From the IMG/VR virus record IMGVR_UViG_3300032291_002405, positions 1-64,000 of that record: a DNA stretch of 64,000 nt; one strand, 5' to 3'. The DNA is from a virus. Both the position numbers and the translations under genes were made by a program. Shown in pieces: positions 1 to 64,000 of this stretch; position 1 is the stretch's first letter; every line of letters begins with the position of its first letter. The notes under the pieces are model-generated. The model was given only the letters and a program-made list of their open reading frames with translations, made no database searches and had not been told where the DNA came from.

Positions 1-829
1 CATCCGCAAATTCCATAAATGGGATTCTTACTTGTTTGTCAATATCAAACCCTGTGTAGAACCTTACAGTATGTCCTTTAATCTTATATGGGTTACCTTG
101 GATTCCTTCACCAATCAACTCACACTGAAAACAAACGTTTTTACCCAAAGATTTCATTTTTTCTTCCAAATCAAGTTCACGTGCTGCTTTCCAAAATGTA
201 TTTCCTTCAGTTTCCAACAATTCAAGATTTCTAGAACAAACTCCAAACACACCATCTTTAATGTAGTATGTTGCAGATGAACCATCCAACTTTTCAGTTA
301 CGTAAAACTGGTGTTTTGATGTGAACTTCCACTCATCATATTCTTTAACCAAGTTTTGGATTCTTTCCTCATCAGTCTTACGTAGAAAAGATGGAAATTG
401 ACCTTTAACTTTACCCGCAAGTTCGGCAGGAATTGGTGGTTCGTATTTCACAATACCCAACATTTCGGTAACATCCAACCCTTCTGGTAATTCATCTGGT
501 GTGTCGAACTGTGTTGTGGGTAAAATATGTATTGGAAGAATAAGTCCTTGGGAAACTTGACCACGAAGTTTAATTGTTTTTAAACGGAAACCTTCTTGGT
601 TTCCCATTTTCTTATAAGATGATTTGCGTAAGAACTCAAACTCCTCACGAATTGGTAAGAATGAGTCAATCTCACAATACACAACTTTGTTACCAACTTT
701 ATGTTCAACATCTTTGGCAACCACAACTTGCCAACCATCCACAATGGCTAATTCGATTTTGTCCGCCCCTTCAATGGGACGTAATTCTGTGATTTTTCTA
801 ATCGTTGCTAATTTTCTTAGTGTTTCCAT
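1..829 (-). CDS. RNA ligase, DRB0094/Rnl5-like, 3' end outside window
   Basis: Predicted ATP-dependent RNA ligase that seals RNA ends through a lysine-AMP intermediate. The frame opens at the ATG at 829 and runs off the left edge, giving 276 residues without the C-terminal part. Residues 1-130 look like the N-terminal OB-type domain typical of the DRB0094 group. The nucleotidyltransferase core follows with motif I EKLDGS (K180 is the predicted AMP acceptor), VCSRNLEL (197-204, motif III-like) and CELIGEG (236-242, motif IV-like). Its start overlaps the end of the upstream lipoprotein gene by 32 bp. With the HAD gene at 15323 it suggests RNA repair during infection, which is an inference. Confidence 0.85.
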   Translation of the reverse strand, partial: METLRKLATIRKITELRPIEGADKIELAIVDGWQVVVAKDVEHKVGNKVVYCEIDSFLPIREEFEFLRKSSYKKMGNQEGFRLKTIKLRGQVSQGLILPIHILPTTQFDTPDELPEGLDVTEMLGIVKYEPPIPAELAGKVKGQFPSFLRKTDEERIQNLVKEYDEWKFTSKHQFYVTEKLDGSSATYYIKDGVFGVCSRNLELLETEGNTFWKAARELDLEEKMKSLGKNVCFQCELIGEGIQGNPYKIKGHTVRFYTGFDIDKQVRIPFMEFAD

Positions 830-1070
830 CATTATATATAAATTTTAAGGTATCACCGGCCCTAATACTATTTCTTGATGATACTGTTTTACCATTTTTA
901 AATCTAGCAAAATAAATGTAATCTACTTGCATTGTATTAATCTCACCAGGCTTTTTAACCCATACCGAATCAACAACAATATTAACCGTATCAAAATGTG
1001 TGGACTTTGTTGATTTGTTACACGAATATACAAACAAAATAATGAAAAACAAATATATTTTTTTAAACAT
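798..1070 (-). CDS. small predicted lipoprotein
   Basis: 90 residues. Residues 4-16 are hydrophobic after a Lys-Lys start and end in V-Y-S-C17, a lipobox compatible with the relaxed Bacteroidetes pattern, so it is probably lipidated and exported. The rest is a short beta-rich domain I do not recognise. It overlaps the upstream 85-residue gene by 8 bp and the RNA ligase by 32 bp, so these genes are probably co-transcribed. Function unknown; superinfection exclusion is a possibility without direct support. Confidence 0.65.
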   Translation of the reverse strand: MFKKIYLFFIILFVYSCNKSTKSTHFDTVNIVVDSVWVKKPGEINTMQVDYIYFARFKNGKTVSSRNSIRAGDTLKFIYNDGNTKKISND

Positions 1071-1320
1071 ACTTATTAACTATTTGTTTGATTATTTCTT
1101 CATCATCAGGTGAAATGCTAAGTCTAAGGTCTGATAGATTGTTACACATTTCCACCCACTCAATATCCATCATTGACAGTTGCTGACCGGCAATATGTGA
1201 AGTACGTTTAACCCAACCATCATCCACCATCCTGTTAACCAACGCTTCTTTTTCACTTGTTGAACATTCATCCCAAAACTCATCAACTTCAACATCAACA
1301 TAAGTATAAAATTCAGGCAT
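1063..1320 (-). CDS. hypothetical acidic protein
   Basis: 85 residues, acidic, predicted mostly helical, with no signal peptide or membrane segment. I do not recognise the family. It overlaps the downstream lipoprotein gene by 8 bp and is 12 bp from the upstream 81-residue gene, consistent with one minus-strand operon. Confidence 0.6.
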   Translation of the reverse strand: MPEFYTYVDVEVDEFWDECSTSEKEALVNRMVDDGWVKRTSHIAGQQLSMMDIEWVEMCNNLSDLRLSISPDDEEIIKQIVNKYV

Positions 1321-1332
1321 AATATATTTTAT

Positions 1333-1578
1333 TTAATTATTATAATCTTCTTCTGTTAAACTATCTAATACTAATTTTTCGAGTTGAGACATCTTAATTG
1401 GGTCGTGGTCAGAAACATTCAGGGTTTCAAAACCCACTTCATCTCTATTGGATTCCTTCAAAAAAAGAACGTGATATTCTTTGGATAACTCATGTGATTT
1501 AATTTGTTCCATATGTTTGGTATATGGTATACCAGCATTATTTGGAAAGCGGATGACTAATATTGGTTTTACATTCAT
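1333..1578 (-). CDS. hypothetical protein
   Basis: 81 residues beginning with a beta strand (KPILVIRFP) and with an acidic C-terminus; family not recognised. A class A promoter (-7 box 1583-1590, TTG 1611-1613) lies only 4 bp before the ATG, leaving almost no room for a leader, so the message is probably leaderless. It is the promoter-proximal gene of the short operon ending with the RNA ligase. Confidence 0.65.
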   Translation of the reverse strand: MNVKPILVIRFPNNAGIPYTKHMEQIKSHELSKEYHVLFLKESNRDEVGFETLNVSDHDPIKMSQLEKLVLDSLTEEDYNN

Positions 1579-1582
1579 GATA

Positions 1583-1613
1583 CAAATTTAAATAAAAAAT
1601 TTGAATTATTCAA
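1583..1613 (-). promoter_or_regulatory. class A promoter (TTG-N20-TAAATTTG)
   Basis: Read on the minus strand, TTG (1613-1611) is followed after exactly 20 bp by TAAATTTG (1590-1583). This matches the Bacteroidetes primary-sigma consensus. It lies 4 bp before the ATG at 1578 and overlaps the 3' end of the upstream gene. Confidence 0.6.
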
Positions 1614-1908
1614 TCATCATATAGTCTAAATATTTTTTAATTGTTCTTCTAATCACATCAACTTCCAAGTTTTGAAACTTGTTATCCGATTCAATATCAC
1701 TGTAAATTAATTGTGTAATATGTTTTTTACTTCCAAGTGTTCTATACTTGCCCGCAACATAAATGTTTTGAAAAGGTTTTTCAAAACCTTCAATATAGTT
1801 TGTATCAATAGGATAATTTCTTCTAAGATATATAAGTAACGAATCACTAGTATTACCTGAATATTTTAATTCTAAATCTTTTTTCTTTGATTCACATATC
1901 ATGTACAT
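1606..1908 (-). CDS. hypothetical protein
   Basis: 100 residues, lysine-rich, no recognised motif, no signal or membrane segment. Two in-frame ATGs (1908 and 1902) are possible starts and nothing in the sequence separates them clearly. It is divergent from the gene at 1940; the 31 bp between them contain the class B box of the plus-strand gene. Confidence 0.55.
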   Translation of the reverse strand: MYMICESKKKDLELKYSGNTSDSLLIYLRRNYPIDTNYIEGFEKPFQNIYVAGKYRTLGSKKHITQLIYSDIESDNKFQNLEVDVIRRTIKKYLDYMMIE

Positions 1909-1927
1909 AAATATAATTTATTGGTTA

Positions 1928-1936
1928 TATTTATAA
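1928..1936 (+). promoter_or_regulatory. class B box TATTTATAA
   Basis: TATTTATAA lies 3 bp before the ATG at 1940. The same element recurs before many start codons in this window. The sequence also contains TATAAATA, the T4 late-promoter octamer, in the same orientation (1932-1939). Promoter function is inferred from recurrence. Confidence 0.4.
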
Positions 1937-1939
1937 ATA

Positions 1940-2320
1940 ATGTCCACATATAAAAACACATTAACATATGAAGAATATGAAAATCTCGATAAACAAAAAG
2001 TAGAAGAGATTTTAAAGGAACTTATTAAGGAATATTTTGATGAGAATGTTCCGTTTATGGAATACATTGATTTTGATTTTGGTAATTATTGGGAAAGAAT
2101 TGAAGATGATATTAAACAATATCCTACTTGGGGTCATATACCGGAATCTGTATTTTCCATTAATAGTGAGATATTTTTAAAACCGGATTGGAGATTATGG
2201 GATTCAATTCCAGGCAAGAGTTCTGAATGGCAAACTGGTTTTTACAAAACTTTTAAAGTATATACCAATTTTTTTCGTATACCGAGAATAATACCTTACA
2301 TAACATTTATTGACGATTAA
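1940..2320 (+). CDS. hypothetical protein
   Basis: 126 residues, aromatic and acidic. The N-terminal half is predicted helical and the C-terminal half rich in Trp/Phe/Pro. Family not recognised. Preceded by a class B box, so possibly expressed with virion-type genes. It is the first of a run of plus-strand genes reaching 5990. Confidence 0.55.
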   Translation: MSTYKNTLTYEEYENLDKQKVEEILKELIKEYFDENVPFMEYIDFDFGNYWERIEDDIKQYPTWGHIPESVFSINSEIFLKPDWRLWDSIPGKSSEWQTGFYKTFKVYTNFFRIPRIIPYITFIDD

Positions 2321-2414
2321 AGATTTTTATGTTGTTTAACAACTGTTGTAAAATCTAAAATGAAAGTTAATAATACTAATCGAATAAACATTACCATACA
2401 CATATTTATTTCAT

Positions 2415-2984
2415 ATGGAAATATCAAAAGAAAAGGCATTAGATATTCTTGAATTTATAATAGATTCGGGAAAATTTGACTTGTCTGAATTTAAATCGTT
2501 AAAAAATAAAAATCATTCTGTATCTGACTTTTCCGATAAGTTTTCAAAATTATTAAAATATATTAATATGGATGATGATAATTCAGTTGATTTTATTTAT
2601 CATCTAATCGATTTTAATTTGGAAAATATTGAAAATAATAGTCTGTCGTCTGAAAATATAGTAATACCTGAATTAAAAAGATTCAAATTAAATTACACAG
2701 TTGTTGTGGATAAACAAGAGTCTGAGAATTGGGAAGACAGTAGGGATGGTTATTCGGAAAAATCAATTTATTGGGACTATATGATGGGTTATTGGCACTT
2801 TAATGATGGTGACTATATTGATTCAAGTGTTATTAATTCTGAAGTTTCAGATTATTGGTTTGATTCAATGGTTCCCGAACAAGAACAATCAATTAAAGAA
2901 CATGTAGAAACCAATCAACAAAAAGTTGAAAAACTTTTAAAGATGAAAAAAATAATTGAAAATAAAATAAAAGAACTATCATGA
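2415..2984 (+). CDS. hypothetical acidic protein
   Basis: 189 residues, strongly acidic, ending in a basic coiled-coil-like helix (about residues 155-189). Family not recognised. A TATTTATTT class B-like box (2403-2411) lies 3 bp before the ATG. The stop overlaps the start of the next gene by 4 bp (ATGA), so the two are probably translationally coupled. Confidence 0.6.
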   Translation: MEISKEKALDILEFIIDSGKFDLSEFKSLKNKNHSVSDFSDKFSKLLKYINMDDDNSVDFIYHLIDFNLENIENNSLSSENIVIPELKRFKLNYTVVVDKQESENWEDSRDGYSEKSIYWDYMMGYWHFNDGDYIDSSVINSEVSDYWFDSMVPEQEQSIKEHVETNQQKVEKLLKMKKIIENKIKELS

Positions 2985-3613
2985 ATTTAAAAAGGATAAT
3001 ACACGAATCATTGTTAAATGAACAAAACAAATCTTTAGTGTTAACCGAAGATGTTGATGTATCTGAAAATTTACAATACCATATTCAAGAAAATTTATCG
3101 TTAACTGAAAATGTATTTAGAGTTTATTCTAAAAAATATTTTGAATTAATTAATGAAGTTCGTCAATTACATTCTGATGGTAAGATTAAATTAAATGAAG
3201 ATGACTCTGAAATAATCTTAACCGATATTGGTGAATCTGTTATTTTAGAAGATGGTACCGAAGTGTATTTAGATGCACCTTTTATCGAAGAAGTTGTAAC
3301 TGATGATGATATTCAAAATTTAACGGAGGCATTACATAGAGGTAAAAAAGTTAATCTTAATAAACCATTTAGAACCCCTGGCGGTCCAAAGAAGTTTGCG
3401 GTATATGTTAAAACACCGAAAGGAACTGTTAAGAAAGTAACATTTGGTTATCCCGGATTAAGAGTTAAAAATTCAAATAAAAAAGCCGCAAAATCATTCA
3501 GAGCCCGTCACAAATGTGACCAAAAGAAAGACAGAACAAAAGCCGGCTACTGGGCGTGTTCAATAGGTAGATACGCCAAACAATTAGGTTTAAAATCATC
3601 AGCTTCTTGGTAA
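2981..3613 (+). CDS. virion-associated protein candidate with FRARHKC tail
   Basis: 210 residues. The N-terminus carries an amphipathic helix with two (L/I)xE sites (I7-H8-E9/S10 and L12-N13-E14/Q15), resembling the T4 capsid-targeting sequence and prohead-protease site. The middle is acidic. The last 75 residues are basic with FRARHKC and GYWAC, a cysteine-containing pattern I associate from memory with uncharacterised structural proteins of T4-like phages. It is coupled to the upstream acidic gene (ATGA overlap). A packaged internal or prohead protein is my inference; no enzymatic motif is visible. Confidence 0.55.
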   Translation: MNLKRIIHESLLNEQNKSLVLTEDVDVSENLQYHIQENLSLTENVFRVYSKKYFELINEVRQLHSDGKIKLNEDDSEIILTDIGESVILEDGTEVYLDAPFIEEVVTDDDIQNLTEALHRGKKVNLNKPFRTPGGPKKFAVYVKTPKGTVKKVTFGYPGLRVKNSNKKAAKSFRARHKCDQKKDRTKAGYWACSIGRYAKQLGLKSSASW

Positions 3614-3663
3614 TTTTAACATTATGATAATATTGGTTTAACACATTCCATTAATTAATTTTC

Positions 3664-3672
3664 TATTTATAA
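3664..3672 (+). promoter_or_regulatory. class B box TATTTATAA
   Basis: TATTTATAA, 3 bp before the ATG at 3676, identical in sequence and spacing to the box before 1940. Confidence 0.4.
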
Positions 3673-3675
3673 TCA

Positions 3676-4383
3676 ATGGAAATGAAAGACCTAATAACAA
3701 TTGTGATTCCATGTAAAAATGAATCTCACAACATAAGTAATTTATTGTCAAATATTAATTCACAATATTATATTAAAGATGTAAACATATATGTTGCCGA
3801 TTCAAGTGATGATGTCTCAACAAATTTACACATTTTATCACAAACAGATAAAGAAACAAAAATACATATAATTGAAGGTGGGTTACCTTCTACTGCTCGT
3901 CACAATGGAGCTCTTTTATGTAAAACACCTTATATACTTTTCTTAGATTCTGACATGGTTATCGAATCGCCAGTATTTATATCAAATATTTTAAATGAAA
4001 TTATTAAACGACAGGGTTCTCTACTTACTTGTAAAGTACGAACAACCGATACGTCTTATGACAAACTTTATAAGATGTTTGATTTAATTCAAAAACTACA
4101 TAAAATCACAGGACCATTTGCCTTAGGTGGTATTATGTTGTTCGAAACTAAAACCTATTTTGAACTTGGTGGTTTTAATCCTGAAGATGTTATTGCCGAA
4201 GACTATAATCTAAGTAGAAAAGTACCATCAGACAAATTCATATTATCAAATAAAATTATTAAAACATCACCAAGAAGGTTTAACAACAAGGGTGTTTATT
4301 ATATGGTAAAACTAATGGTTAAAACATTTATCAACAGAAATAATAAAAATTTTTATAAAAAATCACATTCATATTGGTCATGA
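3676..4383 (+). CDS. family 2 glycosyltransferase (GT-A fold)
   Basis: 235 residues. Transfers a sugar from a nucleotide donor; the acceptor is unknown. The N-terminus has the GT2 pattern (TIVIPCKNE, residues 8-16), a DxD metal-binding motif FLDSDM (D91, D93) and a later acidic ED (175-176) in the position of the GT2 catalytic base. No clear membrane segment. The TGA stop overlaps the ATG of the phosphoesterase gene, so the two are coupled. Together they could modify or hydrolyse an envelope sugar intermediate, but that is inference. Confidence 0.8.
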   Translation: MEMKDLITIVIPCKNESHNISNLLSNINSQYYIKDVNIYVADSSDDVSTNLHILSQTDKETKIHIIEGGLPSTARHNGALLCKTPYILFLDSDMVIESPVFISNILNEIIKRQGSLLTCKVRTTDTSYDKLYKMFDLIQKLHKITGPFALGGIMLFETKTYFELGGFNPEDVIAEDYNLSRKVPSDKFILSNKIIKTSPRRFNNKGVYYMVKLMVKTFINRNNKNFYKKSHSYWS

Positions 4384-5096
4384 AATACAGAACAGTAATA
4401 ATGTCTGACTTACACTTAGGTTCAAAATCTTGTAGAGCTGACGATATTTTAAAATTTTTAAACAAGTTGGAATGTAAAACACTAATACTAAATGGTGACA
4501 TAATCGATGGATGGGCATTAAAAAGAGGTTCCAAATGGATTGACAAACATACCAAAGTAGTTCGTAAACTACTAAAAATGGCCGAAAAAGGAACTCAAAT
4601 TATATGGATTCGAGGTAATCATGATGATTTTTTAGATGAACATTTAGGAACAATTATCGGTAATATTAGTATAACTGATGAATTAATATATCAAGGTCTT
4701 AATCAAAAATCATATTACATTGTCCACGGTGATAAGTTAGATGTTTTTTCATCAAAATTTAAGCTTATCGCCAAAATCGGGTCAATCGGATATGATTTAG
4801 CATTATGGTTAAACCGGTGGTATAACAAATATCGAGAGTGGAGAAATTTACCTTACTATTCAATTTCTAAAAAAATTAAAGATAGTGTTAAATCTGCAGT
4901 ATCCTTTGTTGCTGACTTTGAAAATAATGCAATCAAATTATCCAAATCAAAAAAATGTGATTTCATTATTTGTGGTCACATACACAAGCCAACAATAATA
5001 AATGGTTATATGAATTCAGGTGATTGGTGTGAAAATTCAAGTGCGTTGGTTGAAAATGATAAAGGTGTATGGACTATTGTCTATTGTAATGTATAA
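4380..5096 (+). CDS. LpxH-like metallophosphoesterase
   Basis: 238 residues in the calcineurin-like phosphoesterase superfamily, closest by pattern to UDP-2,3-diacylglucosamine hydrolase LpxH. Metal-ligand motifs run in order: SDLHLG (D10, H12), LNGDIIDG (GD 39-40), RGNHDDF (GNHD 79-82), VHGDKLD, and GHIHKP near the C-terminus. A TTG six bases upstream is possible, but the ATG at 4380 gives the usual ATGA overlap with the glycosyltransferase. Substrate unknown: a lipid A precursor or another sugar phosphodiester is plausible because of the neighbouring glycosyltransferase. Confidence 0.8.
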   Translation: MKYRTVIMSDLHLGSKSCRADDILKFLNKLECKTLILNGDIIDGWALKRGSKWIDKHTKVVRKLLKMAEKGTQIIWIRGNHDDFLDEHLGTIIGNISITDELIYQGLNQKSYYIVHGDKLDVFSSKFKLIAKIGSIGYDLALWLNRWYNKYREWRNLPYYSISKKIKDSVKSAVSFVADFENNAIKLSKSKKCDFIICGHIHKPTIINGYMNSGDWCENSSALVENDKGVWTIVYCNV

Positions 5097-5104
5097 TTAT
5101 ATAT

Positions 5105-5374
5105 ATGAACAAACCATTTGAACAAGAAATATTTGACAATTACTACATTCGAGTTTTTTCCAAAGACGTTGAAGTTGATGAATTAAAATGGCATTCAGAC
5201 AATGAAAACCGTAAAGTGACTATTTTGGAAGGTGATGGATGGGAATTTCAAATTGATGATGAACTACCAATTAACTTAAAGTCAGGTGATGTTATCAGAA
5301 TACCAAAAGGTATTCATCACAGAATAAAAAGAGGTGTTACCGATTTAAAAATTAAAATTGAGTTTTATGACTAA
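5105..5374 (+). CDS. small cupin-fold protein
   Basis: 89 residues, about the size of a single cupin barrel. WHSD (H30), a central glutamate (E39) and GDVIRIPKGIHHRI match the two cupin motifs, so a metal-binding beta-barrel is likely. Reaction unknown. Its stop overlaps the ATG of the next gene by 8 bp. Confidence 0.65.
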   Translation: MNKPFEQEIFDNYYIRVFSKDVEVDELKWHSDNENRKVTILEGDGWEFQIDDELPINLKSGDVIRIPKGIHHRIKRGVTDLKIKIEFYD

Positions 5375-5990
5375 TAAGTTAAACTCAAACATCCCCCACT
5401 TTAAAGCTAAAATTAAAAAATCATTCTTTACAAAAGATGATGAGCATTCTGACGAATACTACGATGTAATTTGTTTCGGTATTCAATCGTTATCAGGTAA
5501 AATATTAACATTTCATGTTATGACAGATACAGGTATGATGAGAAGTCGTGTTCCCATATCTGAGATATACACTAAAGAATGTGAAACAGATATTCCATTT
5601 CATTACAAACAATTATGGGATTGTTTTTCGGACAATGTGTCAATTATTAAATACGATTTTTTAGAATACCATAGAGCCCAAATACTTTTACGTGATGGGT
5701 CCAAGGTTTGGGGTGAATACATGTTTACAGTTGACTGGTTTAATAACCCATATAGTGATGAACCGACAGATTATAAATGTGGTCATGTCTTTTCATCTGA
5801 CGATGGTTATTTGTTGTGCATGCCAAACAATAGAATATTTTGGAAAGATTCAAATTGGGTGACCAAAAAATTACCAATAGACTTAAAACAATTTAAAGTC
5901 GATACTAATTTACCGTCTGTTGAAAACGTTTCGGATAGGTGGGTCAGCGAAGACACGGATAGTTTCTATTACGATATTACTGAAGAGTAA
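5367..5990 (+). CDS. hypothetical protein
   Basis: 207 residues from the ATG at 5367; an upstream TTG in frame is less likely. It looks like a soluble, beta-rich, acidic protein with several Trp/Tyr clusters. Family not recognised. The start overlaps the cupin stop, indicating coupling. It ends one base from the convergent gene at 5992. Confidence 0.6.
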   Translation: MTNKLNSNIPHFKAKIKKSFFTKDDEHSDEYYDVICFGIQSLSGKILTFHVMTDTGMMRSRVPISEIYTKECETDIPFHYKQLWDCFSDNVSIIKYDFLEYHRAQILLRDGSKVWGEYMFTVDWFNNPYSDEPTDYKCGHVFSSDDGYLLCMPNNRIFWKDSNWVTKKLPIDLKQFKVDTNLPSVENVSDRWVSEDTDSFYYDITEE

Positions 5991-5991
5991 T

Positions 5992-6375
5992 TTATTTATC
6001 AATTTCTTCGATAAATAAATATGGAAATTCTTCTTTAACTTCATGTAACGGTAATTGAATTGTTTTTTCATACAATGATAAACTATCAGTTAAATACTTA
6101 AAAAAGGAAAAAGTTTGAGAATTTTTCACGGTTTTTGCAAACGTTGCTAAGGTATCGTTATCTTTTTTTTGAATATTAATATTCGTTATTATTTCAGCCT
6201 TATCCCAAACTAAAAATATGTCATATCCAAAAACAGTTCCAATGTAATTCAACTTATTAGTTTGTTTAACTTCACAACAATCATGGAAAATTATTGTATC
6301 GTCACCGTGTTGTCGGGTCACGGTTATGAAATAAAATTCTTTTATAAAATCCAAACAAATTTCAGTTTCGGTCAT
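5992..6375 (-). CDS. hypothetical protein
   Basis: 127 residues from the ATG at 6375; a TTG at 6381 would add two. Central beta strands (YIGTVFGYDIFLVW) suggest a small alpha/beta fold. No recognised motif. It sits just downstream of the terminator at 6391-6418, so it needs its own promoter or readthrough. Confidence 0.55.
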   Translation of the reverse strand: MTETEICLDFIKEFYFITVTRQHGDDTIIFHDCCEVKQTNKLNYIGTVFGYDIFLVWDKAEIITNINIQKKDNDTLATFAKTVKNSQTFSFFKYLTDSLSLYEKTIQLPLHEVKEEFPYLFIEEIDK

Positions 6376-6390
6376 AATCAAAATATATTA

Positions 6391-6418
6391 AAAAAGGGTG
6401 AATTTCTCCACCCTTTTT
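6391..6418 (-). terminator. intrinsic terminator after 6480-6755
   Basis: On the minus strand AAAGGGTG pairs with CACCCTTT and is followed by a T run. A second hairpin just upstream (about 6424-6446, GTTGA/TCAAC with a paired ACC/GGT inner part) forms a structured 3' UTR of the 91-residue gene. Confidence 0.7.
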
Positions 6419-6479
6419 GGGGTTGAACCGGTTAGGGTTTCAACGTTCCACCACTTATTTTTAAGATAAAATAAGAAAC

Positions 6480-6755
6480 TTAATGAGGTATGGTATTAAC
6501 AATTTCAATCAAATGTTCTTTATCTACCCATTCAATAACATCACCATTTGCCGAAGGAATAACTTTCTTAGTTACAAAATTATTATTCTTATCAAAAACT
6601 GATATTTGGAATGTCGTTTCAAAATCACCACATAAACCTTGATGTCCACCTGTAATCGATACAGTGTACAATCCAAGTTTCAATAAAGTTTGTTTACCAC
6701 CCAAGGGAGATTGAGTAATAGCATTATTGATTATGTCTTCAAAAGTTATTTCCAT
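6480..6755 (-). CDS. hypothetical protein
   Basis: 91 residues with beta strands around a Gly-rich middle (SITGGHQGLCGDFE). Family not recognised and no signal peptide. Transcribed alone, ending at a strong terminator at 6391-6418. Confidence 0.55.
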   Translation of the reverse strand: MEITFEDIINNAITQSPLGGKQTLLKLGLYTVSITGGHQGLCGDFETTFQISVFDKNNNFVTKKVIPSANGDVIEWVDKEHLIEIVNTIPH

Positions 6756-6793
6756 TATACTGAATTATACTATATTTTTTTTACAAAGTAAAA

Positions 6794-6802
6794 TATTTAT
6801 CA
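6794..6802 (+). promoter_or_regulatory. class B box TATTTATCA
   Basis: TATTTATCA lies 3 bp before the ATG at 6806, in the same position as the other class B boxes. Confidence 0.35.
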
Positions 6803-6805
6803 ATA

Positions 6806-7381
6806 ATGAATCAACAAAGAAAAATTAAAAAAAATCTGTCATTATATAGACTAATTGAAAATGAAGAATCGTCGGTTCCAAACACATTAACAGATAAGGA
6901 AGTCTTTATTGTTACTTACCTTTTGGAAGATGTTGATAGAAGTGTTCTTTATTCCGCAGAACGTTATTGGGACGAATTGAAGCCCTATGACATGAAAAAA
7001 ATTATTGATACTATTTTTACACCAATATTACCATACGTTAATAAAAAAAATTTAAAAGGTGATTTGAGATTATATCAATATATTTTTTGTGCTTTGGAAA
7101 ATGATACTTCAGTAACTACTGATACACCAATACGAAGAATGAAAAACTATAACTATAAAATATGGGAAATTAGAAGACAAATAGAATATGTTGATTGGAG
7201 AACCGAAATACCTGGTTTTAGCCTTGATGAAGTTAGGAATAAGTCGGAGTTAATTCAGGAATCATTATGGGACTGGAACCCTGAAAGTAACGATTCTGAT
7301 TATGGTGATAGTGAGTTTTTAGGTCTTGAAGATGAAGAAATTAGGGATTCGATATATGAAAAATTTTTAGTTATTGACTAA
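6806..7381 (+). CDS. hypothetical protein with capsid-targeting-like N-terminus
   Basis: 191 residues. The first 18 are basic and amphipathic and end in L16-I17-E18/N19, fitting the (L/I)xE pattern cleaved by T4-type prohead proteases and shared with seven other proteins here. The remainder is helical and acidic with no recognised motif. Class B box upstream. It converges with the 89-residue gene at 7367 and overlaps it by 15 bp. Confidence 0.55.
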   Translation: MNQQRKIKKNLSLYRLIENEESSVPNTLTDKEVFIVTYLLEDVDRSVLYSAERYWDELKPYDMKKIIDTIFTPILPYVNKKNLKGDLRLYQYIFCALENDTSVTTDTPIRRMKNYNYKIWEIRRQIEYVDWRTEIPGFSLDEVRNKSELIQESLWDWNPESNDSDYGDSEFLGLEDEEIRDSIYEKFLVID

Positions 7382-7636
7382 CATTTCAGTTTTTGTCATC
7401 GCATATTCAGCTAATGTCATCCCGTTTATTTTAGATACAATTACACTTTCAACCAATACTGAATAAGGAATATGTATGAACATTTCCTGAGCATCATATG
7501 TTGTCAAATCAGTTTTTAATGCAAGTGCTCCTTGAACCATCTTACAAAAGATTCTGAATTGCGTTTGGTCATTAAAAGATGGTATTGTCAATTCACCGAA
7601 CTTTGGGTGGTAGAAACTTAATTGATACTTATTCAT
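7367..7636 (-). CDS. hypothetical protein
   Basis: 89 residues from the ATG at 7636. A longer frame would begin inside the upstream terminator hairpin and is rejected. A class A promoter lies 4 bp before this ATG. The N-terminus (YQLSFYHPKFGELTIPSF) looks like a beta hairpin; family not recognised. Confidence 0.6.
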   Translation of the reverse strand: MNKYQLSFYHPKFGELTIPSFNDQTQFRIFCKMVQGALALKTDLTTYDAQEMFIHIPYSVLVESVIVSKINGMTLAEYAMTKTEMLVNN

Positions 7637-7640
7637 ACCA

Positions 7641-7671
7641 CAAATATAAAATAAAAACTTTATAAAAACAA
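7641..7671 (-). promoter_or_regulatory. class A promoter (TTG-N20-TATATTTG)
   Basis: TTG (7671-7669), 20 bp, then TATATTTG (7648-7641) on the minus strand, 4 bp before the ATG at 7636. It starts inside the T tract of the RNA terminator at 7674-7701, so a new transcript begins where the large RNA ends. Confidence 0.6.
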
Positions 7672-8628
7672 AAAACCCCAAGATTTTTTTTTCTTGAGGT
7701 TCAGATTGAAGGTCACTACCCTTCTTGACTTTTGGCTGAAACGCTGAGACTATACGTTTTATTGACCTGTCTTTTGTAGAGATTATACCCGACTAAGGTT
7801 TCCTCTCGTGTCCACAAATGTTGCCATCTGTATCAAGTCATCACCGATTGTTTACGTCAATCACTCGTTTCGGTTAACCCTACTCAACTATTACTTATCT
7901 CTATGGAATCTTGCGGACTCCCTAAACCCGTGCCCAGGTACTAGGACTTTCTTAGTCAAAACTGAAGGACTTGGGGTCCTGTCAATTTCCTCGTTAGCTT
8001 TGGCTCAAGGAATTAGGTGACTTTCAGTTTAACCGCTCAGAGACTTATCCTTTTATTAGTTTCTTTTCTTCAACGTAAGAATCCAACATTGTGAGTCTAT
8101 GAAGGTTGAGCTCTGAGGTGGCTAGCTTCTCTTTTGAAGAAGGAAATACCACTCAACCTTCTGTAATCCGCCAAGACTACGATTTATCTTGATATCGTTG
8201 AGTCGCCTCTTGGATACCTATGATAAACTGGTACCTAGCCCTACATCAGATTGGCGTCTGAGTCGAACCATCACCTTTACCTATTCCTATTGGTGTCTCC
8301 ACCTCAATCCTGATACTCACGTAATCAGGATGGATACCCCCTCTCAGCTGTTGCCCATGAGGATTTACCCGTAGGTAATTTGTTTAGTTGTGAGCCACTT
8401 TCGTGACACCGAAGTATTCGGTCGTTGAAACCTTTTCTCCTTATAGTCCCGTTACCGGGGTTATCTTAATCGACGCTAAACCGCCGAATTATGTCTGTTA
8501 TCAACTGATTGTAATAAGTGGAGGGGTCCATTTATTTCCCATCAGTTGGACATACCAATAATTAAAAGAACGTTTTTCAAAAGAAGGAAACCACGATTTT
8601 ACGACAACGTCAACCTTTCTCCTGAATT
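7665..8628 (-). ncRNA. large structured non-coding RNA, about 960 nt, class unassigned
   Basis: The longest gene-free stretch in the window, clearly GC-richer than its surroundings. On the minus strand it has a class A promoter at 8635-8665 and a terminator at 7674-7701. Hairpins seen on that strand include CCCG-GTAA-CGGG (8448-8459) and GGTG-GAGA-CACC (8292-8303), both with GNRA loops; ATCCTGAT/ATCAGGAT (8307-8331); CCGAA/TTCGG (about 8411-8423); AAGGTTGAG/CTCAACCTT (8102-8160) enclosing an inner stem; GAAGG/CCTTC near the 3' end; and a longer-range CAACTGAT/ATCAGTTG pairing (about 8500 with 8546). Size and phage location resemble the large ornate RNAs GOLLD and ROOL, but I cannot assign it to either. 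Short frames inside have no coding character. Confidence 0.7.
7674..7701 (-). terminator. intrinsic terminator of the large RNA
   Basis: AACCTCAAG (7701-7693) pairs with CTTGGGGTT (7682-7674) around an A-rich loop and is followed by TTTTTTG and further Ts on the minus strand. It defines the 3' end of the non-coding region at about 7665. Confidence 0.8.
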
Positions 8629-8634
8629 GTTTTA

Positions 8635-8665
8635 CAAAGTTAAGTAAGTTATTTGATTTTGTCAA
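8635..8665 (-). promoter_or_regulatory. class A promoter of the large RNA (TTGACA-N17-TAACTTTG)
   Basis: TTGACA (8665-8660) and TAACTTTG (8642-8635) on the minus strand; the TTG-to-TA gap is 20 bp, as in the other class A promoters. This is the best match in the window, with a full TTGACA. Transcription would start near 8628. Confidence 0.7.
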
Positions 8666-8744
8666 GTACTTTCTAAAACTTTTTTTTAATAAATCTTTGT
8701 GATTGTGATAAATAAATACAACTATTTTTTAAAAAAGTCAAACA

Positions 8745-9131
8745 TTATAATAAAATTTCTAAAACTTTTTTTAAATCTTTAGATATTTCAGGTAAATCGG
8801 TTAACTTAAAATACTGACATTCTGTATGCTCATTTCCATCTTTGGCGTTTTTCAAGTCAGGATATATTTCACTATCACTCTTTAATTGATATAAATGAAC
8901 CTTACCACTTACCCCATATATAATGGAAATAAATGATAAATCATTTGTTGTGATTTTAATATCTGTTTCTTCAAAAAATTCTCTAACCGCAGCGTCAATT
9001 GGTTCTTCACCGTTCTCAATTTTACCCGAAGGAAATGACCACATATTAGGTAATACCCTTCTGTCGGGTGCTCGTTTACAAAGTAAACATTTATTATTTG
9101 ATTTAACAATTACACCTGAATATTCTTTCAT
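8745..9131 (-). CDS. Nudix hydrolase
   Basis: 128 residues. Hydrolyses a nucleoside diphosphate linked to another moiety; substrate unknown. The Nudix box spans residues 36-58: G36, E42, then R50-E51-x2-E54-E55, which supplies the Mg-binding glutamates. An Asp replaces the Gly usually following the EE pair plus one. N-terminal CLLCKRAP and NMWSFPSG fit the MutT-like subgroup, so oxidised-nucleotide sanitation or decapping-like activity are options. About 105 bp to the RNA promoter upstream contain only AT-rich sequence. Confidence 0.85.
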   Translation of the reverse strand: MKEYSGVIVKSNNKCLLCKRAPDRRVLPNMWSFPSGKIENGEEPIDAAVREFFEETDIKITTNDLSFISIIYGVSGKVHLYQLKSDSEIYPDLKNAKDGNEHTECQYFKLTDLPEISKDLKKVLEILL

Positions 9132-9157
9132 ATAATATAATATATTTATTTAAGTAT

Positions 9158-9511
9158 ATGAAAGTTATTATAAATGACAATGTTTTCAAGGTTAAAGTTT
9201 GTATGACCCCTGAAACTATTTCAAAAGGCATGATGGGCCAAAAATTTAACAATGATTTTAATGGTATGTTATTTATGATGCCAAATGATGGTTATCAATC
9301 TTTTTGGATGAAAAACTGTTTAATACCGTTAGACATTATTTTCATTGACTCAGATAAAAAAATAACGTCGATTCAAAAGAATTGTGAACCGTGTAAAAAA
9401 ATTGAATGTCCAACTTATGAAGGTACTGGTCAATATGTTTTGGAACTAGAAGGTGGAACTTGTGATATTTGTGAAATAGAGCCAGGTCAAAAAATTAAAA
9501 TTACCCTTTGA
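9158..9511 (+). CDS. DUF192 family protein
   Basis: 117 residues matching the DUF192 (COG1430) pattern: GMMGQKF near residue 25, a beta-rich core with GMLFMMP, SFWMKNCLIPLDIIFID, and a C-terminal LELEGG. The usual role is unknown. This version lacks a signal peptide, so it is cytoplasmic. Two extra Cys pairs (CEPC near residue 87 and CDIC near 107) could bind a metal. TATTTATTT lies at 9143-9151, 6 bp before the ATG. The 3' end overlaps the convergent DHH gene by 11 bp. Confidence 0.8.
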   Translation: MKVIINDNVFKVKVCMTPETISKGMMGQKFNNDFNGMLFMMPNDGYQSFWMKNCLIPLDIIFIDSDKKITSIQKNCEPCKKIECPTYEGTGQYVLELEGGTCDICEIEPGQKIKITL

Positions 9512-10898
9512 TTTCTTTTTTCAACTCATCAACAATTTTACTTTGAATGTTCTTAGTTAGTTTTACATAAGGTGTTTCATCACCATCATCTCTTCGGTAT
9601 CCACCACCTGATGGTTTTCTTTTAGCTCTACCGTAGTAATTTAATCCTGAAATATTAGTTATACATTTATGACCCCCCGAATTTGCCTTAACAATATTCC
9701 ATAAAGGTAACCCAAAGTTATCTAATATTTGTAATTCATTTTCACTTAAATTATTGTATGGTGTATCTAAAATATCTTTTAATTTTTCCCATCCTTCCAT
9801 ATTTTCTAATTTAGAATAAACTTCAGGATAAAATGCTTCCAAATCAGTAGATGTGAACCCAACTGAATCATCAATAGTTGATGTTTCACTTACCCATTTT
9901 AAAGTTGTTATTGGTATAATTTTTTCTTCAAACCAACCACGGGCAGTTTCAAGTAATTTATCGGCAATACTACCCAAATTTACACCGGGTAATGGCCTAT
10001 CTTTTTTATATGGATTACAAGATGCTTGTACTAACCCCATTGGCCACGCAATAACCAAAAAATTAGCATCAGGATAAATTTCAAATGGTGTATATCTATC
10101 ATATGAACCCGGTTTGAACATACTACCTCCCCCATATTGAATAATAATCCCATCTTCATATTTTATATTAGGGCTTTTTCTTTGTGATTCAATATACTCT
10201 TCTTGATTTTTTGTCATTTGTTCAGGAGTTGCGAATCCTGATTTCTTGGCATATGTCTTAATATTATTTAGAATACTTAACAAAGATGGTTCTGAGTTCA
10301 TCACCAAATATTCTAAAAATCCTGGTTTGTTTTTATAAGCTAGTAATAATTTATTAGCGACTAATCCCATGGCCATTTTATTTTTAGAAAGACCTGCCTC
10401 TTTATCCATTCTAAATAGATAATTCATCACGTCTTTTGGTGTTAAACCTTTTTCCTTGTATTTTGCAGCATCGACAGTTGAAATAATATCGATGTCCGTA
10501 TTTGTGAATATTTCTCTTGGTGAAACTATTTGTGATATCGTTTTAACATTTGATGGAGACTCCGCAAATGATGTTGATGATGTGTCACTAGCACCAACTT
10601 GTTTGTCGTGATGGTCTGTGTGGATTTTAAACATTGGCTTTCCATGTGCAAAATCTACAAGAACTGGCATAACATCACCTTCCGCATCCATCTTTTTAAT
10701 TGCGAATTCTCTATCACCATATTGAATGACTTCAGTGTCCACAACTTGTATTCCATTACGTTCCAAATACTTTTTCATGGCCAAAGCGGTTGTAACACCA
10801 TCCAAATCTTGGTGGAAATAAATTTTTGCTTTAGGATATCTTTTAGTTAGTTCCTTGATATCCCTAATACCCGATTCTCTAATTATTGTTTTACCCAT
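9501..10898 (-). CDS. DHH-family phosphoesterase
   Basis: 465 residues. Mn-dependent phosphoesterase of the DHH superfamily (RecJ, NrnA and relatives). Motif I HQDLDG (29-34), a VDFAHG (81-86) that fits motif II, and the defining TDHHD (94-98) are all present. A GGHK near residue 410 fits the DHHA1-type substrate-binding domain. The length is nearer to RecJ-like or larger nanoRNase proteins than to short NrnA. The gene shares one base with the upstream ferritin-like gene. A role in degrading short oligonucleotides or recessed DNA ends is family-based inference. Confidence 0.8.
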   Translation of the reverse strand: MGKTIIRESGIRDIKELTKRYPKAKIYFHQDLDGVTTALAMKKYLERNGIQVVDTEVIQYGDREFAIKKMDAEGDVMPVLVDFAHGKPMFKIHTDHHDKQVGASDTSSTSFAESPSNVKTISQIVSPREIFTNTDIDIISTVDAAKYKEKGLTPKDVMNYLFRMDKEAGLSKNKMAMGLVANKLLLAYKNKPGFLEYLVMNSEPSLLSILNNIKTYAKKSGFATPEQMTKNQEEYIESQRKSPNIKYEDGIIIQYGGGSMFKPGSYDRYTPFEIYPDANFLVIAWPMGLVQASCNPYKKDRPLPGVNLGSIADKLLETARGWFEEKIIPITTLKWVSETSTIDDSVGFTSTDLEAFYPEVYSKLENMEGWEKLKDILDTPYNNLSENELQILDNFGLPLWNIVKANSGGHKCITNISGLNYYGRAKRKPSGGGYRRDDGDETPYVKLTKNIQSKIVDELKKEIKG

Positions 10899-11677
10899 TA
10901 GTCGTCAAATCCAAAAAAATCTGATATTCCCATAACTATTTTATCCATGATGTCACCATGTTCTTTTTGGCAAATTTTCAAAGTTGCTTTGTCTTTTGTC
11001 GGCATTTTACTACTCGTATCATACCCCCACACACCGTCTTGTTCTACACCAATACTACCCTGATATGTATATATAGCTTGAGCTGTTTTTGAATTTGGAT
11101 ATCTTCCGATGCTACCATCAACAACTAAAGATTTACCTGAATCATCTTTAATACCTTTTTTATTTAAAAAACATTGTATAGCTTTTTTGGCGTTCATTTC
11201 TTCGGCCTGTTCTTTTAATATATTTCTTTCTTTGATAACTTTTTTAACAATTCTGTGTAAATCAGATTCGGTTAATTTTATAACTTTTTTCTTTTTCATT
11301 TTATTTTCCTTTAACGTTAATAAATATTTTACTTTATTAAAAACTGCCATCATTTCATCACGGATGTTTAACAAATCAGTATCTTTAACATCGTCAAGAA
11401 TATCATCAAATGATATCAAATAATCGACAACACCTGTCGCCCACTCATTAATATCAACATCTTCATAATCAAACATTTCTAATTTTTGATTTTTAGTTGA
11501 TGGTCTTCCATATTTACCCATTGTAACTTCAACAAAATCATCAATCAAATCTTCTAAATCATCGAACGCATCTCCTAATGCCTCATGTTGAGCCAATGAT
11601 TTAGTTTGCCAATGAAAATATTTTACTTGATTAAATAGTTCTTGTAATCCAGCGACTACTTCTGATACATTATTCAT
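10898..11677 (-). CDS. ferritin/Dps-like domain fused to LTESDL linker and PG-binding-like domain
   Basis: 259 residues. Residues 1-123 form a four-helix pattern with KYFHWQT (19-25), H31 and D38/E42-type ligands as in small Dps-like phage proteins. An in-frame Met at 127 begins a second module: KVIKLTESDLHRIVKKVIKE (131-150), the linker that recurs as an N-terminus in other proteins here, followed by about 95 residues resembling a peptidoglycan-binding repeat (PNSKTAQAIYTYQG, DGVWGYD). It may be a fusion of two genes or have an internal start at Met127. Class B box upstream (11680-11688). Iron binding and virion packaging are inference. Confidence 0.6.
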   Translation of the reverse strand: MNNVSEVVAGLQELFNQVKYFHWQTKSLAQHEALGDAFDDLEDLIDDFVEVTMGKYGRPSTKNQKLEMFDYEDVDINEWATGVVDYLISFDDILDDVKDTDLLNIRDEMMAVFNKVKYLLTLKENKMKKKKVIKLTESDLHRIVKKVIKERNILKEQAEEMNAKKAIQCFLNKKGIKDDSGKSLVVDGSIGRYPNSKTAQAIYTYQGSIGVEQDGVWGYDTSSKMPTKDKATLKICQKEHGDIMDKIVMGISDFFGFDD

Positions 11678-11679
11678 AA

Positions 11680-11688
11680 TGATAAATA
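11680..11688 (-). promoter_or_regulatory. class B box TATTTATCA
   Basis: On the minus strand TATTTATCA precedes the ATG at 11677 by 2 bp. Confidence 0.35.
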
Positions 11689-11706
11689 TGAGTAAGGCAT
11701 AAAAAA

Positions 11707-11726
11707 AGGTTAGAATTTTCTAACCT
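11707..11726 (-). terminator. terminator overlapping the methyltransferase stop
   Basis: AGGTTAGAA/TTCTAACCT hairpin followed by a run of seven Ts on the minus strand; the stop codon at 11710-11712 lies inside the stem. Confidence 0.75.
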
Positions 11727-12594
11727 CTTTTAATTCAAGTTCTATTTGTGATAATTTTGCCCGATAATTGGATATTCGTTGATTTGCTGTATTAGTATAG
11801 TCTTCACTTAATTCAATACCAATCCATTTCCGACCTAAAAATTCTGCCGAAAGTGCCGTGGTCCCCGAACCCATGAATGGGTCCATTACGATATCTTCTT
11901 TGAATGATAATATTTTAATCGCCTTGGTTGGTATATCCATTGAAAATGTCGCCTTGGTTAATGGTCTTGAATCATTTAGATACTTCCACTGACCAAATAC
12001 CAACTCCATAAATTCTTTCTTGTCATTATCATCATAAATCGTTTTATTTCTAAAAAATGCAGGATTATCCTTATCCGCAACTTGACCCGATTCACCAACC
12101 CATTGAGGTGTACCTTTATTTATTTTTTTTGGTTGTTCTTTATAAGCAATTAAAATACACTCTTTCGGATTATAAATATAAGGTTGACTAGGACTCATCC
12201 AACTTCCCCACGCAGTTGTTTTACTCCTATGCGGACTATCTTCTTCAAGGTCAACAATCCCAAACCATTTATAACCAATTTTTTTCATAATGTTCCATAT
12301 TTCTGAAACAATAAAAACTCTACCACCTCTATCTTTAAGATTAATTTCATATGGAATATTAAGTGCAATTCTACCATCAGATTTCAGAACTCTAAAAGCA
12401 GATGTAAGCCATTCTTCACTGAATTTTAAATATTCATCAATATACATTTCATCATCATGTACGTCATATTTAATACCTACACCGTAAGGACAACTGGTTA
12501 CAATTAAATCAATACATCTTTCTTCCATCTCATTCATTACCGTCCGGCAATCACCATTAATTATTGTATTTGTAATACTCTCTAAATTTCTCAT
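11710..12594 (-). CDS. site-specific DNA methyltransferase (TSCPY type)
   Basis: 294 residues. Beta-class amino-methyltransferase order: catalytic TSCPYG (33-38) before the SAM-binding DPFMGSGTT (near residue 240). This order occurs in N4-cytosine and some N6-adenine enzymes; the central Cys in place of Pro is a common variant. The start overlaps the 3' end of the LAGLIDADG gene by 38 bp. No cognate nuclease is adjacent, so it may protect phage DNA from host restriction. Confidence 0.85.
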   Translation of the reverse strand: MRNLESITNTIINGDCRTVMNEMEERCIDLIVTSCPYGVGIKYDVHDDEMYIDEYLKFSEEWLTSAFRVLKSDGRIALNIPYEINLKDRGGRVFIVSEIWNIMKKIGYKWFGIVDLEEDSPHRSKTTAWGSWMSPSQPYIYNPKECILIAYKEQPKKINKGTPQWVGESGQVADKDNPAFFRNKTIYDDNDKKEFMELVFGQWKYLNDSRPLTKATFSMDIPTKAIKILSFKEDIVMDPFMGSGTTALSAEFLGRKWIGIELSEDYTNTANQRISNYRAKLSQIELELKEVRKF

Positions 12595-13357
12595 ATTTTT
12601 CTTTTTTTCTTTCTAAATAAATTGTTGCGTTTTTATAAATGTAATTATAAAATTTGAGATTTCCTAATTTATCTTGTATATGTAGTGAAATATTAGAATA
12701 ACACTTAATATCAATATCATTTTCTTTTAATATTTCAATTATTTGGTTTCTAAATTTTTCCGAAACACATAGTAAAGAAGTATGAGGTCTCAATGTTTTT
12801 AAATCGAATGAAAAACATCCATCACCATCAAAAAATCCTCTAATGAAATGATTCATATATTCTTTATCAATATTAGGAAATTCTATTGTAAATGTTTTCC
12901 TTGAGTGTATACCTTGTTGTTTGATTGAATTGACCAAACTATTAGAATATATGGCCAAATAACACATATGGGATTCTGAAAACCCTGATTTATACTTAAC
13001 TTTATTAAAAGATTCCTTGATTTTATGATTAGAACCTATAGAATTTCTGAATTTTTTCAAATGTTCTATGTCTTTTATTGATAGTTTCATTTCTAATGAA
13101 TTACCACTCTTTCTTTCTCTTATATAACCATCGGCATATAAAAATCCAAGCCAATAAGAACTTTCTTGATTATCAATTATGTTAAAATAATTATTGTTTA
13201 CAACGTGTCTTCTATTTGTTAAATTAAATCCATTTGATTTAAGAACCCGTATAATGGGTGTTATTGACACATTAAAATATTTCGCAACTTTATGAATACT
13301 TTTCAATTCATTATATTGACTTATAACATCACACTCATTTAATAATAACTTCCCCAT
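12557..13357 (-). CDS. free-standing LAGLIDADG homing endonuclease
   Basis: 266 residues with two LAGLIDADG motifs: WLGFLYADGY (69-78) and HFIRGFFDGDG (170-180), each with an acidic catalytic Asp, so it should act as a monomer. Residues 10-50 form a helix-turn-helix that may add DNA specificity. The C-terminal NATIYLERKKEKY resembles the C-terminus of the remnant at 28198. Class B-like box (TATTTATTA, 13360-13368) 2 bp before the ATG. It lies between guanylate kinase and a methyltransferase; no intron or intein boundary is visible around it. Confidence 0.9.
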   Translation of the reverse strand: MGKLLLNECDVISQYNELKSIHKVAKYFNVSITPIIRVLKSNGFNLTNRRHVVNNNYFNIIDNQESSYWLGFLYADGYIRERKSGNSLEMKLSIKDIEHLKKFRNSIGSNHKIKESFNKVKYKSGFSESHMCYLAIYSNSLVNSIKQQGIHSRKTFTIEFPNIDKEYMNHFIRGFFDGDGCFSFDLKTLRPHTSLLCVSEKFRNQIIEILKENDIDIKCYSNISLHIQDKLGNLKFYNYIYKNATIYLERKKEKYEKFREYYKYNN

Positions 13358-13438
13358 ACTAATAAATATTGTTTAAATTGTGTATGTTGAGTTATTTTTC
13401 ATGTTTCTACCATATTTTACTTTTCTTTTAGTTTTTCA

Positions 13439-13927
13439 TTAAAAATCAGGATTTGTGATTCGTAAATCATAGTCAGTAAATTCCGCAAAGTCTAATTCAT
13501 CAGCATTGATTCTTCTATCCATATTGTCACCCGGCATATTCCTAATTGATAATCTTTCTTTTCTTGTGTCTTTATCAATATCGACATAAATAATAAAAGA
13601 ATTTTTCCTATCTTCAGATTTAATTCGTGAAACGCCCGAAGGTGTCATTACAAATAAATCATCGGTATGAAATTGACTAACAGATGTACCATAAACCCAA
13701 CCATTAAACATAACATGTTCATAGAAAAAACCAGAATTAATTAGATTTTCCGCATCATCATTAGTGATAAAGTTATAATCTTTACCATTAATTTCCCCAT
13801 CTCTTGGAGGTCTCGTCGTATATGTCACAGCATATTTGAACCCACGTGATTCAAATATCTTCCTCAGGTGGTCTTTACCTGACGCCGCTTTCCCAACAAT
13901 TATTGTTCGTTTATGATTTGACTTCAT
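13439..13927 (-). CDS. gmk: guanylate kinase-like protein
   Basis: 162 residues, somewhat shorter than bacterial Gmk (about 200). Phosphorylates GMP or dGMP. P-loop GKAASGKD (12-19) has Asp where Ser/Thr is usual, so ATP handling may be altered. YTTRPPRDGEINGKDYNF is the guanylate-binding signature, and GFFYEH fits the following segment. A small winged-helix gene lies 4 bp upstream. Supplying dGTP for replication is the expected role. Confidence 0.85.
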   Translation of the reverse strand: MKSNHKRTIIVGKAASGKDHLRKIFESRGFKYAVTYTTRPPRDGEINGKDYNFITNDDAENLINSGFFYEHVMFNGWVYGTSVSQFHTDDLFVMTPSGVSRIKSEDRKNSFIIYVDIDKDTRKERLSIRNMPGDNMDRRINADELDFAEFTDYDLRITNPDF

Positions 13928-13931
13928 ATTT

Positions 13932-14132
13932 TTATTGATTTTTAATTACATAATAATCTTTACCGATTTGTCGGTTATACTCAATAACAATTCCATTTTT
14001 TTCCATATCTTTTAATAGATATTTCGCATCTTCAGGTGTTATTTTTAGTAAGTGTGAAACAAAATTAATATGTAATGGATTTTTTAATTGAACCATTAAC
14101 TTTTTTTCCTGACTAGGTGTTAATGTAACCAT
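13932..14132 (-). CDS. small winged-helix-like protein
   Basis: 66 residues with a helix-helix-helix-wing pattern (INFVSHLLKITPEDAKYLL, then MEKNGIVIEY), suggesting a DNA-binding regulator. It shares one base with the upstream 50-residue gene and is 4 bp from guanylate kinase. Target unknown. Confidence 0.55.
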   Translation of the reverse strand: MVTLTPSQEKKLMVQLKNPLHINFVSHLLKITPEDAKYLLKDMEKNGIVIEYNRQIGKDYYVIKNQ

Positions 14133-14284
14133 TACTTTTTTACAGGTTTAATTCTTGAATCTTTTTTCCATAATTCTTTGGGTACATATTCCCAACCTAA
14201 AAAAGATTGTCTAATTAGTTTATCAGCTTCTTTATCTTGCATTCTTTTAATCTCACCTGTTTTACTATTTTTTAATGTTTTCAT
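14132..14284 (-). CDS. small basic protein
   Basis: 50 residues from the ATG at 14284 (MKTLKNSKTGEIKRM...), with a Trp/Tyr-containing middle (GWEYVPKELWK). Too short for most gene callers, but it fits the gap exactly and its TAA shares a base with the next start. Family not recognised. Confidence 0.6.
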   Translation of the reverse strand: MKTLKNSKTGEIKRMQDKEADKLIRQSFLGWEYVPKELWKKDSRIKPVKK

Positions 14285-14302
14285 ATTATTAATTTTAATT
14301 TT

Positions 14303-15130
14303 TTATTTTTCATATGATGAAAATCGATTTACCGCAATATCAAAATCATCCTTTTCTTTCTCAATACCTAAAAATTTTCTACCACTTTTTAAACAAGCAA
14401 CACCAGTTGTTCCTGAACCCATTGTATTGTCTAACACAACATCGCCAATATCGGTATAGGTTTTAATCAACCATTCTAACATGTCTATTGATTTTTCAGT
14501 CCTATGTAACGCTTTACTTGGGTGCGTTTTTTGAAACGATATAATACTTTTAGGGTACTTTTGGGTCGACCCGGCTCTGTTGTCGTCAGTTATTTGAAAT
14601 TCACCGTAATTCTGATTCTTAGGTTTTTTATTTTTAAATGACTTTCCCTTGGAATGTAATGGTTTTCCTTCAGTGTATTGTGGATTATATTTCGGTAATT
14701 TCTTATAAAAAACCGCAATGTTTTCATGTACTCTTAATGGCATTCTATTCGCATTTAAAAACCCTGAAATTAATTGTTTGTCCCAAACTAAATCATATCT
14801 AAATATCTTTCTGTTGGAATTCACTAAGTCAATAAAAAATAAGCCCTGACCGAATAAAACTATCGCACCATTATCTTTAATAACCCTTTCATATTCTTTC
14901 CAAAGTTTGTCAAATGGTAATGTAATATCTTTATCGTTTTGAGTTATTCCATATGGTAAGTCGCAACAAATCATATCAATACTTTTATCAGGAATATGTG
15001 GGAATACATCAAAACAATCCGCCCAAAATAATGTACTATTTTCTACTTTGTGAATATGATTCGTAGAATTTAAATTCTCAGTCCATTCGAAATTGGTATT
15101 TTCTATTTTCATGTCATGAATTTTAAACAT
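14303..15130 (-). CDS. site-specific DNA methyltransferase (DLPY type)
   Basis: 275 residues from the ATG at 15130, which overlaps the upstream stop by 8 bp; a TTG at 15148 or an ATG at 15112 are alternatives. Beta-class order with catalytic CDLPYG (near residue 57) before DNTMGSGTTG near the C-terminus. DLPY suggests N6-adenine methylation. The middle (GFLNANRMPLRVHENIAVFY) is typical of phage-borne family members. No nuclease partner nearby; anti-restriction is the likely role. Confidence 0.85.
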   Translation of the reverse strand: MFKIHDMKIENTNFEWTENLNSTNHIHKVENSTLFWADCFDVFPHIPDKSIDMICCDLPYGITQNDKDITLPFDKLWKEYERVIKDNGAIVLFGQGLFFIDLVNSNRKIFRYDLVWDKQLISGFLNANRMPLRVHENIAVFYKKLPKYNPQYTEGKPLHSKGKSFKNKKPKNQNYGEFQITDDNRAGSTQKYPKSIISFQKTHPSKALHRTEKSIDMLEWLIKTYTDIGDVVLDNTMGSGTTGVACLKSGRKFLGIEKEKDDFDIAVNRFSSYEK

Positions 15131-15323
15131 TTTTTGAATCTTTATCAATGTTCTTTTCCAACAATTTTATAATATCTTCCTTGTCGTAACCTTTTTTAAA
15201 ATTATGAATAAAATTCCTTGACCATTTATCTTCGATTATTAGAACGTCAGCACTGAATAATTTTGAAACATCTTGACTTTGAATTATTGTCTGTTTATTG
15301 ATGTATCTCTTATTAAACCCCAT
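15123..15323 (-). CDS. hypothetical protein
   Basis: 66 residues with a lysine-rich helical C-terminal half (GYDKEDIIKLLEKNI). Family not recognised. It shares one base with the upstream HAD gene and overlaps the downstream methyltransferase, so it belongs to the same operon. Confidence 0.5.
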   Translation of the reverse strand: MGFNKRYINKQTIIQSQDVSKLFSADVLIIEDKWSRNFIHNFKKGYDKEDIIKLLEKNIDKDSKNV

Positions 15324-15928
15324 TATTTCAAGTAACTTAAGACTTTATCTTTAATTCCTGATTGCTTAATCCCTTCTAAGGGATATTGAGTCCAAACAAA
15401 ATTACTTAAACCCCAATCACTCTTTTTTGAACCGAAAAAAGAGTGGTATTCCAAACCCATATTTAAATCATCAATAGCAACCCATTGTGTTACCGAAGGA
15501 TTATCTCTTAACCAACGTGTAATCTCAAAATATCGTTCTTGTTCTCTACTTACATTTCTATACCAATTAAAATTATCGTGATTAGGTAAAAATCCTTCTT
15601 CCAACCACTTTGTGTAATGAAACTCTTCGGTTACTCCGTATGGTTTTTTAATTATACCTTGTGATAGGTAATATTCACCAAGCTCTTCAATATTTGCATA
15701 TAATCTCCAATCGGAACTAACAACAATTTCCGCATCTGTTTCTTCTAAGATTTCATTCAATATTTTAATCGCCTTTTTGTCAAAATTATCAAATCTATAT
15801 TCCACAGGCATTTCAGAAACTGTCGTTGACAATTTATTATGTTCCCATTTTTTTTGTTTCTTAAGTCGAGAACCCCAATTATTTGATAGACATATCACAC
15901 CATCATTATCAAGAAAAATAACTTTCAT
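15323..15928 (-). CDS. HAD-superfamily phosphatase, HAD_SAK-like
   Basis: 201 residues. Motif I FLDNDGV (5-11; D7 nucleophile, D9 acid/base), motif II SSDWR (71-75), and a late AIDDL near residue 153 as the metal-binding acidic motif. The SSDWR and long insert resemble the HAD domain found in RNA-repair polyproteins (HAD_SAK), so removal of 2',3'-cyclic or 3' phosphates before RNA ligation is plausible. A class A promoter lies 4 bp upstream. Confidence 0.75.
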   Translation of the reverse strand: MKVIFLDNDGVICLSNNWGSRLKKQKKWEHNKLSTTVSEMPVEYRFDNFDKKAIKILNEILEETDAEIVVSSDWRLYANIEELGEYYLSQGIIKKPYGVTEEFHYTKWLEEGFLPNHDNFNWYRNVSREQERYFEITRWLRDNPSVTQWVAIDDLNMGLEYHSFFGSKKSDWGLSNFVWTQYPLEGIKQSGIKDKVLSYLK

Positions 15929-15932
15929 TTTA

Positions 15933-15963
15933 CAAAAATACGAAAATTATTTTTTATCTTCAA
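15933..15963 (-). promoter_or_regulatory. class A promoter (TTG-N20-TATTTTTG)
   Basis: TTG (15963-15961), exactly 20 bp, TATTTTTG (15940-15933) on the minus strand, 4 bp before the HAD ATG. It lies partly in the end of the 40-residue gene upstream. Confidence 0.6.
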
Positions 15964-16069
15964 GTATCATTTTCCAATAAAGTTTTCGTAGTTTCTCACC
16001 AAGTTCATAATTATTATGTGTGTTTTCAACTAATTTTTTAATTTCTTCTACAATTTTTTGGTTATTCAT
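15947..16069 (-). CDS. small helical protein
   Basis: 40 residues from the ATG at 16069 (MNNQKIVEEIKKLVENT...), a single charged amphipathic helix pair. The ATG overlaps the stop of the upstream 242-residue gene by 8 bp, which supports it being translated. Function unknown. Confidence 0.5.
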   Translation of the reverse strand: MNNQKIVEEIKKLVENTHNNYELGEKLRKLYWKMILEDKK

Positions 16070-16790
16070 ATATTGTATTTTGTTTTAATGTTTGTTGTAC
16101 AAATGAATTTATTTTTCTTTTAACAATTGGTAATATCGTTTCTTCCAAAGGAATAAAATCACTAATACTATTTTTAACTTTTAAAACAAAAATTGGGTGA
16201 TTAGGTTTTTTCTTCTCATATGGGTCATTAGATATTAGCTCAGGAATATTAATAGAATCTTTAGTTATTTTAATTTTCTTCAGTACCAATTTTTTTTCTT
16301 TTCTATTTCTTTTGAATTTTTTTAGTTCATATCGATATAAATAATTTTGATTATTATAATCAAAAAATACAAACCCTCTACCTCTTTTCAGCTCATCCTC
16401 ATTTTCAAGTAGTGCCAACCATAAAGATTCATAAATCGCAGACCATATCGATTTGGCAATTAAAAAATAGTCTCTAAATTTTTCTTCACCGTACTTTGCA
16501 ATTCTCTTATATTCAGTATAATCTTGTGGTAACATTTCTGGTATGTCAAAATATTCCAAATCTGAAATTAAAACTTCATCGTCAATATCTTCTAAATCGT
16601 ATTTTAGTTTAATATATTTGTCTTTTGAAGAAAGTGTTGAAAAACTTGCATAGTTTATCGAAATGTCTCTAAAGTGTGGGTATAACTTGAATTTGTCTAA
16701 ATCTTCTGCCGCCCTTTTAAAATATGCCAACATTTTATACTCATGGTATTCAAAATCCATAGGCTCATCAACCATCCAATCTGTTCTCAT
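16062..16790 (-). CDS. hypothetical protein
   Basis: 242 residues, helical N-terminal half, basic beta-rich C-terminal half (FVFFDYNNQNYLYRYELKK). No recognised motif, no signal or membrane segment. Coupled to the following 40-residue gene by an ATGAATAA overlap. Confidence 0.6.
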   Translation of the reverse strand: MRTDWMVDEPMDFEYHEYKMLAYFKRAAEDLDKFKLYPHFRDISINYASFSTLSSKDKYIKLKYDLEDIDDEVLISDLEYFDIPEMLPQDYTEYKRIAKYGEEKFRDYFLIAKSIWSAIYESLWLALLENEDELKRGRGFVFFDYNNQNYLYRYELKKFKRNRKEKKLVLKKIKITKDSINIPELISNDPYEKKKPNHPIFVLKVKNSISDFIPLEETILPIVKRKINSFVQQTLKQNTIYE

Positions 16791-16826
16791 ACCATCAATA
16801 TAAACATTTATTACACAACATAAATG

Positions 16827-18629
16827 TTAATTTGTTCTAACAATATAATAATCGGTTTCACCTATCTTCTCAACATCATATGACCCATCATACGAGTTTA
16901 ACGACACACCATATCCGTCAGAATCAACGACCCCATCTATAAGTTTATCTAAATTAACCATATTATTATTTTCTACCCATACCATATAATCAATACCAAC
17001 ATATTCCGCAACAAAAATTTTTGAATTTTCAGTATAAAATTTAACCTTATCGTCAATTATTCTATTTATCTCAGAATCGTCATATTCACCATCAGGATAA
17101 TCTTTAATTTCTTGAATTTCAGACTCAATTTCACTCAATCTTTCTTCAAGTTCATTAATTTTTTCATCAATTTCTTCTTCCAAATCTTCAGAATCATCAT
17201 CTAAATCATTCTTTTCTTCTTGTAAATTTCCTATTAGTTGGTGGATATTTCTTTCTTCTTCTTGTAATTTTAGAATTTCTTTTTCTTGATTTCGACTTAA
17301 CTCTTTATCTTCATCCTTAAGATAAACTTCGGGATTTTCTCTGATATCATAATCAAAGAATTCTCTAATGTAACTTTCAATGTCACTTTTATCAACATAA
17401 TTAAGAACAAATGATTGATTAAACCCTTCCAATCCAACATCATCTAAAAGATTTCTAACCGCTTCTTTTGAAGCATCATCGGCATCAGACTCGGTACCAA
17501 CCGCATATTCCGCGCCACCGTGTTGAAAAACAGTTAAACCATAATGAGTATAATCACCAGGTATTATTTCATATATGTCTTGTTTGGACTCAAGGGCTTC
17601 TATTTCTACTCCTAACTCTGAAATTCGATTAACAATATCTGTTAGTTCTTCAGGATTTTCAGCATTATTGTAAATTGTTTCCAATTCTTCCAATTCGTTT
17701 CTGAAGTTTTCCAATTGTAATTTTTCTTCTTCGGTTATAGGTTCAATTTCATTTTGACCTATTAAATATTGAAATAATGCATTCGCCTTTTCCGCCTCAT
17801 CACAATCACCACAATCTTCTAAATTCCATTCATCGGAATCTCTTCTTTCTTGTTGTTCCGCCCTAATTCTTGCCAATCTTGTTGCTTCTCTTTGTCTGTT
17901 TAATCTTTGTCTTTCAAGTTCAGCGGCATTTTTATCAGACCAAATCTTAATTTGTTCGGCATATGTTGAATTCAAATAAGACATAACTCTTGATAATATT
18001 TTTTCAAGTTTTTCTGTCCCAAACATCCAACCTGTCTTGAAAGAATCATCTACAGCATTGAAGTATGTTCTGTCCCCATCATATTTTTGTAACAATGCAA
18101 CTTTATATGTTGGGTCAGATGTTGATTTTGTTTTGTCAATGAAATAAAATAACTTTCCATCTTCATTGTACTTGTCAAAATAAGAACCTGATGATGTTGT
18201 ACACCATTTTGTACCTGCACCAAACTGACAAGACGCTTTATATGTTTTTGGCACAACAACTATCATTTTATCATCTTCATAAACAACATCAGCATCATCT
18301 ATTGTTTTAATTTCCCGTCTTACCTTATTATCATATTCTTTTAACGCATTTTTAAGCTCAGATAATGTTTTATATTGATTAATATCTTTTTGAGGTAAAT
18401 TAGAACCAATTGTTGAAAATTTGGTCAATAAATTAAATACAATACTCAAATCGTCTTCAAAATTTCTTGGATTAATAACATTACCCATAAAATCCAAATA
18501 CTTGTTATTACCAACTAGAGCTTCTGACTTGTCAACAATCTTATTAAGTTGTTCTTCTGAAAACTTTTTTGAAAATTTCTGTATAAAATTTTCTTTTCTA
18601 CCTTCTAATATTAAATTTACTAATGACAT
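16827..18629 (-). CDS. large WCT-domain protein with capsid-targeting-like N-terminus
   Basis: 600 residues. The start MSLVNLILEG contains I7-L8-E9/G10, a T4-type prohead-protease-like site. Residues about 110-200 hold a region I recognise only by pattern: KASCQFGAGTKWCTTSS (W142-C143-T144) followed by an aromatic FDKYNEDGKLFYFID. A charged helical stretch (about 235-350) and a strong coiled coil (about 435-510, Glu/Lys rich) separate it from a small C-terminal beta domain. The gene at 26042 has the same layout: targeting-like start, then WCT region. Class B box at 18646-18654. It may be a virion-packaged protein; the activity is unknown. Confidence 0.6.
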   Translation of the reverse strand: MSLVNLILEGRKENFIQKFSKKFSEEQLNKIVDKSEALVGNNKYLDFMGNVINPRNFEDDLSIVFNLLTKFSTIGSNLPQKDINQYKTLSELKNALKEYDNKVRREIKTIDDADVVYEDDKMIVVVPKTYKASCQFGAGTKWCTTSSGSYFDKYNEDGKLFYFIDKTKSTSDPTYKVALLQKYDGDRTYFNAVDDSFKTGWMFGTEKLEKILSRVMSYLNSTYAEQIKIWSDKNAAELERQRLNRQREATRLARIRAEQQERRDSDEWNLEDCGDCDEAEKANALFQYLIGQNEIEPITEEEKLQLENFRNELEELETIYNNAENPEELTDIVNRISELGVEIEALESKQDIYEIIPGDYTHYGLTVFQHGGAEYAVGTESDADDASKEAVRNLLDDVGLEGFNQSFVLNYVDKSDIESYIREFFDYDIRENPEVYLKDEDKELSRNQEKEILKLQEEERNIHQLIGNLQEEKNDLDDDSEDLEEEIDEKINELEERLSEIESEIQEIKDYPDGEYDDSEINRIIDDKVKFYTENSKIFVAEYVGIDYMVWVENNNMVNLDKLIDGVVDSDGYGVSLNSYDGSYDVEKIGETDYYIVRTN

Positions 18630-18645
18630 TATTTTTATATTTTAA

Positions 18646-18654
18646 TTATAAATA
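18646..18654 (-). promoter_or_regulatory. class B box TATTTATAA
   Basis: TATTTATAA on the minus strand, 16 bp before the ATG at 18629. Confidence 0.35.
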
Positions 18655-18724
18655 TTCAACACATAACAATATAAAAATTATATTGAATATTTATAATATA
18701 TAAACCATTTAATTATTTTAAATT

Positions 18725-18856
18725 ATGAGCGGATGCGGATGTAAAGGTACAAAACCAACACAACCAACACAACCAACAACACAAACAACAAACGAAGCGG
18801 TTTCAAAGGCGGTGAAAAAAACCGTTGAGAAGTATTATCAGAATGTTAAAAAATAA
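18725..18856 (+). CDS. small Cys/Thr/Gln-rich protein
   Basis: 43 residues from the ATG at 18725: MSGCGCKG, a Pro-Thr-Gln repeat (residues 11-22), then a basic amphipathic helix (EAVSKAVKKTVEKYY). Too short for most gene callers, but it is followed after 18 bp by a perfect terminator and fills an otherwise empty gap. Function unknown. Confidence 0.6.
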   Translation: MSGCGCKGTKPTQPTQPTTQTTNEAVSKAVKKTVEKYYQNVKK

Positions 18857-18874
18857 AACTTTGTTGGTGGTATC

Positions 18875-18900
18875 AAAAGGGAAGTAAATTCTTCCCTTTT
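18875..18900 (+). terminator. intrinsic terminator
   Basis: AAAAGGGAAG (18875-18884) pairs perfectly with CTTCCCTTTT (18891-18900), followed by more Ts. It ends the small gene at 18725 just before the class B box of the next gene. Confidence 0.8.
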
Positions 18901-18904
18901 TTTA

Positions 18905-18913
18905 TATTTATAA
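18905..18913 (+). promoter_or_regulatory. class B box TATTTATAA
   Basis: TATTTATAA, 4 bp before the ATG at 18918 and directly after a terminator, so a new transcript must start about here. This is the strongest positional argument that class B is a promoter. Confidence 0.5.
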
Positions 18914-18917
18914 AAAT

Positions 18918-19952
18918 ATGGATTTAGAACAAATTATATATGATAATGATAGTAGTGAATTATTAGACGTTATTAAAAAGTATTTCAATAATGACGGTGA
19001 ATTCTTTTTTCAACATTTGATGGATGAAAATCTAATTCCTTCAGATAAAGTCAGTCAAGCATTATTTGATGTTTTTCCAAATGAGTACATTTATTATTTA
19101 ATTAAACAAAAAAAATATGAAATTGTTAAACAGTTTTTCGCATCTAACGTTAGTGATATTGAATATAAAGATGGTCGATATTATTTAGAGATTGTTGATG
19201 TGTCTGAATTACACAAATTATTTCACAAAGATAATAAAGATTTTGTTGAAGAAGTGTTAAAAGATGATTATTACTATGATAGTTATCATCATGATAAATA
19301 CTCAATTTACGATTTATTAGGTGATTTAAACGATAAAAATAAATCAAAATTGATTGAGCTAATTAAAGAATCCTCACTTAATCGTAACATACAATTTGAC
19401 GGGATTTCAGCGTTAATTGAATCTTTTATAGATTCTGATGGTTCCGATGATTCTTCATTTATATTAACAGGAGAAAGATTAAACGAAATCATAAGTAATG
19501 ATGAGTTATCAGGTTTAATTGAAAATAGTCCTGATTTAATTGATTGGTACTCCACATTAAATAGTTCGTATAATCAAGCCTATGATTATGCAATGACTGA
19601 TGAAATACATGAAAAAATATATGGAGCTCTTAAAGATTTTTTTCACATACCAAAAGGTGAAAATTTGGGTACATATACAACCAAAAAAGTTTACAATTAC
19701 AAAAATGAAGTAAGAGATGTCGAAGTTTTATTAATCGATATTACAGATTTATTAATATCGTACATTAAAGAATCAGTTATGCTTGAACTTAATAATTGGT
19801 ATGATACCGAATTGATTATGGGATATCATGGTTCCTTGTCCGATTTCTTATACGATTACTTTAGTATTTCAAGGATGAATTTGGATTATGTATATCCTGA
19901 TAATTCAGCAGTAGTAGAATATTACAACCAAATTTTTAGTGATAATAATTAA
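18918..19952 (+). CDS. hypothetical acidic protein
   Basis: 344 residues, very acidic and Tyr/Asp rich. The first 150 residues look like short paired helices (ELLDVIKKYFNN, EIVKQFFAS, LIELIKESS) reminiscent of helical repeats, but no ankyrin signature is present. No signal or membrane segment. Transcribed from its own class B element. Confidence 0.55.
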   Translation: MDLEQIIYDNDSSELLDVIKKYFNNDGEFFFQHLMDENLIPSDKVSQALFDVFPNEYIYYLIKQKKYEIVKQFFASNVSDIEYKDGRYYLEIVDVSELHKLFHKDNKDFVEEVLKDDYYYDSYHHDKYSIYDLLGDLNDKNKSKLIELIKESSLNRNIQFDGISALIESFIDSDGSDDSSFILTGERLNEIISNDELSGLIENSPDLIDWYSTLNSSYNQAYDYAMTDEIHEKIYGALKDFFHIPKGENLGTYTTKKVYNYKNEVRDVEVLLIDITDLLISYIKESVMLELNNWYDTELIMGYHGSLSDFLYDYFSISRMNLDYVYPDNSAVVEYYNQIFSDNN

Positions 19953-19989
19953 TATTTAACTATTCAAATAAGTTTATTACATTTAGTAC

Positions 19990-20856
19990 ATGTCAAATGA
20001 AAATTTACAGTACAATGCTTATTATGGTAATAATTTATGTAATTTATTAGCAAACTCAATTGTTGAAAACATAAAATCTTCGGACCCAAAATTATATATC
20101 AATATTTCAGTAACCAACGTGAATAGTTTTTTCATGGTATGTGGTGAAACAGAATACAAGGAACAAATTAATTTCACATCACTTTTTACTGATGTGATGG
20201 ATTTAATACCGAAACCAATGCAAACTATGGTTAAAGTTTTTGATTTGGTTGTCTATGGTGTTGAAAGAAAAAAAGAAACTATCTTATATAAAGAAACATT
20301 TTCAAAATACAGTAAGAATCTTAAAGAAAATTATAATGATATTAAACTACTTGATAGTTTATCACATAGTGGTTTGTTTTGTAATTTACAACACTTTGAC
20401 AAAAAAACCTTTATTCAGATTATTTCTAATGATAATGGTGTTGATAATCCAAATGGATTTGAATCCATGGATTTAACAAACAAGGTTTTTAAATCTGAAG
20501 ACATTTATGGAAAAGACTTATATAGTGTTAAATATATTTACATGTTATTTAGGTATATCGCATACACATTATTTGAGTCCAATCTTTGTAAAAATGTTGA
20601 ATTGTTAATTAACACTAATGCCAGTATCCACGACATATCACATGAAACAATTGGTTTTTCAGTTAATTCTGATTCTTTAATTACCAATAAGGAATGGGTT
20701 GAAAGTTTAATATTGGATATATTCACATTTGAACCTGAAAAGGTTATTCAAGAACTAAACTTGGATACTTATGATTTTTCAAAAGAAATAATATTAAAAG
20801 AAGATACATATCCTTGGATGTTACGTGATAAATTGAAAGATATTGTGTTGGTTTAA
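19990..20856 (+). CDS. divergent SAM-synthetase (MetK)-like protein
   Basis: 288 residues against about 385-400 for MetK. By eye, the N-terminal NNLCNLLANSIVENI followed by SSDPKLYINISVTN and CGET parallels the MetK segment with DK-DQISDA, DP and the GE-containing strand. The C-terminal FTFEPEKVIQELNLD and DTYPWMLRDKLKDI parallel the MetK FDLRP and FPWEKTDK segments. The GHPDK methionine loop and GGGAFSGKD phosphate loop are missing, so catalysis is unlikely. It could bind or modulate host MetK, or be a structural relic. Family assignment is tentative. Confidence 0.45.
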   Translation: MSNENLQYNAYYGNNLCNLLANSIVENIKSSDPKLYINISVTNVNSFFMVCGETEYKEQINFTSLFTDVMDLIPKPMQTMVKVFDLVVYGVERKKETILYKETFSKYSKNLKENYNDIKLLDSLSHSGLFCNLQHFDKKTFIQIISNDNGVDNPNGFESMDLTNKVFKSEDIYGKDLYSVKYIYMLFRYIAYTLFESNLCKNVELLINTNASIHDISHETIGFSVNSDSLITNKEWVESLILDIFTFEPEKVIQELNLDTYDFSKEIILKEDTYPWMLRDKLKDIVLV

Positions 20857-21380
20857 ACTCTTTTGGAGTACCCCACCACTTGATAAAAATCTTTCTTACC
20901 TTCGCAATAATCTCGAACCAATTCTAACAAGGTTTTAAACATGAAAGCACCTGTTGTTTGTTTCTCATTAATTGAAAACAACTCAATAAATGCTGTTAGC
21001 GTTTCTAATGAATAGTATCCGTGTCCCTGTAATGTTTGATACTTAGTTGACATCTTAGTTGGATACTTTAAAACATACGATAATCTTTCATCTAAGGACT
21101 TAAAAGGTGATAAGTTATCGTAGATATCAATAAGTCCATTTACGAACCGTAGAGTGTCTGTTTTGTTGACATCCGCCTTAACCAATAAATCAACTATCCA
21201 ATGAGTATGACTAGGTGTACGTAATCGTTTACCTTCCTCTTTATACTTAAGAATGAAATCAAGTTCAGGATTTTCACCACGGAAGCCCTGATAAATAGCA
21301 ATTTCAGTTACAGAATCTATTTTCCAATATTTGATTGGTGTATAATTAATCCCTTTCTTGGTGTAGTTTAGATGTTTCAT
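20853..21380 (-). CDS. hypothetical protein
   Basis: 175 residues, helical, with conserved-looking TPSHTHWIVDLLVKA and GHGYYSLETL. Family not recognised. It converges with the MetK-like gene (4 bp overlap) and lies 5 bp downstream of a methyltransferase gene, so it is probably the last gene of the nuclease-methyltransferase operon. Confidence 0.55.
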   Translation of the reverse strand: MKHLNYTKKGINYTPIKYWKIDSVTEIAIYQGFRGENPELDFILKYKEEGKRLRTPSHTHWIVDLLVKADVNKTDTLRFVNGLIDIYDNLSPFKSLDERLSYVLKYPTKMSTKYQTLQGHGYYSLETLTAFIELFSINEKQTTGAFMFKTLLELVRDYCEGKKDFYQVVGYSKRV

Positions 21381-21385
21381 TCTAT

Positions 21386-22093
21386 TTAATTAAGTATTTT
21401 TTCTACCAAATCCATATATTTTTCATCAATTTCAATACCAATAAAATCTCTTTCCAATTTTTTTGAGACTAAAGCTGAAGTACCTGACCCTAAAAAAGGG
21501 TCTAAAACTAAATCGTTTTTTTCCGTTGTTAGTAAGATACAATTTTCAACTAATTTTTGTGGAAATGGCGCAGGATGATTACTATTTCTATCAGGGTTTA
21601 TAGTCCAAACTTCGGATTGGTACTCTTTAGAAATATTTTCTTTAAAAACTTTTGGTTTTGATTTAGTCAACCAATAAATGTGTTCAGTACATGGTAATAA
21701 AACATCTTTCCTAATATTTGGACTAGATAATCGATTCCAAATAATTAACTGATAAACATCTAACTCAGATTTACTGATAAAATCAGTAGGTAAATATAAC
21801 TTATTTTTGTGTCTTCTAGCCTTATGATTAAAAAAAATTGACCCATCAGGTTTTATAATTCTTTTCATTTCGTTCAGAACATCAATCATCCATTTATGAT
21901 AGTCTTCCTCAGATAAATCGTCTCCGTAAGAATCGTAATCAATATTGAACTTTTTCCATACTTGGTTACCAGGTTTAACTTTACCAATTAATCCTTTTTT
22001 ATTGTACGGTGGAGATGTAACAATACATGAAATAGTATCTGAAGGTATACCCCTCATCACATCCAAACAATCACCTAATCGTAAATCAATCAT
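21386..22093 (-). CDS. site-specific DNA methyltransferase (TSPPY type)
   Basis: 235 residues. Beta-class order: catalytic TSPPYN (26-31) followed by SAM-binding DPFLGSGTSALV near the C-terminus. This arrangement is typical of N4-cytosine methyltransferases of type II systems, though N6-adenine is possible. The upstream gene (30 bp away) has a PD-(D/E)xK-like pattern, so the two may form a restriction-modification pair. Confidence 0.85.
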   Translation of the reverse strand: MIDLRLGDCLDVMRGIPSDTISCIVTSPPYNKKGLIGKVKPGNQVWKKFNIDYDSYGDDLSEEDYHKWMIDVLNEMKRIIKPDGSIFFNHKARRHKNKLYLPTDFISKSELDVYQLIIWNRLSSPNIRKDVLLPCTEHIYWLTKSKPKVFKENISKEYQSEVWTINPDRNSNHPAPFPQKLVENCILLTTEKNDLVLDPFLGSGTSALVSKKLERDFIGIEIDEKYMDLVEKILN

Positions 22094-22123
22094 AATTAAA
22101 ATATAATCAAGTTTATTAAAATA

Positions 22124-22867
22124 TCAATTGATGAACAGTTGATAAATTTTTTCAAAGTTGTGGTGAAATTGCAATCCACCCTGATGATATTGAAGATGTC
22201 CGAAAGGAAGTTGAATGGTTGTTCCCCCATTTTTGGTTCCCTTGATAACCTTTTGACCACAACAATTGGAGATGATTTCTTCAATTTCAAATTTTTGGTC
22301 AATGAAATTCTCACCAAGTGAATTCTTGTACCAAAGAACTGACGCCCAATCTTCAGGATTTTTAGCCCATCCTCGTTTGAAAACAATTTCCGCAATTCGG
22401 CAAATGTTATCTTCCATCCAAGAAATGAATTCATTCAAAGAATCCAAATCGTATTTCTCCAAAGTCTCAATTGTCAATGTTTTTCTCCTGAGTTCAGTTC
22501 TTCTAACTTTGGGATTTGGGTGAATATAATCATTGGAGTGAAGAATTTCATCAATAGAGTCATAACCACCAAACAAAAGAAAGAAAACTTTTTTAACATT
22601 TTCAGGAATCTCACCATAAATGGATTCGTAACCTTCAATCCATCTGTTAACTTTATTCATATGAACTTGACCACCAAGTGATTTTTTCAAGCTAAGGTTG
22701 TATGGTCCATAAATGTCTGATTTTGGAGGAGTTTTGTCGTCAAAAACTGATTCAACTTTTTTCTTAGAAATTGAGAACCCAAAACCAAGTTCATTACAAA
22801 TAAACTCCTCATTCAAGTGACCTGTTTTTTTAGCCTTTAACCAACTTTTACTTCTTTTTGATTTCAT
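22124..22867 (-). CDS. candidate PD-(D/E)xK restriction-type endonuclease
   Basis: 247 residues. KSDIYG followed by LSLKK (D51, then S59-L60-K61) has the spacing of a PD-(D/E)xK core, with Ser in place of the usual acidic residue before x-Lys as in some restriction enzymes; E20/E21 could supply the helix acidic residue. The C-terminal GGTTIQLPFG and LQFHHN look like a conserved terminal strand pair. Located 30 bp upstream of a TSPPY methyltransferase in the same direction. Restriction of competing or host DNA is inferred; another nuclease role is possible. Confidence 0.5.
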   Translation of the reverse strand: MKSKRSKSWLKAKKTGHLNEEFICNELGFGFSISKKKVESVFDDKTPPKSDIYGPYNLSLKKSLGGQVHMNKVNRWIEGYESIYGEIPENVKKVFFLLFGGYDSIDEILHSNDYIHPNPKVRRTELRRKTLTIETLEKYDLDSLNEFISWMEDNICRIAEIVFKRGWAKNPEDWASVLWYKNSLGENFIDQKFEIEEIISNCCGQKVIKGTKNGGTTIQLPFGHLQYHQGGLQFHHNFEKIYQLFIN

Positions 22868-22908
22868 AGTGATACTAAGATAAGAATAAATATTTACATT
22901 AAAAAGAA

Positions 22909-22931
22909 ACCCCCAACTTTTGGTTGGAGGT
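22909..22931 (-). terminator. intrinsic terminator after the glutaredoxin gene
   Basis: ACCTCCAAC/GTTGGGGGT hairpin (one G-T pair) followed by TTCTTTTT on the minus strand. A second hairpin just upstream (CATAGG/CCTATG, 22936-22954) makes a two-stem 3' UTR. Confidence 0.75.
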
Positions 22932-22968
22932 CGGACATAGGATACTACCCTATGTGGGGTACAATATT

Positions 22969-23253
22969 TTATTTCAAGAATTCTTTAATCAAAATAATCG
23001 CTTCTTCCAAATCATTAAAGTCCCTGTCAGGGGCAATTGCAAAATGCCGGTTAACTTTATTATTATCAATGTCAACACATAAAAATGCTGGAACGAATTC
23101 GTTATCATCTACTAACTTAACAAATTCATCATATTCATCTTTATATTCATCAATATCTTTAACTTCATAATCAATATTTTCAGAATCCAACATTGATTTC
23201 ATATCCTGACAATGTGGACATCCTTCCATTGAAAATAGATAAACCTTAATCAT
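22969..23253 (-). CDS. glutaredoxin-like protein
   Basis: 94 residues, full length for glutaredoxin. Redox-active C12-P-H-C15 follows the first strand (IKVYLFSMEG), and FVPAFLCVD carries the cis-proline. It likely transfers electrons to ribonucleotide reductase or other phage disulfides. Overlaps the upstream thioredoxin gene by 8 bp and ends at a strong terminator. Confidence 0.85.
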   Translation of the reverse strand: MIKVYLFSMEGCPHCQDMKSMLDSENIDYEVKDIDEYKDEYDEFVKLVDDNEFVPAFLCVDIDNNKVNRHFAIAPDRDFNDLEEAIILIKEFLK

Positions 23254-23569
23254 TCATTAACATATTTGTCATTTCTTTTATTTGACTTTCATTCAGTAAC
23301 CCTGTTTTAGTCATGATTTCAACCCCCTCATTAAACACTTTAATTGTTGGTATCGATTTAATACCTAATGATAATACGAAATCTCGATTGTTATCGATAT
23401 CCATTGTATATAGTTGAATTTCAGAGTTATCATCTCTAAAATCTTTGGCGATTTTTTCAAATGTCGGTTTCATAATTCGGCATGGTCCACACCATAATCC
23501 ATGAAAGTCTACAATTAATTTTTCACCATTTTTAATTTTTTCTTTTAATTCTTCAGTTGTTATTTCCAT
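23246..23569 (-). CDS. thioredoxin
   Basis: 107 residues, typical thioredoxin length. Active site W26-C27-G-P-C30 and cis-proline P74 (SIPTIKVF) are intact. It probably reduces ribonucleotide reductase or serves the phage replication machinery. Overlaps glutaredoxin by 8 bp and adjoins the 109-residue gene upstream. Confidence 0.9.
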   Translation of the reverse strand: MEITTEELKEKIKNGEKLIVDFHGLWCGPCRIMKPTFEKIAKDFRDDNSEIQLYTMDIDNNRDFVLSLGIKSIPTIKVFNEGVEIMTKTGLLNESQIKEMTNMLMND

Positions 23570-23899
23570 TTACTCTTCAAATTTGATTTTATGTTTTTTT
23601 AATAGTGTTGACGCAATTAAGACCGAATCTTTAGTTTCTGAATTGTATAACAAAAACATTTCATATCCGTCAATACCTGACTTTAAATAAATATCATATT
23701 CAGGTGTTTTATAATACGCCTCTTGGGTCTTTCCTTCTGAATTCACAATCTCAAAAAAAGGTTTGTTTTTTCCTGTTAATTCAAATACAGAATCAGTAAC
23801 AAACCCAAAATCCCATACAGACGGGACCGGTTTTGATTTACCAACACACCACAGGTCGATAACATATTTTGGTAATATAAAATTATCATTTAGTTCCAT
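23570..23899 (-). CDS. hypothetical protein
   Basis: 109 residues, beta-rich, with KTPEYDIYLKSGIDGYEMF in the middle. Family not recognised. It abuts the thioredoxin start without spacing, so it is in the same operon. Confidence 0.55.
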   Translation of the reverse strand: MELNDNFILPKYVIDLWCVGKSKPVPSVWDFGFVTDSVFELTGKNKPFFEIVNSEGKTQEAYYKTPEYDIYLKSGIDGYEMFLLYNSETKDSVLIASTLLKKHKIKFEE

Positions 23900-23910
23900 G
23901 ATGTTTAAAA

Positions 23911-24054
23911 TTACCTTCCTTGTCCTCTGTATTTTTTAAAATAATTTTTAGATTTTTTGTTGTTGGATGTTTTTGTTTTAGAATGAATTCCAGGTCTTAT
24001 TACTTTAGAACCCGAACCATTTCTTGATGTGTTTGATGATGTTATTTTTGCCAT
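23911..24054 (-). CDS. small basic protein
   Basis: 47 residues from the ATG at 24054 (MAKITSSNTSRNGSGSK...). Ser/Asn/Lys-rich with a basic tail ending in KKYRGQGR. I recall similar tiny basic proteins in other Bacteroidetes phages but cannot name a family. Nucleic-acid binding is plausible from charge only. Confidence 0.55.
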   Translation of the reverse strand: MAKITSSNTSRNGSGSKVIRPGIHSKTKTSNNKKSKNYFKKYRGQGR

Positions 24055-24077
24055 ATGATTAATATAATTATAATATT

Positions 24078-25700
24078 TTAAAAATCAAATAAATCCATAG
24101 ATTCTGAAAATATTGATTTATCCCAAGAAACTTCTCCTTCATTTTTTTCGTTGAAAATTACAACCAATTGATTGTTATCAATTTTACCGTTTTGGTAATT
24201 GGTTTTACAACTAATTGTAAATTCAAGTTTCATTAATTCGTCAACTCTTTTATCTAAAATTTCTAAAGGTGTGTCCCAACTTGAACATAGATTTCCATTG
24301 TATTTACCTAAACTCTGTACTCTGTTTGCAATAATTCGTTTTTGAATATTATCGTATGATAATCTATATTCAATTGTTGCCCTTATTAATGAATCTTCAC
24401 TACCTTCTCTAAGTGATACAATGAAACAGTTTGATTTATCGACATACCCTCTTACACAGTTATTTTGTGTCGCACTTTCGTTTTCATAGTCATAACTATT
24501 AATTAAAAGAACCGGAAAATATAAACCACCATCAAAACTATTAATTGATTTATTAATCCCATTATAAAAATGTTGTGGATATTGTCTTGTGACCACACCT
24601 TTCCGATATGATGATTCCATAACTGACCAAGTCGAATGCTCATTAATAAACTCATCGATATTGGTAGCCTTGAAACTAATATTTTCACCTTTTGCCCTTA
24701 AAAATTCATAATATCTAAAGTGGTCACTAAATGTATATGGTCCGACTAAACCTTCATATAACCACGTAAAATAATTAAATAATGTGTCAGTCTGTTTACT
24801 TGACAAATCCGTTGGTAGTACCCCCCAATAATTATTCATAGTCGATGATTCAATAATTGTTCTAATTAAATTTGACCTACGTAAGCGATTATAACCGAAA
24901 ATGTCCAACATACTTTTATATCCGTGAATATTCCGTACACTATCACACAAATGTAATTGTTTTTTTACTTCATTACCCGATATTTTATTATGGGTCATAA
25001 ATGCGTCTATAAATTTATTTTTATGTTTTCTGATAACTTTTAAAGATGGAAAAATATCCGAATACTCTGATGTGATGAAAGCATTAAAATTGTTTGGAAT
25101 CTTTACACCTTTATTTGTATAATATTTTATTGATAAATCAATCACAACATCATAGAAGGAATTATGCGATTCACACCCAATATGATTCTTAAATACCTTA
25201 AAACATTTATATCTATCAAAATCGTTCGCAGGTATAACAGAAAGAATCGAATTAAATGAATTCATTAAATAATTAGTAGTTTTAAATGGATTCTTACTAA
25301 TTCGTTTGACCGATTTGACTTTTCGTTGATATCCTTCAATTGAACCAACGTAAATATCATTAGTTTTTAAATTAAAAGTAACATATTTTAGGTTTTTCTT
25401 TTCAGAAAAATAAAAATTTCCAGCGTTTCTGTTTTTTATAATATTAAAATATTTTAAAGATACTTTATTATCATATTTTTCAATAACAATCAAATGTCTA
25501 TTAACACTAACAGTAGTTAATTTATTTGCAAAATTTTTGACGAATACTTCCTCATCACGATTTTCACCTAAATAAGTAAATCTACCATTTTTTCTAGATT
25601 TTTTAGATGATGAATATTGTTCACTTATTTCATTTGAATCTCGGTGAAATATAGTACTGTATGTTTTTTTTTCATACCTAAATAAAACTTCTTTTTCCAT
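24078..25700 (-). CDS. PcfJ-like protein
   Basis: 540 residues. The C-terminal third contains NNCVRGYVDKSNCFIVSLRE and a following RATIEYRL, matching the PcfJ-domain pattern (Cys-Val-x-x-Tyr, then a beta strand and T-x-E). The N-terminal 200 residues are basic and beta-rich. PcfJ proteins are associated with conjugative plasmids and phages; molecular role unknown. It shares one base with the upstream 92-residue gene. Confidence 0.6.
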   Translation of the reverse strand: MEKEVLFRYEKKTYSTIFHRDSNEISEQYSSSKKSRKNGRFTYLGENRDEEVFVKNFANKLTTVSVNRHLIVIEKYDNKVSLKYFNIIKNRNAGNFYFSEKKNLKYVTFNLKTNDIYVGSIEGYQRKVKSVKRISKNPFKTTNYLMNSFNSILSVIPANDFDRYKCFKVFKNHIGCESHNSFYDVVIDLSIKYYTNKGVKIPNNFNAFITSEYSDIFPSLKVIRKHKNKFIDAFMTHNKISGNEVKKQLHLCDSVRNIHGYKSMLDIFGYNRLRRSNLIRTIIESSTMNNYWGVLPTDLSSKQTDTLFNYFTWLYEGLVGPYTFSDHFRYYEFLRAKGENISFKATNIDEFINEHSTWSVMESSYRKGVVTRQYPQHFYNGINKSINSFDGGLYFPVLLINSYDYENESATQNNCVRGYVDKSNCFIVSLREGSEDSLIRATIEYRLSYDNIQKRIIANRVQSLGKYNGNLCSSWDTPLEILDKRVDELMKLEFTISCKTNYQNGKIDNNQLVVIFNEKNEGEVSWDKSIFSESMDLFDF

Positions 25701-25978
25701 TAATTCAAGATTATGTCAACAAACTTACCTTTCATTATAAAATTTTCAACCTTTTTTTCTTCAACTTTATCCTTAGTTAATATTAAAACAATATCTATCA
25801 TTTGTTTTTTAGTTAACTCTAAATCATTACCATTATCGTGATTTTCAATTACTTGTTTTTCAACCAATCCAAAAAAGGCATCCCTGTTTATATCCCCAAT
25901 CAATGACAACAAGTCATTTGGGTTATTTAAAAAGAATTGTTTAAAATTCGATAAATAGATTTGAACATCTACATTCAT
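25700..25978 (-). CDS. hypothetical protein
   Basis: 92 residues, predicted helical (FKQFFLNNPNDLLSLIGDI). Family not recognised. Driven by a class A promoter 4 bp before its ATG and sharing one base with the PcfJ-like gene, so it heads that operon. Confidence 0.55.
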   Translation of the reverse strand: MNVDVQIYLSNFKQFFLNNPNDLLSLIGDINRDAFFGLVEKQVIENHDNGNDLELTKKQMIDIVLILTKDKVEEKKVENFIMKGKFVDIILN

Positions 25979-25982
25979 AATA

Positions 25983-26013
25983 CAAAAATAATAAAAAAAG
26001 GATGTTATTACAA
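25983..26013 (-). promoter_or_regulatory. class A promoter (TTG-N20-TATTTTTG)
   Basis: TTG (26013-26011), exactly 20 bp, TATTTTTG (25990-25983) on the minus strand, 4 bp before the ATG at 25978. The TTG lies inside the terminator hairpin of the upstream LRR gene. Confidence 0.6.
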
Positions 26014-26022
26014 CATCCTTTT
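25996..26022 (-). terminator. intrinsic terminator after the LRR gene
   Basis: AAAAGGATGTT/AACATCCTTTT perfect hairpin with flanking T run on the minus strand. It is interleaved with the class A promoter of the next gene. Confidence 0.8.
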
Positions 26023-26041
26023 AAAAATTTTTATTTCAAAA

Positions 26042-27301
26042 TTATCCCCATGTTTTAATTTTACTTGTAATTTCTTCAGGGATTTTTAAATTATCACATC
26101 CTTTAAAATTAATTAGTTTAAGATTTGTCATATCTTTCACACAATCCGGAAGTTTTGTTAATTTCTTATTATTTGGTAAGGACATATATCTCAAATTTGT
26201 CAATTGACAAATAGTGTCAGGTATTTCAGATATAAGACCATCGATGTGAATACCTGTCAAACTTTTAAGTCTTCCAATTGAATTAGGTAATTTGAAGGCC
26301 GTTGTACCAGGTCCCGATATGTCCATTCTAGTAACATCTTCAGGAATTGTTTCAAAGAATTCATCAAAACCATAAAGTGCAATAAATTTAGCCGCCGCAC
26401 TTTTTGGGAATTCAATTTCAATACTTTTACCACCACTCGACTGATTTAATAATCCTGACATAAATTCAGGTTTAAAATATTCTTTAATTTCATCACCAGC
26501 GTTATTTAAAAATTCAATTAAGTCAATCTGACGGTCATCTTTATCCATGAACTGATTAGACGGGAAGTGAAATTGATATCTTTCACTAGGTAAACCGGTT
26601 TCAGATGAAATTGATGATGATTTATCAAATACTTGATACAAAGGACCGTCTTTAATATATCTTTCAAAATATGTCAAACCTGGCGCAGATGTACACCAAC
26701 GAGTTTCTTTATTATTACCACCATAGAAACATGCCGCCTCTTTACCCAATTCATCTTGCCTTTCAATTTTAGTAATGACATACTGTGGTGTTTCCATTAC
26801 AAATTCACCGCCAGGATGGTTATATTTGGCATCTTTTCTTTCAGCCTTAGTGGTTGTCGCCTTTTCTAATGAAAAATTCTTAACCAAATCGTATAACTCA
26901 TCAGATGTTAACTTGTTAATATCTCTTTTGTCTTCGGGTAATTGACCCTTAAATCTTTCAAATTTAATTAAATCTTCTTTAACTTTATATAAATCTTCAA
27001 AAAATAAATCAACTCCTGAGTTTGGTTTTCCAACACCATCAGGACGTAATTTTTTGATTTGATTAATCATCCATTGAACATTTCCCCCTGTTTTTTTAAC
27101 GTCTTTGATGCTTTCAGCATCTTCAGGAACTCTTGATGTTGGGTCATTTTTTATCAATTCAAATAACTCATCGACTGTTAATACAGGACTAATCGTTTTA
27201 CCGGATTTTTTATCCTTAGTTGGTTGTGTAAACTTTTTTAAAAAAAGTTCTGAACGAACATCTTCACTTATAATATTTTTTAATACTTCCGTAAATTTCA
27301 T
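26042..27301 (-). CDS. WCT-region and leucine-rich-repeat protein, capsid-targeting-like start
   Basis: 419 residues. The N-terminal helix ends in I11-S12-E13/D14, a prohead-protease-like site. A WCT region follows (CFYGGNNKETRWCTS, W202-C203-T204, then FERYIKDGPLYQVFD), the same arrangement as in the 600-residue protein at 16827. Residues about 310-410 are leucine-rich repeats (LPNSIGRLKSLTGIHIDG, IPDTICQLTNLRYMSLP). Promoter classes A (27309-27339) and B (27316-27324) overlap upstream. A packaged protein that binds a host target through its LRR is an appealing but unproven idea. Confidence 0.65.
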   Translation of the reverse strand: MKFTEVLKNIISEDVRSELFLKKFTQPTKDKKSGKTISPVLTVDELFELIKNDPTSRVPEDAESIKDVKKTGGNVQWMINQIKKLRPDGVGKPNSGVDLFFEDLYKVKEDLIKFERFKGQLPEDKRDINKLTSDELYDLVKNFSLEKATTTKAERKDAKYNHPGGEFVMETPQYVITKIERQDELGKEAACFYGGNNKETRWCTSAPGLTYFERYIKDGPLYQVFDKSSSISSETGLPSERYQFHFPSNQFMDKDDRQIDLIEFLNNAGDEIKEYFKPEFMSGLLNQSSGGKSIEIEFPKSAAAKFIALYGFDEFFETIPEDVTRMDISGPGTTAFKLPNSIGRLKSLTGIHIDGLISEIPDTICQLTNLRYMSLPNNKKLTKLPDCVKDMTNLKLINFKGCDNLKIPEEITSKIKTWG

Positions 27302-27308
27302 ATCAATA

Positions 27309-27339
27309 CAAATTTAATAATAAATATCAATAAAGACAA
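27309..27339 (-). promoter_or_regulatory. class A promoter with nested class B box
   Basis: TTG (27339-27337), 20 bp, TAAATTTG (27316-27309) on the minus strand, 7 bp before the ATG at 27301. A TATTTATTA (27324-27316) is nested in it, so both promoter types may drive this gene. Confidence 0.55.
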
Positions 27340-27344
27340 AAAAA

Positions 27345-28196
27345 TTAGTAATTCATTATTAATAATTCTTCACCCATATTTTGAGTTTTACCTTTAGTCG
27401 CCGCAGCCGCCTTTGCAAACAACTTTCTTTCCCATCTATATTCAGTATCAGGAAACCAATCATGTAGTAATTCAAAATCATAGTAGGACAACGAGAATTT
27501 ACCTTGGACATTTTTTAATGTATTTGCCAAACGCTCATGGTCGTCTCGGTCAAAATCATGATTAGAATAATAATTTCCCTCACCAACGATGTAGTATGGT
27601 GGGTCAACGTAATAGTATGTGTTGGGAGAATCGTATTTTTCAATTATATCACCAAAGTCTTTATTCTCAACAAAATCAATTCTTTCAAACATTTCTTGCC
27701 ACTCAGGTTTCCTTAATTTGTTTTTAAATGATGTAAATTTGGAGTGATACTTACCCTTTAAATCAATAAATTTAGATTTAGAAGGATTTGCGCCCGAAAA
27801 CACTTGAGTCAATACATATATGTATTTAGCAGCAACTTCATAATTACATTCATCAACTTTAAAGTTTTCAGCAAATATTTCCAACTGAAATTTGTTAAAT
27901 TGTTCTTCACAAATTGGGTTTGTTGGAAAAACGTCTTTTTCTTGAACTATGAATTTCTCACATTCTTCGAGTAATCTTTGGTGATTTTTTAAACATTGGT
28001 ACATGTTATAATTTAACGGATTAACGTCATTATACACAACAGTCTTTAAATTATTAAAATTTTTGAAATTCATCTTGAAAAATGTCCAAAATTGACCACT
28101 AAATGGTTCCACATATATTTCAATATCTTTTGGAATATTCGGAACAATTAACTGTGGAGCTATCTTAGACTTTCCACCTACATAGGATACACACAT
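27345..28196 (-). CDS. D12-class (Dam-like) adenine methyltransferase
   Basis: 283 residues. The N-terminal YVGGKSKI and FSGQ carry the SAM-binding motif of D12-class N6-adenine methyltransferases, with catalytic VDPPYY near residue 197. The central region has a typical target-recognition insertion. It lies 206 bp from a second D12 methyltransferase; the space holds a homing-endonuclease remnant. Protection from GATC-like restriction is plausible; the recognition sequence cannot be read. Confidence 0.85.
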   Translation of the reverse strand: MCVSYVGGKSKIAPQLIVPNIPKDIEIYVEPFSGQFWTFFKMNFKNFNNLKTVVYNDVNPLNYNMYQCLKNHQRLLEECEKFIVQEKDVFPTNPICEEQFNKFQLEIFAENFKVDECNYEVAAKYIYVLTQVFSGANPSKSKFIDLKGKYHSKFTSFKNKLRKPEWQEMFERIDFVENKDFGDIIEKYDSPNTYYYVDPPYYIVGEGNYYSNHDFDRDDHERLANTLKNVQGKFSLSYYDFELLHDWFPDTEYRWERKLFAKAAAATKGKTQNMGEELLIMNY

Positions 28197-28197
28197 A

Positions 28198-28401
28198 TTA
28201 TTTAAATTTTTCTTTTTTTCTTTTTAAGAAATAGTCATCAGATGAACTATATAAAATATTTTTTATTAATTCAACATCTTGTTTTGAATTTACTTGAACT
28301 GAGTAAATGTTTTTCTTTCGACCAATTTTAGTATTTGTTTTTAAACCATTTTTTTTAAAAATACAAAGATAAAAATATTTTACAGATAAAAAAAATAATA
28401 A
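28198..28401 (-). pseudogene. LAGLIDADG homing-endonuclease C-terminal remnant
   Basis: After the stop of the upstream D12 methyltransferase, the same frame stays open for 67 codons without an ATG and ends at TAA (28198-28200). It encodes GRKKNIYSVQVNS followed by SSDDYFLKRKKEKFK. This matches the usual LAGLIDADG C-terminus, and the tail parallels NATIYLERKKEKY of the intact endonuclease at 12557. The N-terminus and both catalytic motifs are gone, so it is a decayed insertion. Identification is by pattern only. Confidence 0.5.
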
Positions 28402-29067
28402 TCAATTCTTGTGAAAAATAACTTCTTTGGTCTTATGTTTTTGTCCTTGTATTTCAACCAAAGGTTTGAAGTCCATCCAATTAGCCTCAGAATTTTCACA
28501 GACTATCACTTCACCTTTTCTTTCCATGACCCAATCTTTTAACTGATTGTAGTCAAAATTTTTATTACCATGTTTATAATATTTCCCACCATTACCTTGG
28601 TATGGTGGGTCAATATACCATGTTGCTTCTTGATTTTGTATTTCTTTATAATCACCTTCAATAATTGTCCAGTGTTTTACTTTGGTTACATCAATAGATA
28701 ATCTTTTACGATTTTCTTCGGTCCATGCACAGAATTTACCTGGAGATTTTTTAGGTTGGGCCGAACCAGGATTTAAGAAAAAACCAATCAAACTTTTTTG
28801 GTCCGAACTTAAATGGTTAAACATACTATCATTCAAAGATTGCCCTTTAATCAAAATTGGTAGACCAAGTATTTCATTAGGTTCAACTGAAATTAAATAT
28901 CTCCATAATGACGCAATTTTAGCATCTTTTTCAACTAAAATAACATTTTTATCATAATAATTCATTGAGTATGCCGCAGAGCCTGCGAATGGTTCAATAA
29001 TCGTATTAAATTGTGGTTTTGGATATTTATCAAATATCTTTTGTTTGCGACCGTAATAATAAAACAT
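28402..29067 (-). CDS. D12-class (Dam-like) adenine methyltransferase, short form
   Basis: 221 residues. YYGRKQKI with IIEPFAGSAAYS forms the SAM-binding start, and catalytic YIDPPYQG is near residue 152. Shorter than Dam (about 270) because of a reduced recognition insertion. Second of two neighbouring D12 enzymes, with little similarity to the first outside the motifs, suggesting different targets. Confidence 0.85.
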   Translation of the reverse strand: MFYYYGRKQKIFDKYPKPQFNTIIEPFAGSAAYSMNYYDKNVILVEKDAKIASLWRYLISVEPNEILGLPILIKGQSLNDSMFNHLSSDQKSLIGFFLNPGSAQPKKSPGKFCAWTEENRKRLSIDVTKVKHWTIIEGDYKEIQNQEATWYIDPPYQGNGGKYYKHGNKNFDYNQLKDWVMERKGEVIVCENSEANWMDFKPLVEIQGQKHKTKEVIFHKN

Positions 29068-29127
29068 AATATTTTTTAATAAAAAATAGTTAAAATTTTA
29101 ATAAAGTCAAAAAATTACCAACCCCTA

Positions 29128-29304
29128 TCAAGATTTATGATAACAGTTTTTATAGGGTCTACATGATGCTTTTTGTGTAAATCCCATTCTGTTACACGGA
29201 GTTGTTTTACAATATGATTTACTATATTTTCTAGGTTTTTTGAAATTTTTATTATTTTTTTCATTTACGTATTCTTTTAGTATTTGTAAAATTAAATCAG
29301 TCAT
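29128..29304 (-). CDS. small Cys-rich basic protein
   Basis: 58 residues from the ATG at 29304, preferred over an upstream start because a class B box precedes it by 2 bp. The C-terminal half has four cysteines: SYCKTTPCNRMGFTQ and SCRPYKNC. The pattern suggests a small zinc-binding or disulfide-stabilised domain; it resembles recurring small proteins of Bacteroidetes phages. Function unknown. Confidence 0.55.
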   Translation of the reverse strand: MTDLILQILKEYVNEKNNKNFKKPRKYSKSYCKTTPCNRMGFTQKASCRPYKNCYHKS

Positions 29305-29306
29305 AA

Positions 29307-29315
29307 TTATAAATA
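29307..29315 (-). promoter_or_regulatory. class B box TATTTATAA
   Basis: TATTTATAA on the minus strand, 2 bp before the ATG at 29304, in the 13 bp between two divergent small genes. Confidence 0.35.
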
Positions 29316-29317
29316 CC

Positions 29318-29455
29318 ATGTCAGAATGTCAAAAATGTAAGAAAAAACCTTTAAATCAATACAAATCATTAGTTACTATTGTTTCAATTTATTTATTAAT
29401 AACATCAATAATAGGAACTGTAACGTTATTCAATATTTTACGTAGTTTGTTCTAA
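29318..29455 (+). CDS. small membrane protein with CxxC
   Basis: 45 residues from the internal ATG at 29318 (MSECQKCKKKP...). C4-x2-C7 lies at the cytoplasmic N-terminus and one hydrophobic segment (about 18-38) spans the membrane. The longer frame upstream reads through the neighbouring gene and is unlikely. It ends inside the convergent dnaJ gene (18 bp overlap). Function unknown. Confidence 0.5.
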   Translation: MSECQKCKKKPLNQYKSLVTIVSIYLLITSIIGTVTLFNILRSLF

Positions 29456-30424
29456 GATTTTATTAATTTGTTCTATTTGTGATTCAGTTAATTTATTCTT
29501 TGTAGAATCAATATCGAATTTAATTATCATATCACCCTTACCTTCATGTGTTATATAACCCTTAGTTTTTATCCTAATTGGTTTTGATGTGTCTAAATTT
29601 TGTGGAAATTTTATCTTAATCGGACCTTCAGGATGCTCAATTTGTATATCATTTTTTCTAAAAAAATCTTCAGGTGATAATTTTACAGATGTATGTAAAT
29701 TAATTCCATTTTTTTGAAATTCTCCGTCATTTATCATCCTAACCTGTATTACTAAATCACCATATCCTAAACCATATTGATAATCACCAGAATTAGAAAC
29801 ACGTAAAAAATCACCATTATCTACCGATTTTGGTATTTCAATATCGATACTATTCAGATTAATTTTAAATCCGTTTGAATTACAGTTAAAACACGGATTA
29901 ACAATCTCACTACCTTTACCCGAACAACTAGGACATGTTGTGTTCTGAATAAATGTTTGCCCACCCATTCCAAATCTTTGTTGTATAACACCATGTCCAT
30001 GACATGTACTACAATTTGACCTATCACCACCGGTTCCCCGACAAATAGAACATTCTTCCTTTCTTTGATAATTAATACTTTTTTTAGAACCTAAAAATGA
30101 TTCAATTGGTGTTGTATTAATATTTAATATTTTATCGGGTGCTCTTTGTTTTCTTGGTTGATTAAATGGGTTGAACCCACCGTTAAACATGTTATATAAA
30201 TCATTTAAACCACCACCGAATGGATTTTTTCTTTGTGAGTCGTAATTGGATTTTTTGTTGTCATCACTTAAAGTGTCATAAGCTTCGGCAATTTCTTTAA
30301 ATTTATCTTCACCGTCTGGGTTTACATCTGGATGAAATTTCTTAGATAATTGTCTATAAGCACTTTTTATTTCATCTTTTGATGAATTTTCATTAACACC
30401 TAATATTTGATAGTAATCTTTCAT
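29438..30424 (-). CDS. dnaJ: DnaJ-type co-chaperone
   Basis: 328 residues, a little shorter than bacterial DnaJ (about 375). J domain with HPD (31-33), a Gly/Phe-rich linker (FGGGLNDLYNMFNGGFNPF), four zinc-finger repeats (CSICRGTG, CSTCHGHG, CPSCSGKG, CFNCNSNG; the last with degenerate glycines), and a beta-rich substrate-binding C-terminus. It would recruit host DnaK for folding or assembly of virion proteins. It starts head-to-head with the gene at 30423, the two ATGs overlapping, so their promoters must lie inside each other's coding sequence. Confidence 0.9.
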   Translation of the reverse strand: MKDYYQILGVNENSSKDEIKSAYRQLSKKFHPDVNPDGEDKFKEIAEAYDTLSDDNKKSNYDSQRKNPFGGGLNDLYNMFNGGFNPFNQPRKQRAPDKILNINTTPIESFLGSKKSINYQRKEECSICRGTGGDRSNCSTCHGHGVIQQRFGMGGQTFIQNTTCPSCSGKGSEIVNPCFNCNSNGFKINLNSIDIEIPKSVDNGDFLRVSNSGDYQYGLGYGDLVIQVRMINDGEFQKNGINLHTSVKLSPEDFFRKNDIQIEHPEGPIKIKFPQNLDTSKPIRIKTKGYITHEGKGDMIIKFDIDSTKNKLTESQIEQINKILEQTT

Positions 30425-31064
30425 GAATTATTTAATCGTTATCTTTAAGAATAAGAAAAGAAAAAAAATCATCAAATCTTTTGTTCGAAAAAATATTGCG
30501 GAAAATTTTTATAATCAAAAAATTGAAGATTCGAATAAAGTAAAGTTTAATGTTGAAGTGGAAAATTCTGAGCCTTGTAAATACGAAATCGCACTTATAA
30601 CTACAACCATAGATTTTCAAATGGACCTATTTATTCAAGATGACATTGGTCGAAATGTTAAAATTAAAACGGACGATTCAAATTATAAAATTTTAAAAAT
30701 ATCTAACTATAACTTACCTGAAAAATTATTCGATTGGTCATCAAACAGTCGAATATCTTTTGATTTTTTTTATGGTAAATATTTTAAAAGTCGTGAACTT
30801 AAGAACGTCTTTACTGTAAACAATAAATTATTAATACAACAAGAAGATAATGTGAATATTTTTTCACTTAAGAATTCGTCAGAAAGTAAACGATTACTGA
30901 ATATCTTACAAGAACATATGATATCGGAAAATCGTTCAGACGCTATTTTTGTTCCTGATAATGATAATATTCAAAGAAAATATTTATACACAATTTTGGA
31001 AGAAAAAGGTATTAATAAATCCAAATTATATAGACAATCAACTACGTTTTCAAAACGAAAGTAA
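30423..31064 (+). CDS. hypothetical protein
   Basis: 213 residues with a very basic N-terminus (FKNKKRKKIIKSFVRK) and alternating strands and helices after it. Family not recognised. The only plus-strand gene in this stretch; its ATG overlaps that of dnaJ on the other strand and its 3' end overlaps a minus-strand gene by 23 bp. Confidence 0.6.
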   Translation: MNYLIVIFKNKKRKKIIKSFVRKNIAENFYNQKIEDSNKVKFNVEVENSEPCKYEIALITTTIDFQMDLFIQDDIGRNVKIKTDDSNYKILKISNYNLPEKLFDWSSNSRISFDFFYGKYFKSRELKNVFTVNNKLLIQQEDNVNIFSLKNSSESKRLLNILQEHMISENRSDAIFVPDNDNIQRKYLYTILEEKGINKSKLYRQSTTFSKRK

Positions 31065-31266
31065 ATATAACGTCAGATATTTCAATAATCATTTCATTAT
31101 TCTGATTATCAATCTCTCTAAAATTTTTCTGTAATTGTCTAAATTCAGATTCATTTAATTCGACAACAATTCTACAATTTTTAGAAATAAAAGTTTGTTC
31201 GACAACATCTGTTATTTTAGCTAACTCTTCTAACCAAGTCTGAACGTCTTTTTGATTCGCATCCAT
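31042..31266 (-). CDS. hypothetical protein
   Basis: 74 residues, helical then beta (NCRIVVELNES, EMIIEISDVIFTFV). Family not recognised. It overlaps the upstream 76-residue gene by 37 bp and the convergent gene by 23 bp. Confidence 0.5.
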   Translation of the reverse strand: MDANQKDVQTWLEELAKITDVVEQTFISKNCRIVVELNESEFRQLQKNFREIDNQNNEMIIEISDVIFTFVLKT

Positions 31267-31460
31267 AATGAAATACCTTCAGGTTTAATTTCAAAAGTAT
31301 TTTTAATATCTTCTTTATTGAAATTTTTTATTTGTTTAACAAATTCTTCTTTTTTATTCTTAACGTCATCTTCATCTTTTATTATTGACTGATGATAATA
31401 AGTCAATAATTTATCAATGTGATTGTTCTTCTTCGTGTTCTTCGAATCTTGTTGTTTCAT
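31230..31460 (-). CDS. hypothetical coiled-coil protein
   Basis: 76 residues, Lys/Asp/Glu-rich helix, family not recognised. It overlaps both neighbours (37 and 47 bp) in other frames; such compact overlaps support an operon, but the exact start is uncertain. Confidence 0.45.
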   Translation of the reverse strand: MKQQDSKNTKKNNHIDKLLTYYHQSIIKDEDDVKNKKEEFVKQIKNFNKEDIKNTFEIKPEGISLWMRIKKTFRLG

Positions 31461-31818
31461 CCTTATCTATTTTTAGATTTCTTAGACCGTCTAAACTCTC
31501 TTTTTCAAATAGAATTTTCAACTCTTTTACTTTTTGTGTAAACAGTTTTTCTTTTTCTTCTCGTTCCTTATTATATGTAATAATACTCTCAATTGTTTCA
31601 ATTGTTTTGGATATGTCATCATCCCATTTATTACTTATAAACGATACATATTTACCGTTCTCATCATTTTTAGTGAAGACAGTTTTAGATTCATCAACTT
31701 GTGTTTTTAACACAGACCACTTACTTGGGAATAAAGTGTCAAAACTGACGTATTCATCAACTTTTCTAATCGACACTATGTAGTCAAATATATTTTCAAT
31801 TTCTTTATAAAAACTCAT
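31414..31818 (-). CDS. hypothetical coiled-coil protein
   Basis: 134 residues from the ATG at 31818; the longer frame would overlap the membrane-protein gene upstream. MSFYKEIENIFDYI begins a globular N-terminal half, followed by a charged coiled coil (about residues 75-134). Unknown family. Confidence 0.55.
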   Translation of the reverse strand: MSFYKEIENIFDYIVSIRKVDEYVSFDTLFPSKWSVLKTQVDESKTVFTKNDENGKYVSFISNKWDDDISKTIETIESIITYNKEREEKEKLFTQKVKELKILFEKESLDGLRNLKIDKDETTRFEEHEEEQSH

Positions 31819-31820
31819 AA

Positions 31821-32006
31821 CTATGAAACAATATAGGTTATAAAATATGATAAACAAATACCATAAAAAATAAGTTCCCTTAAACTCATTTTTAATACTT
31901 GATAGGATGTAAGGGAACTTATTACATTAATTAGAAGTCTAACAATAGACAATCCTGTAAAAACAAATAAAAACGTTGCAATATGACCTAACAAATTACT
32001 CACCAT
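31821..32006 (-). CDS. small membrane protein
   Basis: 61 residues with two hydrophobic segments (about 8-28 and 45-60). The ATG overlaps the stop of the H1-like gene by 11 bp and the stop is 2 bp from the next start. A holin-like role cannot be excluded, but it is distant from the endolysin gene. Confidence 0.5.
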   Translation of the reverse strand: MVSNLLGHIATFLFVFTGLSIVRLLINVISSLTSYQVLKMSLRELIFYGICLSYFITYIVS

Positions 32007-32172
32007 CTTTTTTCGCTTCTAAAATTTCAGTTCTAAGTTGTTGTGCTAATGATTTAAGCTCTTGACATTGTTTTCGAGCTCTGGTTCCCGCAGATTTATT
32101 TCCCGTGAAGAATTTATTAGTATCCACTGATAAACTTTCAACCAATTCTTTGATTTTTTCCAATGTTTCCAT
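31996..32172 (-). CDS. histone H1-like (Hc1-type) protein
   Basis: 58 residues from the ATG at 32172. The sequence has the layout of the short Bacteroidetes and chlamydial H1-like (Hc1) family: an N-terminal helix ending in DTNKFF, the signature GNKSAGTRARK (24-34), then a helix QELKSLAQQLRTEI and a charged tail. It would bind DNA and compact or remodel the host or phage chromosome. Too short for most gene callers; coupled to the downstream membrane-protein gene. Confidence 0.75.
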   Translation of the reverse strand: METLEKIKELVESLSVDTNKFFTGNKSAGTRARKQCQELKSLAQQLRTEILEAKKDGE

Positions 32173-32235
32173 ATTATATTATATAAAATTAAAATTAAAA
32201 TTTATGACGTAGAAGTAAATAGGTACCGATTAAAT

Positions 32236-32706
32236 TTAAATAATCAAACTTTTTTCTAAAATCTTATATATTTCAGTAAGCATTTCAATATCAGATTTTG
32301 TGTGTTTATTATTTTTTCTGAAAATGGTTATAAAAAATTTTTCAATAGACTTTCTTACATTATTTTCTTTCTGATTATAAAAAACTTCCATAAAAAAATT
32401 TTTGAAATAATCGTAAGTTTCTTCTGAGTCGTTGAAAATAATACTTTCGTTTTTAAAATTACTGATTGTTCTATTCCAACACCACTTGAAATGCTCTTCC
32501 TTATCTTCAACTGTCATACCAATCTTAGTTTCTTTACCATTATCATCGCTATCACCTAAATAAGTAGTATCAATTAATTTAAATAATGATAAACAAAAAT
32601 CTTCAAATAAATCTCGCATTTCAGGTATAATATTATTTGCTCTATACCACGCGTCTATTTCATCGTTCGACATTGGTTTTGTTAACCAATTAAAAAATTG
32701 GTCCAT
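32236..32706 (-). CDS. hypothetical protein
   Basis: 156 residues from the ATG at 32706, chosen because a clear Shine-Dalgarno AAGGAG precedes it by 6 bp. MDQFFNWLTKPM and FKWCWNRTISNF are distinctive aromatic segments; the protein is helical and acidic. Family not recognised. Confidence 0.65.
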   Translation of the reverse strand: MDQFFNWLTKPMSNDEIDAWYRANNIIPEMRDLFEDFCLSLFKLIDTTYLGDSDDNGKETKIGMTVEDKEEHFKWCWNRTISNFKNESIIFNDSEETYDYFKNFFMEVFYNQKENNVRKSIEKFFITIFRKNNKHTKSDIEMLTEIYKILEKSLII

Positions 32707-32712
32707 GTTATA

Positions 32713-32718
32713 CTCCTT
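32713..32718 (-). promoter_or_regulatory. ribosome binding site AAGGAG
   Basis: Strong SD sequence 6 bp before the ATG at 32706, unusual in this SD-poor genome. It rules out the longer upstream start (32742), since it would lie within the coding sequence. Confidence 0.7.
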
Positions 32719-32770
32719 ATTCATCGTAAGAAATATAATCATGGACCAACTAAAGAAAAGAATATTTTAA

Positions 32771-33787
32771 TTACTGAGTTCTTTTACTGTAATAAATTAA
32801 ATTTTTCATATCCTGAATATCTTTCAAGACTTTTTTATCTTCAATAGATTCTGTGGATAAAATCTTATTAACTTCTTTATTTCTACTACCTTGCTTTGAA
32901 CTTGGTATTGATTCCCCTGTTCCTGGTATAACTTCACCAGCCTCATCAGTATGTACCGGTTGTGGTGATTTATTGTATGCCTGTCTTTTTAAAACGGCCA
33001 ATAGATTTTTCTTTCTTCTTTCATTAACCTTTTTATTAACATCTGTTTCAACCGCATTGGCATATTTTGGTGAATTACCAGTTCTAGAAGAACCTTCAAT
33101 ATTATCACTAACCCAATCTTCATTTGGTTTTATATTATCATAGTCTAAATTTTCTAAACCCGCTGCCGTGAAATTTTCAATATATTCTTCAATTTCTTTA
33201 GACGCTTTATACGCCTTTTTAACATCGTCATTAATCTCTTTACCGTCTTTACCCTCTCTTGACATTACACTATTTCCCTTTGGGAAACTACCTGAATTAG
33301 ATTCATATGACATTCCCATGTTCTTCATATAATCTTTCATCTTTTTATTAGAATCACTAATAGCCTTGTCATTAACTTGTTTAGATGATTTAAGATTTTT
33401 TATAGTTGAACTATCTTCTTTAGTTTCAGATTCAACAATTCTTTCAATAAAATCAATTAATTGTGATTCGGTAAATACAACCTTATCCTTTTTCAATTTA
33501 CGTTCATTAAGTCTCTGTTGTCTTTTTTCTATCAATCTTGCAATCTTAGGAAAAACATCTTCATTTTGAACTTTATATGTTTTACCATCAACTTCAAATG
33601 ATTCTTTACCGTCTTTTTTAGCCTTCGCTAACGCACCTGTAAAAGCGTTACCTTCTTCCATCTCATCTTCGTCTATTTCTTTATTTTCTTCAACAGCATT
33701 TACCGCGTCATTAACGTCCATATCAGTAATGTCAACAAAAGACTCTTTTAAAAAATTATTAACTAATTTTGTTATTTTCTTTTCCAT
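32771..33787 (-). CDS. virion-associated protein candidate, capsid-targeting-like start
   Basis: 338 residues, highly charged and low in hydrophobics. The N-terminal helix ends in L13-K14-E15/S16, a T4-type prohead-protease-like site. A second copy of the recurring motif, VVFTESQLIDFIERIVESE, lies near residues 103-121. The rest is Lys/Glu/Asn-rich, as expected for an internal or scaffold protein. Preceded by TATTTATA (33801-33808). A scaffolding or internal virion role is inferred. Confidence 0.5.
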   Translation of the reverse strand: MEKKITKLVNNFLKESFVDITDMDVNDAVNAVEENKEIDEDEMEEGNAFTGALAKAKKDGKESFEVDGKTYKVQNEDVFPKIARLIEKRQQRLNERKLKKDKVVFTESQLIDFIERIVESETKEDSSTIKNLKSSKQVNDKAISDSNKKMKDYMKNMGMSYESNSGSFPKGNSVMSREGKDGKEINDDVKKAYKASKEIEEYIENFTAAGLENLDYDNIKPNEDWVSDNIEGSSRTGNSPKYANAVETDVNKKVNERRKKNLLAVLKRQAYNKSPQPVHTDEAGEVIPGTGESIPSSKQGSRNKEVNKILSTESIEDKKVLKDIQDMKNLIYYSKRTQ

Positions 33788-33800
33788 GTTATTTTTTATA

Positions 33801-33808
33801 TATAAATA
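33801..33808 (-). promoter_or_regulatory. class B box TATTTATA
   Basis: TATTTATA on the minus strand, 13 bp before the ATG at 33787. Confidence 0.35.
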
Positions 33809-33811
33809 CTT

Positions 33812-34591
33812 TTATTCGTTAAAAAGTTGTTTTTCAATTTCATATAAAACAATTGCACGAATAACATTTTCAGATATTTTCTGATTTTTTGCAACATTTT
33901 TAATTGACTCTTTCATTAAATCGTCTTCCCAAATTTCCAATGCTTTAACATCACCTTGATTACAGTATGGGAATGTTTTGCACTTATCTTTAACTCGAAC
34001 AAATTTACCGCCTTTATATAACGGTTTTGACGCACCTCTCCAATCTTTCTTTTTCATCGATTTAGCCAAGAATGCTGGTGATTCGTAAGAACCTGACGAT
34101 GAAGATGTGGTCGCCTCTTTAAACTCACCCTTTTCAACCTTTTTTAATTTGACATAATATTCAATATCTTTCGATAAGTGGTCCATAGCGATTTCCTTAG
34201 CAATTGACATTTCATCAGTATGTTCCATTTCTTCTTTAATTCCATCAACTAATTTATTATAAACATAATCAATTGATACTTTGAATTTTTCAGATAAATC
34301 ACCAACTGTTAAGTTGTCCGCCATACCCCCTTTTATTCTCTCTTCTTTAACTTCAACATACCCACCTTTAGGTTTTGTTCTCTTTGGTGCCTCATCTGAG
34401 AATAAAGATAATTTTGGTCCCGACAATGGTCCAACAAAACTACCTGAAGAACCTGAACTTGTTGATTCAGTTGCTTCAATTTCTTTAGCCCCCTGTGTTA
34501 ATCTATTAATCATCAATCTATCTTCGGGTGTTTTGATATTTGAACCTAACTGGTCTATCATGTCTTTTATTTGTTTGTCAACTTTATTCAT
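33812..34591 (-). CDS. hypothetical structural-type protein, DUF5661-like core
   Basis: 259 residues. Ser/Gly-rich linkers (about 43-50 and 160-168) separate an N-terminal helix, a central region (TVGDLSEKFKVS, then MEHTDEMSIAKEIAMDHL) resembling DUF5661, and a basic C-terminal part with CKTFPYCNQGD. The protein resembles uncharacterised virion proteins of flavobacterial phages as I recall them. Located between the spanin-like genes and the 338-residue protein. Confidence 0.5.
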   Translation of the reverse strand: MNKVDKQIKDMIDQLGSNIKTPEDRLMINRLTQGAKEIEATESTSSGSSGSFVGPLSGPKLSLFSDEAPKRTKPKGGYVEVKEERIKGGMADNLTVGDLSEKFKVSIDYVYNKLVDGIKEEMEHTDEMSIAKEIAMDHLSKDIEYYVKLKKVEKGEFKEATTSSSSGSYESPAFLAKSMKKKDWRGASKPLYKGGKFVRVKDKCKTFPYCNQGDVKALEIWEDDLMKESIKNVAKNQKISENVIRAIVLYEIEKQLFNE

Positions 34592-34601
34592 ATGTTTTTA
34601 A

Positions 34602-35015
34602 TTAAAAAATAATTGATATTATTACAGCTAAAATACCACCACCAATACCATACCACTTAAATCTTTTTTCGTTATTATATTTATCTTTATAGATTTTTAT
34701 CTCTTTGTCTTTATTATCAACTAATTTAACATAACTATCTATATTTTGTCTTTGTAATTCAATCTGTTGTTTTTGGTTGATAATCATTGAGTCTTGTAAA
34801 TTAACGATTCCTTCCATTAATATTACGGAATCTCTAACAACTGTTAATTGTTGTCTACAATAATTTCTTTGTTCTAAAACAATTAATGCATTTTTCAATG
34901 ATTTAACAGGTACTAAAACACTGTCGGTTTTATTGGATGTCTGCGAATTTGTCTGAGAATAACTCTGTGATATCGTTATTAGACAAAGAATTAAGATGTT
35001 GAATATCTTTCTCAT
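34602..35015 (-). CDS. spanin-like envelope protein
   Basis: 137 residues: N-terminal signal peptide (hydrophobic 5-17, then SQSYSQT), a long coiled coil (about 35-115) and a C-terminal membrane segment (about 121-137). A periplasm-spanning coiled coil with membrane anchoring suits a spanin that joins inner and outer membranes at lysis. The signal contains Cys11, but not in a convincing lipobox. Its start overlaps the preceding coiled-coil gene by 86 bp, the overlap style of Rz/Rz1 pairs. Confidence 0.55.
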   Translation of the reverse strand: MRKIFNILILCLITISQSYSQTNSQTSNKTDSVLVPVKSLKNALIVLEQRNYCRQQLTVVRDSVILMEGIVNLQDSMIINQKQQIELQRQNIDSYVKLVDNKDKEIKIYKDKYNNEKRFKWYGIGGGILAVIISIIF

Positions 35016-35277
35016 GTTGTTCTTTTAATTTTTTGGATATCAAATCAACTTTACCTAATCGTATTTTTAAAACATTTCGTTGACTATCTAACTCATTGTT
35101 TATCCCCACCAAACTATCAATTTTAAACTTATTATTTTCAATGATTGCATTTAAAGAATCATTTTTTTTATTTAAAATTTCTAATTGATTTGTATCCGTA
35201 GGTTTTGAAATCATATAAACCAAAACAATTAATAGTACAATAGATAATACTGATAGTATGTTCTTTGCAATATTCAT
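34930..35277 (-). CDS. i-spanin (Rz)-like protein
   Basis: 115 residues: N-terminal membrane segment (about 7-24) followed by a continuous coiled coil, the topology of an inner-membrane spanin. It lies 530 bp downstream of the amidase and overlaps the next envelope protein by 86 bp in another frame. Family named by topology and context only. Confidence 0.55.
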   Translation of the reverse strand: MNIAKNILSVLSIVLLIVLVYMISKPTDTNQLEILNKKNDSLNAIIENNKFKIDSLVGINNELDSQRNVLKIRLGKVDLISKKLKEQHEKDIQHLNSLSNNDITELFSDKFADIQ

Positions 35278-35278
35278 A

Positions 35279-35815
35279 TTATTTTGAACTAATAGATGTT
35301 TTTTTACGGGATGCGATTACTTTGGCCCATTTGGATTTAAATTTGTCATAAAAAGCCGTTAGTTTTGAAATAACATCCATAAACTTATCATCAAGCTTTA
35401 ATTGATTACCGTCGATATATACACCGTTATTTTCACCAATTGTCATAAAAAATTCAACGTCATGGTCGATTATTTTACCGCTCCACTCTACTGAATTCTT
35501 ATATAAATTTAATTGTCCAAAATCTACTAAATCAGATACATCAGACACAAACTCATTCATGGTTTCCTGAAACGCAATTTTATCATCCGTAGTTAATGCA
35601 GTTTCAGTCGCATTATTACCATAGATAGCTAAAATACCACCTGAAATTCTGTATTTTTTACTTTTTTCTTTTTCTTTCCCCATATCCATTTGATAATCTT
35701 GCTCAATATTTTTTTCAATATCTGTCGCAATATTGATTGGGGCGATTGTTGATTGCTCTGTTAAAAGTCTAGACTTCTTCAATAGACTTTTTATTTCATC
35801 ATATTCATTACTCAT
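35279..35815 (-). CDS. hypothetical protein, capsid-targeting-like start
   Basis: 178 residues. An N-terminal helix contains L18-T19-E20/Q21, again the (L/I)xE pattern. The C-terminal domain (YKNSVEWSGKIIDHDVEFF, IGENNGVYIDG) is beta-rich and looks conserved, and the end is basic (FKSKWAKVIASRKK). It overlaps the endolysin gene by 8 bp although a lysis role is not evident. Confidence 0.5.
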   Translation of the reverse strand: MSNEYDEIKSLLKKSRLLTEQSTIAPINIATDIEKNIEQDYQMDMGKEKEKSKKYRISGGILAIYGNNATETALTTDDKIAFQETMNEFVSDVSDLVDFGQLNLYKNSVEWSGKIIDHDVEFFMTIGENNGVYIDGNQLKLDDKFMDVISKLTAFYDKFKSKWAKVIASRKKTSISSK

Positions 35816-36371
35816 AGTTGAACTTTTCTAATAAATATACGAAGTTGAATGCTGGCGACAAATCAGTATACTCATAATAAAAATTACTACGATTTAATAT
35901 ACCTTCAAATGTTTCTAAATTGTCTAATTTCGTATTATGTCCGATGAATTTTTTAGGGATATTGTGGGTTTCACAAATGATATTACACAAATTAACCAAT
36001 GTTTCCATTTGTTCATCAGTATATAAATCCCAAAAAAATTTTTGTCTCCATTTTCTTTCTTTTATTTTACCATCAACTTTTTGATTTAACCAATTTGAAT
36101 ACGTTGGTGATAATACGTCTTTATCAACCCATCCGAGATTTTCCAAAGAAACTATTATTGATTGGTTATTTAAGGTGTCATCATGAAAAAAATTTGTAAC
36201 TTTATTTTCATCACATATTTTTACATTGGTACCATCTTTTAAAATAACATAATGGGGTAACTTATCGTAAACCCCATTATATCTATATTCTATGGATTTT
36301 AAATAATCCTCCCCCTTTCTTGATGTGTGGGTTAAAATTATTTGTTTTTTTTGGTGAAATTCATTCATCAT
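35808..36371 (-). CDS. endolysin, N-acetylmuramoyl-L-alanine amidase (Amidase_2-like)
   Basis: 187 residues. Cuts the amide bond between muramic acid and the stem peptide to release virions. THTSRKG (H15 as first zinc ligand), PHYVILKDGTNV and FIGHNT (second His) match the Amidase_2/T7-lysozyme pattern, and SLENLGW lies between them. No signal peptide, so it needs a holin. Spanin-like genes follow and a multi-pass membrane protein precedes it with an 11 bp overlap, forming a lysis cassette. Confidence 0.75.
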   Translation of the reverse strand: MMNEFHQKKQIILTHTSRKGEDYLKSIEYRYNGVYDKLPHYVILKDGTNVKICDENKVTNFFHDDTLNNQSIIVSLENLGWVDKDVLSPTYSNWLNQKVDGKIKERKWRQKFFWDLYTDEQMETLVNLCNIICETHNIPKKFIGHNTKLDNLETFEGILNRSNFYYEYTDLSPAFNFVYLLEKFNYE

Positions 36372-37332
36372 TTTTATTGTACACCAATCTGTTTATTTGA
36401 TGATTATCCCCCAAAATAGGCTCATCATCCACAAAGTATATAGGGTCAGGTTCCGGTGTTGGTTTTGGTGTCGTCTCAGGTGTTGGTTTTGGTGTCGTCT
36501 CAGGTGTCGTCTCAGGTGTTGGTTCCGGTGTCGTCTCAGGTGTCGTCTCAGGTGTTGGTTCCGGTGTCGTCTCAGGTGTCGTCTCAGGTGTTGGTTCCGG
36601 TGTCGTCTCAGGTGTTGGTTCCGGTGTTAAATTATTTTGATTATAATTACGCTCAAATAATTCTTGAAGTTTTTTCAAATCATCTTCTGTTGGAACATAT
36701 GGTTTATATTTTTCATCCCTTTCTCTTTCCATAGCACCATATTTCTTAGATATCTCATCCAAATCAATTTCGGTAATTGTATCATCTTCGGTCGCTGTTT
36801 GTTCGATAATTACGTCTTGATTAGATTGAGGTTCTTCAGATATTACTGTTTGTTGATTGTTTTCTTTAAGTTTATTTGAATAAACAATTAACATGTGTGC
36901 AAATGTCAATGAGATAAAAGGTAACAGTCCACCAGTAAAGAAAGCTAATAAAGTTCTATGACTTGTCGGATTTTGAGAATCCATACCCAATGGCTCTAAA
37001 ATGGGACCAATCATATCCATCCAATCTTTAAACTCTTTTGAGTTGATATTAATCCATGTATATGAGAAAAAGAAGTTACCTAATAACTGAATAAATGTCA
37101 CAATCCCAAACGGGATATATATGAATTTACCGAATTTAGCCGATACTCCTGCCAATGCTGCCAATGCAGCAACTTCAACCGCAACTGATAAATAAATGGA
37201 CCATGTTATTGGATTTGCCAAATTATAAAAAGTCGTAACGTGTGAAATCGATACAAAAGCGACCAATAAAATTGGTATTAGAAAACTACCAATTATAATA
37301 CCATTTAAGTTCTTGGATAACCAATTTTTCAT
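36361..37332 (-). CDS. multi-pass membrane protein with Thr-Pro-Glu repeats
   Basis: 323 residues. Four predicted membrane segments (about 10-30, 40-62, 67-90 and 128-150), then an acidic linker and a 90-residue repeat region built on PEPTPETTPET units, ending in a short acidic tail. It overlaps the endolysin gene by 11 bp and follows a membrane-anchored coiled-coil gene by 1 bp. A holin or lysis regulator is possible from position, but four passes plus a long tail are unusual for a holin. Confidence 0.55.
   Translation of the reverse strand: MKNWLSKNLNGIIIGSFLIPILLVAFVSISHVTTFYNLANPITWSIYLSVAVEVAALAALAGVSAKFGKFIYIPFGIVTFIQLLGNFFFSYTWININSKEFKDWMDMIGPILEPLGMDSQNPTSHRTLLAFFTGGLLPFISLTFAHMLIVYSNKLKENNQQTVISEEPQSNQDVIIEQTATEDDTITEIDLDEISKKYGAMERERDEKYKPYVPTEDDLKKLQELFERNYNQNNLTPEPTPETTPEPTPETTPETTPEPTPETTPETTPEPTPETTPETTPKPTPETTPKPTPEPDPIYFVDDEPILGDNHQINRLVYNKNDE
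36445..36630 (-). repeat. tandem repeat encoding Thr-Pro-Glu
   Basis: Units of 12-36 bp built from GGTGTCGTCTCA and GGTGTTGGTTCC (plus-strand reading) repeat in frame over about 185 bp inside the membrane-protein gene. Near-identical copies suggest recent expansion and probable length variation. Confidence 0.75.
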
Positions 37333-37333
37333 A

Positions 37334-37618
37334 TTATTTAGTCTGTAATTTAGTTAGTTCCTTTTCTATTTCATTTTGTCTTTGAACATCCAACATTTTT
37401 CTGTCGGTTGCTTGTATCATTCTTTTCTCAGATTTTAAACCTTCGATTTGCAAATCTTTTTTAGTGGGTAAAGAATTTAGAATCTCTCTTTGAGACTGAT
37501 ATTCTTTTCTCAATCTACTAATTTCTGAATTCATTCCGCAAGAACGGAATAACAATAAAACAAATAAAAATAATAATATTTGTTGTTGATACTTTTTTAA
37601 TGTTTCTAAAAATTTCAT
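37334..37618 (-). CDS. membrane-anchored coiled-coil protein
   Basis: 94 residues: short basic N-terminus, one membrane segment (about 13-25), then a coiled coil (28-94). The topology resembles an i-spanin or a membrane-tethered adaptor. It is immediately upstream of the four-pass protein and the endolysin. Confidence 0.55.
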   Translation of the reverse strand: MKFLETLKKYQQQILLFLFVLLLFRSCGMNSEISRLRKEYQSQREILNSLPTKKDLQIEGLKSEKRMIQATDRKMLDVQRQNEIEKELTKLQTK

Positions 37619-37660
37619 AATGATATATTTTTTTTAAATTTAATAATAAATACAATTTAA

Positions 37661-38482
37661 TTATAAATAATCAAAAAGTGTAGAACACTCATTTCTTAGT
37701 TTTCTAAGTGCCTTTTCTTTGATTTGTCTAACCCGTTCTTTGGTCAAATTAAAATCTTCACCAATATCTTCAAGAGTTCTCGGTGTACCTGTTATTCCAA
37801 AATAATCCTCAATGATAAGACGTTCCCTATCGTCTAAAACCTTCATGGTTGAAAATAACTTTTCTTTAAGTTGTTCTTGACTATTAAACTGTTCGTCCGG
37901 CATAGTTGCATTGATATTTTCAATCATATCAATTAAAGTGTCACCATCTTCATTAATTTTAGATTCCAAATTAATTGTTGTGGGTAGAAGCGCCAACTTA
38001 TCATCTAAATCCGATAAACCTTTTTCAACCTCTTTTTTAGCTCTATGGAGTTCTTGAACAACATTAACAGGTAGGCGAATGGTTCTCGCATTTTCGTTTA
38101 ATGATTGTAAAATAGATTGTTTAACCCACCACACAGCATAAGATATAAATCTAAGTTTTTTACTCCAATCAAAATTTTGGATTGCTTTCATTAAACCTAA
38201 ATTCCCTTCAGCAATTAAATCAGGTAAGTCTAACCCTTGATTTTGGTATTGTTTGGCGACAGTGATAACAAAACGTAAATTACCTTCAAGTAATTCACGA
38301 TATATTTTGTTCTTTTCGTCTTCACCACAATTCCCATTCAATATTATATCTGAAAGTTCTCGTTCCCTTTCAATTGTCATAACTTTGAGTTTACGAATAT
38401 CCTTAAGATATGATGATATTTCTTCTTGATTAATAATACCTGTGTTCTTGGTAATTGTGTTAGATTCGTTTCGAGTAGTCAT
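37661..38482 (-). CDS. phage sigma-70 family factor
   Basis: 273 residues, the compact RpoD/SigA-like form of Bacteroidetes. Region 1.2 (ISSYLKDIRKL), region 2 with GNLRFVITVAKQYQNQGLDL and RFISYAVWWVKQSI, region 3, and region 4 with the helix-turn-helix (LEDIGEDFNLTKERVRQI, about 237-254) are all present. It would redirect host RNA polymerase; the class B TATTTATAA elements are the obvious candidate target. It overlaps the upstream 187-residue gene by 23 bp. Confidence 0.9.
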   Translation of the reverse strand: MTTRNESNTITKNTGIINQEEISSYLKDIRKLKVMTIERERELSDIILNGNCGEDEKNKIYRELLEGNLRFVITVAKQYQNQGLDLPDLIAEGNLGLMKAIQNFDWSKKLRFISYAVWWVKQSILQSLNENARTIRLPVNVVQELHRAKKEVEKGLSDLDDKLALLPTTINLESKINEDGDTLIDMIENINATMPDEQFNSQEQLKEKLFSTMKVLDDRERLIIEDYFGITGTPRTLEDIGEDFNLTKERVRQIKEKALRKLRNECSTLFDYL

Positions 38483-39023
38483 ATAGTTGTGTTTTTTCTA
38501 TTTTAGTGAGTGATTTAAATCCGTTTTTTTGTACTTTATCTAATAATTCATCTAATGATGGTTCTTTCTTAACCCCGTATAATAATTTAAAAAAATCCCC
38601 CATCATTATGTCGTCATCGTCATCCATTTGGTTAAAATCTATTGGATTAAAGTCATAATCTACATCATTAATATCTATTTTTTCAATAAATTTTGAATCA
38701 TTAGTGTCTAAATCCAATAAAGATTCCAATATGTCATTAGATAACGACAAAGTTACATTTTTATTATTAGGTATCAAAATATAATTTTTAACCGTACCAT
38801 CCAAAACAAACTTACAAAGTTCTTTAATTTCATTTGAAGGTGATTCACTTTCAAAGTGAGTTATCACAAAATCTTCACCTGGTTGATATTTTAAATACTT
38901 AGAACTTAATATCCCTTCAAATTGGGATAGTAAACCATGTAAAAGTTTTTCATTTTCACCGAATTTCGCAAAAAGTATTAGAAAATATTTTGTGCCCACG
39001 ACTTCTTTTTTATTTTTACCCAT
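38460..39023 (-). CDS. hypothetical protein
   Basis: 187 residues. N-terminal alpha/beta domain, an acidic stretch (MDDDDDIMMGD near 134-144), and a C-terminal helix-turn segment (LDELLDKVQKNGFKSLTKIE) like those seen at the ends of many Bacteroidetes proteins. Overlaps the sigma gene by 23 bp, so it may be a sigma partner; that is conjecture. Confidence 0.55.
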   Translation of the reverse strand: MGKNKKEVVGTKYFLILFAKFGENEKLLHGLLSQFEGILSSKYLKYQPGEDFVITHFESESPSNEIKELCKFVLDGTVKNYILIPNNKNVTLSLSNDILESLLDLDTNDSKFIEKIDINDVDYDFNPIDFNQMDDDDDIMMGDFFKLLYGVKKEPSLDELLDKVQKNGFKSLTKIEKTQLYDYSKRI

Positions 39024-39024
39024 A

Positions 39025-39033
39025 TATTTATAA
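39025..39033 (+). promoter_or_regulatory. class B box TATTTATAA
   Basis: TATTTATAA, 10 bp before the ATG at 39044, in the short divergent gap. Confidence 0.35.
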
Positions 39034-39043
39034 TAAACGTTTT

Positions 39044-39553
39044 ATGAAAAATATTATTATTACCGAATCTCAGCTTTCAAAGATAGTAAAAAAAATGAAA
39101 AAAAACAAACTATCAGAATCTGATAACATGGGTTTAGACCGATATATGTTTTTTTCAAATTTAGAGCAACTTAGAAGACAATCCGACATGTTATTACAAT
39201 TGGACCCTATGATGGTAGAACAAATACTACAAGACGGTCACGATTGGGCCGATGACCATATAACAGTTGCAAAGGAAAATATGGACCAAGTGTTTGATTT
39301 TATGATGAACAAGACAAAGAACAACATTGGTGAATCCAACGAAGATAAGTTTTCCATAGAACCCGATGTTGAAAAAACCCCGAGAGAGTACCAACTTTCC
39401 ACAGTTTTTGGTAAATATTCAGAACAAATACCAAATGATGTTTTACGCTATATGCGTAAAAATCCACAATTCATTGTCGATACATTGTACATTCTATACG
39501 GTAACGATTTAATTGAAAGATTAAAAAAATCAAAACAAAAATTTAAAAAATAA
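39044..39553 (+). CDS. virion-associated protein candidate with ITESQL N-terminus
   Basis: 169 residues from the ATG at 39044; the longer frame would overlap the divergent gene. The start IIITESQLSKIVKKMKK has I6-T7-E8/S9 and matches the linker in the ferritin-like and 338-residue proteins. The rest is helical, Met-rich and charged. Class B box upstream, bidirectional terminator at its stop. A packaged internal protein is inferred. Confidence 0.55.
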   Translation: MKNIIITESQLSKIVKKMKKNKLSESDNMGLDRYMFFSNLEQLRRQSDMLLQLDPMMVEQILQDGHDWADDHITVAKENMDQVFDFMMNKTKNNIGESNEDKFSIEPDVEKTPREYQLSTVFGKYSEQIPNDVLRYMRKNPQFIVDTLYILYGNDLIERLKKSKQKFKK

Positions 39554-39576
39554 AAAACCCCTTTCGGGGTTTTTTT
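39552..39576. terminator. bidirectional terminator
   Basis: AAAAAACCCC-TTTC-GGGGTTTTTT: a perfect hairpin with A and T tracts on both sides, overlapping both the plus-strand stop (39551-39553) and the minus-strand stop (39575-39577). It ends the gp46 operon and the gene at 39044. Confidence 0.9.
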
Positions 39577-41794
39577 ATTGAATCACTTTAGAAACATTAT
39601 CGGTTTTCTCAATTCTAACAACTGAGTTGGCCCACTGACCTACTAATGGATTGTGTGTTATCACAAATATTCTTTCAAAGTAATCTTTAATCTTACTGAA
39701 GAAATCACCAACCATTTCAAGATTTTCATTTGAAATTTTACCGAATACTTCATCGAAAACAATTATATTTGGTTTTGGTAATGAACATATCTTACTTAAT
39801 ACTGCTCTTAATGCCAGTGATGCAATTGTTCTTTCAAATCCTGAACCGCTAACCATAAGTTTTTCAATACCTGTTGAATTATCAATCATTACAAATTCAA
39901 CTTCATTTTTTTCACTTATTCTAACCTCGAGCTTAAATAAAGCACTATCTTGAAGTAATCTTTGTAGTTCCTCATTTATTAACGGCATCATTGTTTTCAT
40001 AATCATCTTAGAAATTCCGTTTTTACCGTAGATTTCAAGATAAGACTTATATATTTTTTCTTTTTCGAATTCCTGAGCAATTAAAGATATTTTATCATAC
40101 TTCGAATTAATGTCTCGTTCAGAATTTTGAATCATGGTATTGTTATAAGATATTTTAGAAACGTGTTCGGACTTTTCTTTCTCAATCTCATTAATTCTTA
40201 AATTAGCTTTAATTATTTTTTCTTCAATACTCTTATTTTTTTCAATCTTATCTTGAACTTCATGATATCTTTTTAAAGTATCTTGTGCTCTTTCTAATTT
40301 TAACTTTTCAGCCTCAAGAGTTAATTCGTACTTTTCACGAACTAATTTATTTCTTTCATATTCATAAAAATCTTTCTTAAGTTGAACAAAAAATTCTTCT
40401 TTGCCGTTTAACTCATGCCTTATCGATGTTTTTTGTTCTTTTTGTATGATATATCCGTCAAGTTCGGCGATTTTTGCATTTGTAATCGCCGCGTTCATTA
40501 ACTCAATTCCACAATGTTCACATTTGATTCCACCTTCAACTGAAGATTTTAAACGATTGATTGACGATATTTCCGTGTCTATTTTAACTATTTCACGATA
40601 AACCTCATTGATTTCTTCTTTAATTTTATCATGCTGGTCTTCATGATAATATTCTTTCGGTTCAACAACAACAACTTCGTTTATTTTCTTTTTAAGGTCG
40701 GATATTTTTAAATTAATATCTGAAATTGTCGATTCAAGATTTCTTGGATTTAAAATTAATAATTCATGGTCGATATCCGTATATTTTTGACCAATTAAAT
40801 CTTCTTTAAATTTTTTACCGGTTTCAAGTTTTTCATCAGATTCTTTAATACTATTTTCTAAGTTAAAAATGGAAACCTTATAATCATTAATCTTAGTAAC
40901 CAAATCATTGATTTCATTTTTTAATGTTTCAGTATTATAAACATTTGAAATCATGGACTTACTAAATGTTGAATATAACTCTTTACCCGCCTCTTCCTTT
41001 CTCTTAAGAAATTCTAAACCTAAAAACCTTGATAATACCTGTCCACGAGCTGTTGGTTTAGAATCAATTAAATCTTCAAGATTGGATGCTGTTGTTAAAA
41101 TAGTCATCAAAAAATCATCAATGTTACCTATCGAATTTTTGATAAAGCTTTCAGTTTCTCTTCTTTGTTCACCTGTGAAATTTTGTAATTGACCATCAGG
41201 TAACTTTTTAAAGAAATCCAATTCCGTCTTTACATTCCATTCTCCCGACTTTGATTTCTTTCTGGTTATTTGTCTAACCAAAATATAATCTTCACCGTCA
41301 ATGGTAATTTCACCTCTAACAGATACTTTATCCTTATCGGTAAATCTATTAAAAATTTCCTCGGCTTTAGATGTTTTAGTCGTTGTATTAAAAAATAAAA
41401 ACAGTAATAAATCTACTGTTAATACTGTGTTGTGTGAAACAATTCCATTACTATAATATTGATGTACCTCAGCAACTTGAATATCATATAGAGTATCTTT
41501 TTCCCCTAATATCTGAATATTAGTTACTGAACTATCCCCTTCCTTTGTTTGTATTTTATCACCTGTCTTAATATCTTTAAGTACAACAAATTCATTGTCT
41601 GTTTTTTTCAATCTATGGTAATCAGCACCTTCAACAAACATACCATTATCCAATTCACACCTATAAACATCGGCATTTTTTTCAGTTATACCGCACCATT
41701 CAATATTTTTATACCCATACGGTGTGTTAACTTTAAACCCTAAATCACCGTATTTTTGGTATAATTCGTACAATTCTTCAATTTTAATTTTCAT
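39575..41794 (-). CDS. gp46: gp46-like (SbcC/Rad50) ATPase, C-part, with split-intein C-fragment at its N-terminus
   Basis: 739 residues. Residues 1-122 are an intein C-part: IKTGDKIQ (block B/F region) and the terminal block G VSHN (119-122). T123 is the +1 residue and completes Walker A. The extein (123-739) reads TVLTVDLLLFLFF, a long coiled coil interrupted by a zinc-hook KCEHC, then the ABC signature MVSGSGFERTIASLALRA, Walker B IIVFDEVFG and an H-loop VITHNP. It supplies the second half of the recombination nuclease ATPase, partner of gp47 (44606). It overlaps the homing-endonuclease gene by 11 bp. Without splicing, the protein lacks a P-loop lysine. Confidence 0.9.
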   Translation of the reverse strand: MKIKIEELYELYQKYGDLGFKVNTPYGYKNIEWCGITEKNADVYRCELDNGMFVEGADYHRLKKTDNEFVVLKDIKTGDKIQTKEGDSSVTNIQILGEKDTLYDIQVAEVHQYYSNGIVSHNTVLTVDLLLFLFFNTTTKTSKAEEIFNRFTDKDKVSVRGEITIDGEDYILVRQITRKKSKSGEWNVKTELDFFKKLPDGQLQNFTGEQRRETESFIKNSIGNIDDFLMTILTTASNLEDLIDSKPTARGQVLSRFLGLEFLKRKEEAGKELYSTFSKSMISNVYNTETLKNEINDLVTKINDYKVSIFNLENSIKESDEKLETGKKFKEDLIGQKYTDIDHELLILNPRNLESTISDINLKISDLKKKINEVVVVEPKEYYHEDQHDKIKEEINEVYREIVKIDTEISSINRLKSSVEGGIKCEHCGIELMNAAITNAKIAELDGYIIQKEQKTSIRHELNGKEEFFVQLKKDFYEYERNKLVREKYELTLEAEKLKLERAQDTLKRYHEVQDKIEKNKSIEEKIIKANLRINEIEKEKSEHVSKISYNNTMIQNSERDINSKYDKISLIAQEFEKEKIYKSYLEIYGKNGISKMIMKTMMPLINEELQRLLQDSALFKLEVRISEKNEVEFVMIDNSTGIEKLMVSGSGFERTIASLALRAVLSKICSLPKPNIIVFDEVFGKISNENLEMVGDFFSKIKDYFERIFVITHNPLVGQWANSVVRIEKTDNVSKVIQ
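41429..41794 (-). other. split-intein C-fragment (122 residues)
   Basis: Begins with the gene's own start MKIKIEELYELYQKYG, which parallels the end of block A of atypically split inteins such as AceL-TerL, continues with a beta-rich Hint fold, and ends in the invariant His-Asn followed by Thr+1. The fragment is far longer than the 35-45 residues of classical C-inteins, so the split lies near the N-terminus. Confidence 0.85.
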
Positions 41795-42794
41795 TTTTTA
41801 AAAATTTTAAACATTTTTTTATTACTTTTTCTTTATCTTTTTTGTATTCGGAATCCCATATAACTAAAACATCAAACATATGTTTATTTGCAAGCTCAAT
41901 CTTAGTATTGTCCTTTTTCCATATATCTTCGGATGTAATATTCTTACGAAAAGGGTTTGGGGTTTCACTTATTGTGTAAATTTTTGGATTGGCGTGGTAA
42001 TTATCACCATTATATTCAATAATTTTTTTATTTAATAAATCGGTAAAATCATACCGATAAAATCCATCATTATCTGTTAACACAAACTCACCCCCTTTTT
42101 TAGCAAACATTATATAATTCAATTCCTCAATATTTTTATAATATTTTAACAACTCAAAAAATAAGTCTTGCGACACTTTGGAATATCCAGATTTTAAATT
42201 ACCATTCTTATATAGCGATTCTTGCCATTTTTTTTGTCTTTCGTTGAATATTTTTTTTCCATCTTTTTTACCATATTTTTCAATACATTTAATCAAACTA
42301 AACTTATTCTGACCTTCAGATACTTTCTTTTTTGACTCATCATTAGAGAACCCTCGACTTATCCAATATTCAACACGTCTTGGTGAATTTAATATACCTT
42401 CTTTAATTTTTTTTTCTCTAAATAATTTTATACCTTCCAATTCACCGTATTTAATAATAAAAGCCCTTTCAGTATTCATTAAATGAAGTTCAGTCTTTAA
42501 TTTAGATTCCTCAATTGAAAACCCTCGACTTAACCAATATTCAACAAAATTCGGTTTCATCTCTTTAACTTTCAATTTAGCATTTTCTTCACTCAATCCT
42601 CTTTCAACCCAATATTTAACACTAAATGCCGACCCTTTAATAATTTTAACGTCATTATCTTGTAGTCTTTTTATAACAACAGAATTATCGACGTTATATT
42701 TTTCAGAAATAAATCTAGTTGATTTCATTTCATTTACATACAAATTAATCATATCGTTAATTTGACTTTCACTAAAGTTATAAACTTTTCCCAT
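41784..42794 (-). CDS. free-standing homing endonuclease, EDxHD/Vsr-like
   Basis: 336 residues from the ATG at 42794, preceded by AAAAAGG; a start 17 codons upstream is less likely. Residues 6-48 are a helix-turn-helix, then three YWxxRGxS repeats (61-68, 86-93, 143-150) that probably bind DNA. The nuclease domain has RYDF (248-251) and IIEYNGDNYH (258-267), the signature of the Vsr-like homing endonucleases found in fractured genes, and ends with VLVIWDSEY. It lies exactly between the two gp46 halves and would cut an uninterrupted gp46 allele to spread the fracture. Confidence 0.85.
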   Translation of the reverse strand: MGKVYNFSESQINDMINLYVNEMKSTRFISEKYNVDNSVVIKRLQDNDVKIIKGSAFSVKYWVERGLSEENAKLKVKEMKPNFVEYWLSRGFSIEESKLKTELHLMNTERAFIIKYGELEGIKLFREKKIKEGILNSPRRVEYWISRGFSNDESKKKVSEGQNKFSLIKCIEKYGKKDGKKIFNERQKKWQESLYKNGNLKSGYSKVSQDLFFELLKYYKNIEELNYIMFAKKGGEFVLTDNDGFYRYDFTDLLNKKIIEYNGDNYHANPKIYTISETPNPFRKNITSEDIWKKDNTKIELANKHMFDVLVIWDSEYKKDKEKVIKKCLKFLKNEN

Positions 42795-42805
42795 AACCTT
42801 TTTAA

Positions 42806-42814
42806 TTATAAATA
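42806..42814 (-). promoter_or_regulatory. class B box TATTTATAA before the endonuclease gene
   Basis: TATTTATAA on the minus strand, 11 bp before the ATG at 42794. The endonuclease and downstream gp46 C-part could thus be expressed separately from the N-part. Confidence 0.4.
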
Positions 42815-42850
42815 TAACCGTCAAACTAAAAAGGTAATGAGACAATGTTA

Positions 42851-43411
42851 CTATTTTAACTCATCAGGTAAAAATCCCAACTTATTTATTATATAATCAA
42901 TATCAAAATCAATTTCAATATCCGTATTACCTCTAACGCATTTTCCACCAAAATTAGGAGGATTGGATTCAACAACAGTTATACCATTACACTTTTCAAA
43001 ATCCAACACTTGATTATCACCATACGATAGAAAATTACCAAATTCAATTTTCTTTATATACCATTTTTTAAATGCTGTTACCTCCTCATCGTTTATTTTT
43101 GCTTCAACAGCATTGTCTAAATCGATAACTTGTTCATAGATATTTTCCTGACCTTTTTGTTTTAAAAGTTCTTTTAATAATTCTACTTGATAATTTCGGT
43201 CCATAATGTTTAACGAAACATCTACAGTTTGTTGAACATCTTTCGATGTTTTAACTTTTGTTAAAACGTTAACATTTGTTGAATTATATTTTTTTGAAAA
43301 ATAATTTCGAATACTTTTAACCCTTTCTTGCGTAAAGTTTTCAGCGTTATCTTCCCATACAACTTGTATATATGGATTTTCTATTTTAGATACATCTAAC
43401 TTATGTTCCAT
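42851..43411 (-). CDS. gp46: gp46-like (SbcC/Rad50) ATPase, N-part, with split-intein N-fragment at its C-terminus
   Basis: 186 residues from the ATG at 43411. The frame also allows an ATG at 43453, but that overlaps the upstream gene and encodes a Pro-rich segment that looks like its shadow. An N-terminal extension of about 110 residues precedes the SMC/Rad50 head strand IKKIEFGNFLSYGDNQVLDF. The P-loop region SNPPNFGGK then breaks off at C158, the first residue of a 29-residue intein N-part (CVRGNTDIEIDFD...). The stop follows directly. Walker A is therefore interrupted between Lys and Ser/Thr, a favoured intein site. Confidence 0.9.
   Translation of the reverse strand: MEHKLDVSKIENPYIQVVWEDNAENFTQERVKSIRNYFSKKYNSTNVNVLTKVKTSKDVQQTVDVSLNIMDRNYQVELLKELLKQKGQENIYEQVIDLDNAVEAKINDEEVTAFKKWYIKKIEFGNFLSYGDNQVLDFEKCNGITVVESNPPNFGGKCVRGNTDIEIDFDIDYIINKLGFLPDELK
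42854..42940 (-). other. split-intein N-fragment (29 residues)
   Basis: Starts with the catalytic Cys (codon 42938-42940) immediately after GGK. CVRGNTDIEI fits intein block A (Cys-hydrophobic-x-Gly-x-Thr). At 29 residues it is among the short N-fragments of atypically split inteins; the last 15 or so residues are helical and may mediate fragment association. Confidence 0.85.
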
Positions 43412-43415
43412 ATAC

Positions 43416-43622
43416 TTATAATTCGGTGTTGGTGGTGGGTTGAACAAGTCCATTATTTTCTGTATCACCTGACGATTTCACGTATTCTTCGTGCATATCT
43501 TTCAAGTGTTTAATTAATGTTTCATTATACAATGTTTGCATTTTCTTTGCTTCTTGTTGTCTCGTTTGATTTCTTTGAGCAACTTTCTTCTTGTGATTTT
43601 TTCTATTTCTTGATACTGGCAT
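43416..43622 (-). CDS. small basic protein
   Basis: 68 residues from the ATG at 43622 (MPVSRNRKNHKKK...). The first 25 residues are strongly basic, then a helix (QTLYNETLIKHLKDMHEEY) and a polar tail. Family not recognised. It sits directly upstream of gp46-N in the recombination operon; nucleic-acid binding is plausible from charge. Confidence 0.55.
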   Translation of the reverse strand: MPVSRNRKNHKKKVAQRNQTRQQEAKKMQTLYNETLIKHLKDMHEEYVKSSGDTENNGLVQPTTNTEL

Positions 43623-43639
43623 AACCAATTATAATTAAT

Positions 43640-43975
43640 TTATTTTTTATTTTCAAACCATTCGATAATTGCATTAATTGCCCATACCGAACCTGACGCT
43701 AACATACCGTCAAAAAATGTACTTATTACAATATGAGTATCGTAAGAATATTTTGTTGGTGAAAATAAAACCAAACTCATAAAAAATCCGCACCACGCGG
43801 ATGTACACATCATACAGGAAATTAATCCCGATAAAAATTTTCCAAGTCCTTGAAATGGGGCATGTTCATCCTCACCCCATTTGTGAAGTCCTCTTCTTAA
43901 TGGTTCAAAAATTGAACCGTACACTAAAATTTGGCTCATTCCATAAGCCGCTAAAATCCAAATTGTTAACCACAT
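43640..43975 (-). CDS. small membrane protein, DUF1360-like pattern
   Basis: 111 residues with hydrophobic segments at about 3-20, 48-68 and 82-102. CMMCTSAWCGFFMSL resembles the Cys-x2-Cys-x-(S/A)-W-x-G segment of DUF1360-type membrane proteins. Encoded inside the recombination operon without an obvious functional link. Confidence 0.5.
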   Translation of the reverse strand: MWLTIWILAAYGMSQILVYGSIFEPLRRGLHKWGEDEHAPFQGLGKFLSGLISCMMCTSAWCGFFMSLVLFSPTKYSYDTHIVISTFFDGMLASGSVWAINAIIEWFENKK

Positions 43976-43979
43976 ATTT

Positions 43980-44606
43980 TTATTTATATAAATTGTCCCC
44001 TAAGTTTGATGACCGTAAATAAACCGCAGATTTTTCTTGTGATTTATTCAGTTGGTCTATTTGTTCTTTTAATTGTTTTATCTCATTATCTTTTTCACGA
44101 ATCTTACCCATCAATGTCTGTACTGTTTGTTGTAGTTGTTGAGTTCTATCATCGTCTAATTTTGGTGTATTTTGGAAAATTTTTTCCATTTCTTGGTTTT
44201 TAGTGGAAAATTCTCTCTTTTCATTTTCCAACTCTTGTATTTTTAACAATAATTCACTGTTGTCAGTTTTGTCGTAAATTTTTACTATTTTTTCGACAGG
44301 TATTTCCTTAACCACTTCAACAATTTTATCAACCGGTACCTCTTTTACAACCTCAACAATCTTTTCAACAATAACTTCTTTTATTACTTCAACAGGTATT
44401 TCCACCCGTTTTTCACGAATAACCTCCTTTTCCACCCATTTTTCTTGTTCTCCACCCATTTTTCCTAAAAGTCCGTATTTTTCAATATTGTATCCCGTCT
44501 TTAAACTTTTTTTCAAAACTTTATCGAAATCAACATTATTTAACTCACAAAACTTTTTAATGTCTTGTAATTCATAATCCGTAATATTAATTTCAACTTT
44601 TCCCAT
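43980..44606 (-). CDS. coiled-coil protein with VEK repeats and RHH-like N-terminus
   Basis: 208 residues. Residues 1-45 resemble a ribbon-helix-helix/CopG-like unit (VEINITDYELQDIKKF). Residues 60-108 are short repeats of the type IPVEVIKEV and EKIVEVVKEV. A coiled coil rich in Gln follows (110-195). It shares one base with the gp47 gene, so it may be a structural partner of the gp46/47 complex, which is inference. Confidence 0.6.
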   Translation of the reverse strand: MGKVEINITDYELQDIKKFCELNNVDFDKVLKKSLKTGYNIEKYGLLGKMGGEQEKWVEKEVIREKRVEIPVEVIKEVIVEKIVEVVKEVPVDKIVEVVKEIPVEKIVKIYDKTDNSELLLKIQELENEKREFSTKNQEMEKIFQNTPKLDDDRTQQLQQTVQTLMGKIREKDNEIKQLKEQIDQLNKSQEKSAVYLRSSNLGDNLYK

Positions 44607-45388
44607 TAATAATTCTTTAATTTTTCAGAACCCGATTCTATAACCGAATAATCGTCAATGTTGAACACCAAGAATGGTTTTGAATTGTGTAAATCAACAA
44701 ATTCATATTTATCAGAACTCACATCATAAATTCCATATCCGTGATTCCTTACACTTTCCCCGAAGTTATGTTGAATGATTGACCCCACCATATACGCCTT
44801 CTTCTTATTGGGGATATCAAATACTTGTCGCTTATGAATATCACCACAAAACACAACGTCACAACCCATAAAACGATGTGTATCAAACCCTTCTTCAAAT
44901 TTGTACCCAATATCCGTAGTAAGTCCAACAATTGGACCGTGGAATAACCCAATTTTAATGTTGTCGGAATTCGGGTCAATATCCGGAGTAATGTTATGGT
45001 CCATAAGTGAATAAACCACCCAATCAATATTTTCATCTTTATATACACCTCTGTTTTTATAATAATAAATGTATTCATTCTTAAGAGAACCAATAATTGG
45101 TGTCAATGCATCCAATCTTGACATATTGTTTTCCAAAAAGTCATGATTACCAATGATAACAATTGTTTTTGCAATCTTAGAACATTCTGTTAGTACCCAT
45201 GAAACCATTTCAATAAGTTCGGGTGTCATTTGATTTTTTGAATGTACTAAATCACCAGTAAAAACAATTCGGTCAGGAGCAATTTCACCCCACTGCTTAA
45301 ACATATCTTCAAGAATTGATTTATACAATTCATGGTCTTTAAACATACGAATATGTAAGTCAGAAAAATGTACTATTTTATTAATCAT
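44606..45388 (-). CDS. gp47: gp47-like (SbcD/Mre11) recombination nuclease
   Basis: 260 residues. Mn-dependent phosphoesterase nuclease subunit that pairs with gp46 to resect DNA ends for recombination-dependent replication. All metal-binding motifs are intact: FSDLHI (D10, H12), FTGDLVHS, IGNHDFLEN, FHGP, and CGDIHKRQ. The C-terminal capping domain is short, as in T4 gp47 (about 340 residues) or shorter. It lies in the same operon as the split gp46. Confidence 0.9.
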   Translation of the reverse strand: MINKIVHFSDLHIRMFKDHELYKSILEDMFKQWGEIAPDRIVFTGDLVHSKNQMTPELIEMVSWVLTECSKIAKTIVIIGNHDFLENNMSRLDALTPIIGSLKNEYIYYYKNRGVYKDENIDWVVYSLMDHNITPDIDPNSDNIKIGLFHGPIVGLTTDIGYKFEEGFDTHRFMGCDVVFCGDIHKRQVFDIPNKKKAYMVGSIIQHNFGESVRNHGYGIYDVSSDKYEFVDLHNSKPFLVFNIDDYSVIESGSEKLKNY

Positions 45389-45390
45389 GT

Positions 45391-45597
45391 TTATTCAAAT
45401 ATTTTAAAATCATCATTTATATGCCCACACTCAGCACATCTATATGTTGGGAATGGAACAATGGTATCTTGTGGTGAACCCGTAATAAGTTTAGAAACTT
45501 TTTTAATCATTGTTACTTCATTAAAAAAAACACTTTGACACTGTTCACATTTAACTGTCGGTTGTTCTTTTAAATTTATATTAAAATCTTTATCCAT
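45391..45597 (-). CDS. small zinc-ribbon protein
   Basis: 68 residues from the ATG at 45597. Two Cys-x2-Cys pairs (CEQC and CAEC) 35 residues apart form a zinc ribbon. It ends 2 bp before gp47 in the DNA-repair operon; a DNA- or protein-binding accessory role is likely. Confidence 0.65.
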   Translation of the reverse strand: MDKDFNINLKEQPTVKCEQCQSVFFNEVTMIKKVSKLITGSPQDTIVPFPTYRCAECGHINDDFKIFE

Positions 45598-45636
45598 GTA
45601 TGAATTATACATAATTTAACACCATAAATCAATTTT

Positions 45637-46410
45637 TTATTTATTATTAATGTGGTGTTCAATCATTGTTTTAAGTTCTGCCGTTAAATCTTTACATTTA
45701 TAGATTTTATAATTTTCATTATTTTCATTTATCCAAATCAAATAACTATTACCTAATTTTAAATTGGTATTTTTTTCGATGATATGTTTATATAGACCTA
45801 ATTGAAGGGAATATGTATTAATTTCGCAAACATCTAAATGTGATATCGGCGATTTAAACCGTTCCCCGAAATCGTTTTTTTCTTTGATAGCTTTATTCGT
45901 TTTATAATCCCATATTTCCAACATAGTTGATTTTTTGTTATAGAACAAACAGTCAATCATACCCGCAATTTCATAATCATGGTCACAAACAACCAATTCC
46001 ATTTTCACAGGTATTAGATTTTCAGAAGCATCCGCCCAAAACTTTTTAAATATAAGCTCACACTTATCATAATTTTCTTTAATTATGTCTAACCCAAAAG
46101 CATTAATAGCGACTGATGGGTCATATGGAAATGATTTATTATTCCACCAATTCTCGGCCATATTATGGACCAAAGTACCTTTTACGGTCGATATGTCCCT
46201 TTTTAAATCCCAATCCGCAATAACATCATTAACATCCAACTTTCTTCGGTTAGCATATTGTTCAGCCATTCTTTGAGTTTCAAATTTTGGTTTAAAATTA
46301 CCAATAAATGTTGTTGCTGAAACATATTCCCTTCCATTCACATAATATTTGTGTGGACCATCAAAATATTTAACGTCGTTAAATTTAGCTAATTCTAAAA
46401 TAGTATCCAT
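45637..46410 (-). CDS. RecB-like PD-(D/E)xK exonuclease
   Basis: 257 residues. VKGTLVHNMAE supplies the N-terminal His, AGMIDCLFY the Asp, EIWDYKTNK the (D/E)xK pair, and a later YSLQLGLYKHI the Q-x3-Y motif of RecB-family (Cas4-like) nucleases. It probably processes DNA ends. It shares one base with the primase gene. Confidence 0.8.
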   Translation of the reverse strand: MDTILELAKFNDVKYFDGPHKYYVNGREYVSATTFIGNFKPKFETQRMAEQYANRRKLDVNDVIADWDLKRDISTVKGTLVHNMAENWWNNKSFPYDPSVAINAFGLDIIKENYDKCELIFKKFWADASENLIPVKMELVVCDHDYEIAGMIDCLFYNKKSTMLEIWDYKTNKAIKEKNDFGERFKSPISHLDVCEINTYSLQLGLYKHIIEKNTNLKLGNSYLIWINENNENYKIYKCKDLTAELKTMIEHHINNK

Positions 46411-47333
46411 TATCTTTCTAATTGTATAAAATATTCGGGTAATAATTCACCCCTTAAATCCGCAATGTCCTTACCATCAGGTAATTTAACCACTTTTATC
46501 CTTCCGTATAGTCTACCACCACTTAATTTAAAATATAATCGTTTAGAATCTTCCCAAGCGTCAGAATCTAAAACAATAATAATATCTTTCTTCGCCTTGT
46601 CATATAACTTTTCAAATAAAATATCAGACATCTTCTTACCTAAAAGAGCTATTGAATTTGGTAGAAATAAAGCGTCAAATGGCCCTTCACATAAATGAAT
46701 GTCTTGTTCCCAATCAATTAGACTTTCATTAAAAATGATGATTTGTTTTTCAGCCTCAGGGTTTTTATATTTTGACTTTGAATTTGGATTCCATGAACGA
46801 CCTGTATAATAATTAAGTTCACCTTCATCATCAAACGATGGGATAATAATCCTATTTGCATAATCACCTTCCAAAGAATACCCTATTTGGTGTTTCTGAA
46901 TCATTTCATCTGTAACACCTCGTCTTTTAAGGTAATTTCGCATTTCCCTAAATGGTATGTGATATTGGTTCCCATCGGTCGCCAATTTAAAATCTTTGGG
47001 TAATTTTAATTCATCATATTCTTTATTAACCCGTTTAAATTCATCAGGTCTTATAAGTTCATAAAGTTCTTTGTCTTTCTTTTTACCATATCGGTCAATC
47101 AGATAACCAAGATGTCCCTTGGTATTATGGGTTTCTCCGCAAACCCAACATTTAAAAACATGTTGAGAATAGTTGATTTCTAAATTACCTTTACCATCAA
47201 GTCTATCTAAACCCTTTAAATCATACGAACACACGGGGCAATCATAGGATATTTGACCTCTGGACTCATAATGTAACTTGGATTTACCAAAAATACCATC
47301 AAGTAGTTCCACCATTAAGGCATTATCTTCCAT
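46410..47333 (-). CDS. DnaG-type primase (zinc ribbon + Toprim)
   Basis: 307 residues. Zinc-binding CPVC (C32, C35) and CWVC (C62, C65), then a catalytic domain, and a Toprim fold with CEGPFDALF near residue 216 and VLDSDAW near 262. It is shorter than host DnaG because there is no C-terminal helicase-interaction domain, as in T4 gp61-like primases. It makes lagging-strand primers and neighbours exonuclease and resolvase genes. Confidence 0.85.
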   Translation of the reverse strand: MEDNALMVELLDGIFGKSKLHYESRGQISYDCPVCSYDLKGLDRLDGKGNLEINYSQHVFKCWVCGETHNTKGHLGYLIDRYGKKKDKELYELIRPDEFKRVNKEYDELKLPKDFKLATDGNQYHIPFREMRNYLKRRGVTDEMIQKHQIGYSLEGDYANRIIIPSFDDEGELNYYTGRSWNPNSKSKYKNPEAEKQIIIFNESLIDWEQDIHLCEGPFDALFLPNSIALLGKKMSDILFEKLYDKAKKDIIIVLDSDAWEDSKRLYFKLSGGRLYGRIKVVKLPDGKDIADLRGELLPEYFIQLER

Positions 47334-47369
47334 AATTGGAATATAATTAAAATGTAAAAGAAAATCAAA

Positions 47370-47978
47370 TTACCAAAAAGAATTCATTTTCATATACCCT
47401 CTAACACAGGTATAAGCATCTGATTGGTCAAAACATTCTTTTTTTAGTGTAACATTTTTAGTATATAACCAAACAATTTGAGGTTCTTGTTTTGAAACCA
47501 AATCCCAAATGACCGCCTTTTTATCAATATCTTTAGGATAACCACCAAACAATGTTTCACGATTTTTATCATTCTTACCCATTAATTGAGGCCATGCATA
47601 TTTTCTCGAATTATATGTTGATATATAATCAGGAATTACACCTAATGTATCATATATCGCCTTAGTTATCATTGCATTATATTTCATTAAAGTACCGACA
47701 GTATTAACATTATTGGACCCTAACAATGGTTCTTCAATTATTACCTTTGTGATTCCAAGATTTTTATAATCCTTCAACTTTTCAATAAAAGCATCAACTT
47801 TTAAAATCATTTCTTCAACCTTGTTATCAGGTTTTGGTTTTATTATCGGTGAAAAGTGTGTTAATTCTAAAAGTTTCTCCGTTTTAATATCAAACAACGC
47901 CCACCCAATAGTTCGAGTTGAAACGTCTAATCCCAAAACTTTGGGGGAGTTTTTTAAATCCTGTTTTTTAACTGTCAT
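47370..47978 (-). CDS. RuvC-like Holliday-junction resolvase
   Basis: 202 residues with the RNase H fold of RuvC: LGLDVSTRTIGWAL (D18), VIIEEPL (E82/E83) and a C-terminal FDQSDAY (D184, D187) give the acidic active site. It resolves recombination and replication intermediates before packaging, the role endonuclease VII fills in T4. First gene of the recombination operon. Confidence 0.8.
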   Translation of the reverse strand: MTVKKQDLKNSPKVLGLDVSTRTIGWALFDIKTEKLLELTHFSPIIKPKPDNKVEEMILKVDAFIEKLKDYKNLGITKVIIEEPLLGSNNVNTVGTLMKYNAMITKAIYDTLGVIPDYISTYNSRKYAWPQLMGKNDKNRETLFGGYPKDIDKKAVIWDLVSKQEPQIVWLYTKNVTLKKECFDQSDAYTCVRGYMKMNSFW

Positions 47979-48038
47979 TTATATTAAAAATATATATGTT
48001 TTTATTTAAATAAGTAAATAATATGAAATGTTTGCTAA

Positions 48039-48563
48039 TTAAACATAAAATATTAAATAATCGTCATGATTGTAATTTTCAATAATATTCAAATGTAATG
48101 TGTTTCGATAATGGTCATATTTGTTTAATTTTTCAGTATGGCTCTTCATTAGTGTTTTGATTATTATGTCGAGCTCTCCTTGATTTCTATTAAAGTTTAA
48201 CACCTTACATTTAATTTGTAATCCTGTTTCATTTTTTATAATAAAAAACTCTTGCCCGGGTCTTTTTACAATAGAGCCTCCTTTAAAATCTTTAATTATC
48301 AATTCACCATTAACCACAGGTCCTAATATTGACCTCTTGGTTGCCTGAAACGCCTTATATTCTACTTTATTTAAAGCGTCCATTATTACACTTTGTAATT
48401 CTTCTAAAGTTATATCAGAATCATTTTCTTTTCGTGTCATTCTTTCTTCGGCATGATTACTTAGAATAAATCTAATAGTGTTCTTACCATCATTATAATT
48501 GATAATTGGGTTTTGAATCATTGATTCGATTAATAATCGATATATAACATTAAGTAATTTCAT
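48039..48563 (-). CDS. hypothetical protein, capsid-targeting-like start
   Basis: 174 residues. The N-terminal helix ends in L11-I12-E13/S14, a prohead-protease-like site. SNHAEERMTRKE followed by a helix resembles the His-Ala-x-x-Arg segment of small RNase-toxin families, and ITLEELQSVI fits the next helix, so an RNA-cleaving internal protein is a possibility only. The ATG overlaps the stop of the LRR gene by one base; a class B-like TATTTATAT lies within the end of that gene. Confidence 0.5.
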   Translation of the reverse strand: MKLLNVIYRLLIESMIQNPIINYNDGKNTIRFILSNHAEERMTRKENDSDITLEELQSVIMDALNKVEYKAFQATKRSILGPVVNGELIIKDFKGGSIVKRPGQEFFIIKNETGLQIKCKVLNFNRNQGELDIIIKTLMKSHTEKLNKYDHYRNTLHLNIIENYNHDDYLIFYV

Positions 48564-49105
48564 TACATATAAATATTACCATTAACCTGAACCATTTGTC
48601 TTATTTCTTCTTTGGAATGTTTTTTAGATAATGGAGTTCTATATAGATTCAAATTACCACCAACGGAGCGAAGGTTTCCAAGGGATTCGATTTCTGTGTC
48701 GGTCAAATCCAAATAACCACCAACGGATTTAAGGTTTCCAAGCGATTTGATTTTAGAAATTCGTAAATTCAACCAGTTACCAACGGATTGAAGAGCACCG
48801 AGGGAGTTGATTTCGGATTCATATAAATCCAAATAACCACCAACTGAGCGAAGGTTTCCAAGGGATTCGATTTTGGTATTATATAAATCCAAATAACCAC
48901 CAACGGATGTTAAATTTCCAAGGGATTTGATATTAGTTTCATATAGATTCAAATTACCATCAATTGTATAAGGTGGATTTCCTTCGGATTCCAGATATTC
49001 TTGCAGAAAATTCCAATCATTATTAAAATATTTTAATGATGGAATATTAATAACATTCAAGTTATCCGTTTCTTTTTTTAATATTTTTTTAATTAGATAC
49101 CTCAT
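48563..49105 (-). CDS. leucine-rich-repeat protein
   Basis: 180 residues. After a basic N-terminal helix and 50 residues of linker, five to six repeats of 20 residues with consensus SLGNLxSVGGYLDLYxTxIE form an LRR-like solenoid (about 52-160). The repeat is also evident at DNA level. A ligand-binding or host-target role is likely from the fold. Coupled to the 174-residue gene. Confidence 0.75.
   Translation of the reverse strand: MRYLIKKILKKETDNLNVINIPSLKYFNNDWNFLQEYLESEGNPPYTIDGNLNLYETNIKSLGNLTSVGGYLDLYNTKIESLGNLRSVGGYLDLYESEINSLGALQSVGNWLNLRISKIKSLGNLKSVGGYLDLTDTEIESLGNLRSVGGNLNLYRTPLSKKHSKEEIRQMVQVNGNIYM
48655..48957 (-). repeat. 60-bp tandem repeat in the LRR gene
   Basis: Five consecutive units of 60 bp beginning ACCACCAACGGA (plus strand) with GGTTTCCAAGGGATT in the middle. 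Units 1 and 4 are nearly identical, pointing to recent duplication or conversion. Confidence 0.8.
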
Positions 49106-49127
49106 TATAATTAAATATCACAGAAAC

Positions 49128-49316
49128 AAAAAGGGAACCGTAGTTCCCTTTCATGTTTAAGGTCGTGAGACTCGGCTCCACCTTATGTCCATACTAGTTT
49201 GGGACAGACATCCTCATAAGATTTCGTTTATCGGGTTCATTGGTAAGGTTATCTTCAACTTTTCCAATCAGGTTACTGTTTAAGTCCACATAACCATCGG
49301 ACTTTTTCTTATCGAA
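49128..49316 (-). ncRNA. possible structured RNA or 3' UTR
   Basis: Between the stop at 49317 and the terminator at 49130-49151 lie about 165 bp without a frame but with several pairings on the minus strand: AAGTCC/GGACTT; GGTTA/TAACC overlapping it in a pseudoknot-like way; CTTAT/ATAAG enclosing TGTCC/GGAC; and AAGG/CCTT. It may be a processed small RNA or a long structured 3' UTR. No family recognised. Confidence 0.4.
49130..49151 (-). terminator. intrinsic terminator
   Basis: AAAGGGAA/TTCCCTTT hairpin with a six-base loop followed by TTG and Ts on the minus strand; it ends the transcript carrying the 42-residue gene and the structured region behind it. Confidence 0.75.
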
Positions 49317-49445
49317 TTACCAAACCTTTTCTCGCTTTCTATCGTAAACTTTTTTAGATTTTACGACACGAACCACATTTTTTCTACGTACAATCTGTGC
49401 TATATGTCCGTTTGATAATCCTTGTTTCCAATCTTTGTTTTCCAT
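49317..49445 (-). CDS. small basic protein
   Basis: 42 residues from the ATG at 49445 (MENKDWKQGLSNGHIAQIV...), ending KREKVW. Very basic C-terminal half. Supported by a class A-type promoter 7 bp upstream and a single terminator downstream. Possibly nucleic-acid binding; family unknown. Confidence 0.5.
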   Translation of the reverse strand: MENKDWKQGLSNGHIAQIVRRKNVVRVVKSKKVYDRKREKVW

Positions 49446-49452
49446 AACAATA

Positions 49453-49482
49453 CAAATATACGATGTTTTTTTTAATCTACAA
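49453..49482 (-). promoter_or_regulatory. class A-type promoter (TTG-N19-TATATTTG)
   Basis: TTG (49482-49480), 19 bp, TATATTTG (49460-49453) on the minus strand, 7 bp before the ATG at 49445. One base shorter than the other class A spacers. Confidence 0.5.
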
Positions 49483-49484
49483 AA

Positions 49485-51686
49485 TCAAAAATCATATTTT
49501 ACCGCAATTTGTTGTACACCTTGTCTTTTTTCAGGACTCTGTAATTTAGAATAAACCAACAAATTTTTGTCGGTATCATACAACCCAACCTCAGTAAAAT
49601 AAACATCATTACCTGATATCCATGTCGGATTTGATGACCTAATGTATTGTGATGTTGCCAAATTTACCAAATATTTCATTTCATATATTGTTGCCTGAAC
49701 ATCAGTTTCAATATTACCGTAAAAGAAATATTCATCACCAAATGTCATACCGGTATTGTAATTAATTAATGGTAAATCTATTATTTCTTCCAAACGATAA
49801 ATCGTTGCGTTATCATATAAATTCTTAGTGATTTGAAATGTCGTCCCACTTATTTCCGACGGACCGATATTAATCGAACCCGTATTTGCAGATATTACCG
49901 ATGTGACATCAATTTCTTTCCATAGCATCGGGTCCGGTCTTTCACCTGTTGTAACTTTTTGGCAGATTAATTTAACATTCGTACATGTAAATCCTGATGG
50001 TTGCAATCCCATTTCTTCAATTAAAAATGGAAATTCATTTCCGAATCTTACAATAACATCATCGGTTTGTCCTGTAATATTTGAACCTGTAATTTTAGAA
50101 TAATAGTTACAATGTAACCCATTTGTAGAACCGGTATTGGCAAATCTATATGTTACAAACATAGTTTCACTATCACCTGTTAATATACCGTCAGTTGCGG
50201 ACACATTTTGATTAAAGGTATTTGGTACTACTAACCCTAACCTAGGTGCTGGTAATGTATAATTTCTATTAGATTTATAGGACATTACACTTAATAATTC
50301 TTCATCATCAATCACGACCATTTTCAAATCAGGAAATACTTTACCAACCCTATTAGGATATCCATCAGAATTTTCATGTGTGTCCCATAAATGATAATAT
50401 CGCAACCCAGGATTATTCATGTCGTCATTTTTAGTTGATAACATATAATATGGTTGAAATAAATTTAAATCATCAAAATTTGGTGGGTCGATATAAAATG
50501 TTTCACCTATTACACCGGTTTTAGATTTGTGCCACATAATTGTTGGCATTACTAATTTAAAATTTCTACCTTGACCTGTTTCACCTGAATTTGTTGGGTC
50601 AAATGGTTCTGTTGCAAACTTTTCACCATAAAAATTATTAATTCCTTGATTTGTGTAGTGAATTATTGAAATCGCTTTTTGTTCCGATGGTAGTAAATTT
50701 ATCTTTTCACCAAAAGAATTTTGGTAAAACGTATTTGTAATATAACTATCACCACTAACATTTTGAAATGTTTGTCCTGAATCAGATTGATAACCTAAAT
50801 ATTCTTTTGTACTTGTATATGCGGTTGAACCAAATTCATTATGGTCTTTATATAAAGTATATGAAAGACCGGCAGGAGTTTCAGACCAAGGTTGATTCAT
50901 ATTCCAAATAGGCACATCTTGTTGTTGTATTTCGCAATTTAACTCGAATGAGAAAACACCCGCATCATAATAAGATTCCGGTGTGTAACTATCGTAATAT
51001 GGTGTCATTCCTGATGGATAGAAAAACGCCCGACCTGTTCCTGTGAAAGCAGAAAAATTAGGTAAATCTCTATCAACTTGAATTGTATTACCACTAACAC
51101 CAACAACTTTATATGTTAATATTGGATATGAAAAATTCACTATACCACAACTATCATCATTATTAAAATAAAGAACAACAAATTGACCTGATTGTGGTGT
51201 GCCAGTCACAGAAGCATTACAATTATCGGATATCACTGTAAAAGTACTTGCAGTTGTAATTGCGGATAAATTAAATCTATAGTTTGACGTTACAGTTAAT
51301 GCTGAGTTGGTAAATGCAGAATAATTTCCTGAAGACCCTGTAAAAAAACCTCTCGGTTCTGGTGTGTTAAAAATATCAACCACATCTGAATCTTGAAATG
51401 GGATTCCGAATGTATTGGTATCACCCGTAGAACTAGATAAAAATATTGGATATTTAATTCCACTTTTATTACTTTGTGGTACACCCGTATTGTTATGTGT
51501 ATTGTATTCAGGAACAATAACTTGTAGTGTTGTTAAATTCGCCCCACTAATACAATTGTAACAAACTTCACTGTCACCTAGTTGAAAGTATGAAATGTTA
51601 AAATTACCTTGTGATAGTTTTCTACGTCCCACATCCGTAATTTGAGTGTTAATAAGTGCCGATGTATCTTTTAATATGTATGCCAT
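49485..51686 (-). CDS. large virion structural protein, tail or baseplate type
   Basis: 733 residues, beta-rich, Ser/Thr/Asn/Gly-rich. The N-terminus (KDTSALINTQITDVGRRKLS) resembles conserved structural proteins of Bacteroidetes myophages as I recall them. No enzymatic motif. A class B box precedes it by 3 bp, and it heads the downstream side of the appendage block. Baseplate or tail-sheath-adjacent assignment is by context. Confidence 0.55.
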   Translation of the reverse strand: MAYILKDTSALINTQITDVGRRKLSQGNFNISYFQLGDSEVCYNCISGANLTTLQVIVPEYNTHNNTGVPQSNKSGIKYPIFLSSSTGDTNTFGIPFQDSDVVDIFNTPEPRGFFTGSSGNYSAFTNSALTVTSNYRFNLSAITTASTFTVISDNCNASVTGTPQSGQFVVLYFNNDDSCGIVNFSYPILTYKVVGVSGNTIQVDRDLPNFSAFTGTGRAFFYPSGMTPYYDSYTPESYYDAGVFSFELNCEIQQQDVPIWNMNQPWSETPAGLSYTLYKDHNEFGSTAYTSTKEYLGYQSDSGQTFQNVSGDSYITNTFYQNSFGEKINLLPSEQKAISIIHYTNQGINNFYGEKFATEPFDPTNSGETGQGRNFKLVMPTIMWHKSKTGVIGETFYIDPPNFDDLNLFQPYYMLSTKNDDMNNPGLRYYHLWDTHENSDGYPNRVGKVFPDLKMVVIDDEELLSVMSYKSNRNYTLPAPRLGLVVPNTFNQNVSATDGILTGDSETMFVTYRFANTGSTNGLHCNYYSKITGSNITGQTDDVIVRFGNEFPFLIEEMGLQPSGFTCTNVKLICQKVTTGERPDPMLWKEIDVTSVISANTGSINIGPSEISGTTFQITKNLYDNATIYRLEEIIDLPLINYNTGMTFGDEYFFYGNIETDVQATIYEMKYLVNLATSQYIRSSNPTWISGNDVYFTEVGLYDTDKNLLVYSKLQSPEKRQGVQQIAVKYDF

Positions 51687-51689
51687 TTT

Positions 51690-51698
51690 TTATAAATA
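51690..51698 (-). promoter_or_regulatory. class B box TATTTATAA
   Basis: TATTTATAA on the minus strand, 3 bp before the structural-gene ATG at 51686; it supports a late-gene role for this element. Confidence 0.45.
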
Positions 51699-51699
51699 C

Positions 51700-53484
51700 T
51701 TAACTATAACTATTTCCATAGTAAATAGGACTATATAATTGACTATATAATTGTTGTGGTTGTGGTGTTTGAACAATTAATACCGAACAATCATTACTAA
51801 TTGATGGTCCATTAAATCCAACACTAACACTAATTTTTCCATCTGTTATCGCATCTGAACAATTAAGATTACCATCACCAACAATTAATCCTTGCCCTAA
51901 AATTGGTAGTGGTGTTACAGAGTTCGCACAAATTTCAACAGTCTGATTTGGTGATACCGTATAACCAGTTTCAGTACCACCTGTACAATTTACCCAACTA
52001 TAATATTTTACACTATTTGTAGGGTTATAAACCGATTTTGACGAACAAGACTGTGTTCCACCTGAAATTTTAGTAATTGCGGTTATAACGTTACCTGATA
52101 TTGTATTATTTGATGTTAACTTAATATTACTATATTGTATTGAATATGTTTTACGCGTTGTTGGGTACGGATAATTGTATGCAAATGGTGACGGAACTAT
52201 AGTCTGTGTGTTAGTTAATGCCGATACTGTCGGTGATATTAATGTGGTACCACTATATGTTGAAGGTGTATGTATAATATTTGTTAATCCGGGTTTAGAT
52301 GTGTCTTCTAAAACACTAATATAAATCGGAACGTTTATTGTCACACCACTTGGTAATGATGGTGTTACTTTAACAACATAATCTAATTTCGATTTAACTT
52401 GTGTACCGTAGTTCAACTGAGTATCAATTTGATTAGACTCAATTGATAATCTATAAGTCGTTTTTTGACTTCCAGCATTAACAGTAAACGTCTTACTATT
52501 AATTGTATTACCACTATCTTTTACATAAATAATACCCGATTGGTCACATAAATTATTAAAAACGGGACTTGATTGATAATTAACACCGTCAATTGAATAT
52601 GTATATCCACCAACACCACCATTAGCATTAATTAAAACACTACCATCACATAATCCATCACAACTTTCATTATTCACAGTTAAATTAAAATCTAAAACTG
52701 AATTTGTTGGACATGTACCTGAAGTTGCAATCCAAGTTTGTTGAGTTCCAAGTAATGACCATGAACCAAGTGGATTATATGTATCATTAGTATTAACAAG
52801 TGAGTTACCTGTTTTACCCAAAACCATCCATTGATTTATAAACCCATCAACCCACTGTATTGTATATCCGGAACTAGCACCTGTACCTGAATATGATGGT
52901 TTATCATTAACAACACCAGCATAACTAAATGGATATGCCGTAAATGTTTCAGATGTTGAATATAAACATAATGTAATTGGATAGTACGGAGTTACTGTTT
53001 GTGGGTCACAATCTTCACAAGTTTCATAATAAACCGATAATACATCACCCGTATATGTTTGTCCTGTGTAAAGTGTTTTACCACTATAGGTCCAACATCC
53101 TTGAGTGTTTTCAAATTTATATACACCACCAAGAATTAATTGACTTTCAGTTAATCCTGTGAAATAAGCAAATGTCGACGCACTACAACTTTGAAAATAA
53201 TCCAAATAAAATGAATCGGAACCAACTTCACAAGTTGTTGTTGCCGAATAATCACCATAATAATCGACTATCGTCACAGTATAACTACCCGGATATAAAT
53301 TATAGATGTTATTTGTTTTTAATTCATTATCCCAAGTGATATTGTATGGTGTTGACCCACCTGTAATAGTTAGGTAAATCGCACCATCATTTGACACCGG
53401 TGTTGTTGCATTGACCGAATAACAATCAACCCCTAAAGGTAAAATTGTAACGACCGAACAAGTATTTCCACTAATATTTGACAT
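51700..53484 (-). CDS. appendage protein with SprB-like repeats
   Basis: 594 residues. At least two SprB-like modules: DGAIYLTITGGSTPYNITWD with YPGSYTVTIVD (about 34-80), and CDGSVLINANGGVGGYTYSI (about 280-300). These modules occur in flavobacterial surface adhesins and are a strong host clue. The remainder is beta-sandwich-like, Thr/Ser-rich with paired cysteines. A receptor-binding or decoration role is likely. It shares one base with the upstream small module gene. Confidence 0.7.
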   Translation of the reverse strand: MSNISGNTCSVVTILPLGVDCYSVNATTPVSNDGAIYLTITGGSTPYNITWDNELKTNNIYNLYPGSYTVTIVDYYGDYSATTTCEVGSDSFYLDYFQSCSASTFAYFTGLTESQLILGGVYKFENTQGCWTYSGKTLYTGQTYTGDVLSVYYETCEDCDPQTVTPYYPITLCLYSTSETFTAYPFSYAGVVNDKPSYSGTGASSGYTIQWVDGFINQWMVLGKTGNSLVNTNDTYNPLGSWSLLGTQQTWIATSGTCPTNSVLDFNLTVNNESCDGLCDGSVLINANGGVGGYTYSIDGVNYQSSPVFNNLCDQSGIIYVKDSGNTINSKTFTVNAGSQKTTYRLSIESNQIDTQLNYGTQVKSKLDYVVKVTPSLPSGVTINVPIYISVLEDTSKPGLTNIIHTPSTYSGTTLISPTVSALTNTQTIVPSPFAYNYPYPTTRKTYSIQYSNIKLTSNNTISGNVITAITKISGGTQSCSSKSVYNPTNSVKYYSWVNCTGGTETGYTVSPNQTVEICANSVTPLPILGQGLIVGDGNLNCSDAITDGKISVSVGFNGPSISNDCSVLIVQTPQPQQLYSQLYSPIYYGNSYS

Positions 53485-53699
53485 TAATAAGTTTTTATTA
53501 TTTCACAATTATTTGAATCGACTATTTTAATTGAATAGTTAGTTATACTATCATAGGGTGATGGTACATTAACAGTTAATGGTATGTCCGAATTACTAAA
53601 AGTATCCATATAAACACAATTTATTAAGGACGTATCACAAACATATATATGATAATCCTGAGCACCTGTTATTGAATTAATTGTTACTTGTCTACCCAT
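53484..53699 (-). CDS. small single-module appendage protein
   Basis: 71 residues from the ATG at 53699, just after the upstream stop. One beta-sandwich-like module with ITGAQDYHIYVCD and a closing YSIKIVDSNNC, similar in length and layout to the 73-residue protein at 63754. It may cap or link SprB-like fibres. Confidence 0.55.
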   Translation of the reverse strand: MGRQVTINSITGAQDYHIYVCDTSLINCVYMDTFSNSDIPLTVNVPSPYDSITNYSIKIVDSNNCEIIKTY

Positions 53700-53700
53700 A

Positions 53701-54384
53701 TTATGTCCACATTTGTACGTAACCAAAATAACTTGTCATGTTAATAGTTGTTGCCGTTCCGATTATTAATTGTAGGTTACCACCCGTAAATCCTGATATT
53801 GTTTGTTGTGTTGTTGGGTCACTTAATGGAATTTTCTTAAAATCTCCGGTTTGGTCACAATATCCCAAAGAATAACACACACTTACTTGTGAATTGTTGA
53901 AGATTATCTCACCGGCAATTTCAAAAGGTTTATTTTGGAAAAAATCTACAGTTTGATTACCAATTGAAGACCCTGTTAATATTTGATTTCCTATTTTCAT
54001 TGAAACATTAATGGTTTCGCTATTACTTCCTGAGCTTGTTTTACCTACAACCCTAAAATGTAATATTTTTGAACGATAGTTTGAACTATTTTGAAAAAAG
54101 GACGTTGGGAATGTTACCGACCCAACACTGTTTGCCGATGTTCCGCTTAAAAAATTAACATCTGATGCCGCTTCAGTATACGTTATAGTATTGATTCTTG
54201 AAAAAATAGTTCTTTGTGTAAACGCATCAAAACTGTCAGTATTTCCTGTAAAGTTTGAAATATTATTTAAAAAATTATTTTTATTTATTTGTGACGTAAC
54301 ACCATTAACCACAATAGGTATAACTGATGTCGTCGACGCCGAAGCAATTATCGGTAATTCTGTTATTTTTTTCTGTATTGCCAT
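53701..54384 (-). CDS. tail-fibre-like protein
   Basis: 227 residues. MAIQKKITELPIIASASTTS is a typical attachment segment of phage tail fibres, followed by a beta-rich, Ser/Asn-rich domain with one Cys pair. Lies between the Pro/Thr-rich 683-residue protein and the small module gene, 1 bp from the latter. Confidence 0.6.
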   Translation of the reverse strand: MAIQKKITELPIIASASTTSVIPIVVNGVTSQINKNNFLNNISNFTGNTDSFDAFTQRTIFSRINTITYTEAASDVNFLSGTSANSVGSVTFPTSFFQNSSNYRSKILHFRVVGKTSSGSNSETINVSMKIGNQILTGSSIGNQTVDFFQNKPFEIAGEIIFNNSQVSVCYSLGYCDQTGDFKKIPLSDPTTQQTISGFTGGNLQLIIGTATTINMTSYFGYVQMWT

Positions 54385-54387
54385 AAT

Positions 54388-56439
54388 TTAATAAATTAAA
54401 AATTCTTCATCTTCTGTTGATAAATAGTCACCATCTTCGGTTAATATATAATCACCAAGACCATCATAACATTCGTTACAATTATCAAATACATCTAAAA
54501 TTGTATTTAAGGTTAATGTTGGGCTTTGGTTATTAACTCTTCCATTGTAAGTAAAACAATATGTGTTACCATTAACATTTGCGGATATCACATTTCCAAT
54601 TTCCGCAATTGTCCCACCTGTACTTCTCATTGTATGTGAAACATAATATATTTGACCACTAACACATTCTGTTATTTGTCTAACAAAATTACAATTAAAT
54701 TCAGTATCTATTATTGTGAATGTTGTCACACCAGAAATACCGAAGTTTCGTTGAATTGCAGGAGTTCCTGACGGTGTTGGTGTCGGTGTCGGTGTTACGG
54801 TATTAATAATAGTTAAATTAACATTAACGGTAGCACAGGGATTGATAAACACACTTGGAGTAACCGTAGGTGTTGGTGTTACCGTTTTTGTTGGTGTAAC
54901 TGTTGGTGTTACCGTTTTTGTTGGTGTTACTGTTGGTGTTACCGTTTTTGTTGGTGTTACTGTTGGTGTCGGACATGGTCCTACCGTCCAAATATTTTCA
55001 TCAATATCCGGACAATTTGAAAAACAAGGTGTTTTTCCATTTAAAATACAATTACCAATTAAACTATCACTTAAACACCACGAAACCCCATTATAAAAAA
55101 CAACACCTGATACACTACCAACATAATATTCCCTACCATTATAAGTCCCAAATGATGTATAATTACCACTATAATTAGTATATCCGTCTAAGTTCAATGA
55201 TAGACAATAATTGTCAGGACAATCCGATATTACGGGTGTCGATGTAACTGATGGTGTAACAGTATTTGTGGGTACCGGTGTTGGTGTTTCACCGTAACAA
55301 GAACCATTATTAATAATTGTGACTGTTGCCGGTGCAATTATTGAATCATTACATGCACAAATATCATAAACCTGTTGGGGTCCAAGACTTATTGATTGCT
55401 CATTACCATAACAATCTGTAAAACTCACAAAGACAAATTCATCCGTATTTGTGTTTGTTAAATTATAAGAAATACACGTACAAAAAACAGAACTTGGTGT
55501 TACTGTATTTGTTGGTGTAACTGTTGGTGTTACCGTTTTTGTTGGTGTTACTGTTGGTGTTACTGTTGGTGTGGGTGTAGGTGTGGGTGTAGGTGTGGGT
55601 GTAGGTGTGGGACTTACAACACTAACACAGGCCGAACAACCAGTATAAGGACCATTCGTCGATATTGAACTATAAACCGTACCGATTCCCGAATATGTAA
55701 CAACTGTTGCACATCCATTGAAACCGTCAGTTTGAACATTATATGTATCACCAGTATTTAATGTGCTGCCAGTAACATCTTTTAAAACAAAAACTTCAAA
55801 TGGTGATGAACACCCACTCATTTGATATACAGGAGAACAAGGTGTTTCACCTATACAGGCCGAACAACCAGTATATGATACAATCCCATTTAATTGATAT
55901 TGTGTTCCAACACCTGAAAAAGGTACAACTTGTGCACATTCACTTGAGCTATCTATAAAGATGTTTAATGTTGTTGTTCCTGCACTTAAATTAATTATAT
56001 TTCCGCCACTACCACTTGTGGTTCCTGTGTAATACGCTTGGTAAACTTCATGCGGCTCACAACATCCCGAAAATTGTCGATTTACATTTATGTCAAAAAA
56101 TAAATCGTAATTAGAATTTAACAATAAAGTACCTACGGTACCTGTCGGTCCAGAAACATTAACCGAATAATATACCGTTAATCCACTATAATTCTTATTA
56201 AAACTATTTACCGTGTATGATGTGTTAACAGCACCACCGGATATTGTCATCGTAATGGTTTCACCAGACAATAAATAATTGATAAGTGCGTCATAACTTA
56301 TTGAATTATTAACAACTGAAATCCAACTATTTTGGTTAAATGTTACTAAATTTACACCGCCTGAGTTTGCGTCATTGGTTGTAAAGTAACCATTGGTTAA
56401 ATAAGCCGTCGACCCACTATATTTATAATTTCTAAACAT
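54388..56439 (-). CDS. appendage protein with Pro-Thr repeats
   Basis: 683 residues. Cys-containing beta modules (for example CIGETPCSPVYQMSGCSSPF) alternate with low-complexity linkers such as PTPTPTPTPTVTPTVTP (about 278-316) and PTKTVTPTVTP (about 493-530). The layout of folded heads on rigid, possibly O-glycosylated stalks fits a fibre. Neighbouring glycosyltransferases make glycosylation of the Thr-rich stalks plausible. TATTTATTA lies 6 bp before the start. Confidence 0.65.
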   Translation of the reverse strand: MFRNYKYSGSTAYLTNGYFTTNDANSGGVNLVTFNQNSWISVVNNSISYDALINYLLSGETITMTISGGAVNTSYTVNSFNKNYSGLTVYYSVNVSGPTGTVGTLLLNSNYDLFFDINVNRQFSGCCEPHEVYQAYYTGTTSGSGGNIINLSAGTTTLNIFIDSSSECAQVVPFSGVGTQYQLNGIVSYTGCSACIGETPCSPVYQMSGCSSPFEVFVLKDVTGSTLNTGDTYNVQTDGFNGCATVVTYSGIGTVYSSISTNGPYTGCSACVSVVSPTPTPTPTPTPTPTPTVTPTVTPTKTVTPTVTPTNTVTPSSVFCTCISYNLTNTNTDEFVFVSFTDCYGNEQSISLGPQQVYDICACNDSIIAPATVTIINNGSCYGETPTPVPTNTVTPSVTSTPVISDCPDNYCLSLNLDGYTNYSGNYTSFGTYNGREYYVGSVSGVVFYNGVSWCLSDSLIGNCILNGKTPCFSNCPDIDENIWTVGPCPTPTVTPTKTVTPTVTPTKTVTPTVTPTKTVTPTPTVTPSVFINPCATVNVNLTIINTVTPTPTPTPSGTPAIQRNFGISGVTTFTIIDTEFNCNFVRQITECVSGQIYYVSHTMRSTGGTIAEIGNVISANVNGNTYCFTYNGRVNNQSPTLTLNTILDVFDNCNECYDGLGDYILTEDGDYLSTEDEEFLIY
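54855..54970 (-). repeat. 30-bp tandem repeat encoding PTVTPTKTVT
   Basis: Nearly identical 30-bp units (GGTGTTACCGTTTTTGTT, plus strand) repeat about four times; a related stretch lies at 55495-55612. Likely to vary in copy number. Confidence 0.75.
55495..55612 (-). repeat. Pro-Thr coding repeat
   Basis: Second Pro-Thr tract of the same gene, ending in GTAGGTGTGG-type 12-bp units. Confidence 0.7.
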
Positions 56440-56470
56440 CTATCCTAATAAATAATCAGTAATTTATTTT

Positions 56471-58141
56471 TTACGATTCTTTTCTTAAATTACCATCATA
56501 AAAATCAAAACGATTATGTTCGGTTGGTGTTAATAATAATATACCAGGTTTTATATTTCCCTTAATAGTCTCTTGAAACGCGTATGACATTAGTGTCTGT
56601 TCGAAAGGATGTGACCATTTTGTTTCAAGATAACAACGATAATTACCTTCTTTTGTTAGAATTATTGGCCAATTGGATAGGTAAACTTCACCACTAATAT
56701 ATGGTAACCCTTTATGAATACTAATGTTTTTGAACATCGTTTTAGGAGCATTAGGGTCAAATCCGATTTTTGGTAAATTAGAGTAATCGGGCCAATGTTT
56801 ACTTCTAAAATCTTGTGGTACATTATACCATGAAAATTGAGTTTCATTGGAACCGTAAAATTCGGTGAACGATAGTTTCAAAAAATCAAAATTTTCTTTC
56901 TTAATGATATCCAATGATTTTTGATATAGATTAGGTGTGTATCGATTAAACCCGTTTTTACAAACTTCACCTTTTTTATTATAAAATGCCATATCATCTT
57001 CAAACCAAAAATAAAAATCTAAATCGGTTTCATTAAAATGCTCAGCAACAAATACCCTACCACCAACAATACCAATGTTATCTTTCTTTATGTGTTCAAA
57101 TCCATATTTTTCACAAAGTTCAAGATATCTTGGTGTTGTTGACAAATCAGTCGAATTGTCCAACAAATATTTTTTAGGTTTATTAATAAAATCTTCATCA
57201 TAATCTAACATCGATTGAATCAATACTTCAAACTGTTTCGGACTATTAAAGGTTATAACATATAAACCCACTTTATCTGTGTTAAGATTTTTACTTATGT
57301 TTTTCTTTGATTTGTTTTTAACAACGACAGTATTATTTTTAACATCTTCACAGAATTTACCTATCAACCCATTCCCATCAATTTCAACATAATCAATCAA
57401 ATCAGGATGTCGATACATTAAAATACTAAATAAAGATTCTTCAGTACCCATGTAACCATCATTTATTGATGAATATAATAGGTCGTGATATAAGACATTG
57501 ATTTCAGATATACTATCTTTGTTACCACCAAAAATACCACCTCTACAAACCAATTTAACATCATCACCAGCATATTCATTTATCTTAGGATATGAAAATC
57601 CATGTATTTCTGTTTCCGCATCGTAGGGAAACGCAATAAATCCAAAATTTTTAAAAATATTTGGAAATTTGTTTTGGATTTTATCGTGTGTAAAATACCC
57701 CGAATGTACCGTATTTGTTATTCCAGCATCAACCCAAAAAAGATGTGTCGAGTTAAATTTATCTAAAATTTTGGCATCGTGTAATAAAAACACTTTGGAC
57801 ATTACCAAAGGGTTATACATTTCTAAAGAACCTTGTGTCGAGTCTTTTAACCATGACGATTGGTTATACCAATCAGAATTATTTCTAATTTGTTGTATTT
57901 TATCAAAAGGGACCGTTTGTTTAAACCAATCTATGTCTCTAAGAATAAATTGAGTATTATCAGATGTTCTTCGTTCCCAAACAAAATTTTCAAGATTTTT
58001 ATCACCAAAAATTATTAAATTTGTATCTATTTTTAATAATTCCGATAATCTTTCAAGATAATGGTTAAAACTTCTATTCCAACCTTGATTTAATTGGTCT
58101 CTTTTAATGTCCCAAAGTCCTGTAACTAACGTAATTAACAT
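56471..58141 (-). CDS. two-domain glycosyltransferase (HtrL/YibB-like + GT2-like)
   Basis: 556 residues, apparently a fusion. Residues 1-275 follow the HtrL/YibB (WlaTC) pattern: ITLVTGLWDI, NLIIFGDKNL, MSKVFLLHDA and FWVDAGI (putative metal site). Residues 290-556 form a second glycosyltransferase: GLYVITFNSPKQFEVLI, an acidic WFEDDM motif, and a YISGEVYLSNW segment. Two enzymes in one chain suggest consecutive sugar additions. It heads the lower end of the sugar-transfer cluster, 2 bp from a methyltransferase-like gene. Confidence 0.7.
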   Translation of the reverse strand: MLITLVTGLWDIKRDQLNQGWNRSFNHYLERLSELLKIDTNLIIFGDKNLENFVWERRTSDNTQFILRDIDWFKQTVPFDKIQQIRNNSDWYNQSSWLKDSTQGSLEMYNPLVMSKVFLLHDAKILDKFNSTHLFWVDAGITNTVHSGYFTHDKIQNKFPNIFKNFGFIAFPYDAETEIHGFSYPKINEYAGDDVKLVCRGGIFGGNKDSISEINVLYHDLLYSSINDGYMGTEESLFSILMYRHPDLIDYVEIDGNGLIGKFCEDVKNNTVVVKNKSKKNISKNLNTDKVGLYVITFNSPKQFEVLIQSMLDYDEDFINKPKKYLLDNSTDLSTTPRYLELCEKYGFEHIKKDNIGIVGGRVFVAEHFNETDLDFYFWFEDDMAFYNKKGEVCKNGFNRYTPNLYQKSLDIIKKENFDFLKLSFTEFYGSNETQFSWYNVPQDFRSKHWPDYSNLPKIGFDPNAPKTMFKNISIHKGLPYISGEVYLSNWPIILTKEGNYRCYLETKWSHPFEQTLMSYAFQETIKGNIKPGILLLTPTEHNRFDFYDGNLRKES

Positions 58142-58142
58142 A

Positions 58143-58769
58143 TTATTTATATTTACAAACCCAAACCGATTGTGAAAATAATTCTTGATTGTACGATTTT
58201 AGGTTATGTTTATTTACCGCATCTTTAATATCATCTTCAGTAATTTCACACCAATTCCAAATTTTATTTTTAATTTCATTTTCGTAAACTTCTCGGGAAG
58301 TTGAAAAATCATGTGCCATAATAAAATCACCTGATTTAATGTAGTCAGATAATAAGTTGAATTCTCCTATTTTCCAACCTCCATCACAAAGAACAATTGT
58401 TATTCCATCTGATTGTATAAAATCAATAACTTCTTGTTTTGCGGAAGTCCAATCTGAACTAAAAATATTTTCAACTCTCACATCGATACCCTTATCAATC
58501 ATTTCAGAATACCAAGGTCTTCCATTAATATCGTAAGATAAAATTTTAGTATCCAAATCCAATTCCTTACAAATCAAAAATAAAAATTCGGTAAAACCAC
58601 CCAATGCTGTTCCAATTTCTAAAATTTGTTTAGGTTTTACTTCTTTTATAAAATCATAAAACACTTGGTATACATTATGGCTTTGTTGTGCCGTATGACC
58701 ATTATAAGCGGATAAACTGTCATCGTTCTCCAAATCCGTAAACTTGGTTATTCTATCTTTTATATTCAT
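58143..58769 (-). CDS. class I SAM-dependent methyltransferase-like protein
   Basis: 208 residues. ILEIGTALGGFTEFL is the SAM-binding glycine-rich motif, LSYDING the second strand, and IVLCDGGWK and MAHDF later core strands, similar to CmcI-type methyltransferases. It lies in the glycosyltransferase cluster, so it may methylate a sugar; substrate unknown. Confidence 0.7.
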   Translation of the reverse strand: MNIKDRITKFTDLENDDSLSAYNGHTAQQSHNVYQVFYDFIKEVKPKQILEIGTALGGFTEFLFLICKELDLDTKILSYDINGRPWYSEMIDKGIDVRVENIFSSDWTSAKQEVIDFIQSDGITIVLCDGGWKIGEFNLLSDYIKSGDFIMAHDFSTSREVYENEIKNKIWNWCEITEDDIKDAVNKHNLKSYNQELFSQSVWVCKYK

Positions 58770-58771
58770 GT

Positions 58772-59485
58772 TTAAAATCTTACATGTAAATTACCCGCCT
58801 TGTCATGAAATTCAAAACAACTTGATATAAACCCTCTAAAACTATCCCAGTCCCAATTCATTTCAGCATCTAATGCTGAAACACCAATATCAAAACCATC
58901 AGGGTAATTTCTAATATTATTATGTACTGAGTACCATAAAAACTCCTCCCATCTCCTAACAAAGTATCTAAATTTCCAATTGTTTCTAAAAACCATAAAT
59001 TGTTCATTTACAACGTGAGCATTGTCCCATTTAGTATGTTCAAATACGTGATAATCATGAAGTTTTCTGTCAAAAAAACAATTAGACATATCTTTTTTAT
59101 GTCCACCAATTAACGCAGGTCTCTCAAATAAAAAATCTAAATTATTTTCTTCCATGTGATTAAATAACTTAAAAAGTTTATCCTCACTAAAATTTTCTGT
59201 CATTCTCCAATCGGCATCATTGTATATGATATAATCATAACCTTTGTCTAAACAATACTTTAAAGACAATACTTTTAAATTTAGGAAAAAAGAAAATCCT
59301 GCACCACCATCATCATATCTATCTAACTTGAATATATCCAAGTTAACTTTTGGCCCAACCTCACAAATTTCGTTAGTTGTTATATTAAAATCGGCAGAAC
59401 ATTTATCACTATACTTTGTATAACATTCGGATGCATTTTTCACATACGAATCACCAACTGCCAATGTAGTAAAAATATATTTCAT
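58772..59485 (-). CDS. glycosyltransferase-like protein
   Basis: 237 residues. GYDYIIYNDADWRM provides a DxD-type metal site (near residue 92), and FNLKVLSLKYCL-like helices precede it, as in GT-A enzymes. It resembles the small glycosyltransferase families of phage and capsule clusters without a firm match. Shares one base with the GT10-like gene. Confidence 0.6.
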   Translation of the reverse strand: MKYIFTTLAVGDSYVKNASECYTKYSDKCSADFNITTNEICEVGPKVNLDIFKLDRYDDGGAGFSFFLNLKVLSLKYCLDKGYDYIIYNDADWRMTENFSEDKLFKLFNHMEENNLDFLFERPALIGGHKKDMSNCFFDRKLHDYHVFEHTKWDNAHVVNEQFMVFRNNWKFRYFVRRWEEFLWYSVHNNIRNYPDGFDIGVSALDAEMNWDWDSFRGFISSCFEFHDKAGNLHVRF

Positions 59486-60468
59486 TACGCTTCTACAATT
59501 TTTTCTAAGAAATTCAGGGTATAATCAAAATCGTAATACTCAGGTAATTTATTATCAACAAAAATTGGTGATTCGATATATTTCCTGTAAAGAGTTTGAT
59601 TATTATCTATTTCTTTAATTAAAGATAAAAAACTATCTAAATCAGTAAAGTCGTGTAGATTTATAAAACTGTCAGGATTAAACCCTTCTTCTAAAATAAA
59701 TTTATTACCAAAAAAGATAGGTATGGCCCCACTGAAAAGTGCATGATATAATTTTTCTTGTAAGATATAATCGGTATTGGTATAATGTATGGAAATATTA
59801 AATTTATAATTTTGAAAAAAACCTATTTTTTCCCTATAAGTTAAACCGTCGTTCCTACCAATATAAACGGGATTCATCCATTGATATTTGTTTAACTCTT
59901 CTTCCCTTGATATATTTTGTTTCCAAGGGCCAGATGATGTCACCTCTTTATACTCATTTAACTTATTAAACACCAACGCTCTAAAATCATTGTGAGACGC
60001 TTGTGTAATTGAACAGAATTTTTTATTTCTGTTTGAAATCTCATCATATTTTCTTTTTTCAGTTAACCAATTTAAAGGGCTATCAACTAATCTTGATTCA
60101 TCATACAACGTCCAAACATCAAATACACCCGACGGTTGTCTCAAATACCTTTCGTGTTCAAATTTGTTATACCCAATTGACCATTGATTTTCATTATTAT
60201 TTAATGGAGATAAAAAATCTGCAACCTCGCCAGAAACATATAAAAATTTTTTATTCTTATCGTCTTGACTAAAATTTGTAGGTAAATATTTAGTATAAGT
60301 ATCAATTTCATTTACATTACAATTTAAATCGGAATGTATTACAATGTCGGGATTTATAGGGTCAACAATAACATTGTATTTTTTAGATAGTATGAATTTA
60401 AAATAATTCATCCAACTATGTTGTCCGTGATTTGGAAACCCTTGTCTTGTTATTCTTATAGTTTTCAT
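59485..60468 (-). CDS. GT10 (fucosyltransferase-like) glycosyltransferase
   Basis: 327 residues. The C-terminal half carries the GT10 signature: YREKIGFFQNYKFNISIHYT, DYILQEKLYHALFSGAIPIF. In the family this binds GDP-fucose. The N-terminal half is the acceptor-binding Rossmann-like domain. Alpha-1,3-fucosyl transfer onto a fibre glycan is a family-based guess. Confidence 0.8.
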   Translation of the reverse strand: MKTIRITRQGFPNHGQHSWMNYFKFILSKKYNVIVDPINPDIVIHSDLNCNVNEIDTYTKYLPTNFSQDDKNKKFLYVSGEVADFLSPLNNNENQWSIGYNKFEHERYLRQPSGVFDVWTLYDESRLVDSPLNWLTEKRKYDEISNRNKKFCSITQASHNDFRALVFNKLNEYKEVTSSGPWKQNISREEELNKYQWMNPVYIGRNDGLTYREKIGFFQNYKFNISIHYTNTDYILQEKLYHALFSGAIPIFFGNKFILEEGFNPDSFINLHDFTDLDSFLSLIKEIDNNQTLYRKYIESPIFVDNKLPEYYDFDYTLNFLEKIVEA

Positions 60469-61163
60469 TTAAAAAAATCTAATAATTTAATCGTTTCATC
60501 GTTATATCCACCATTATCATGTACAAATATTGGTTTTGTTGTTTTAAAAGAAACAACACCATCATTTATTAATACATCTTCTTTAGCCAAATACGTGTTT
60601 AATACCAATCTATTTTTGTAATCAATTTCAATACCGTCAGTTAGTAGATATTCTATTTGCCAATTACCTTGGTCACATAAACCAACCAATCCTCTTGACA
60701 TAATTGTTTGAATGTGGTCAATAAATTGTTTTGGTTTAGCACAAAAAACACCGGCATTTAAAAACTTATATGGGGTATTAATGTTTTTTGAATCATACAA
60801 ATAACTCCAATCCGTATTTGGCCAATTATTTCTTTCACCACCAAATAATATATCACAATTATATTCCCCCATTATTTGGGGAATGGAATTAATGTTACCA
60901 ACATACCCAACATCAGTAGCGTCAAGTAAAATAAAATAATCGTATTTGTTTAGTATTTCCGACTCAATAAAAGATACTAATTTTTTAATTCTAAAATATG
61001 TGAATTTAAAATAATAACTTTCGTTCTTAATTTCATCAGATTCACTGTAGTAATTAATCACATGGTAATTCTCTTTATTGAAATCTTGTAACAATTTTTC
61101 CTGAAATGTTGGGATAAAATGAGACGGATAATCAAATAATACCGTTACTATTGCAGTATTCAT
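60465..61163 (-). CDS. PLOD-type glycosyltransferase
   Basis: 232 residues. YFILLDATDVGYVG, ILFGGERNNWP and FLNAGVFCAKP match the glycosyltransferase domain of procollagen-lysine modifying enzymes, and DQGNWQ supplies a later acidic residue. Viral relatives glycosylate structural proteins. It overlaps the GT10-like gene by 4 bp. Confidence 0.75.
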   Translation of the reverse strand: MNTAIVTVLFDYPSHFIPTFQEKLLQDFNKENYHVINYYSESDEIKNESYYFKFTYFRIKKLVSFIESEILNKYDYFILLDATDVGYVGNINSIPQIMGEYNCDILFGGERNNWPNTDWSYLYDSKNINTPYKFLNAGVFCAKPKQFIDHIQTIMSRGLVGLCDQGNWQIEYLLTDGIEIDYKNRLVLNTYLAKEDVLINDGVVSFKTTKPIFVHDNGGYNDETIKLLDFFK

Positions 61164-61164
61164 G

Positions 61165-61797
61165 TTATTTAGTTATTTCTAAATAAAAATTATTTATTAA
61201 TTCTCCGTCAGAATTATAAGGTATACCTTCACCAAAGATTTTTATTGGGATGTCATTTTCCCAAAAAAAAGATAATTCATTACCTTTGTTATATTTTAAA
61301 ATCTCATCGCTTCTCACATCTCTCTCAATCCATGAAAATTTGGGATAAACAACCAAAGTATCATCAACAACATCAAAAAAATGTTTGTGGTGTGCATTTC
61401 CTCGGTAGGTATTTTGATATAAAAATGAAAACTCGTCATATTTTGAAGGGATTGCAACAAACCCTGAAACAGAAATTAATTTTAATAAGTTAATTAATTC
61501 CAATGGATTAAAAACATCTTCCAATGTGTGAGAACAAATTGAAAAATTAAACTTTCCATTTTTTTCGACATATTCCAACAATTCGTTCCATGTGTTTTTA
61601 TTTTCTAAATTGATGTTAAAAAATGTTGTTCCTTCGTTAGAAATGACTAAAGAGTCTGCAACAAATTTACATTCAGGGTACGACCAATACATTGCAGAAG
61701 CCCCAACATCAATTGTTTTATACCCTTTATCTTGAATGTAAGATTTAACAAAATCTCTTTTACCACCAATACTATTATAATCCCAATTACTTATCAT
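61165..61797 (-). CDS. class I methyltransferase-like protein
   Basis: 210 residues. TIDVGASAMYW is a degenerate SAM motif I, and FSICSHTLEDVFNP matches motif IV of class I methyltransferases; HHKHFFD follows. Likely a sugar- or lipid-modifying enzyme of the cluster, but the divergent motif I leaves catalysis open. Confidence 0.6.
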   Translation of the reverse strand: MISNWDYNSIGGKRDFVKSYIQDKGYKTIDVGASAMYWSYPECKFVADSLVISNEGTTFFNINLENKNTWNELLEYVEKNGKFNFSICSHTLEDVFNPLELINLLKLISVSGFVAIPSKYDEFSFLYQNTYRGNAHHKHFFDVVDDTLVVYPKFSWIERDVRSDEILKYNKGNELSFFWENDIPIKIFGEGIPYNSDGELINNFYLEITK

Positions 61798-61800
61798 AAT

Positions 61801-62358
61801 TTATAAAAAAACAACACCAGTTCCTGAACCGTGACCAATGTTGGAAATATCTAATTTATCTTCACTTATATTTTCCCAAAAACATTTCATATCATTATTT
61901 AAATGAATGTCATCTAAAATCAAAACACCTGAATAATTTATGCTTTTTAAATAGTTTAGAAACTCCAATTCAAAACATCCATCATGAAATGTATCCAATA
62001 AAATAATTTTTGAAGACAATAATATAGTGTCGTATTGACCACTTATTACGTTATCAATTATAAATTCCGTGTTTTCAGGTATTGTAATCAATTCTAATTG
62101 ATATGATAAGTTAAATGAAAACACTTTGTTTTGTTTGTTTGTTGACAAAGCAATCGCCGATGAACCTTTTAGGGTCCCAACATCAACAAATGTCTCACCA
62201 TTAAAGCTATTTGAAATATAGGTCAATAACCTATAATGTTCTTTTGAAGACTTATCCACATAATAATTTTGATATTCTTCATTATCTATAATTTGGTATT
62301 GATTCATATCCAAATTATCCAGAATATCATTTGATATGTTTTTAAAAAAATCTTTCAT
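61801..62358 (-). CDS. class I methyltransferase-like protein
   Basis: 185 residues. FVDVGTLKGSSAIAL is SAM motif I, followed by IILLDTFHDGCFE and LILDDIHLN, where the acidic residues suggest a metal-dependent O-methyltransferase-like fold. Adjacent (3 bp) to the other methyltransferase-like gene. Confidence 0.65.
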   Translation of the reverse strand: MKDFFKNISNDILDNLDMNQYQIIDNEEYQNYYVDKSSKEHYRLLTYISNSFNGETFVDVGTLKGSSAIALSTNKQNKVFSFNLSYQLELITIPENTEFIIDNVISGQYDTILLSSKIILLDTFHDGCFELEFLNYLKSINYSGVLILDDIHLNNDMKCFWENISEDKLDISNIGHGSGTGVVFL

Positions 62359-62379
62359 AATTAACTAACAACATTGTGA

Positions 62380-63636
62380 TTATAAATTACCGGTCAATCT
62401 ATCACACCATCCCTTAGATTTACTAAACGGCCATACAACCCAATATTTTGGAGATTTTACGGTTTGGAATTCTCTCCATACTTTACAATATCCATCAGGG
62501 TCTTTTAACATTCTGTTTATTTCATTAATATCGGCATCTTGCCTATGTAACGTTTCATCGTTTTCACCATGAAATGCAACAACCCAAAATTCATAATCGC
62601 TTTCAGGTACTTGTGAATATTGTATATCAATACAATGTTTAAATATTTGTGAAAAACTATTTAACCAATCATTTTCATTGTCATAATTAAAAGTATTGGG
62701 TGGATATTCTTTTCTAATAGTCTGCTCTTGGATAGCTCTCTTTTCAAATAAAATCCCTGAATATTTTTCATAATCCCTAACAGTTCTAACATTCCCAAAA
62801 CCATATATCTCATCATGTCCTTCCTGTTCTAACCCATCCATACCGAATAATTTTCTATAAACGAGATGTGATTGATTATTTTTATCTACCCAATCTTTAT
62901 GGTCGTCCCAATGTTTGGTTCTACCTTTTCGTGTATATTCATGGTATACCAATACTTTGTGTGGGTGAAACAAGTCATAACCATGCGTATAAGCTCTAAC
63001 GGCAATTGACATTTCTTCACCGTGAAAATACATATTTGGATTGTGTTGAACTTCTTTTGAAAATTCGCCCAAAGTAAAACAGAAGTGTGCTGAATAAAAT
63101 CTAGATGGTACAGGTTCGTCGAGTTCTTGCCAATTTGGTATTGTCTCAGGAATAAAGAAGATGGGCCCTTCTGGAATAAATCGGTCAAAAGTCATTCTCC
63201 ACGGTTCTTTGGTTCTACCAATTGGGTCACTATCAGGATTAAAGGCCGACACATATCCCGTTAATAATGGTTTTTTGTGTCCTTTTTTTTGTAATTTTTT
63301 AACCATCTGAATAAATTCGTAATCCCAATTTGGTTCAAATCTCATATGAGAATCTATCTGCATTGTGTACTTTTCACCATCGTATAATTGTTGAACTAAA
63401 TTTCTTGCCCAGCAAACACCTTCCGCTTCTTCATGTGGGATATTTAATATTTTAAATCGACTGTCACCACTATACATTGATAAATCATCAAAACCATCTG
63501 ATGGGTCGAATTGTCGAGCAATACCAAATACTAAATTTTTAGGGTTTTTAGCGTTTTCAATAATTGAATTAACAGTAGGAACTAATTGCGGGTCCCTATA
63601 ACTAGCAATCTGTATGAATATTTTATTATTCGTCAT
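62380..63636 (-). CDS. GlcNAc-transferase-like glycosyltransferase (Skp1-GnT type)
   Basis: 418 residues from the ATG at 63636; a TTG 9 bases upstream is less likely. IFIQIASYRDPQLVPTV, WARNLVQQLYDGEKY and the metal-binding MQIDSHMRF are diagnostic of the GlcNAc-transferase family that in eukaryotes modifies hydroxyproline of Skp1. FHGEEMSIAVRAYTHGYD and YHEY follow. It may attach the first sugar on Pro/Thr-rich fibres. Confidence 0.8.
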   Translation of the reverse strand: MTNNKIFIQIASYRDPQLVPTVNSIIENAKNPKNLVFGIARQFDPSDGFDDLSMYSGDSRFKILNIPHEEAEGVCWARNLVQQLYDGEKYTMQIDSHMRFEPNWDYEFIQMVKKLQKKGHKKPLLTGYVSAFNPDSDPIGRTKEPWRMTFDRFIPEGPIFFIPETIPNWQELDEPVPSRFYSAHFCFTLGEFSKEVQHNPNMYFHGEEMSIAVRAYTHGYDLFHPHKVLVYHEYTRKGRTKHWDDHKDWVDKNNQSHLVYRKLFGMDGLEQEGHDEIYGFGNVRTVRDYEKYSGILFEKRAIQEQTIRKEYPPNTFNYDNENDWLNSFSQIFKHCIDIQYSQVPESDYEFWVVAFHGENDETLHRQDADINEINRMLKDPDGYCKVWREFQTVKSPKYWVVWPFSKSKGWCDRLTGNL

Positions 63637-63753
63637 ATAATACAATAATCTAATAATTTAATTATTTTTGTGTATATTAATGACGACTAATATGGTAATT
63701 TTTATTGTCTTACACTATATATAAACCAATTAAAATTTATAATCAAATTATAA

Positions 63754-63975
63754 TTAGGTTATACCTGTACAAACTAAATTTGAATCATATGTACATCCAC
63801 TAGCGTCAACTATTGTTATTTTAACTTCAGGTGCTAAATTAAATAAACTTGGTAATGTTACGGCAGTTACTGTTGAAATTGTATTTACGTATGTTGTATT
63901 ATTACCATAAACATCACTAACATATACATTGTATGGTGGTGTACCGCTTAATGAATTAAAAATTATATCACCCAT
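63754..63975 (-). CDS. small single-module appendage protein
   Basis: 73 residues. LSGTPPYNVYVSDVYG and KITIVDASGC match the edges of an SprB-like module; a paralogue of the 71-residue protein at 53484. A class B box precedes the ATG by 1 bp. About 115 bp to the next gene on the left are AT-rich without visible signals. Confidence 0.6.
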   Translation of the reverse strand: MGDIIFNSLSGTPPYNVYVSDVYGNNTTYVNTISTVTAVTLPSLFNLAPEVKITIVDASGCTYDSNLVCTGIT

Positions 63976-63976
63976 A

Positions 63977-63985
63977 TTATAAATA
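63977..63985 (-). promoter_or_regulatory. class B box TATTTATAA
   Basis: TATTTATAA on the minus strand, 1 bp before the ATG at 63975. Confidence 0.4.
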
Positions 63986-64000
63986 ATAAGTATTCATTAT

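What the first reader, a model, noticed from the sequence alone, without database searches (positions are those of the whole stretch)
39575..43411. Fractured gp46 (SbcC/Rad50) gene joined by an atypically split intein
Seen: the gene ending at 42851 stops 29 codons after a Cys that directly follows GGK of the P-loop. The gene starting at 41794 encodes 122 residues ending in His-Asn, then Thr-Val-Leu-Thr, which restores Walker A as GGK-T. The N-part carries the first strand of the ATPase head; the C-part carries zinc hook, signature, Walker B and H-loop. Known: fractured genes with split inteins are described for phage helicase, reductase and terminase genes, and short N-fragments define atypical split inteins such as AceL-TerL. 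I do not recall one in gp46. Inference: the two chains trans-splice to a working ATPase, making gp46/47 activity depend on splicing.
Basis: partly seen in the sequence, partly recalled or inferred. Interest (0 to 1): 0.93.

Follow-up and report, generated by a model that had tools for sequence, protein, structure and literature searches.

The report
Phage repair gene rejoined by split intein
A large phage keeps its DNA-repair ATPase (gp46, the phage Rad50/SbcC) as two separate genes with a DNA-cutting "selfish" gene wedged between them, and the two protein halves almost certainly join themselves through a split intein; relatives show empty, split, endonuclease-free and contiguous versions of the same site, which makes the life cycle of split inteins directly testable.

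Summary
On the minus strand gp46 is broken inside Walker A (GGK|T). The N-half ends in a 29-residue intein start (Cys1), the C-half begins with a 122-residue intein end (..SHN|T). This is a "fractured gene" with an atypically split, VidaL-like class 1 intein. A contiguous relative models as a Hint fold (pLDDT 96; VidaL 6vgv and NrdJ-1 nearest).

Many close relatives have an uninterrupted gp46. About 22 other gp46 sequence types carry the intein at the same codon boundary, in several states: split with Vsr-like endonuclease, split with a short scar, split with another small ORF, and contiguous. One scar is a 23-nt remnant of the endonuclease gene. Synonymous differences cluster at the insertion, as expected of homing by gene conversion. 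Contigs of 320-362 kb hold no second gp46, and both intein halves are under purifying selection, so trans-splicing is very probably required for gp46. Splicing itself was not shown.

The kind is known; the host gene appears new, and natural re-fusion of a split intein is likely but unproven.

The parts
42941..43411 (-). gp46 N-extein (157 aa from ATG; in-frame GTG at 43468), ending in Walker A up to GGK
   Evidence: ORF and translation; PHROG_77 profile positions 203-329; 72-79% identical to the same region of uninterrupted gp46 genes in L001-L007
42941..42967 (-). Walker A, N-side part SNPPNFGGK; Thr of the motif lies on the other chain
   Evidence: uninterrupted relatives read GGKT across the same point
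42854..42940 (-). IntN, 29 aa, CVRGNTDIEIDFDIDYIINKLGFLPDELK; stop codon 42851-42853
   Evidence: 76-86% identical in L070, L072, L083, L086; strand 7-11 and helix 14-21 of the Hint model
42808..42835 (-). Conserved spacer element ACCTTTTTAGTTTGACGGTTATATTTAT between IntN stop and endonuclease start; function unknown
   Evidence: only match in the window, 0.02 expected; exact pattern in 25 fetched loci; alignment
41784..42794 (-). Free-standing homing endonuclease gene, 336 aa: N-terminal HTH-like region, YW..RG.S.EEA repeats, C-terminal Vsr/EDxHD-like nuclease domain (D248, E259, D263, H266 in the numbering)
   Evidence: PHROG_22677 E 1e-21; alignment A2; VIA-align 1cw0 Vsr Z 11.5 and 3r3p I-Bth0305I Z 10.2
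41429..41794 (-). IntC, 122 aa, from Met to block G ..YYSNGIVSHN
   Evidence: TIGR01443 above cut-off; Pfam Intein_splicing 18.9 bits alone, 30.5 joined to IntN, under the 35.8 cut-off; VidaL profile match E 5e-11
39575..41428 (-). gp46 C-extein, 617 aa plus stop, starting with Thr+1 (TVLTVD..); zinc hook, signature, Walker B, H-loop
   Evidence: PHROG_77 E 5e-39; motif positions; 62-72% identical to uninterrupted gp46
44606..45388 (-). gp47 (SbcD/Mre11-like nuclease), partner of gp46, upstream in the same gene run
   Evidence: PHROG_100 E 6e-25, Pfam Metallophos E 2e-11

Best explanation
A mobile fractured-gene element sits in the P-loop codons of phage gp46. It consists of an atypically split class 1 intein of the VidaL type (29 + 122 residues) and, between the halves, an EDxHD/Vsr-type homing endonuclease gene. 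The N- and C-halves of gp46 are made separately. IntN docks on IntC to complete the Hint fold, and Cys1, His121, Asn122 (IntC numbering) and Thr+1 drive trans-splicing that rejoins GGK to T and restores Walker A, so gp46/gp47 ATPase-nuclease activity depends on splicing. The endonuclease is inferred to cut uninterrupted gp46 alleles at this spot, so that repair copies the whole cassette in. Shown here: anatomy, fold, conserved residues, allele series, the endonuclease-gene scar, clustered flanking synonymous changes, purifying selection, no second gp46 in long relatives. Inferred: splicing, endonuclease target, dependence of gp46 on splicing.
For: Intein profiles: TIGR01443 23.5 bits over cut-off; joining IntN to IntC raises Pfam Intein_splicing from 18.9 to 30.5 bits. 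Hint model of the contiguous allele L089 has pLDDT 96.2; Foldseek rank 1 is VidaL 6vgv (E 9e-11, TM 0.82), and VIA Z is 21 for NrdJ-1 and VidaL. Cys1, block B His, C-terminal His-Asn and +1 Thr/Ser are kept in all 31 aligned alleles. Uninterrupted relatives join N- and C-extein exactly at GGK|T. Every intein-bearing record tested has only the N and C matches, three of them 320-362 kb long. Endonuclease: Vsr and I-Bth0305I fold. Mobility: WIN and L155 share 71% extein but 49% intein; WIN and L127 share 34% extein but 76% intein; 14 empty/intein changes on the extein tree; differences between L122 and the 98%-identical empty L061 cluster at the insertion and all but one changed codon are synonymous. 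In the allele pairs where it could be computed, dN/dS is 0.04-0.36 for intein halves and endonuclease; L139/L141 are too alike to tell.
Against: No splicing, expression or cleavage data. Block B lacks the usual Thr (GADYH), although the aligned VidaL stretch reads CAFNH and shares this. Pfam Intein_splicing stays under its curated cut-off. Sequence similarity to Vsr is very low (profile E 0.13; Foldseek E 0.14-0.2). The window's own record is 66 kb and may be a fragment, so a second gp46 there is excluded only by analogy with longer relatives.
Confidence: 0.92

Rival explanations
1. The two halves assemble without splicing: the intein pieces act as a dimerisation clamp and gp46 works as a two-chain ATPase with a broken P-loop.
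For: Some phage proteins work in two pieces after an endonuclease gene insertion: a split ribonucleotide reductase is described in PMC10448857.
Against: All splicing residues are kept in 31 alleles. The cut lies between Lys and Thr of Walker A, where a backbone break is hard to tolerate. At least two gp46 alleles are contiguous and would need cis-splicing.
Confidence: 0.04
2. gp46 is a dead, fragmented pseudogene here and another nuclease replaces it.
For: Only the two fragments are seen in a 66-kb record.
Against: dN/dS is 0.04-0.20 on N-exteins and 0.05-0.18 on C-exteins where computable; motifs are intact; the same split state recurs in many contigs; no other gp46 copy in 320-362 kb contigs.
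Confidence: 0.02
3. Assembly artefact joining two alleles or strains.
For: Metagenomic origin.
Against: The same split architecture occurs in separate close contigs (L072, L083-L085 from three assemblies, L086, L070) and many distant ones. Contiguous alleles are each present in two separate contigs (L087/L088 and L089/L091).
Confidence: 0.01
4. About direction only: the contiguous alleles are ancestral and splitting happened repeatedly, rather than split alleles being re-fused.
For: The AU test does not formally reject all gp46 splits as one clade apart from fused L130 and L132 (p 0.065); an asymmetric two-state model is indifferent to the root state.
Against: Nearly all split halves end at the same residue (..ELK*) and restart at the same Met; homologous endonucleases fill the gap; fused alleles are scattered (4 changes) with different joints; L157 keeps ELK and the IntC start MKKIITI internally; an equal-rates model favours a split root by 2.65 lnL units.
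Confidence: 0.3

Closest known systems
Fractured genes (Dassa et al. 2009, NAR 37:2560; paper not held, cited in PMC12350094 and PMC10448857)
   Same: Host gene broken at the intein, each half carrying half an intein, free-standing homing endonuclease between them, EDxHD/Vsr endonuclease family
   Different: Host gene is gp46 (SbcC/Rad50), reported in no paper that I found; the allele set at one site includes empty, scarred and contiguous states
VidaL split intein (PDB 6vgv, 6vgw)
   Same: Nearest solved intein by sequence profile (E 5e-11 to 9e-13) and by Foldseek; the IntC start aligns with VidaL residue 24, so the split region is alike; non-canonical AxxH block B
   Different: Only about 26% identity; gp46 IntN is 29 aa with an extra helix before the split, while VidaL's IntN is shorter (about 16 aa, from memory)
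AceL-TerL and PolB16 OarG atypically split inteins
   Same: Short IntN (about 15-25 aa, PMC11923092 and PMC10189870) and long IntC
   Different: PolB16 OarG is a Ser1/Ser+1 intein; AceL-TerL, as recalled, breaks after the strand that follows the first hairpin, whereas this one breaks before it
AceL NrdHF fractured gene (PMC7891396)
   Same: Fractured gene with an intervening homing endonuclease (GIY-YIG), as in our relative L121/L154
   Different: Class 3 intein split at the usual position (98+48 aa)
Vsr endonuclease (1cw0) and homing endonuclease I-Bth0305I (3r3p)
   Same: C-terminal nuclease domain fold, Z 11.5 and 10.2
   Different: 14-22% identity; the long N-terminal repeat region has no match beyond a helix-turn-helix-like start

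Membership tests
Fractured gene with split intein | Host gene in two ORFs, each carrying one part of an intein at the break | tested here: met
Fractured gene with split intein | Free-standing homing endonuclease gene in the break | tested here: met
   336-aa ORF between the halves; nuclease fold match; homing activity itself not testable
Fractured gene with split intein | Relatives with an uninterrupted gene at the exact spliced junction | tested here: met
   78 of the 80 loci; junction shown
Class 1 intein (Hint domain) | Hint fold | tested here: met
   model of a contiguous allele, pLDDT 96; VidaL and NrdJ-1 VIA Z 21
Class 1 intein (Hint domain) | Cys/Ser at position 1, penultimate His, terminal Asn, +1 Cys/Ser/Thr | tested here: met
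   C1, H121-N122 of IntC, T+1 in the window; kept in 31 alleles
Class 1 intein (Hint domain) | Block B TxxH (usual, not universal) | tested here: inconclusive
   His kept, Thr absent: window clade has AxxH (GADYH); the VidaL stretch aligned also lacks Thr (CAFNH); several related inteins have S/T-xx-H
Class 1 intein (Hint domain) | Splices | not testable with these tools
   needs expression
Atypically split (short IntN) intein | Short IntN with a long IntC | tested here: met
   29 + 122 aa; slightly over the 15-25 aa range given in PMC11923092
gp46/SbcC/Rad50 | Walker A, zinc hook CxxC, signature, Walker B, H-loop; gp47 neighbour | tested here: met
   Walker A is complete only after splicing
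EDxHD/Vsr homing endonuclease | Vsr-like nuclease fold with conserved acidic and His residues | tested here: met
   Z 11.5 to 1cw0, 10.2 to 3r3p; D248, E259 and H266 invariant and D263 nearly invariant in 14 sequences
EDxHD/Vsr homing endonuclease | Cuts the empty target site | not testable with these tools
   only indirect: clustered synonymous changes next to the insertion

The most novel reading that the evidence does not exclude
Splitting of an intein is reversible in nature. At the gp46/Rad50 P-loop a split intein with an endonuclease gene in the gap loses the endonuclease, leaving short scars, and is then re-fused, at least twice with different joints, into a contiguous cis-splicing mini-intein. 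The site would thus cycle through empty, split plus endonuclease, split only, fused and empty states, and the element would ride on a gene of the recombination machinery that carries out homing.
Probability: 0.55. Interest if true: 0.75.

Novelty: new member of a known kind. Interest (0 to 1): 0.62.

Why it matters
Why split inteins exist and how they arise is known mostly from single snapshots. Here one insertion codon in one gene offers a natural allele set: empty, split with endonuclease, split with scar, other ORF in the gap, and contiguous, with a second endonuclease type in a related gene. Splicing speed, fragment affinity and the cost of each step can be compared among close relatives. 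The host gene matters too. gp46/47 resects DNA ends in recombination-dependent replication and is listed as possibly involved in homing itself in T4 (PMC2988022), so the element would make its host's break-processing enzyme depend on protein splicing. The 29-aa IntN is also short enough for chemical synthesis as a labelling tool.

Tried and rejected
Pfam PF13476 (AAA_23) gave no match in the genome; the phage protein is too divergent, PHROG_77 catches it. phmmer of an uninterrupted gp46 against PDB sequences found nothing. The cultured-phage collection holds only remote gp46 relatives at 24-30% identity. The conserved 28-nt spacer before the endonuclease was considered as a promoter, but it occurs once in the window and travels with the endonuclease, so no role is claimed. 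RNA folding of three spacers gave no shared structure. The genome-contig scan gave two remote hits only, so a cellular home is not indicated. A test that fused L130 and L132 are one clade was inconclusive (p 0.29), as was the test that all gp46 splits form one clade (p 0.065). In the fold searches, matches of the endonuclease to mitoribosome chains were set aside as generic. Three papers on fractured genes, VidaL and split-intein design are not in the library and could not be read.
Full report
What is there. On the minus strand, downstream of gp47 (44606-45388; PHROG_100) and some small ORFs, lies gp46 in two pieces. The first ORF (ATG 43411 or GTG 43468, stop 42851) carries a phage-specific N-terminal region and the first strand of the ATPase head, ending ..ESNPPNFGGK, and then 29 residues CVRGNTDIEIDFDIDYIINKLGFLPDELK. 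The last ORF (41794-39575) starts with 122 residues ending ..LYDIQVAEVHQYYSNGIVSHN and continues TVLTVDLLLF.. with zinc hook CEHC, signature, Walker B and H-loop. The two exteins match consecutive parts of PHROG_77, SbcC-like (positions 203-329 and 337-953).

The intein. The C-part alone passes the NCBIfam intein C-terminal model (23.5 bits, cut-off 15.6). Pfam Intein_splicing rises from 18.9 to 30.5 bits when the N-part is joined, still under its cut-off of 35.8. A profile of 17 IntC sequences finds VidaL (6vgv) first among solved structures (E 5e-11) and aligns IntC residue 1 with VidaL residue 24. Foldseek ranks VidaL first (E 9e-11, TM 0.82); VIA-align gives Z 21 for NrdJ-1 and VidaL. The split point falls in the loop between helix 14-21 and strand 31-33. 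Cys1, the block B His, the terminal His-Asn and Thr or Ser at +1 are present in every one of 31 aligned alleles. The window clade lacks the block B Thr (GADYH); the VidaL stretch aligned reads CAFNH and lacks it too.

The endonuclease. It belongs to PHROG_22677 (E 1e-21, no function given). Fourteen relatives keep D248, E259 and H266, with D263 nearly invariant. The C-terminal domain of its model (pLDDT about 90 there) matches Vsr endonuclease (1cw0, Z 11.5) and homing endonuclease I-Bth0305I (3r3p, Z 10.2), above generic rows; Foldseek E-values are weak (0.14-0.2), as is the profile match to Vsr (E 0.13). The EDxHD/Vsr endonuclease family was described with fractured genes by Dassa et al. 2009, as cited in PMC12350094. 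The same endonuclease family stands next to split inteins in other phage P-loop genes, which I named by reading the flanking ORFs: clamp loader (L102), terminase (L103, L105), DnaB-like helicase (L104), UvsX (L106), ClpB-like (L108).

Allele states at one site. A search with the C-extein returned 80 loci; 78 have N- and C-extein directly joined. Further scans gave about 22 other gp46 sequence types with the intein at the same codon boundary, plus seven SbcC/Rad50-like genes with related inteins at GK|S. States: split with Vsr-like endonuclease (window, L123, L124, L127, L129, L135-L138, L140, L144-L149, L155); split with a GIY-YIG endonuclease in an SbcC/Rad50-like gene (L121/L154, recognised by reading its sequence only); split with a 140-aa ORF (L139, L141); split with short gaps of 27-96 nt and no endonuclease (L122, L128, L133); contiguous (L130, L132, and in Rad50-like genes L157, L158). 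L144 and L146 carry the endonuclease plus an extra ORF related to that 140-aa ORF.

Loss of the endonuclease. The 40-nt gap of L122 contains a 23-nt exact copy of the 3' end of the endonuclease gene (L129, E 1e-8; 22/22 in L123, 21/22 in the window). L128's gap keeps a recognisable copy of the conserved spacer that precedes the endonuclease. So the endonuclease-free split state is derived by deletion in these two cases.

Mobility. The extein tree interleaves empty and intein-bearing genes (14 changes). The window's extein is nearest to empty L001 (72%) and to L155 (71%), but its intein is 49% identical to that of L155 and 76% to that of L127, whose extein is only 34% identical. L128 and L130 have 93% identical exteins but inteins of 77%, one split and one fused. 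L122 and its 98%-identical empty relative L061 differ mostly close to the insertion: differences at 1, 4, 13 and 16 nt on the left and 3-12 nt on the right, then few further out; all 14 changed codons on the left and 12 of 13 on the right are synonymous. This is what co-conversion from a diverged donor would leave. dS is lower for intein and endonuclease than for exteins in several pairs (for example L144/L146: IntC 0.55 against C-extein 1.74), though such dS values are near saturation. Where it could be computed, dN/dS is 0.04-0.36 for intein halves and endonuclease; L139/L141 are too alike to tell.

Dependence of gp46 on splicing. Neither piece has a complete Walker A. In eleven intein-bearing records (including 362, 340 and 321 kb) the only gp46 matches are the N and the C part; two uninterrupted controls show one match. 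An intact second copy is therefore unlikely, although the window's own record is only 66 kb.

Direction of split and fusion. The two gp46 contiguous alleles sit among split alleles, and four split/fused changes are needed on the intein tree. Their joints differ: PDE|ITIGEL in L130, PDEL|NEEITIGEL in L132. L157 reads NELK-KLENA-MKKIITI, with the usual end of IntN and start of IntC still visible. Nearly all split halves share the same end (ELK) and restart. This favours re-fusion. It is not proven: the AU test against all gp46 splits as one clade gives p 0.065, and the asymmetric two-state model does not choose a root.

Known and new. P-loops are known intein hot spots (PMC5874633), atypically split inteins with short IntN are known (PMC11923092, PMC10189870), and fractured genes are known (PMC7891396). 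Text searches for inteins in gp46, SbcC or Rad50 found no paper that I could see to report one, but most subscription papers are not in that library. I therefore file it as a new member of a known kind, in a new host gene, with an allele series of unusual value. The reading that splitting is reversible is the novel case.

Noticed in passing
window 12557-13357 (-) and 11710-12594 (-): A second endonuclease ORF (PHROG_4645, E 7e-47), LAGLIDADG-like by reading, overlaps the downstream DNA methylase gene by 38 nt; possibly another mobile endonuclease.
   Followed up: partly
window 42808-42835 (-) and loci L072, L114-L119, L127, L135-L138, L144-L146, L149: Conserved 28-nt spacer element ahead of the endonuclease gene, present with most copies of the Vsr-like endonuclease and partly kept in L128 and L154; possible promoter or regulatory element of the endonuclease.
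   Followed up: partly
L102, L103, L104, L105, L106, L108, L163-L165, L167, L171, L172, L180, L184: The same endonuclease family next to split inteins at other P-loops (clamp loader, terminase, DnaB, UvsX, ClpB); L104 and L184 look like genes with more than one intein.
   Followed up: no
L116 5511-6029, L119 5517-6020, L092 5573-5995: A family of 140-172 aa ORFs of unknown function in the gap of the fractured gene, with or without the endonuclease.
   Followed up: no
L202 (Treponema MAG contig JAGBBT010000023.1): A related IntC (44%) with an endonuclease-like match upstream, in a contig binned as Treponema; probably phage DNA.
   Followed up: no
window 36361-37332 (-) and 54388-56439 (-): ORFs with long TPEPTPETTP and TPTPTVTPT repeat stretches.
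   Followed up: no
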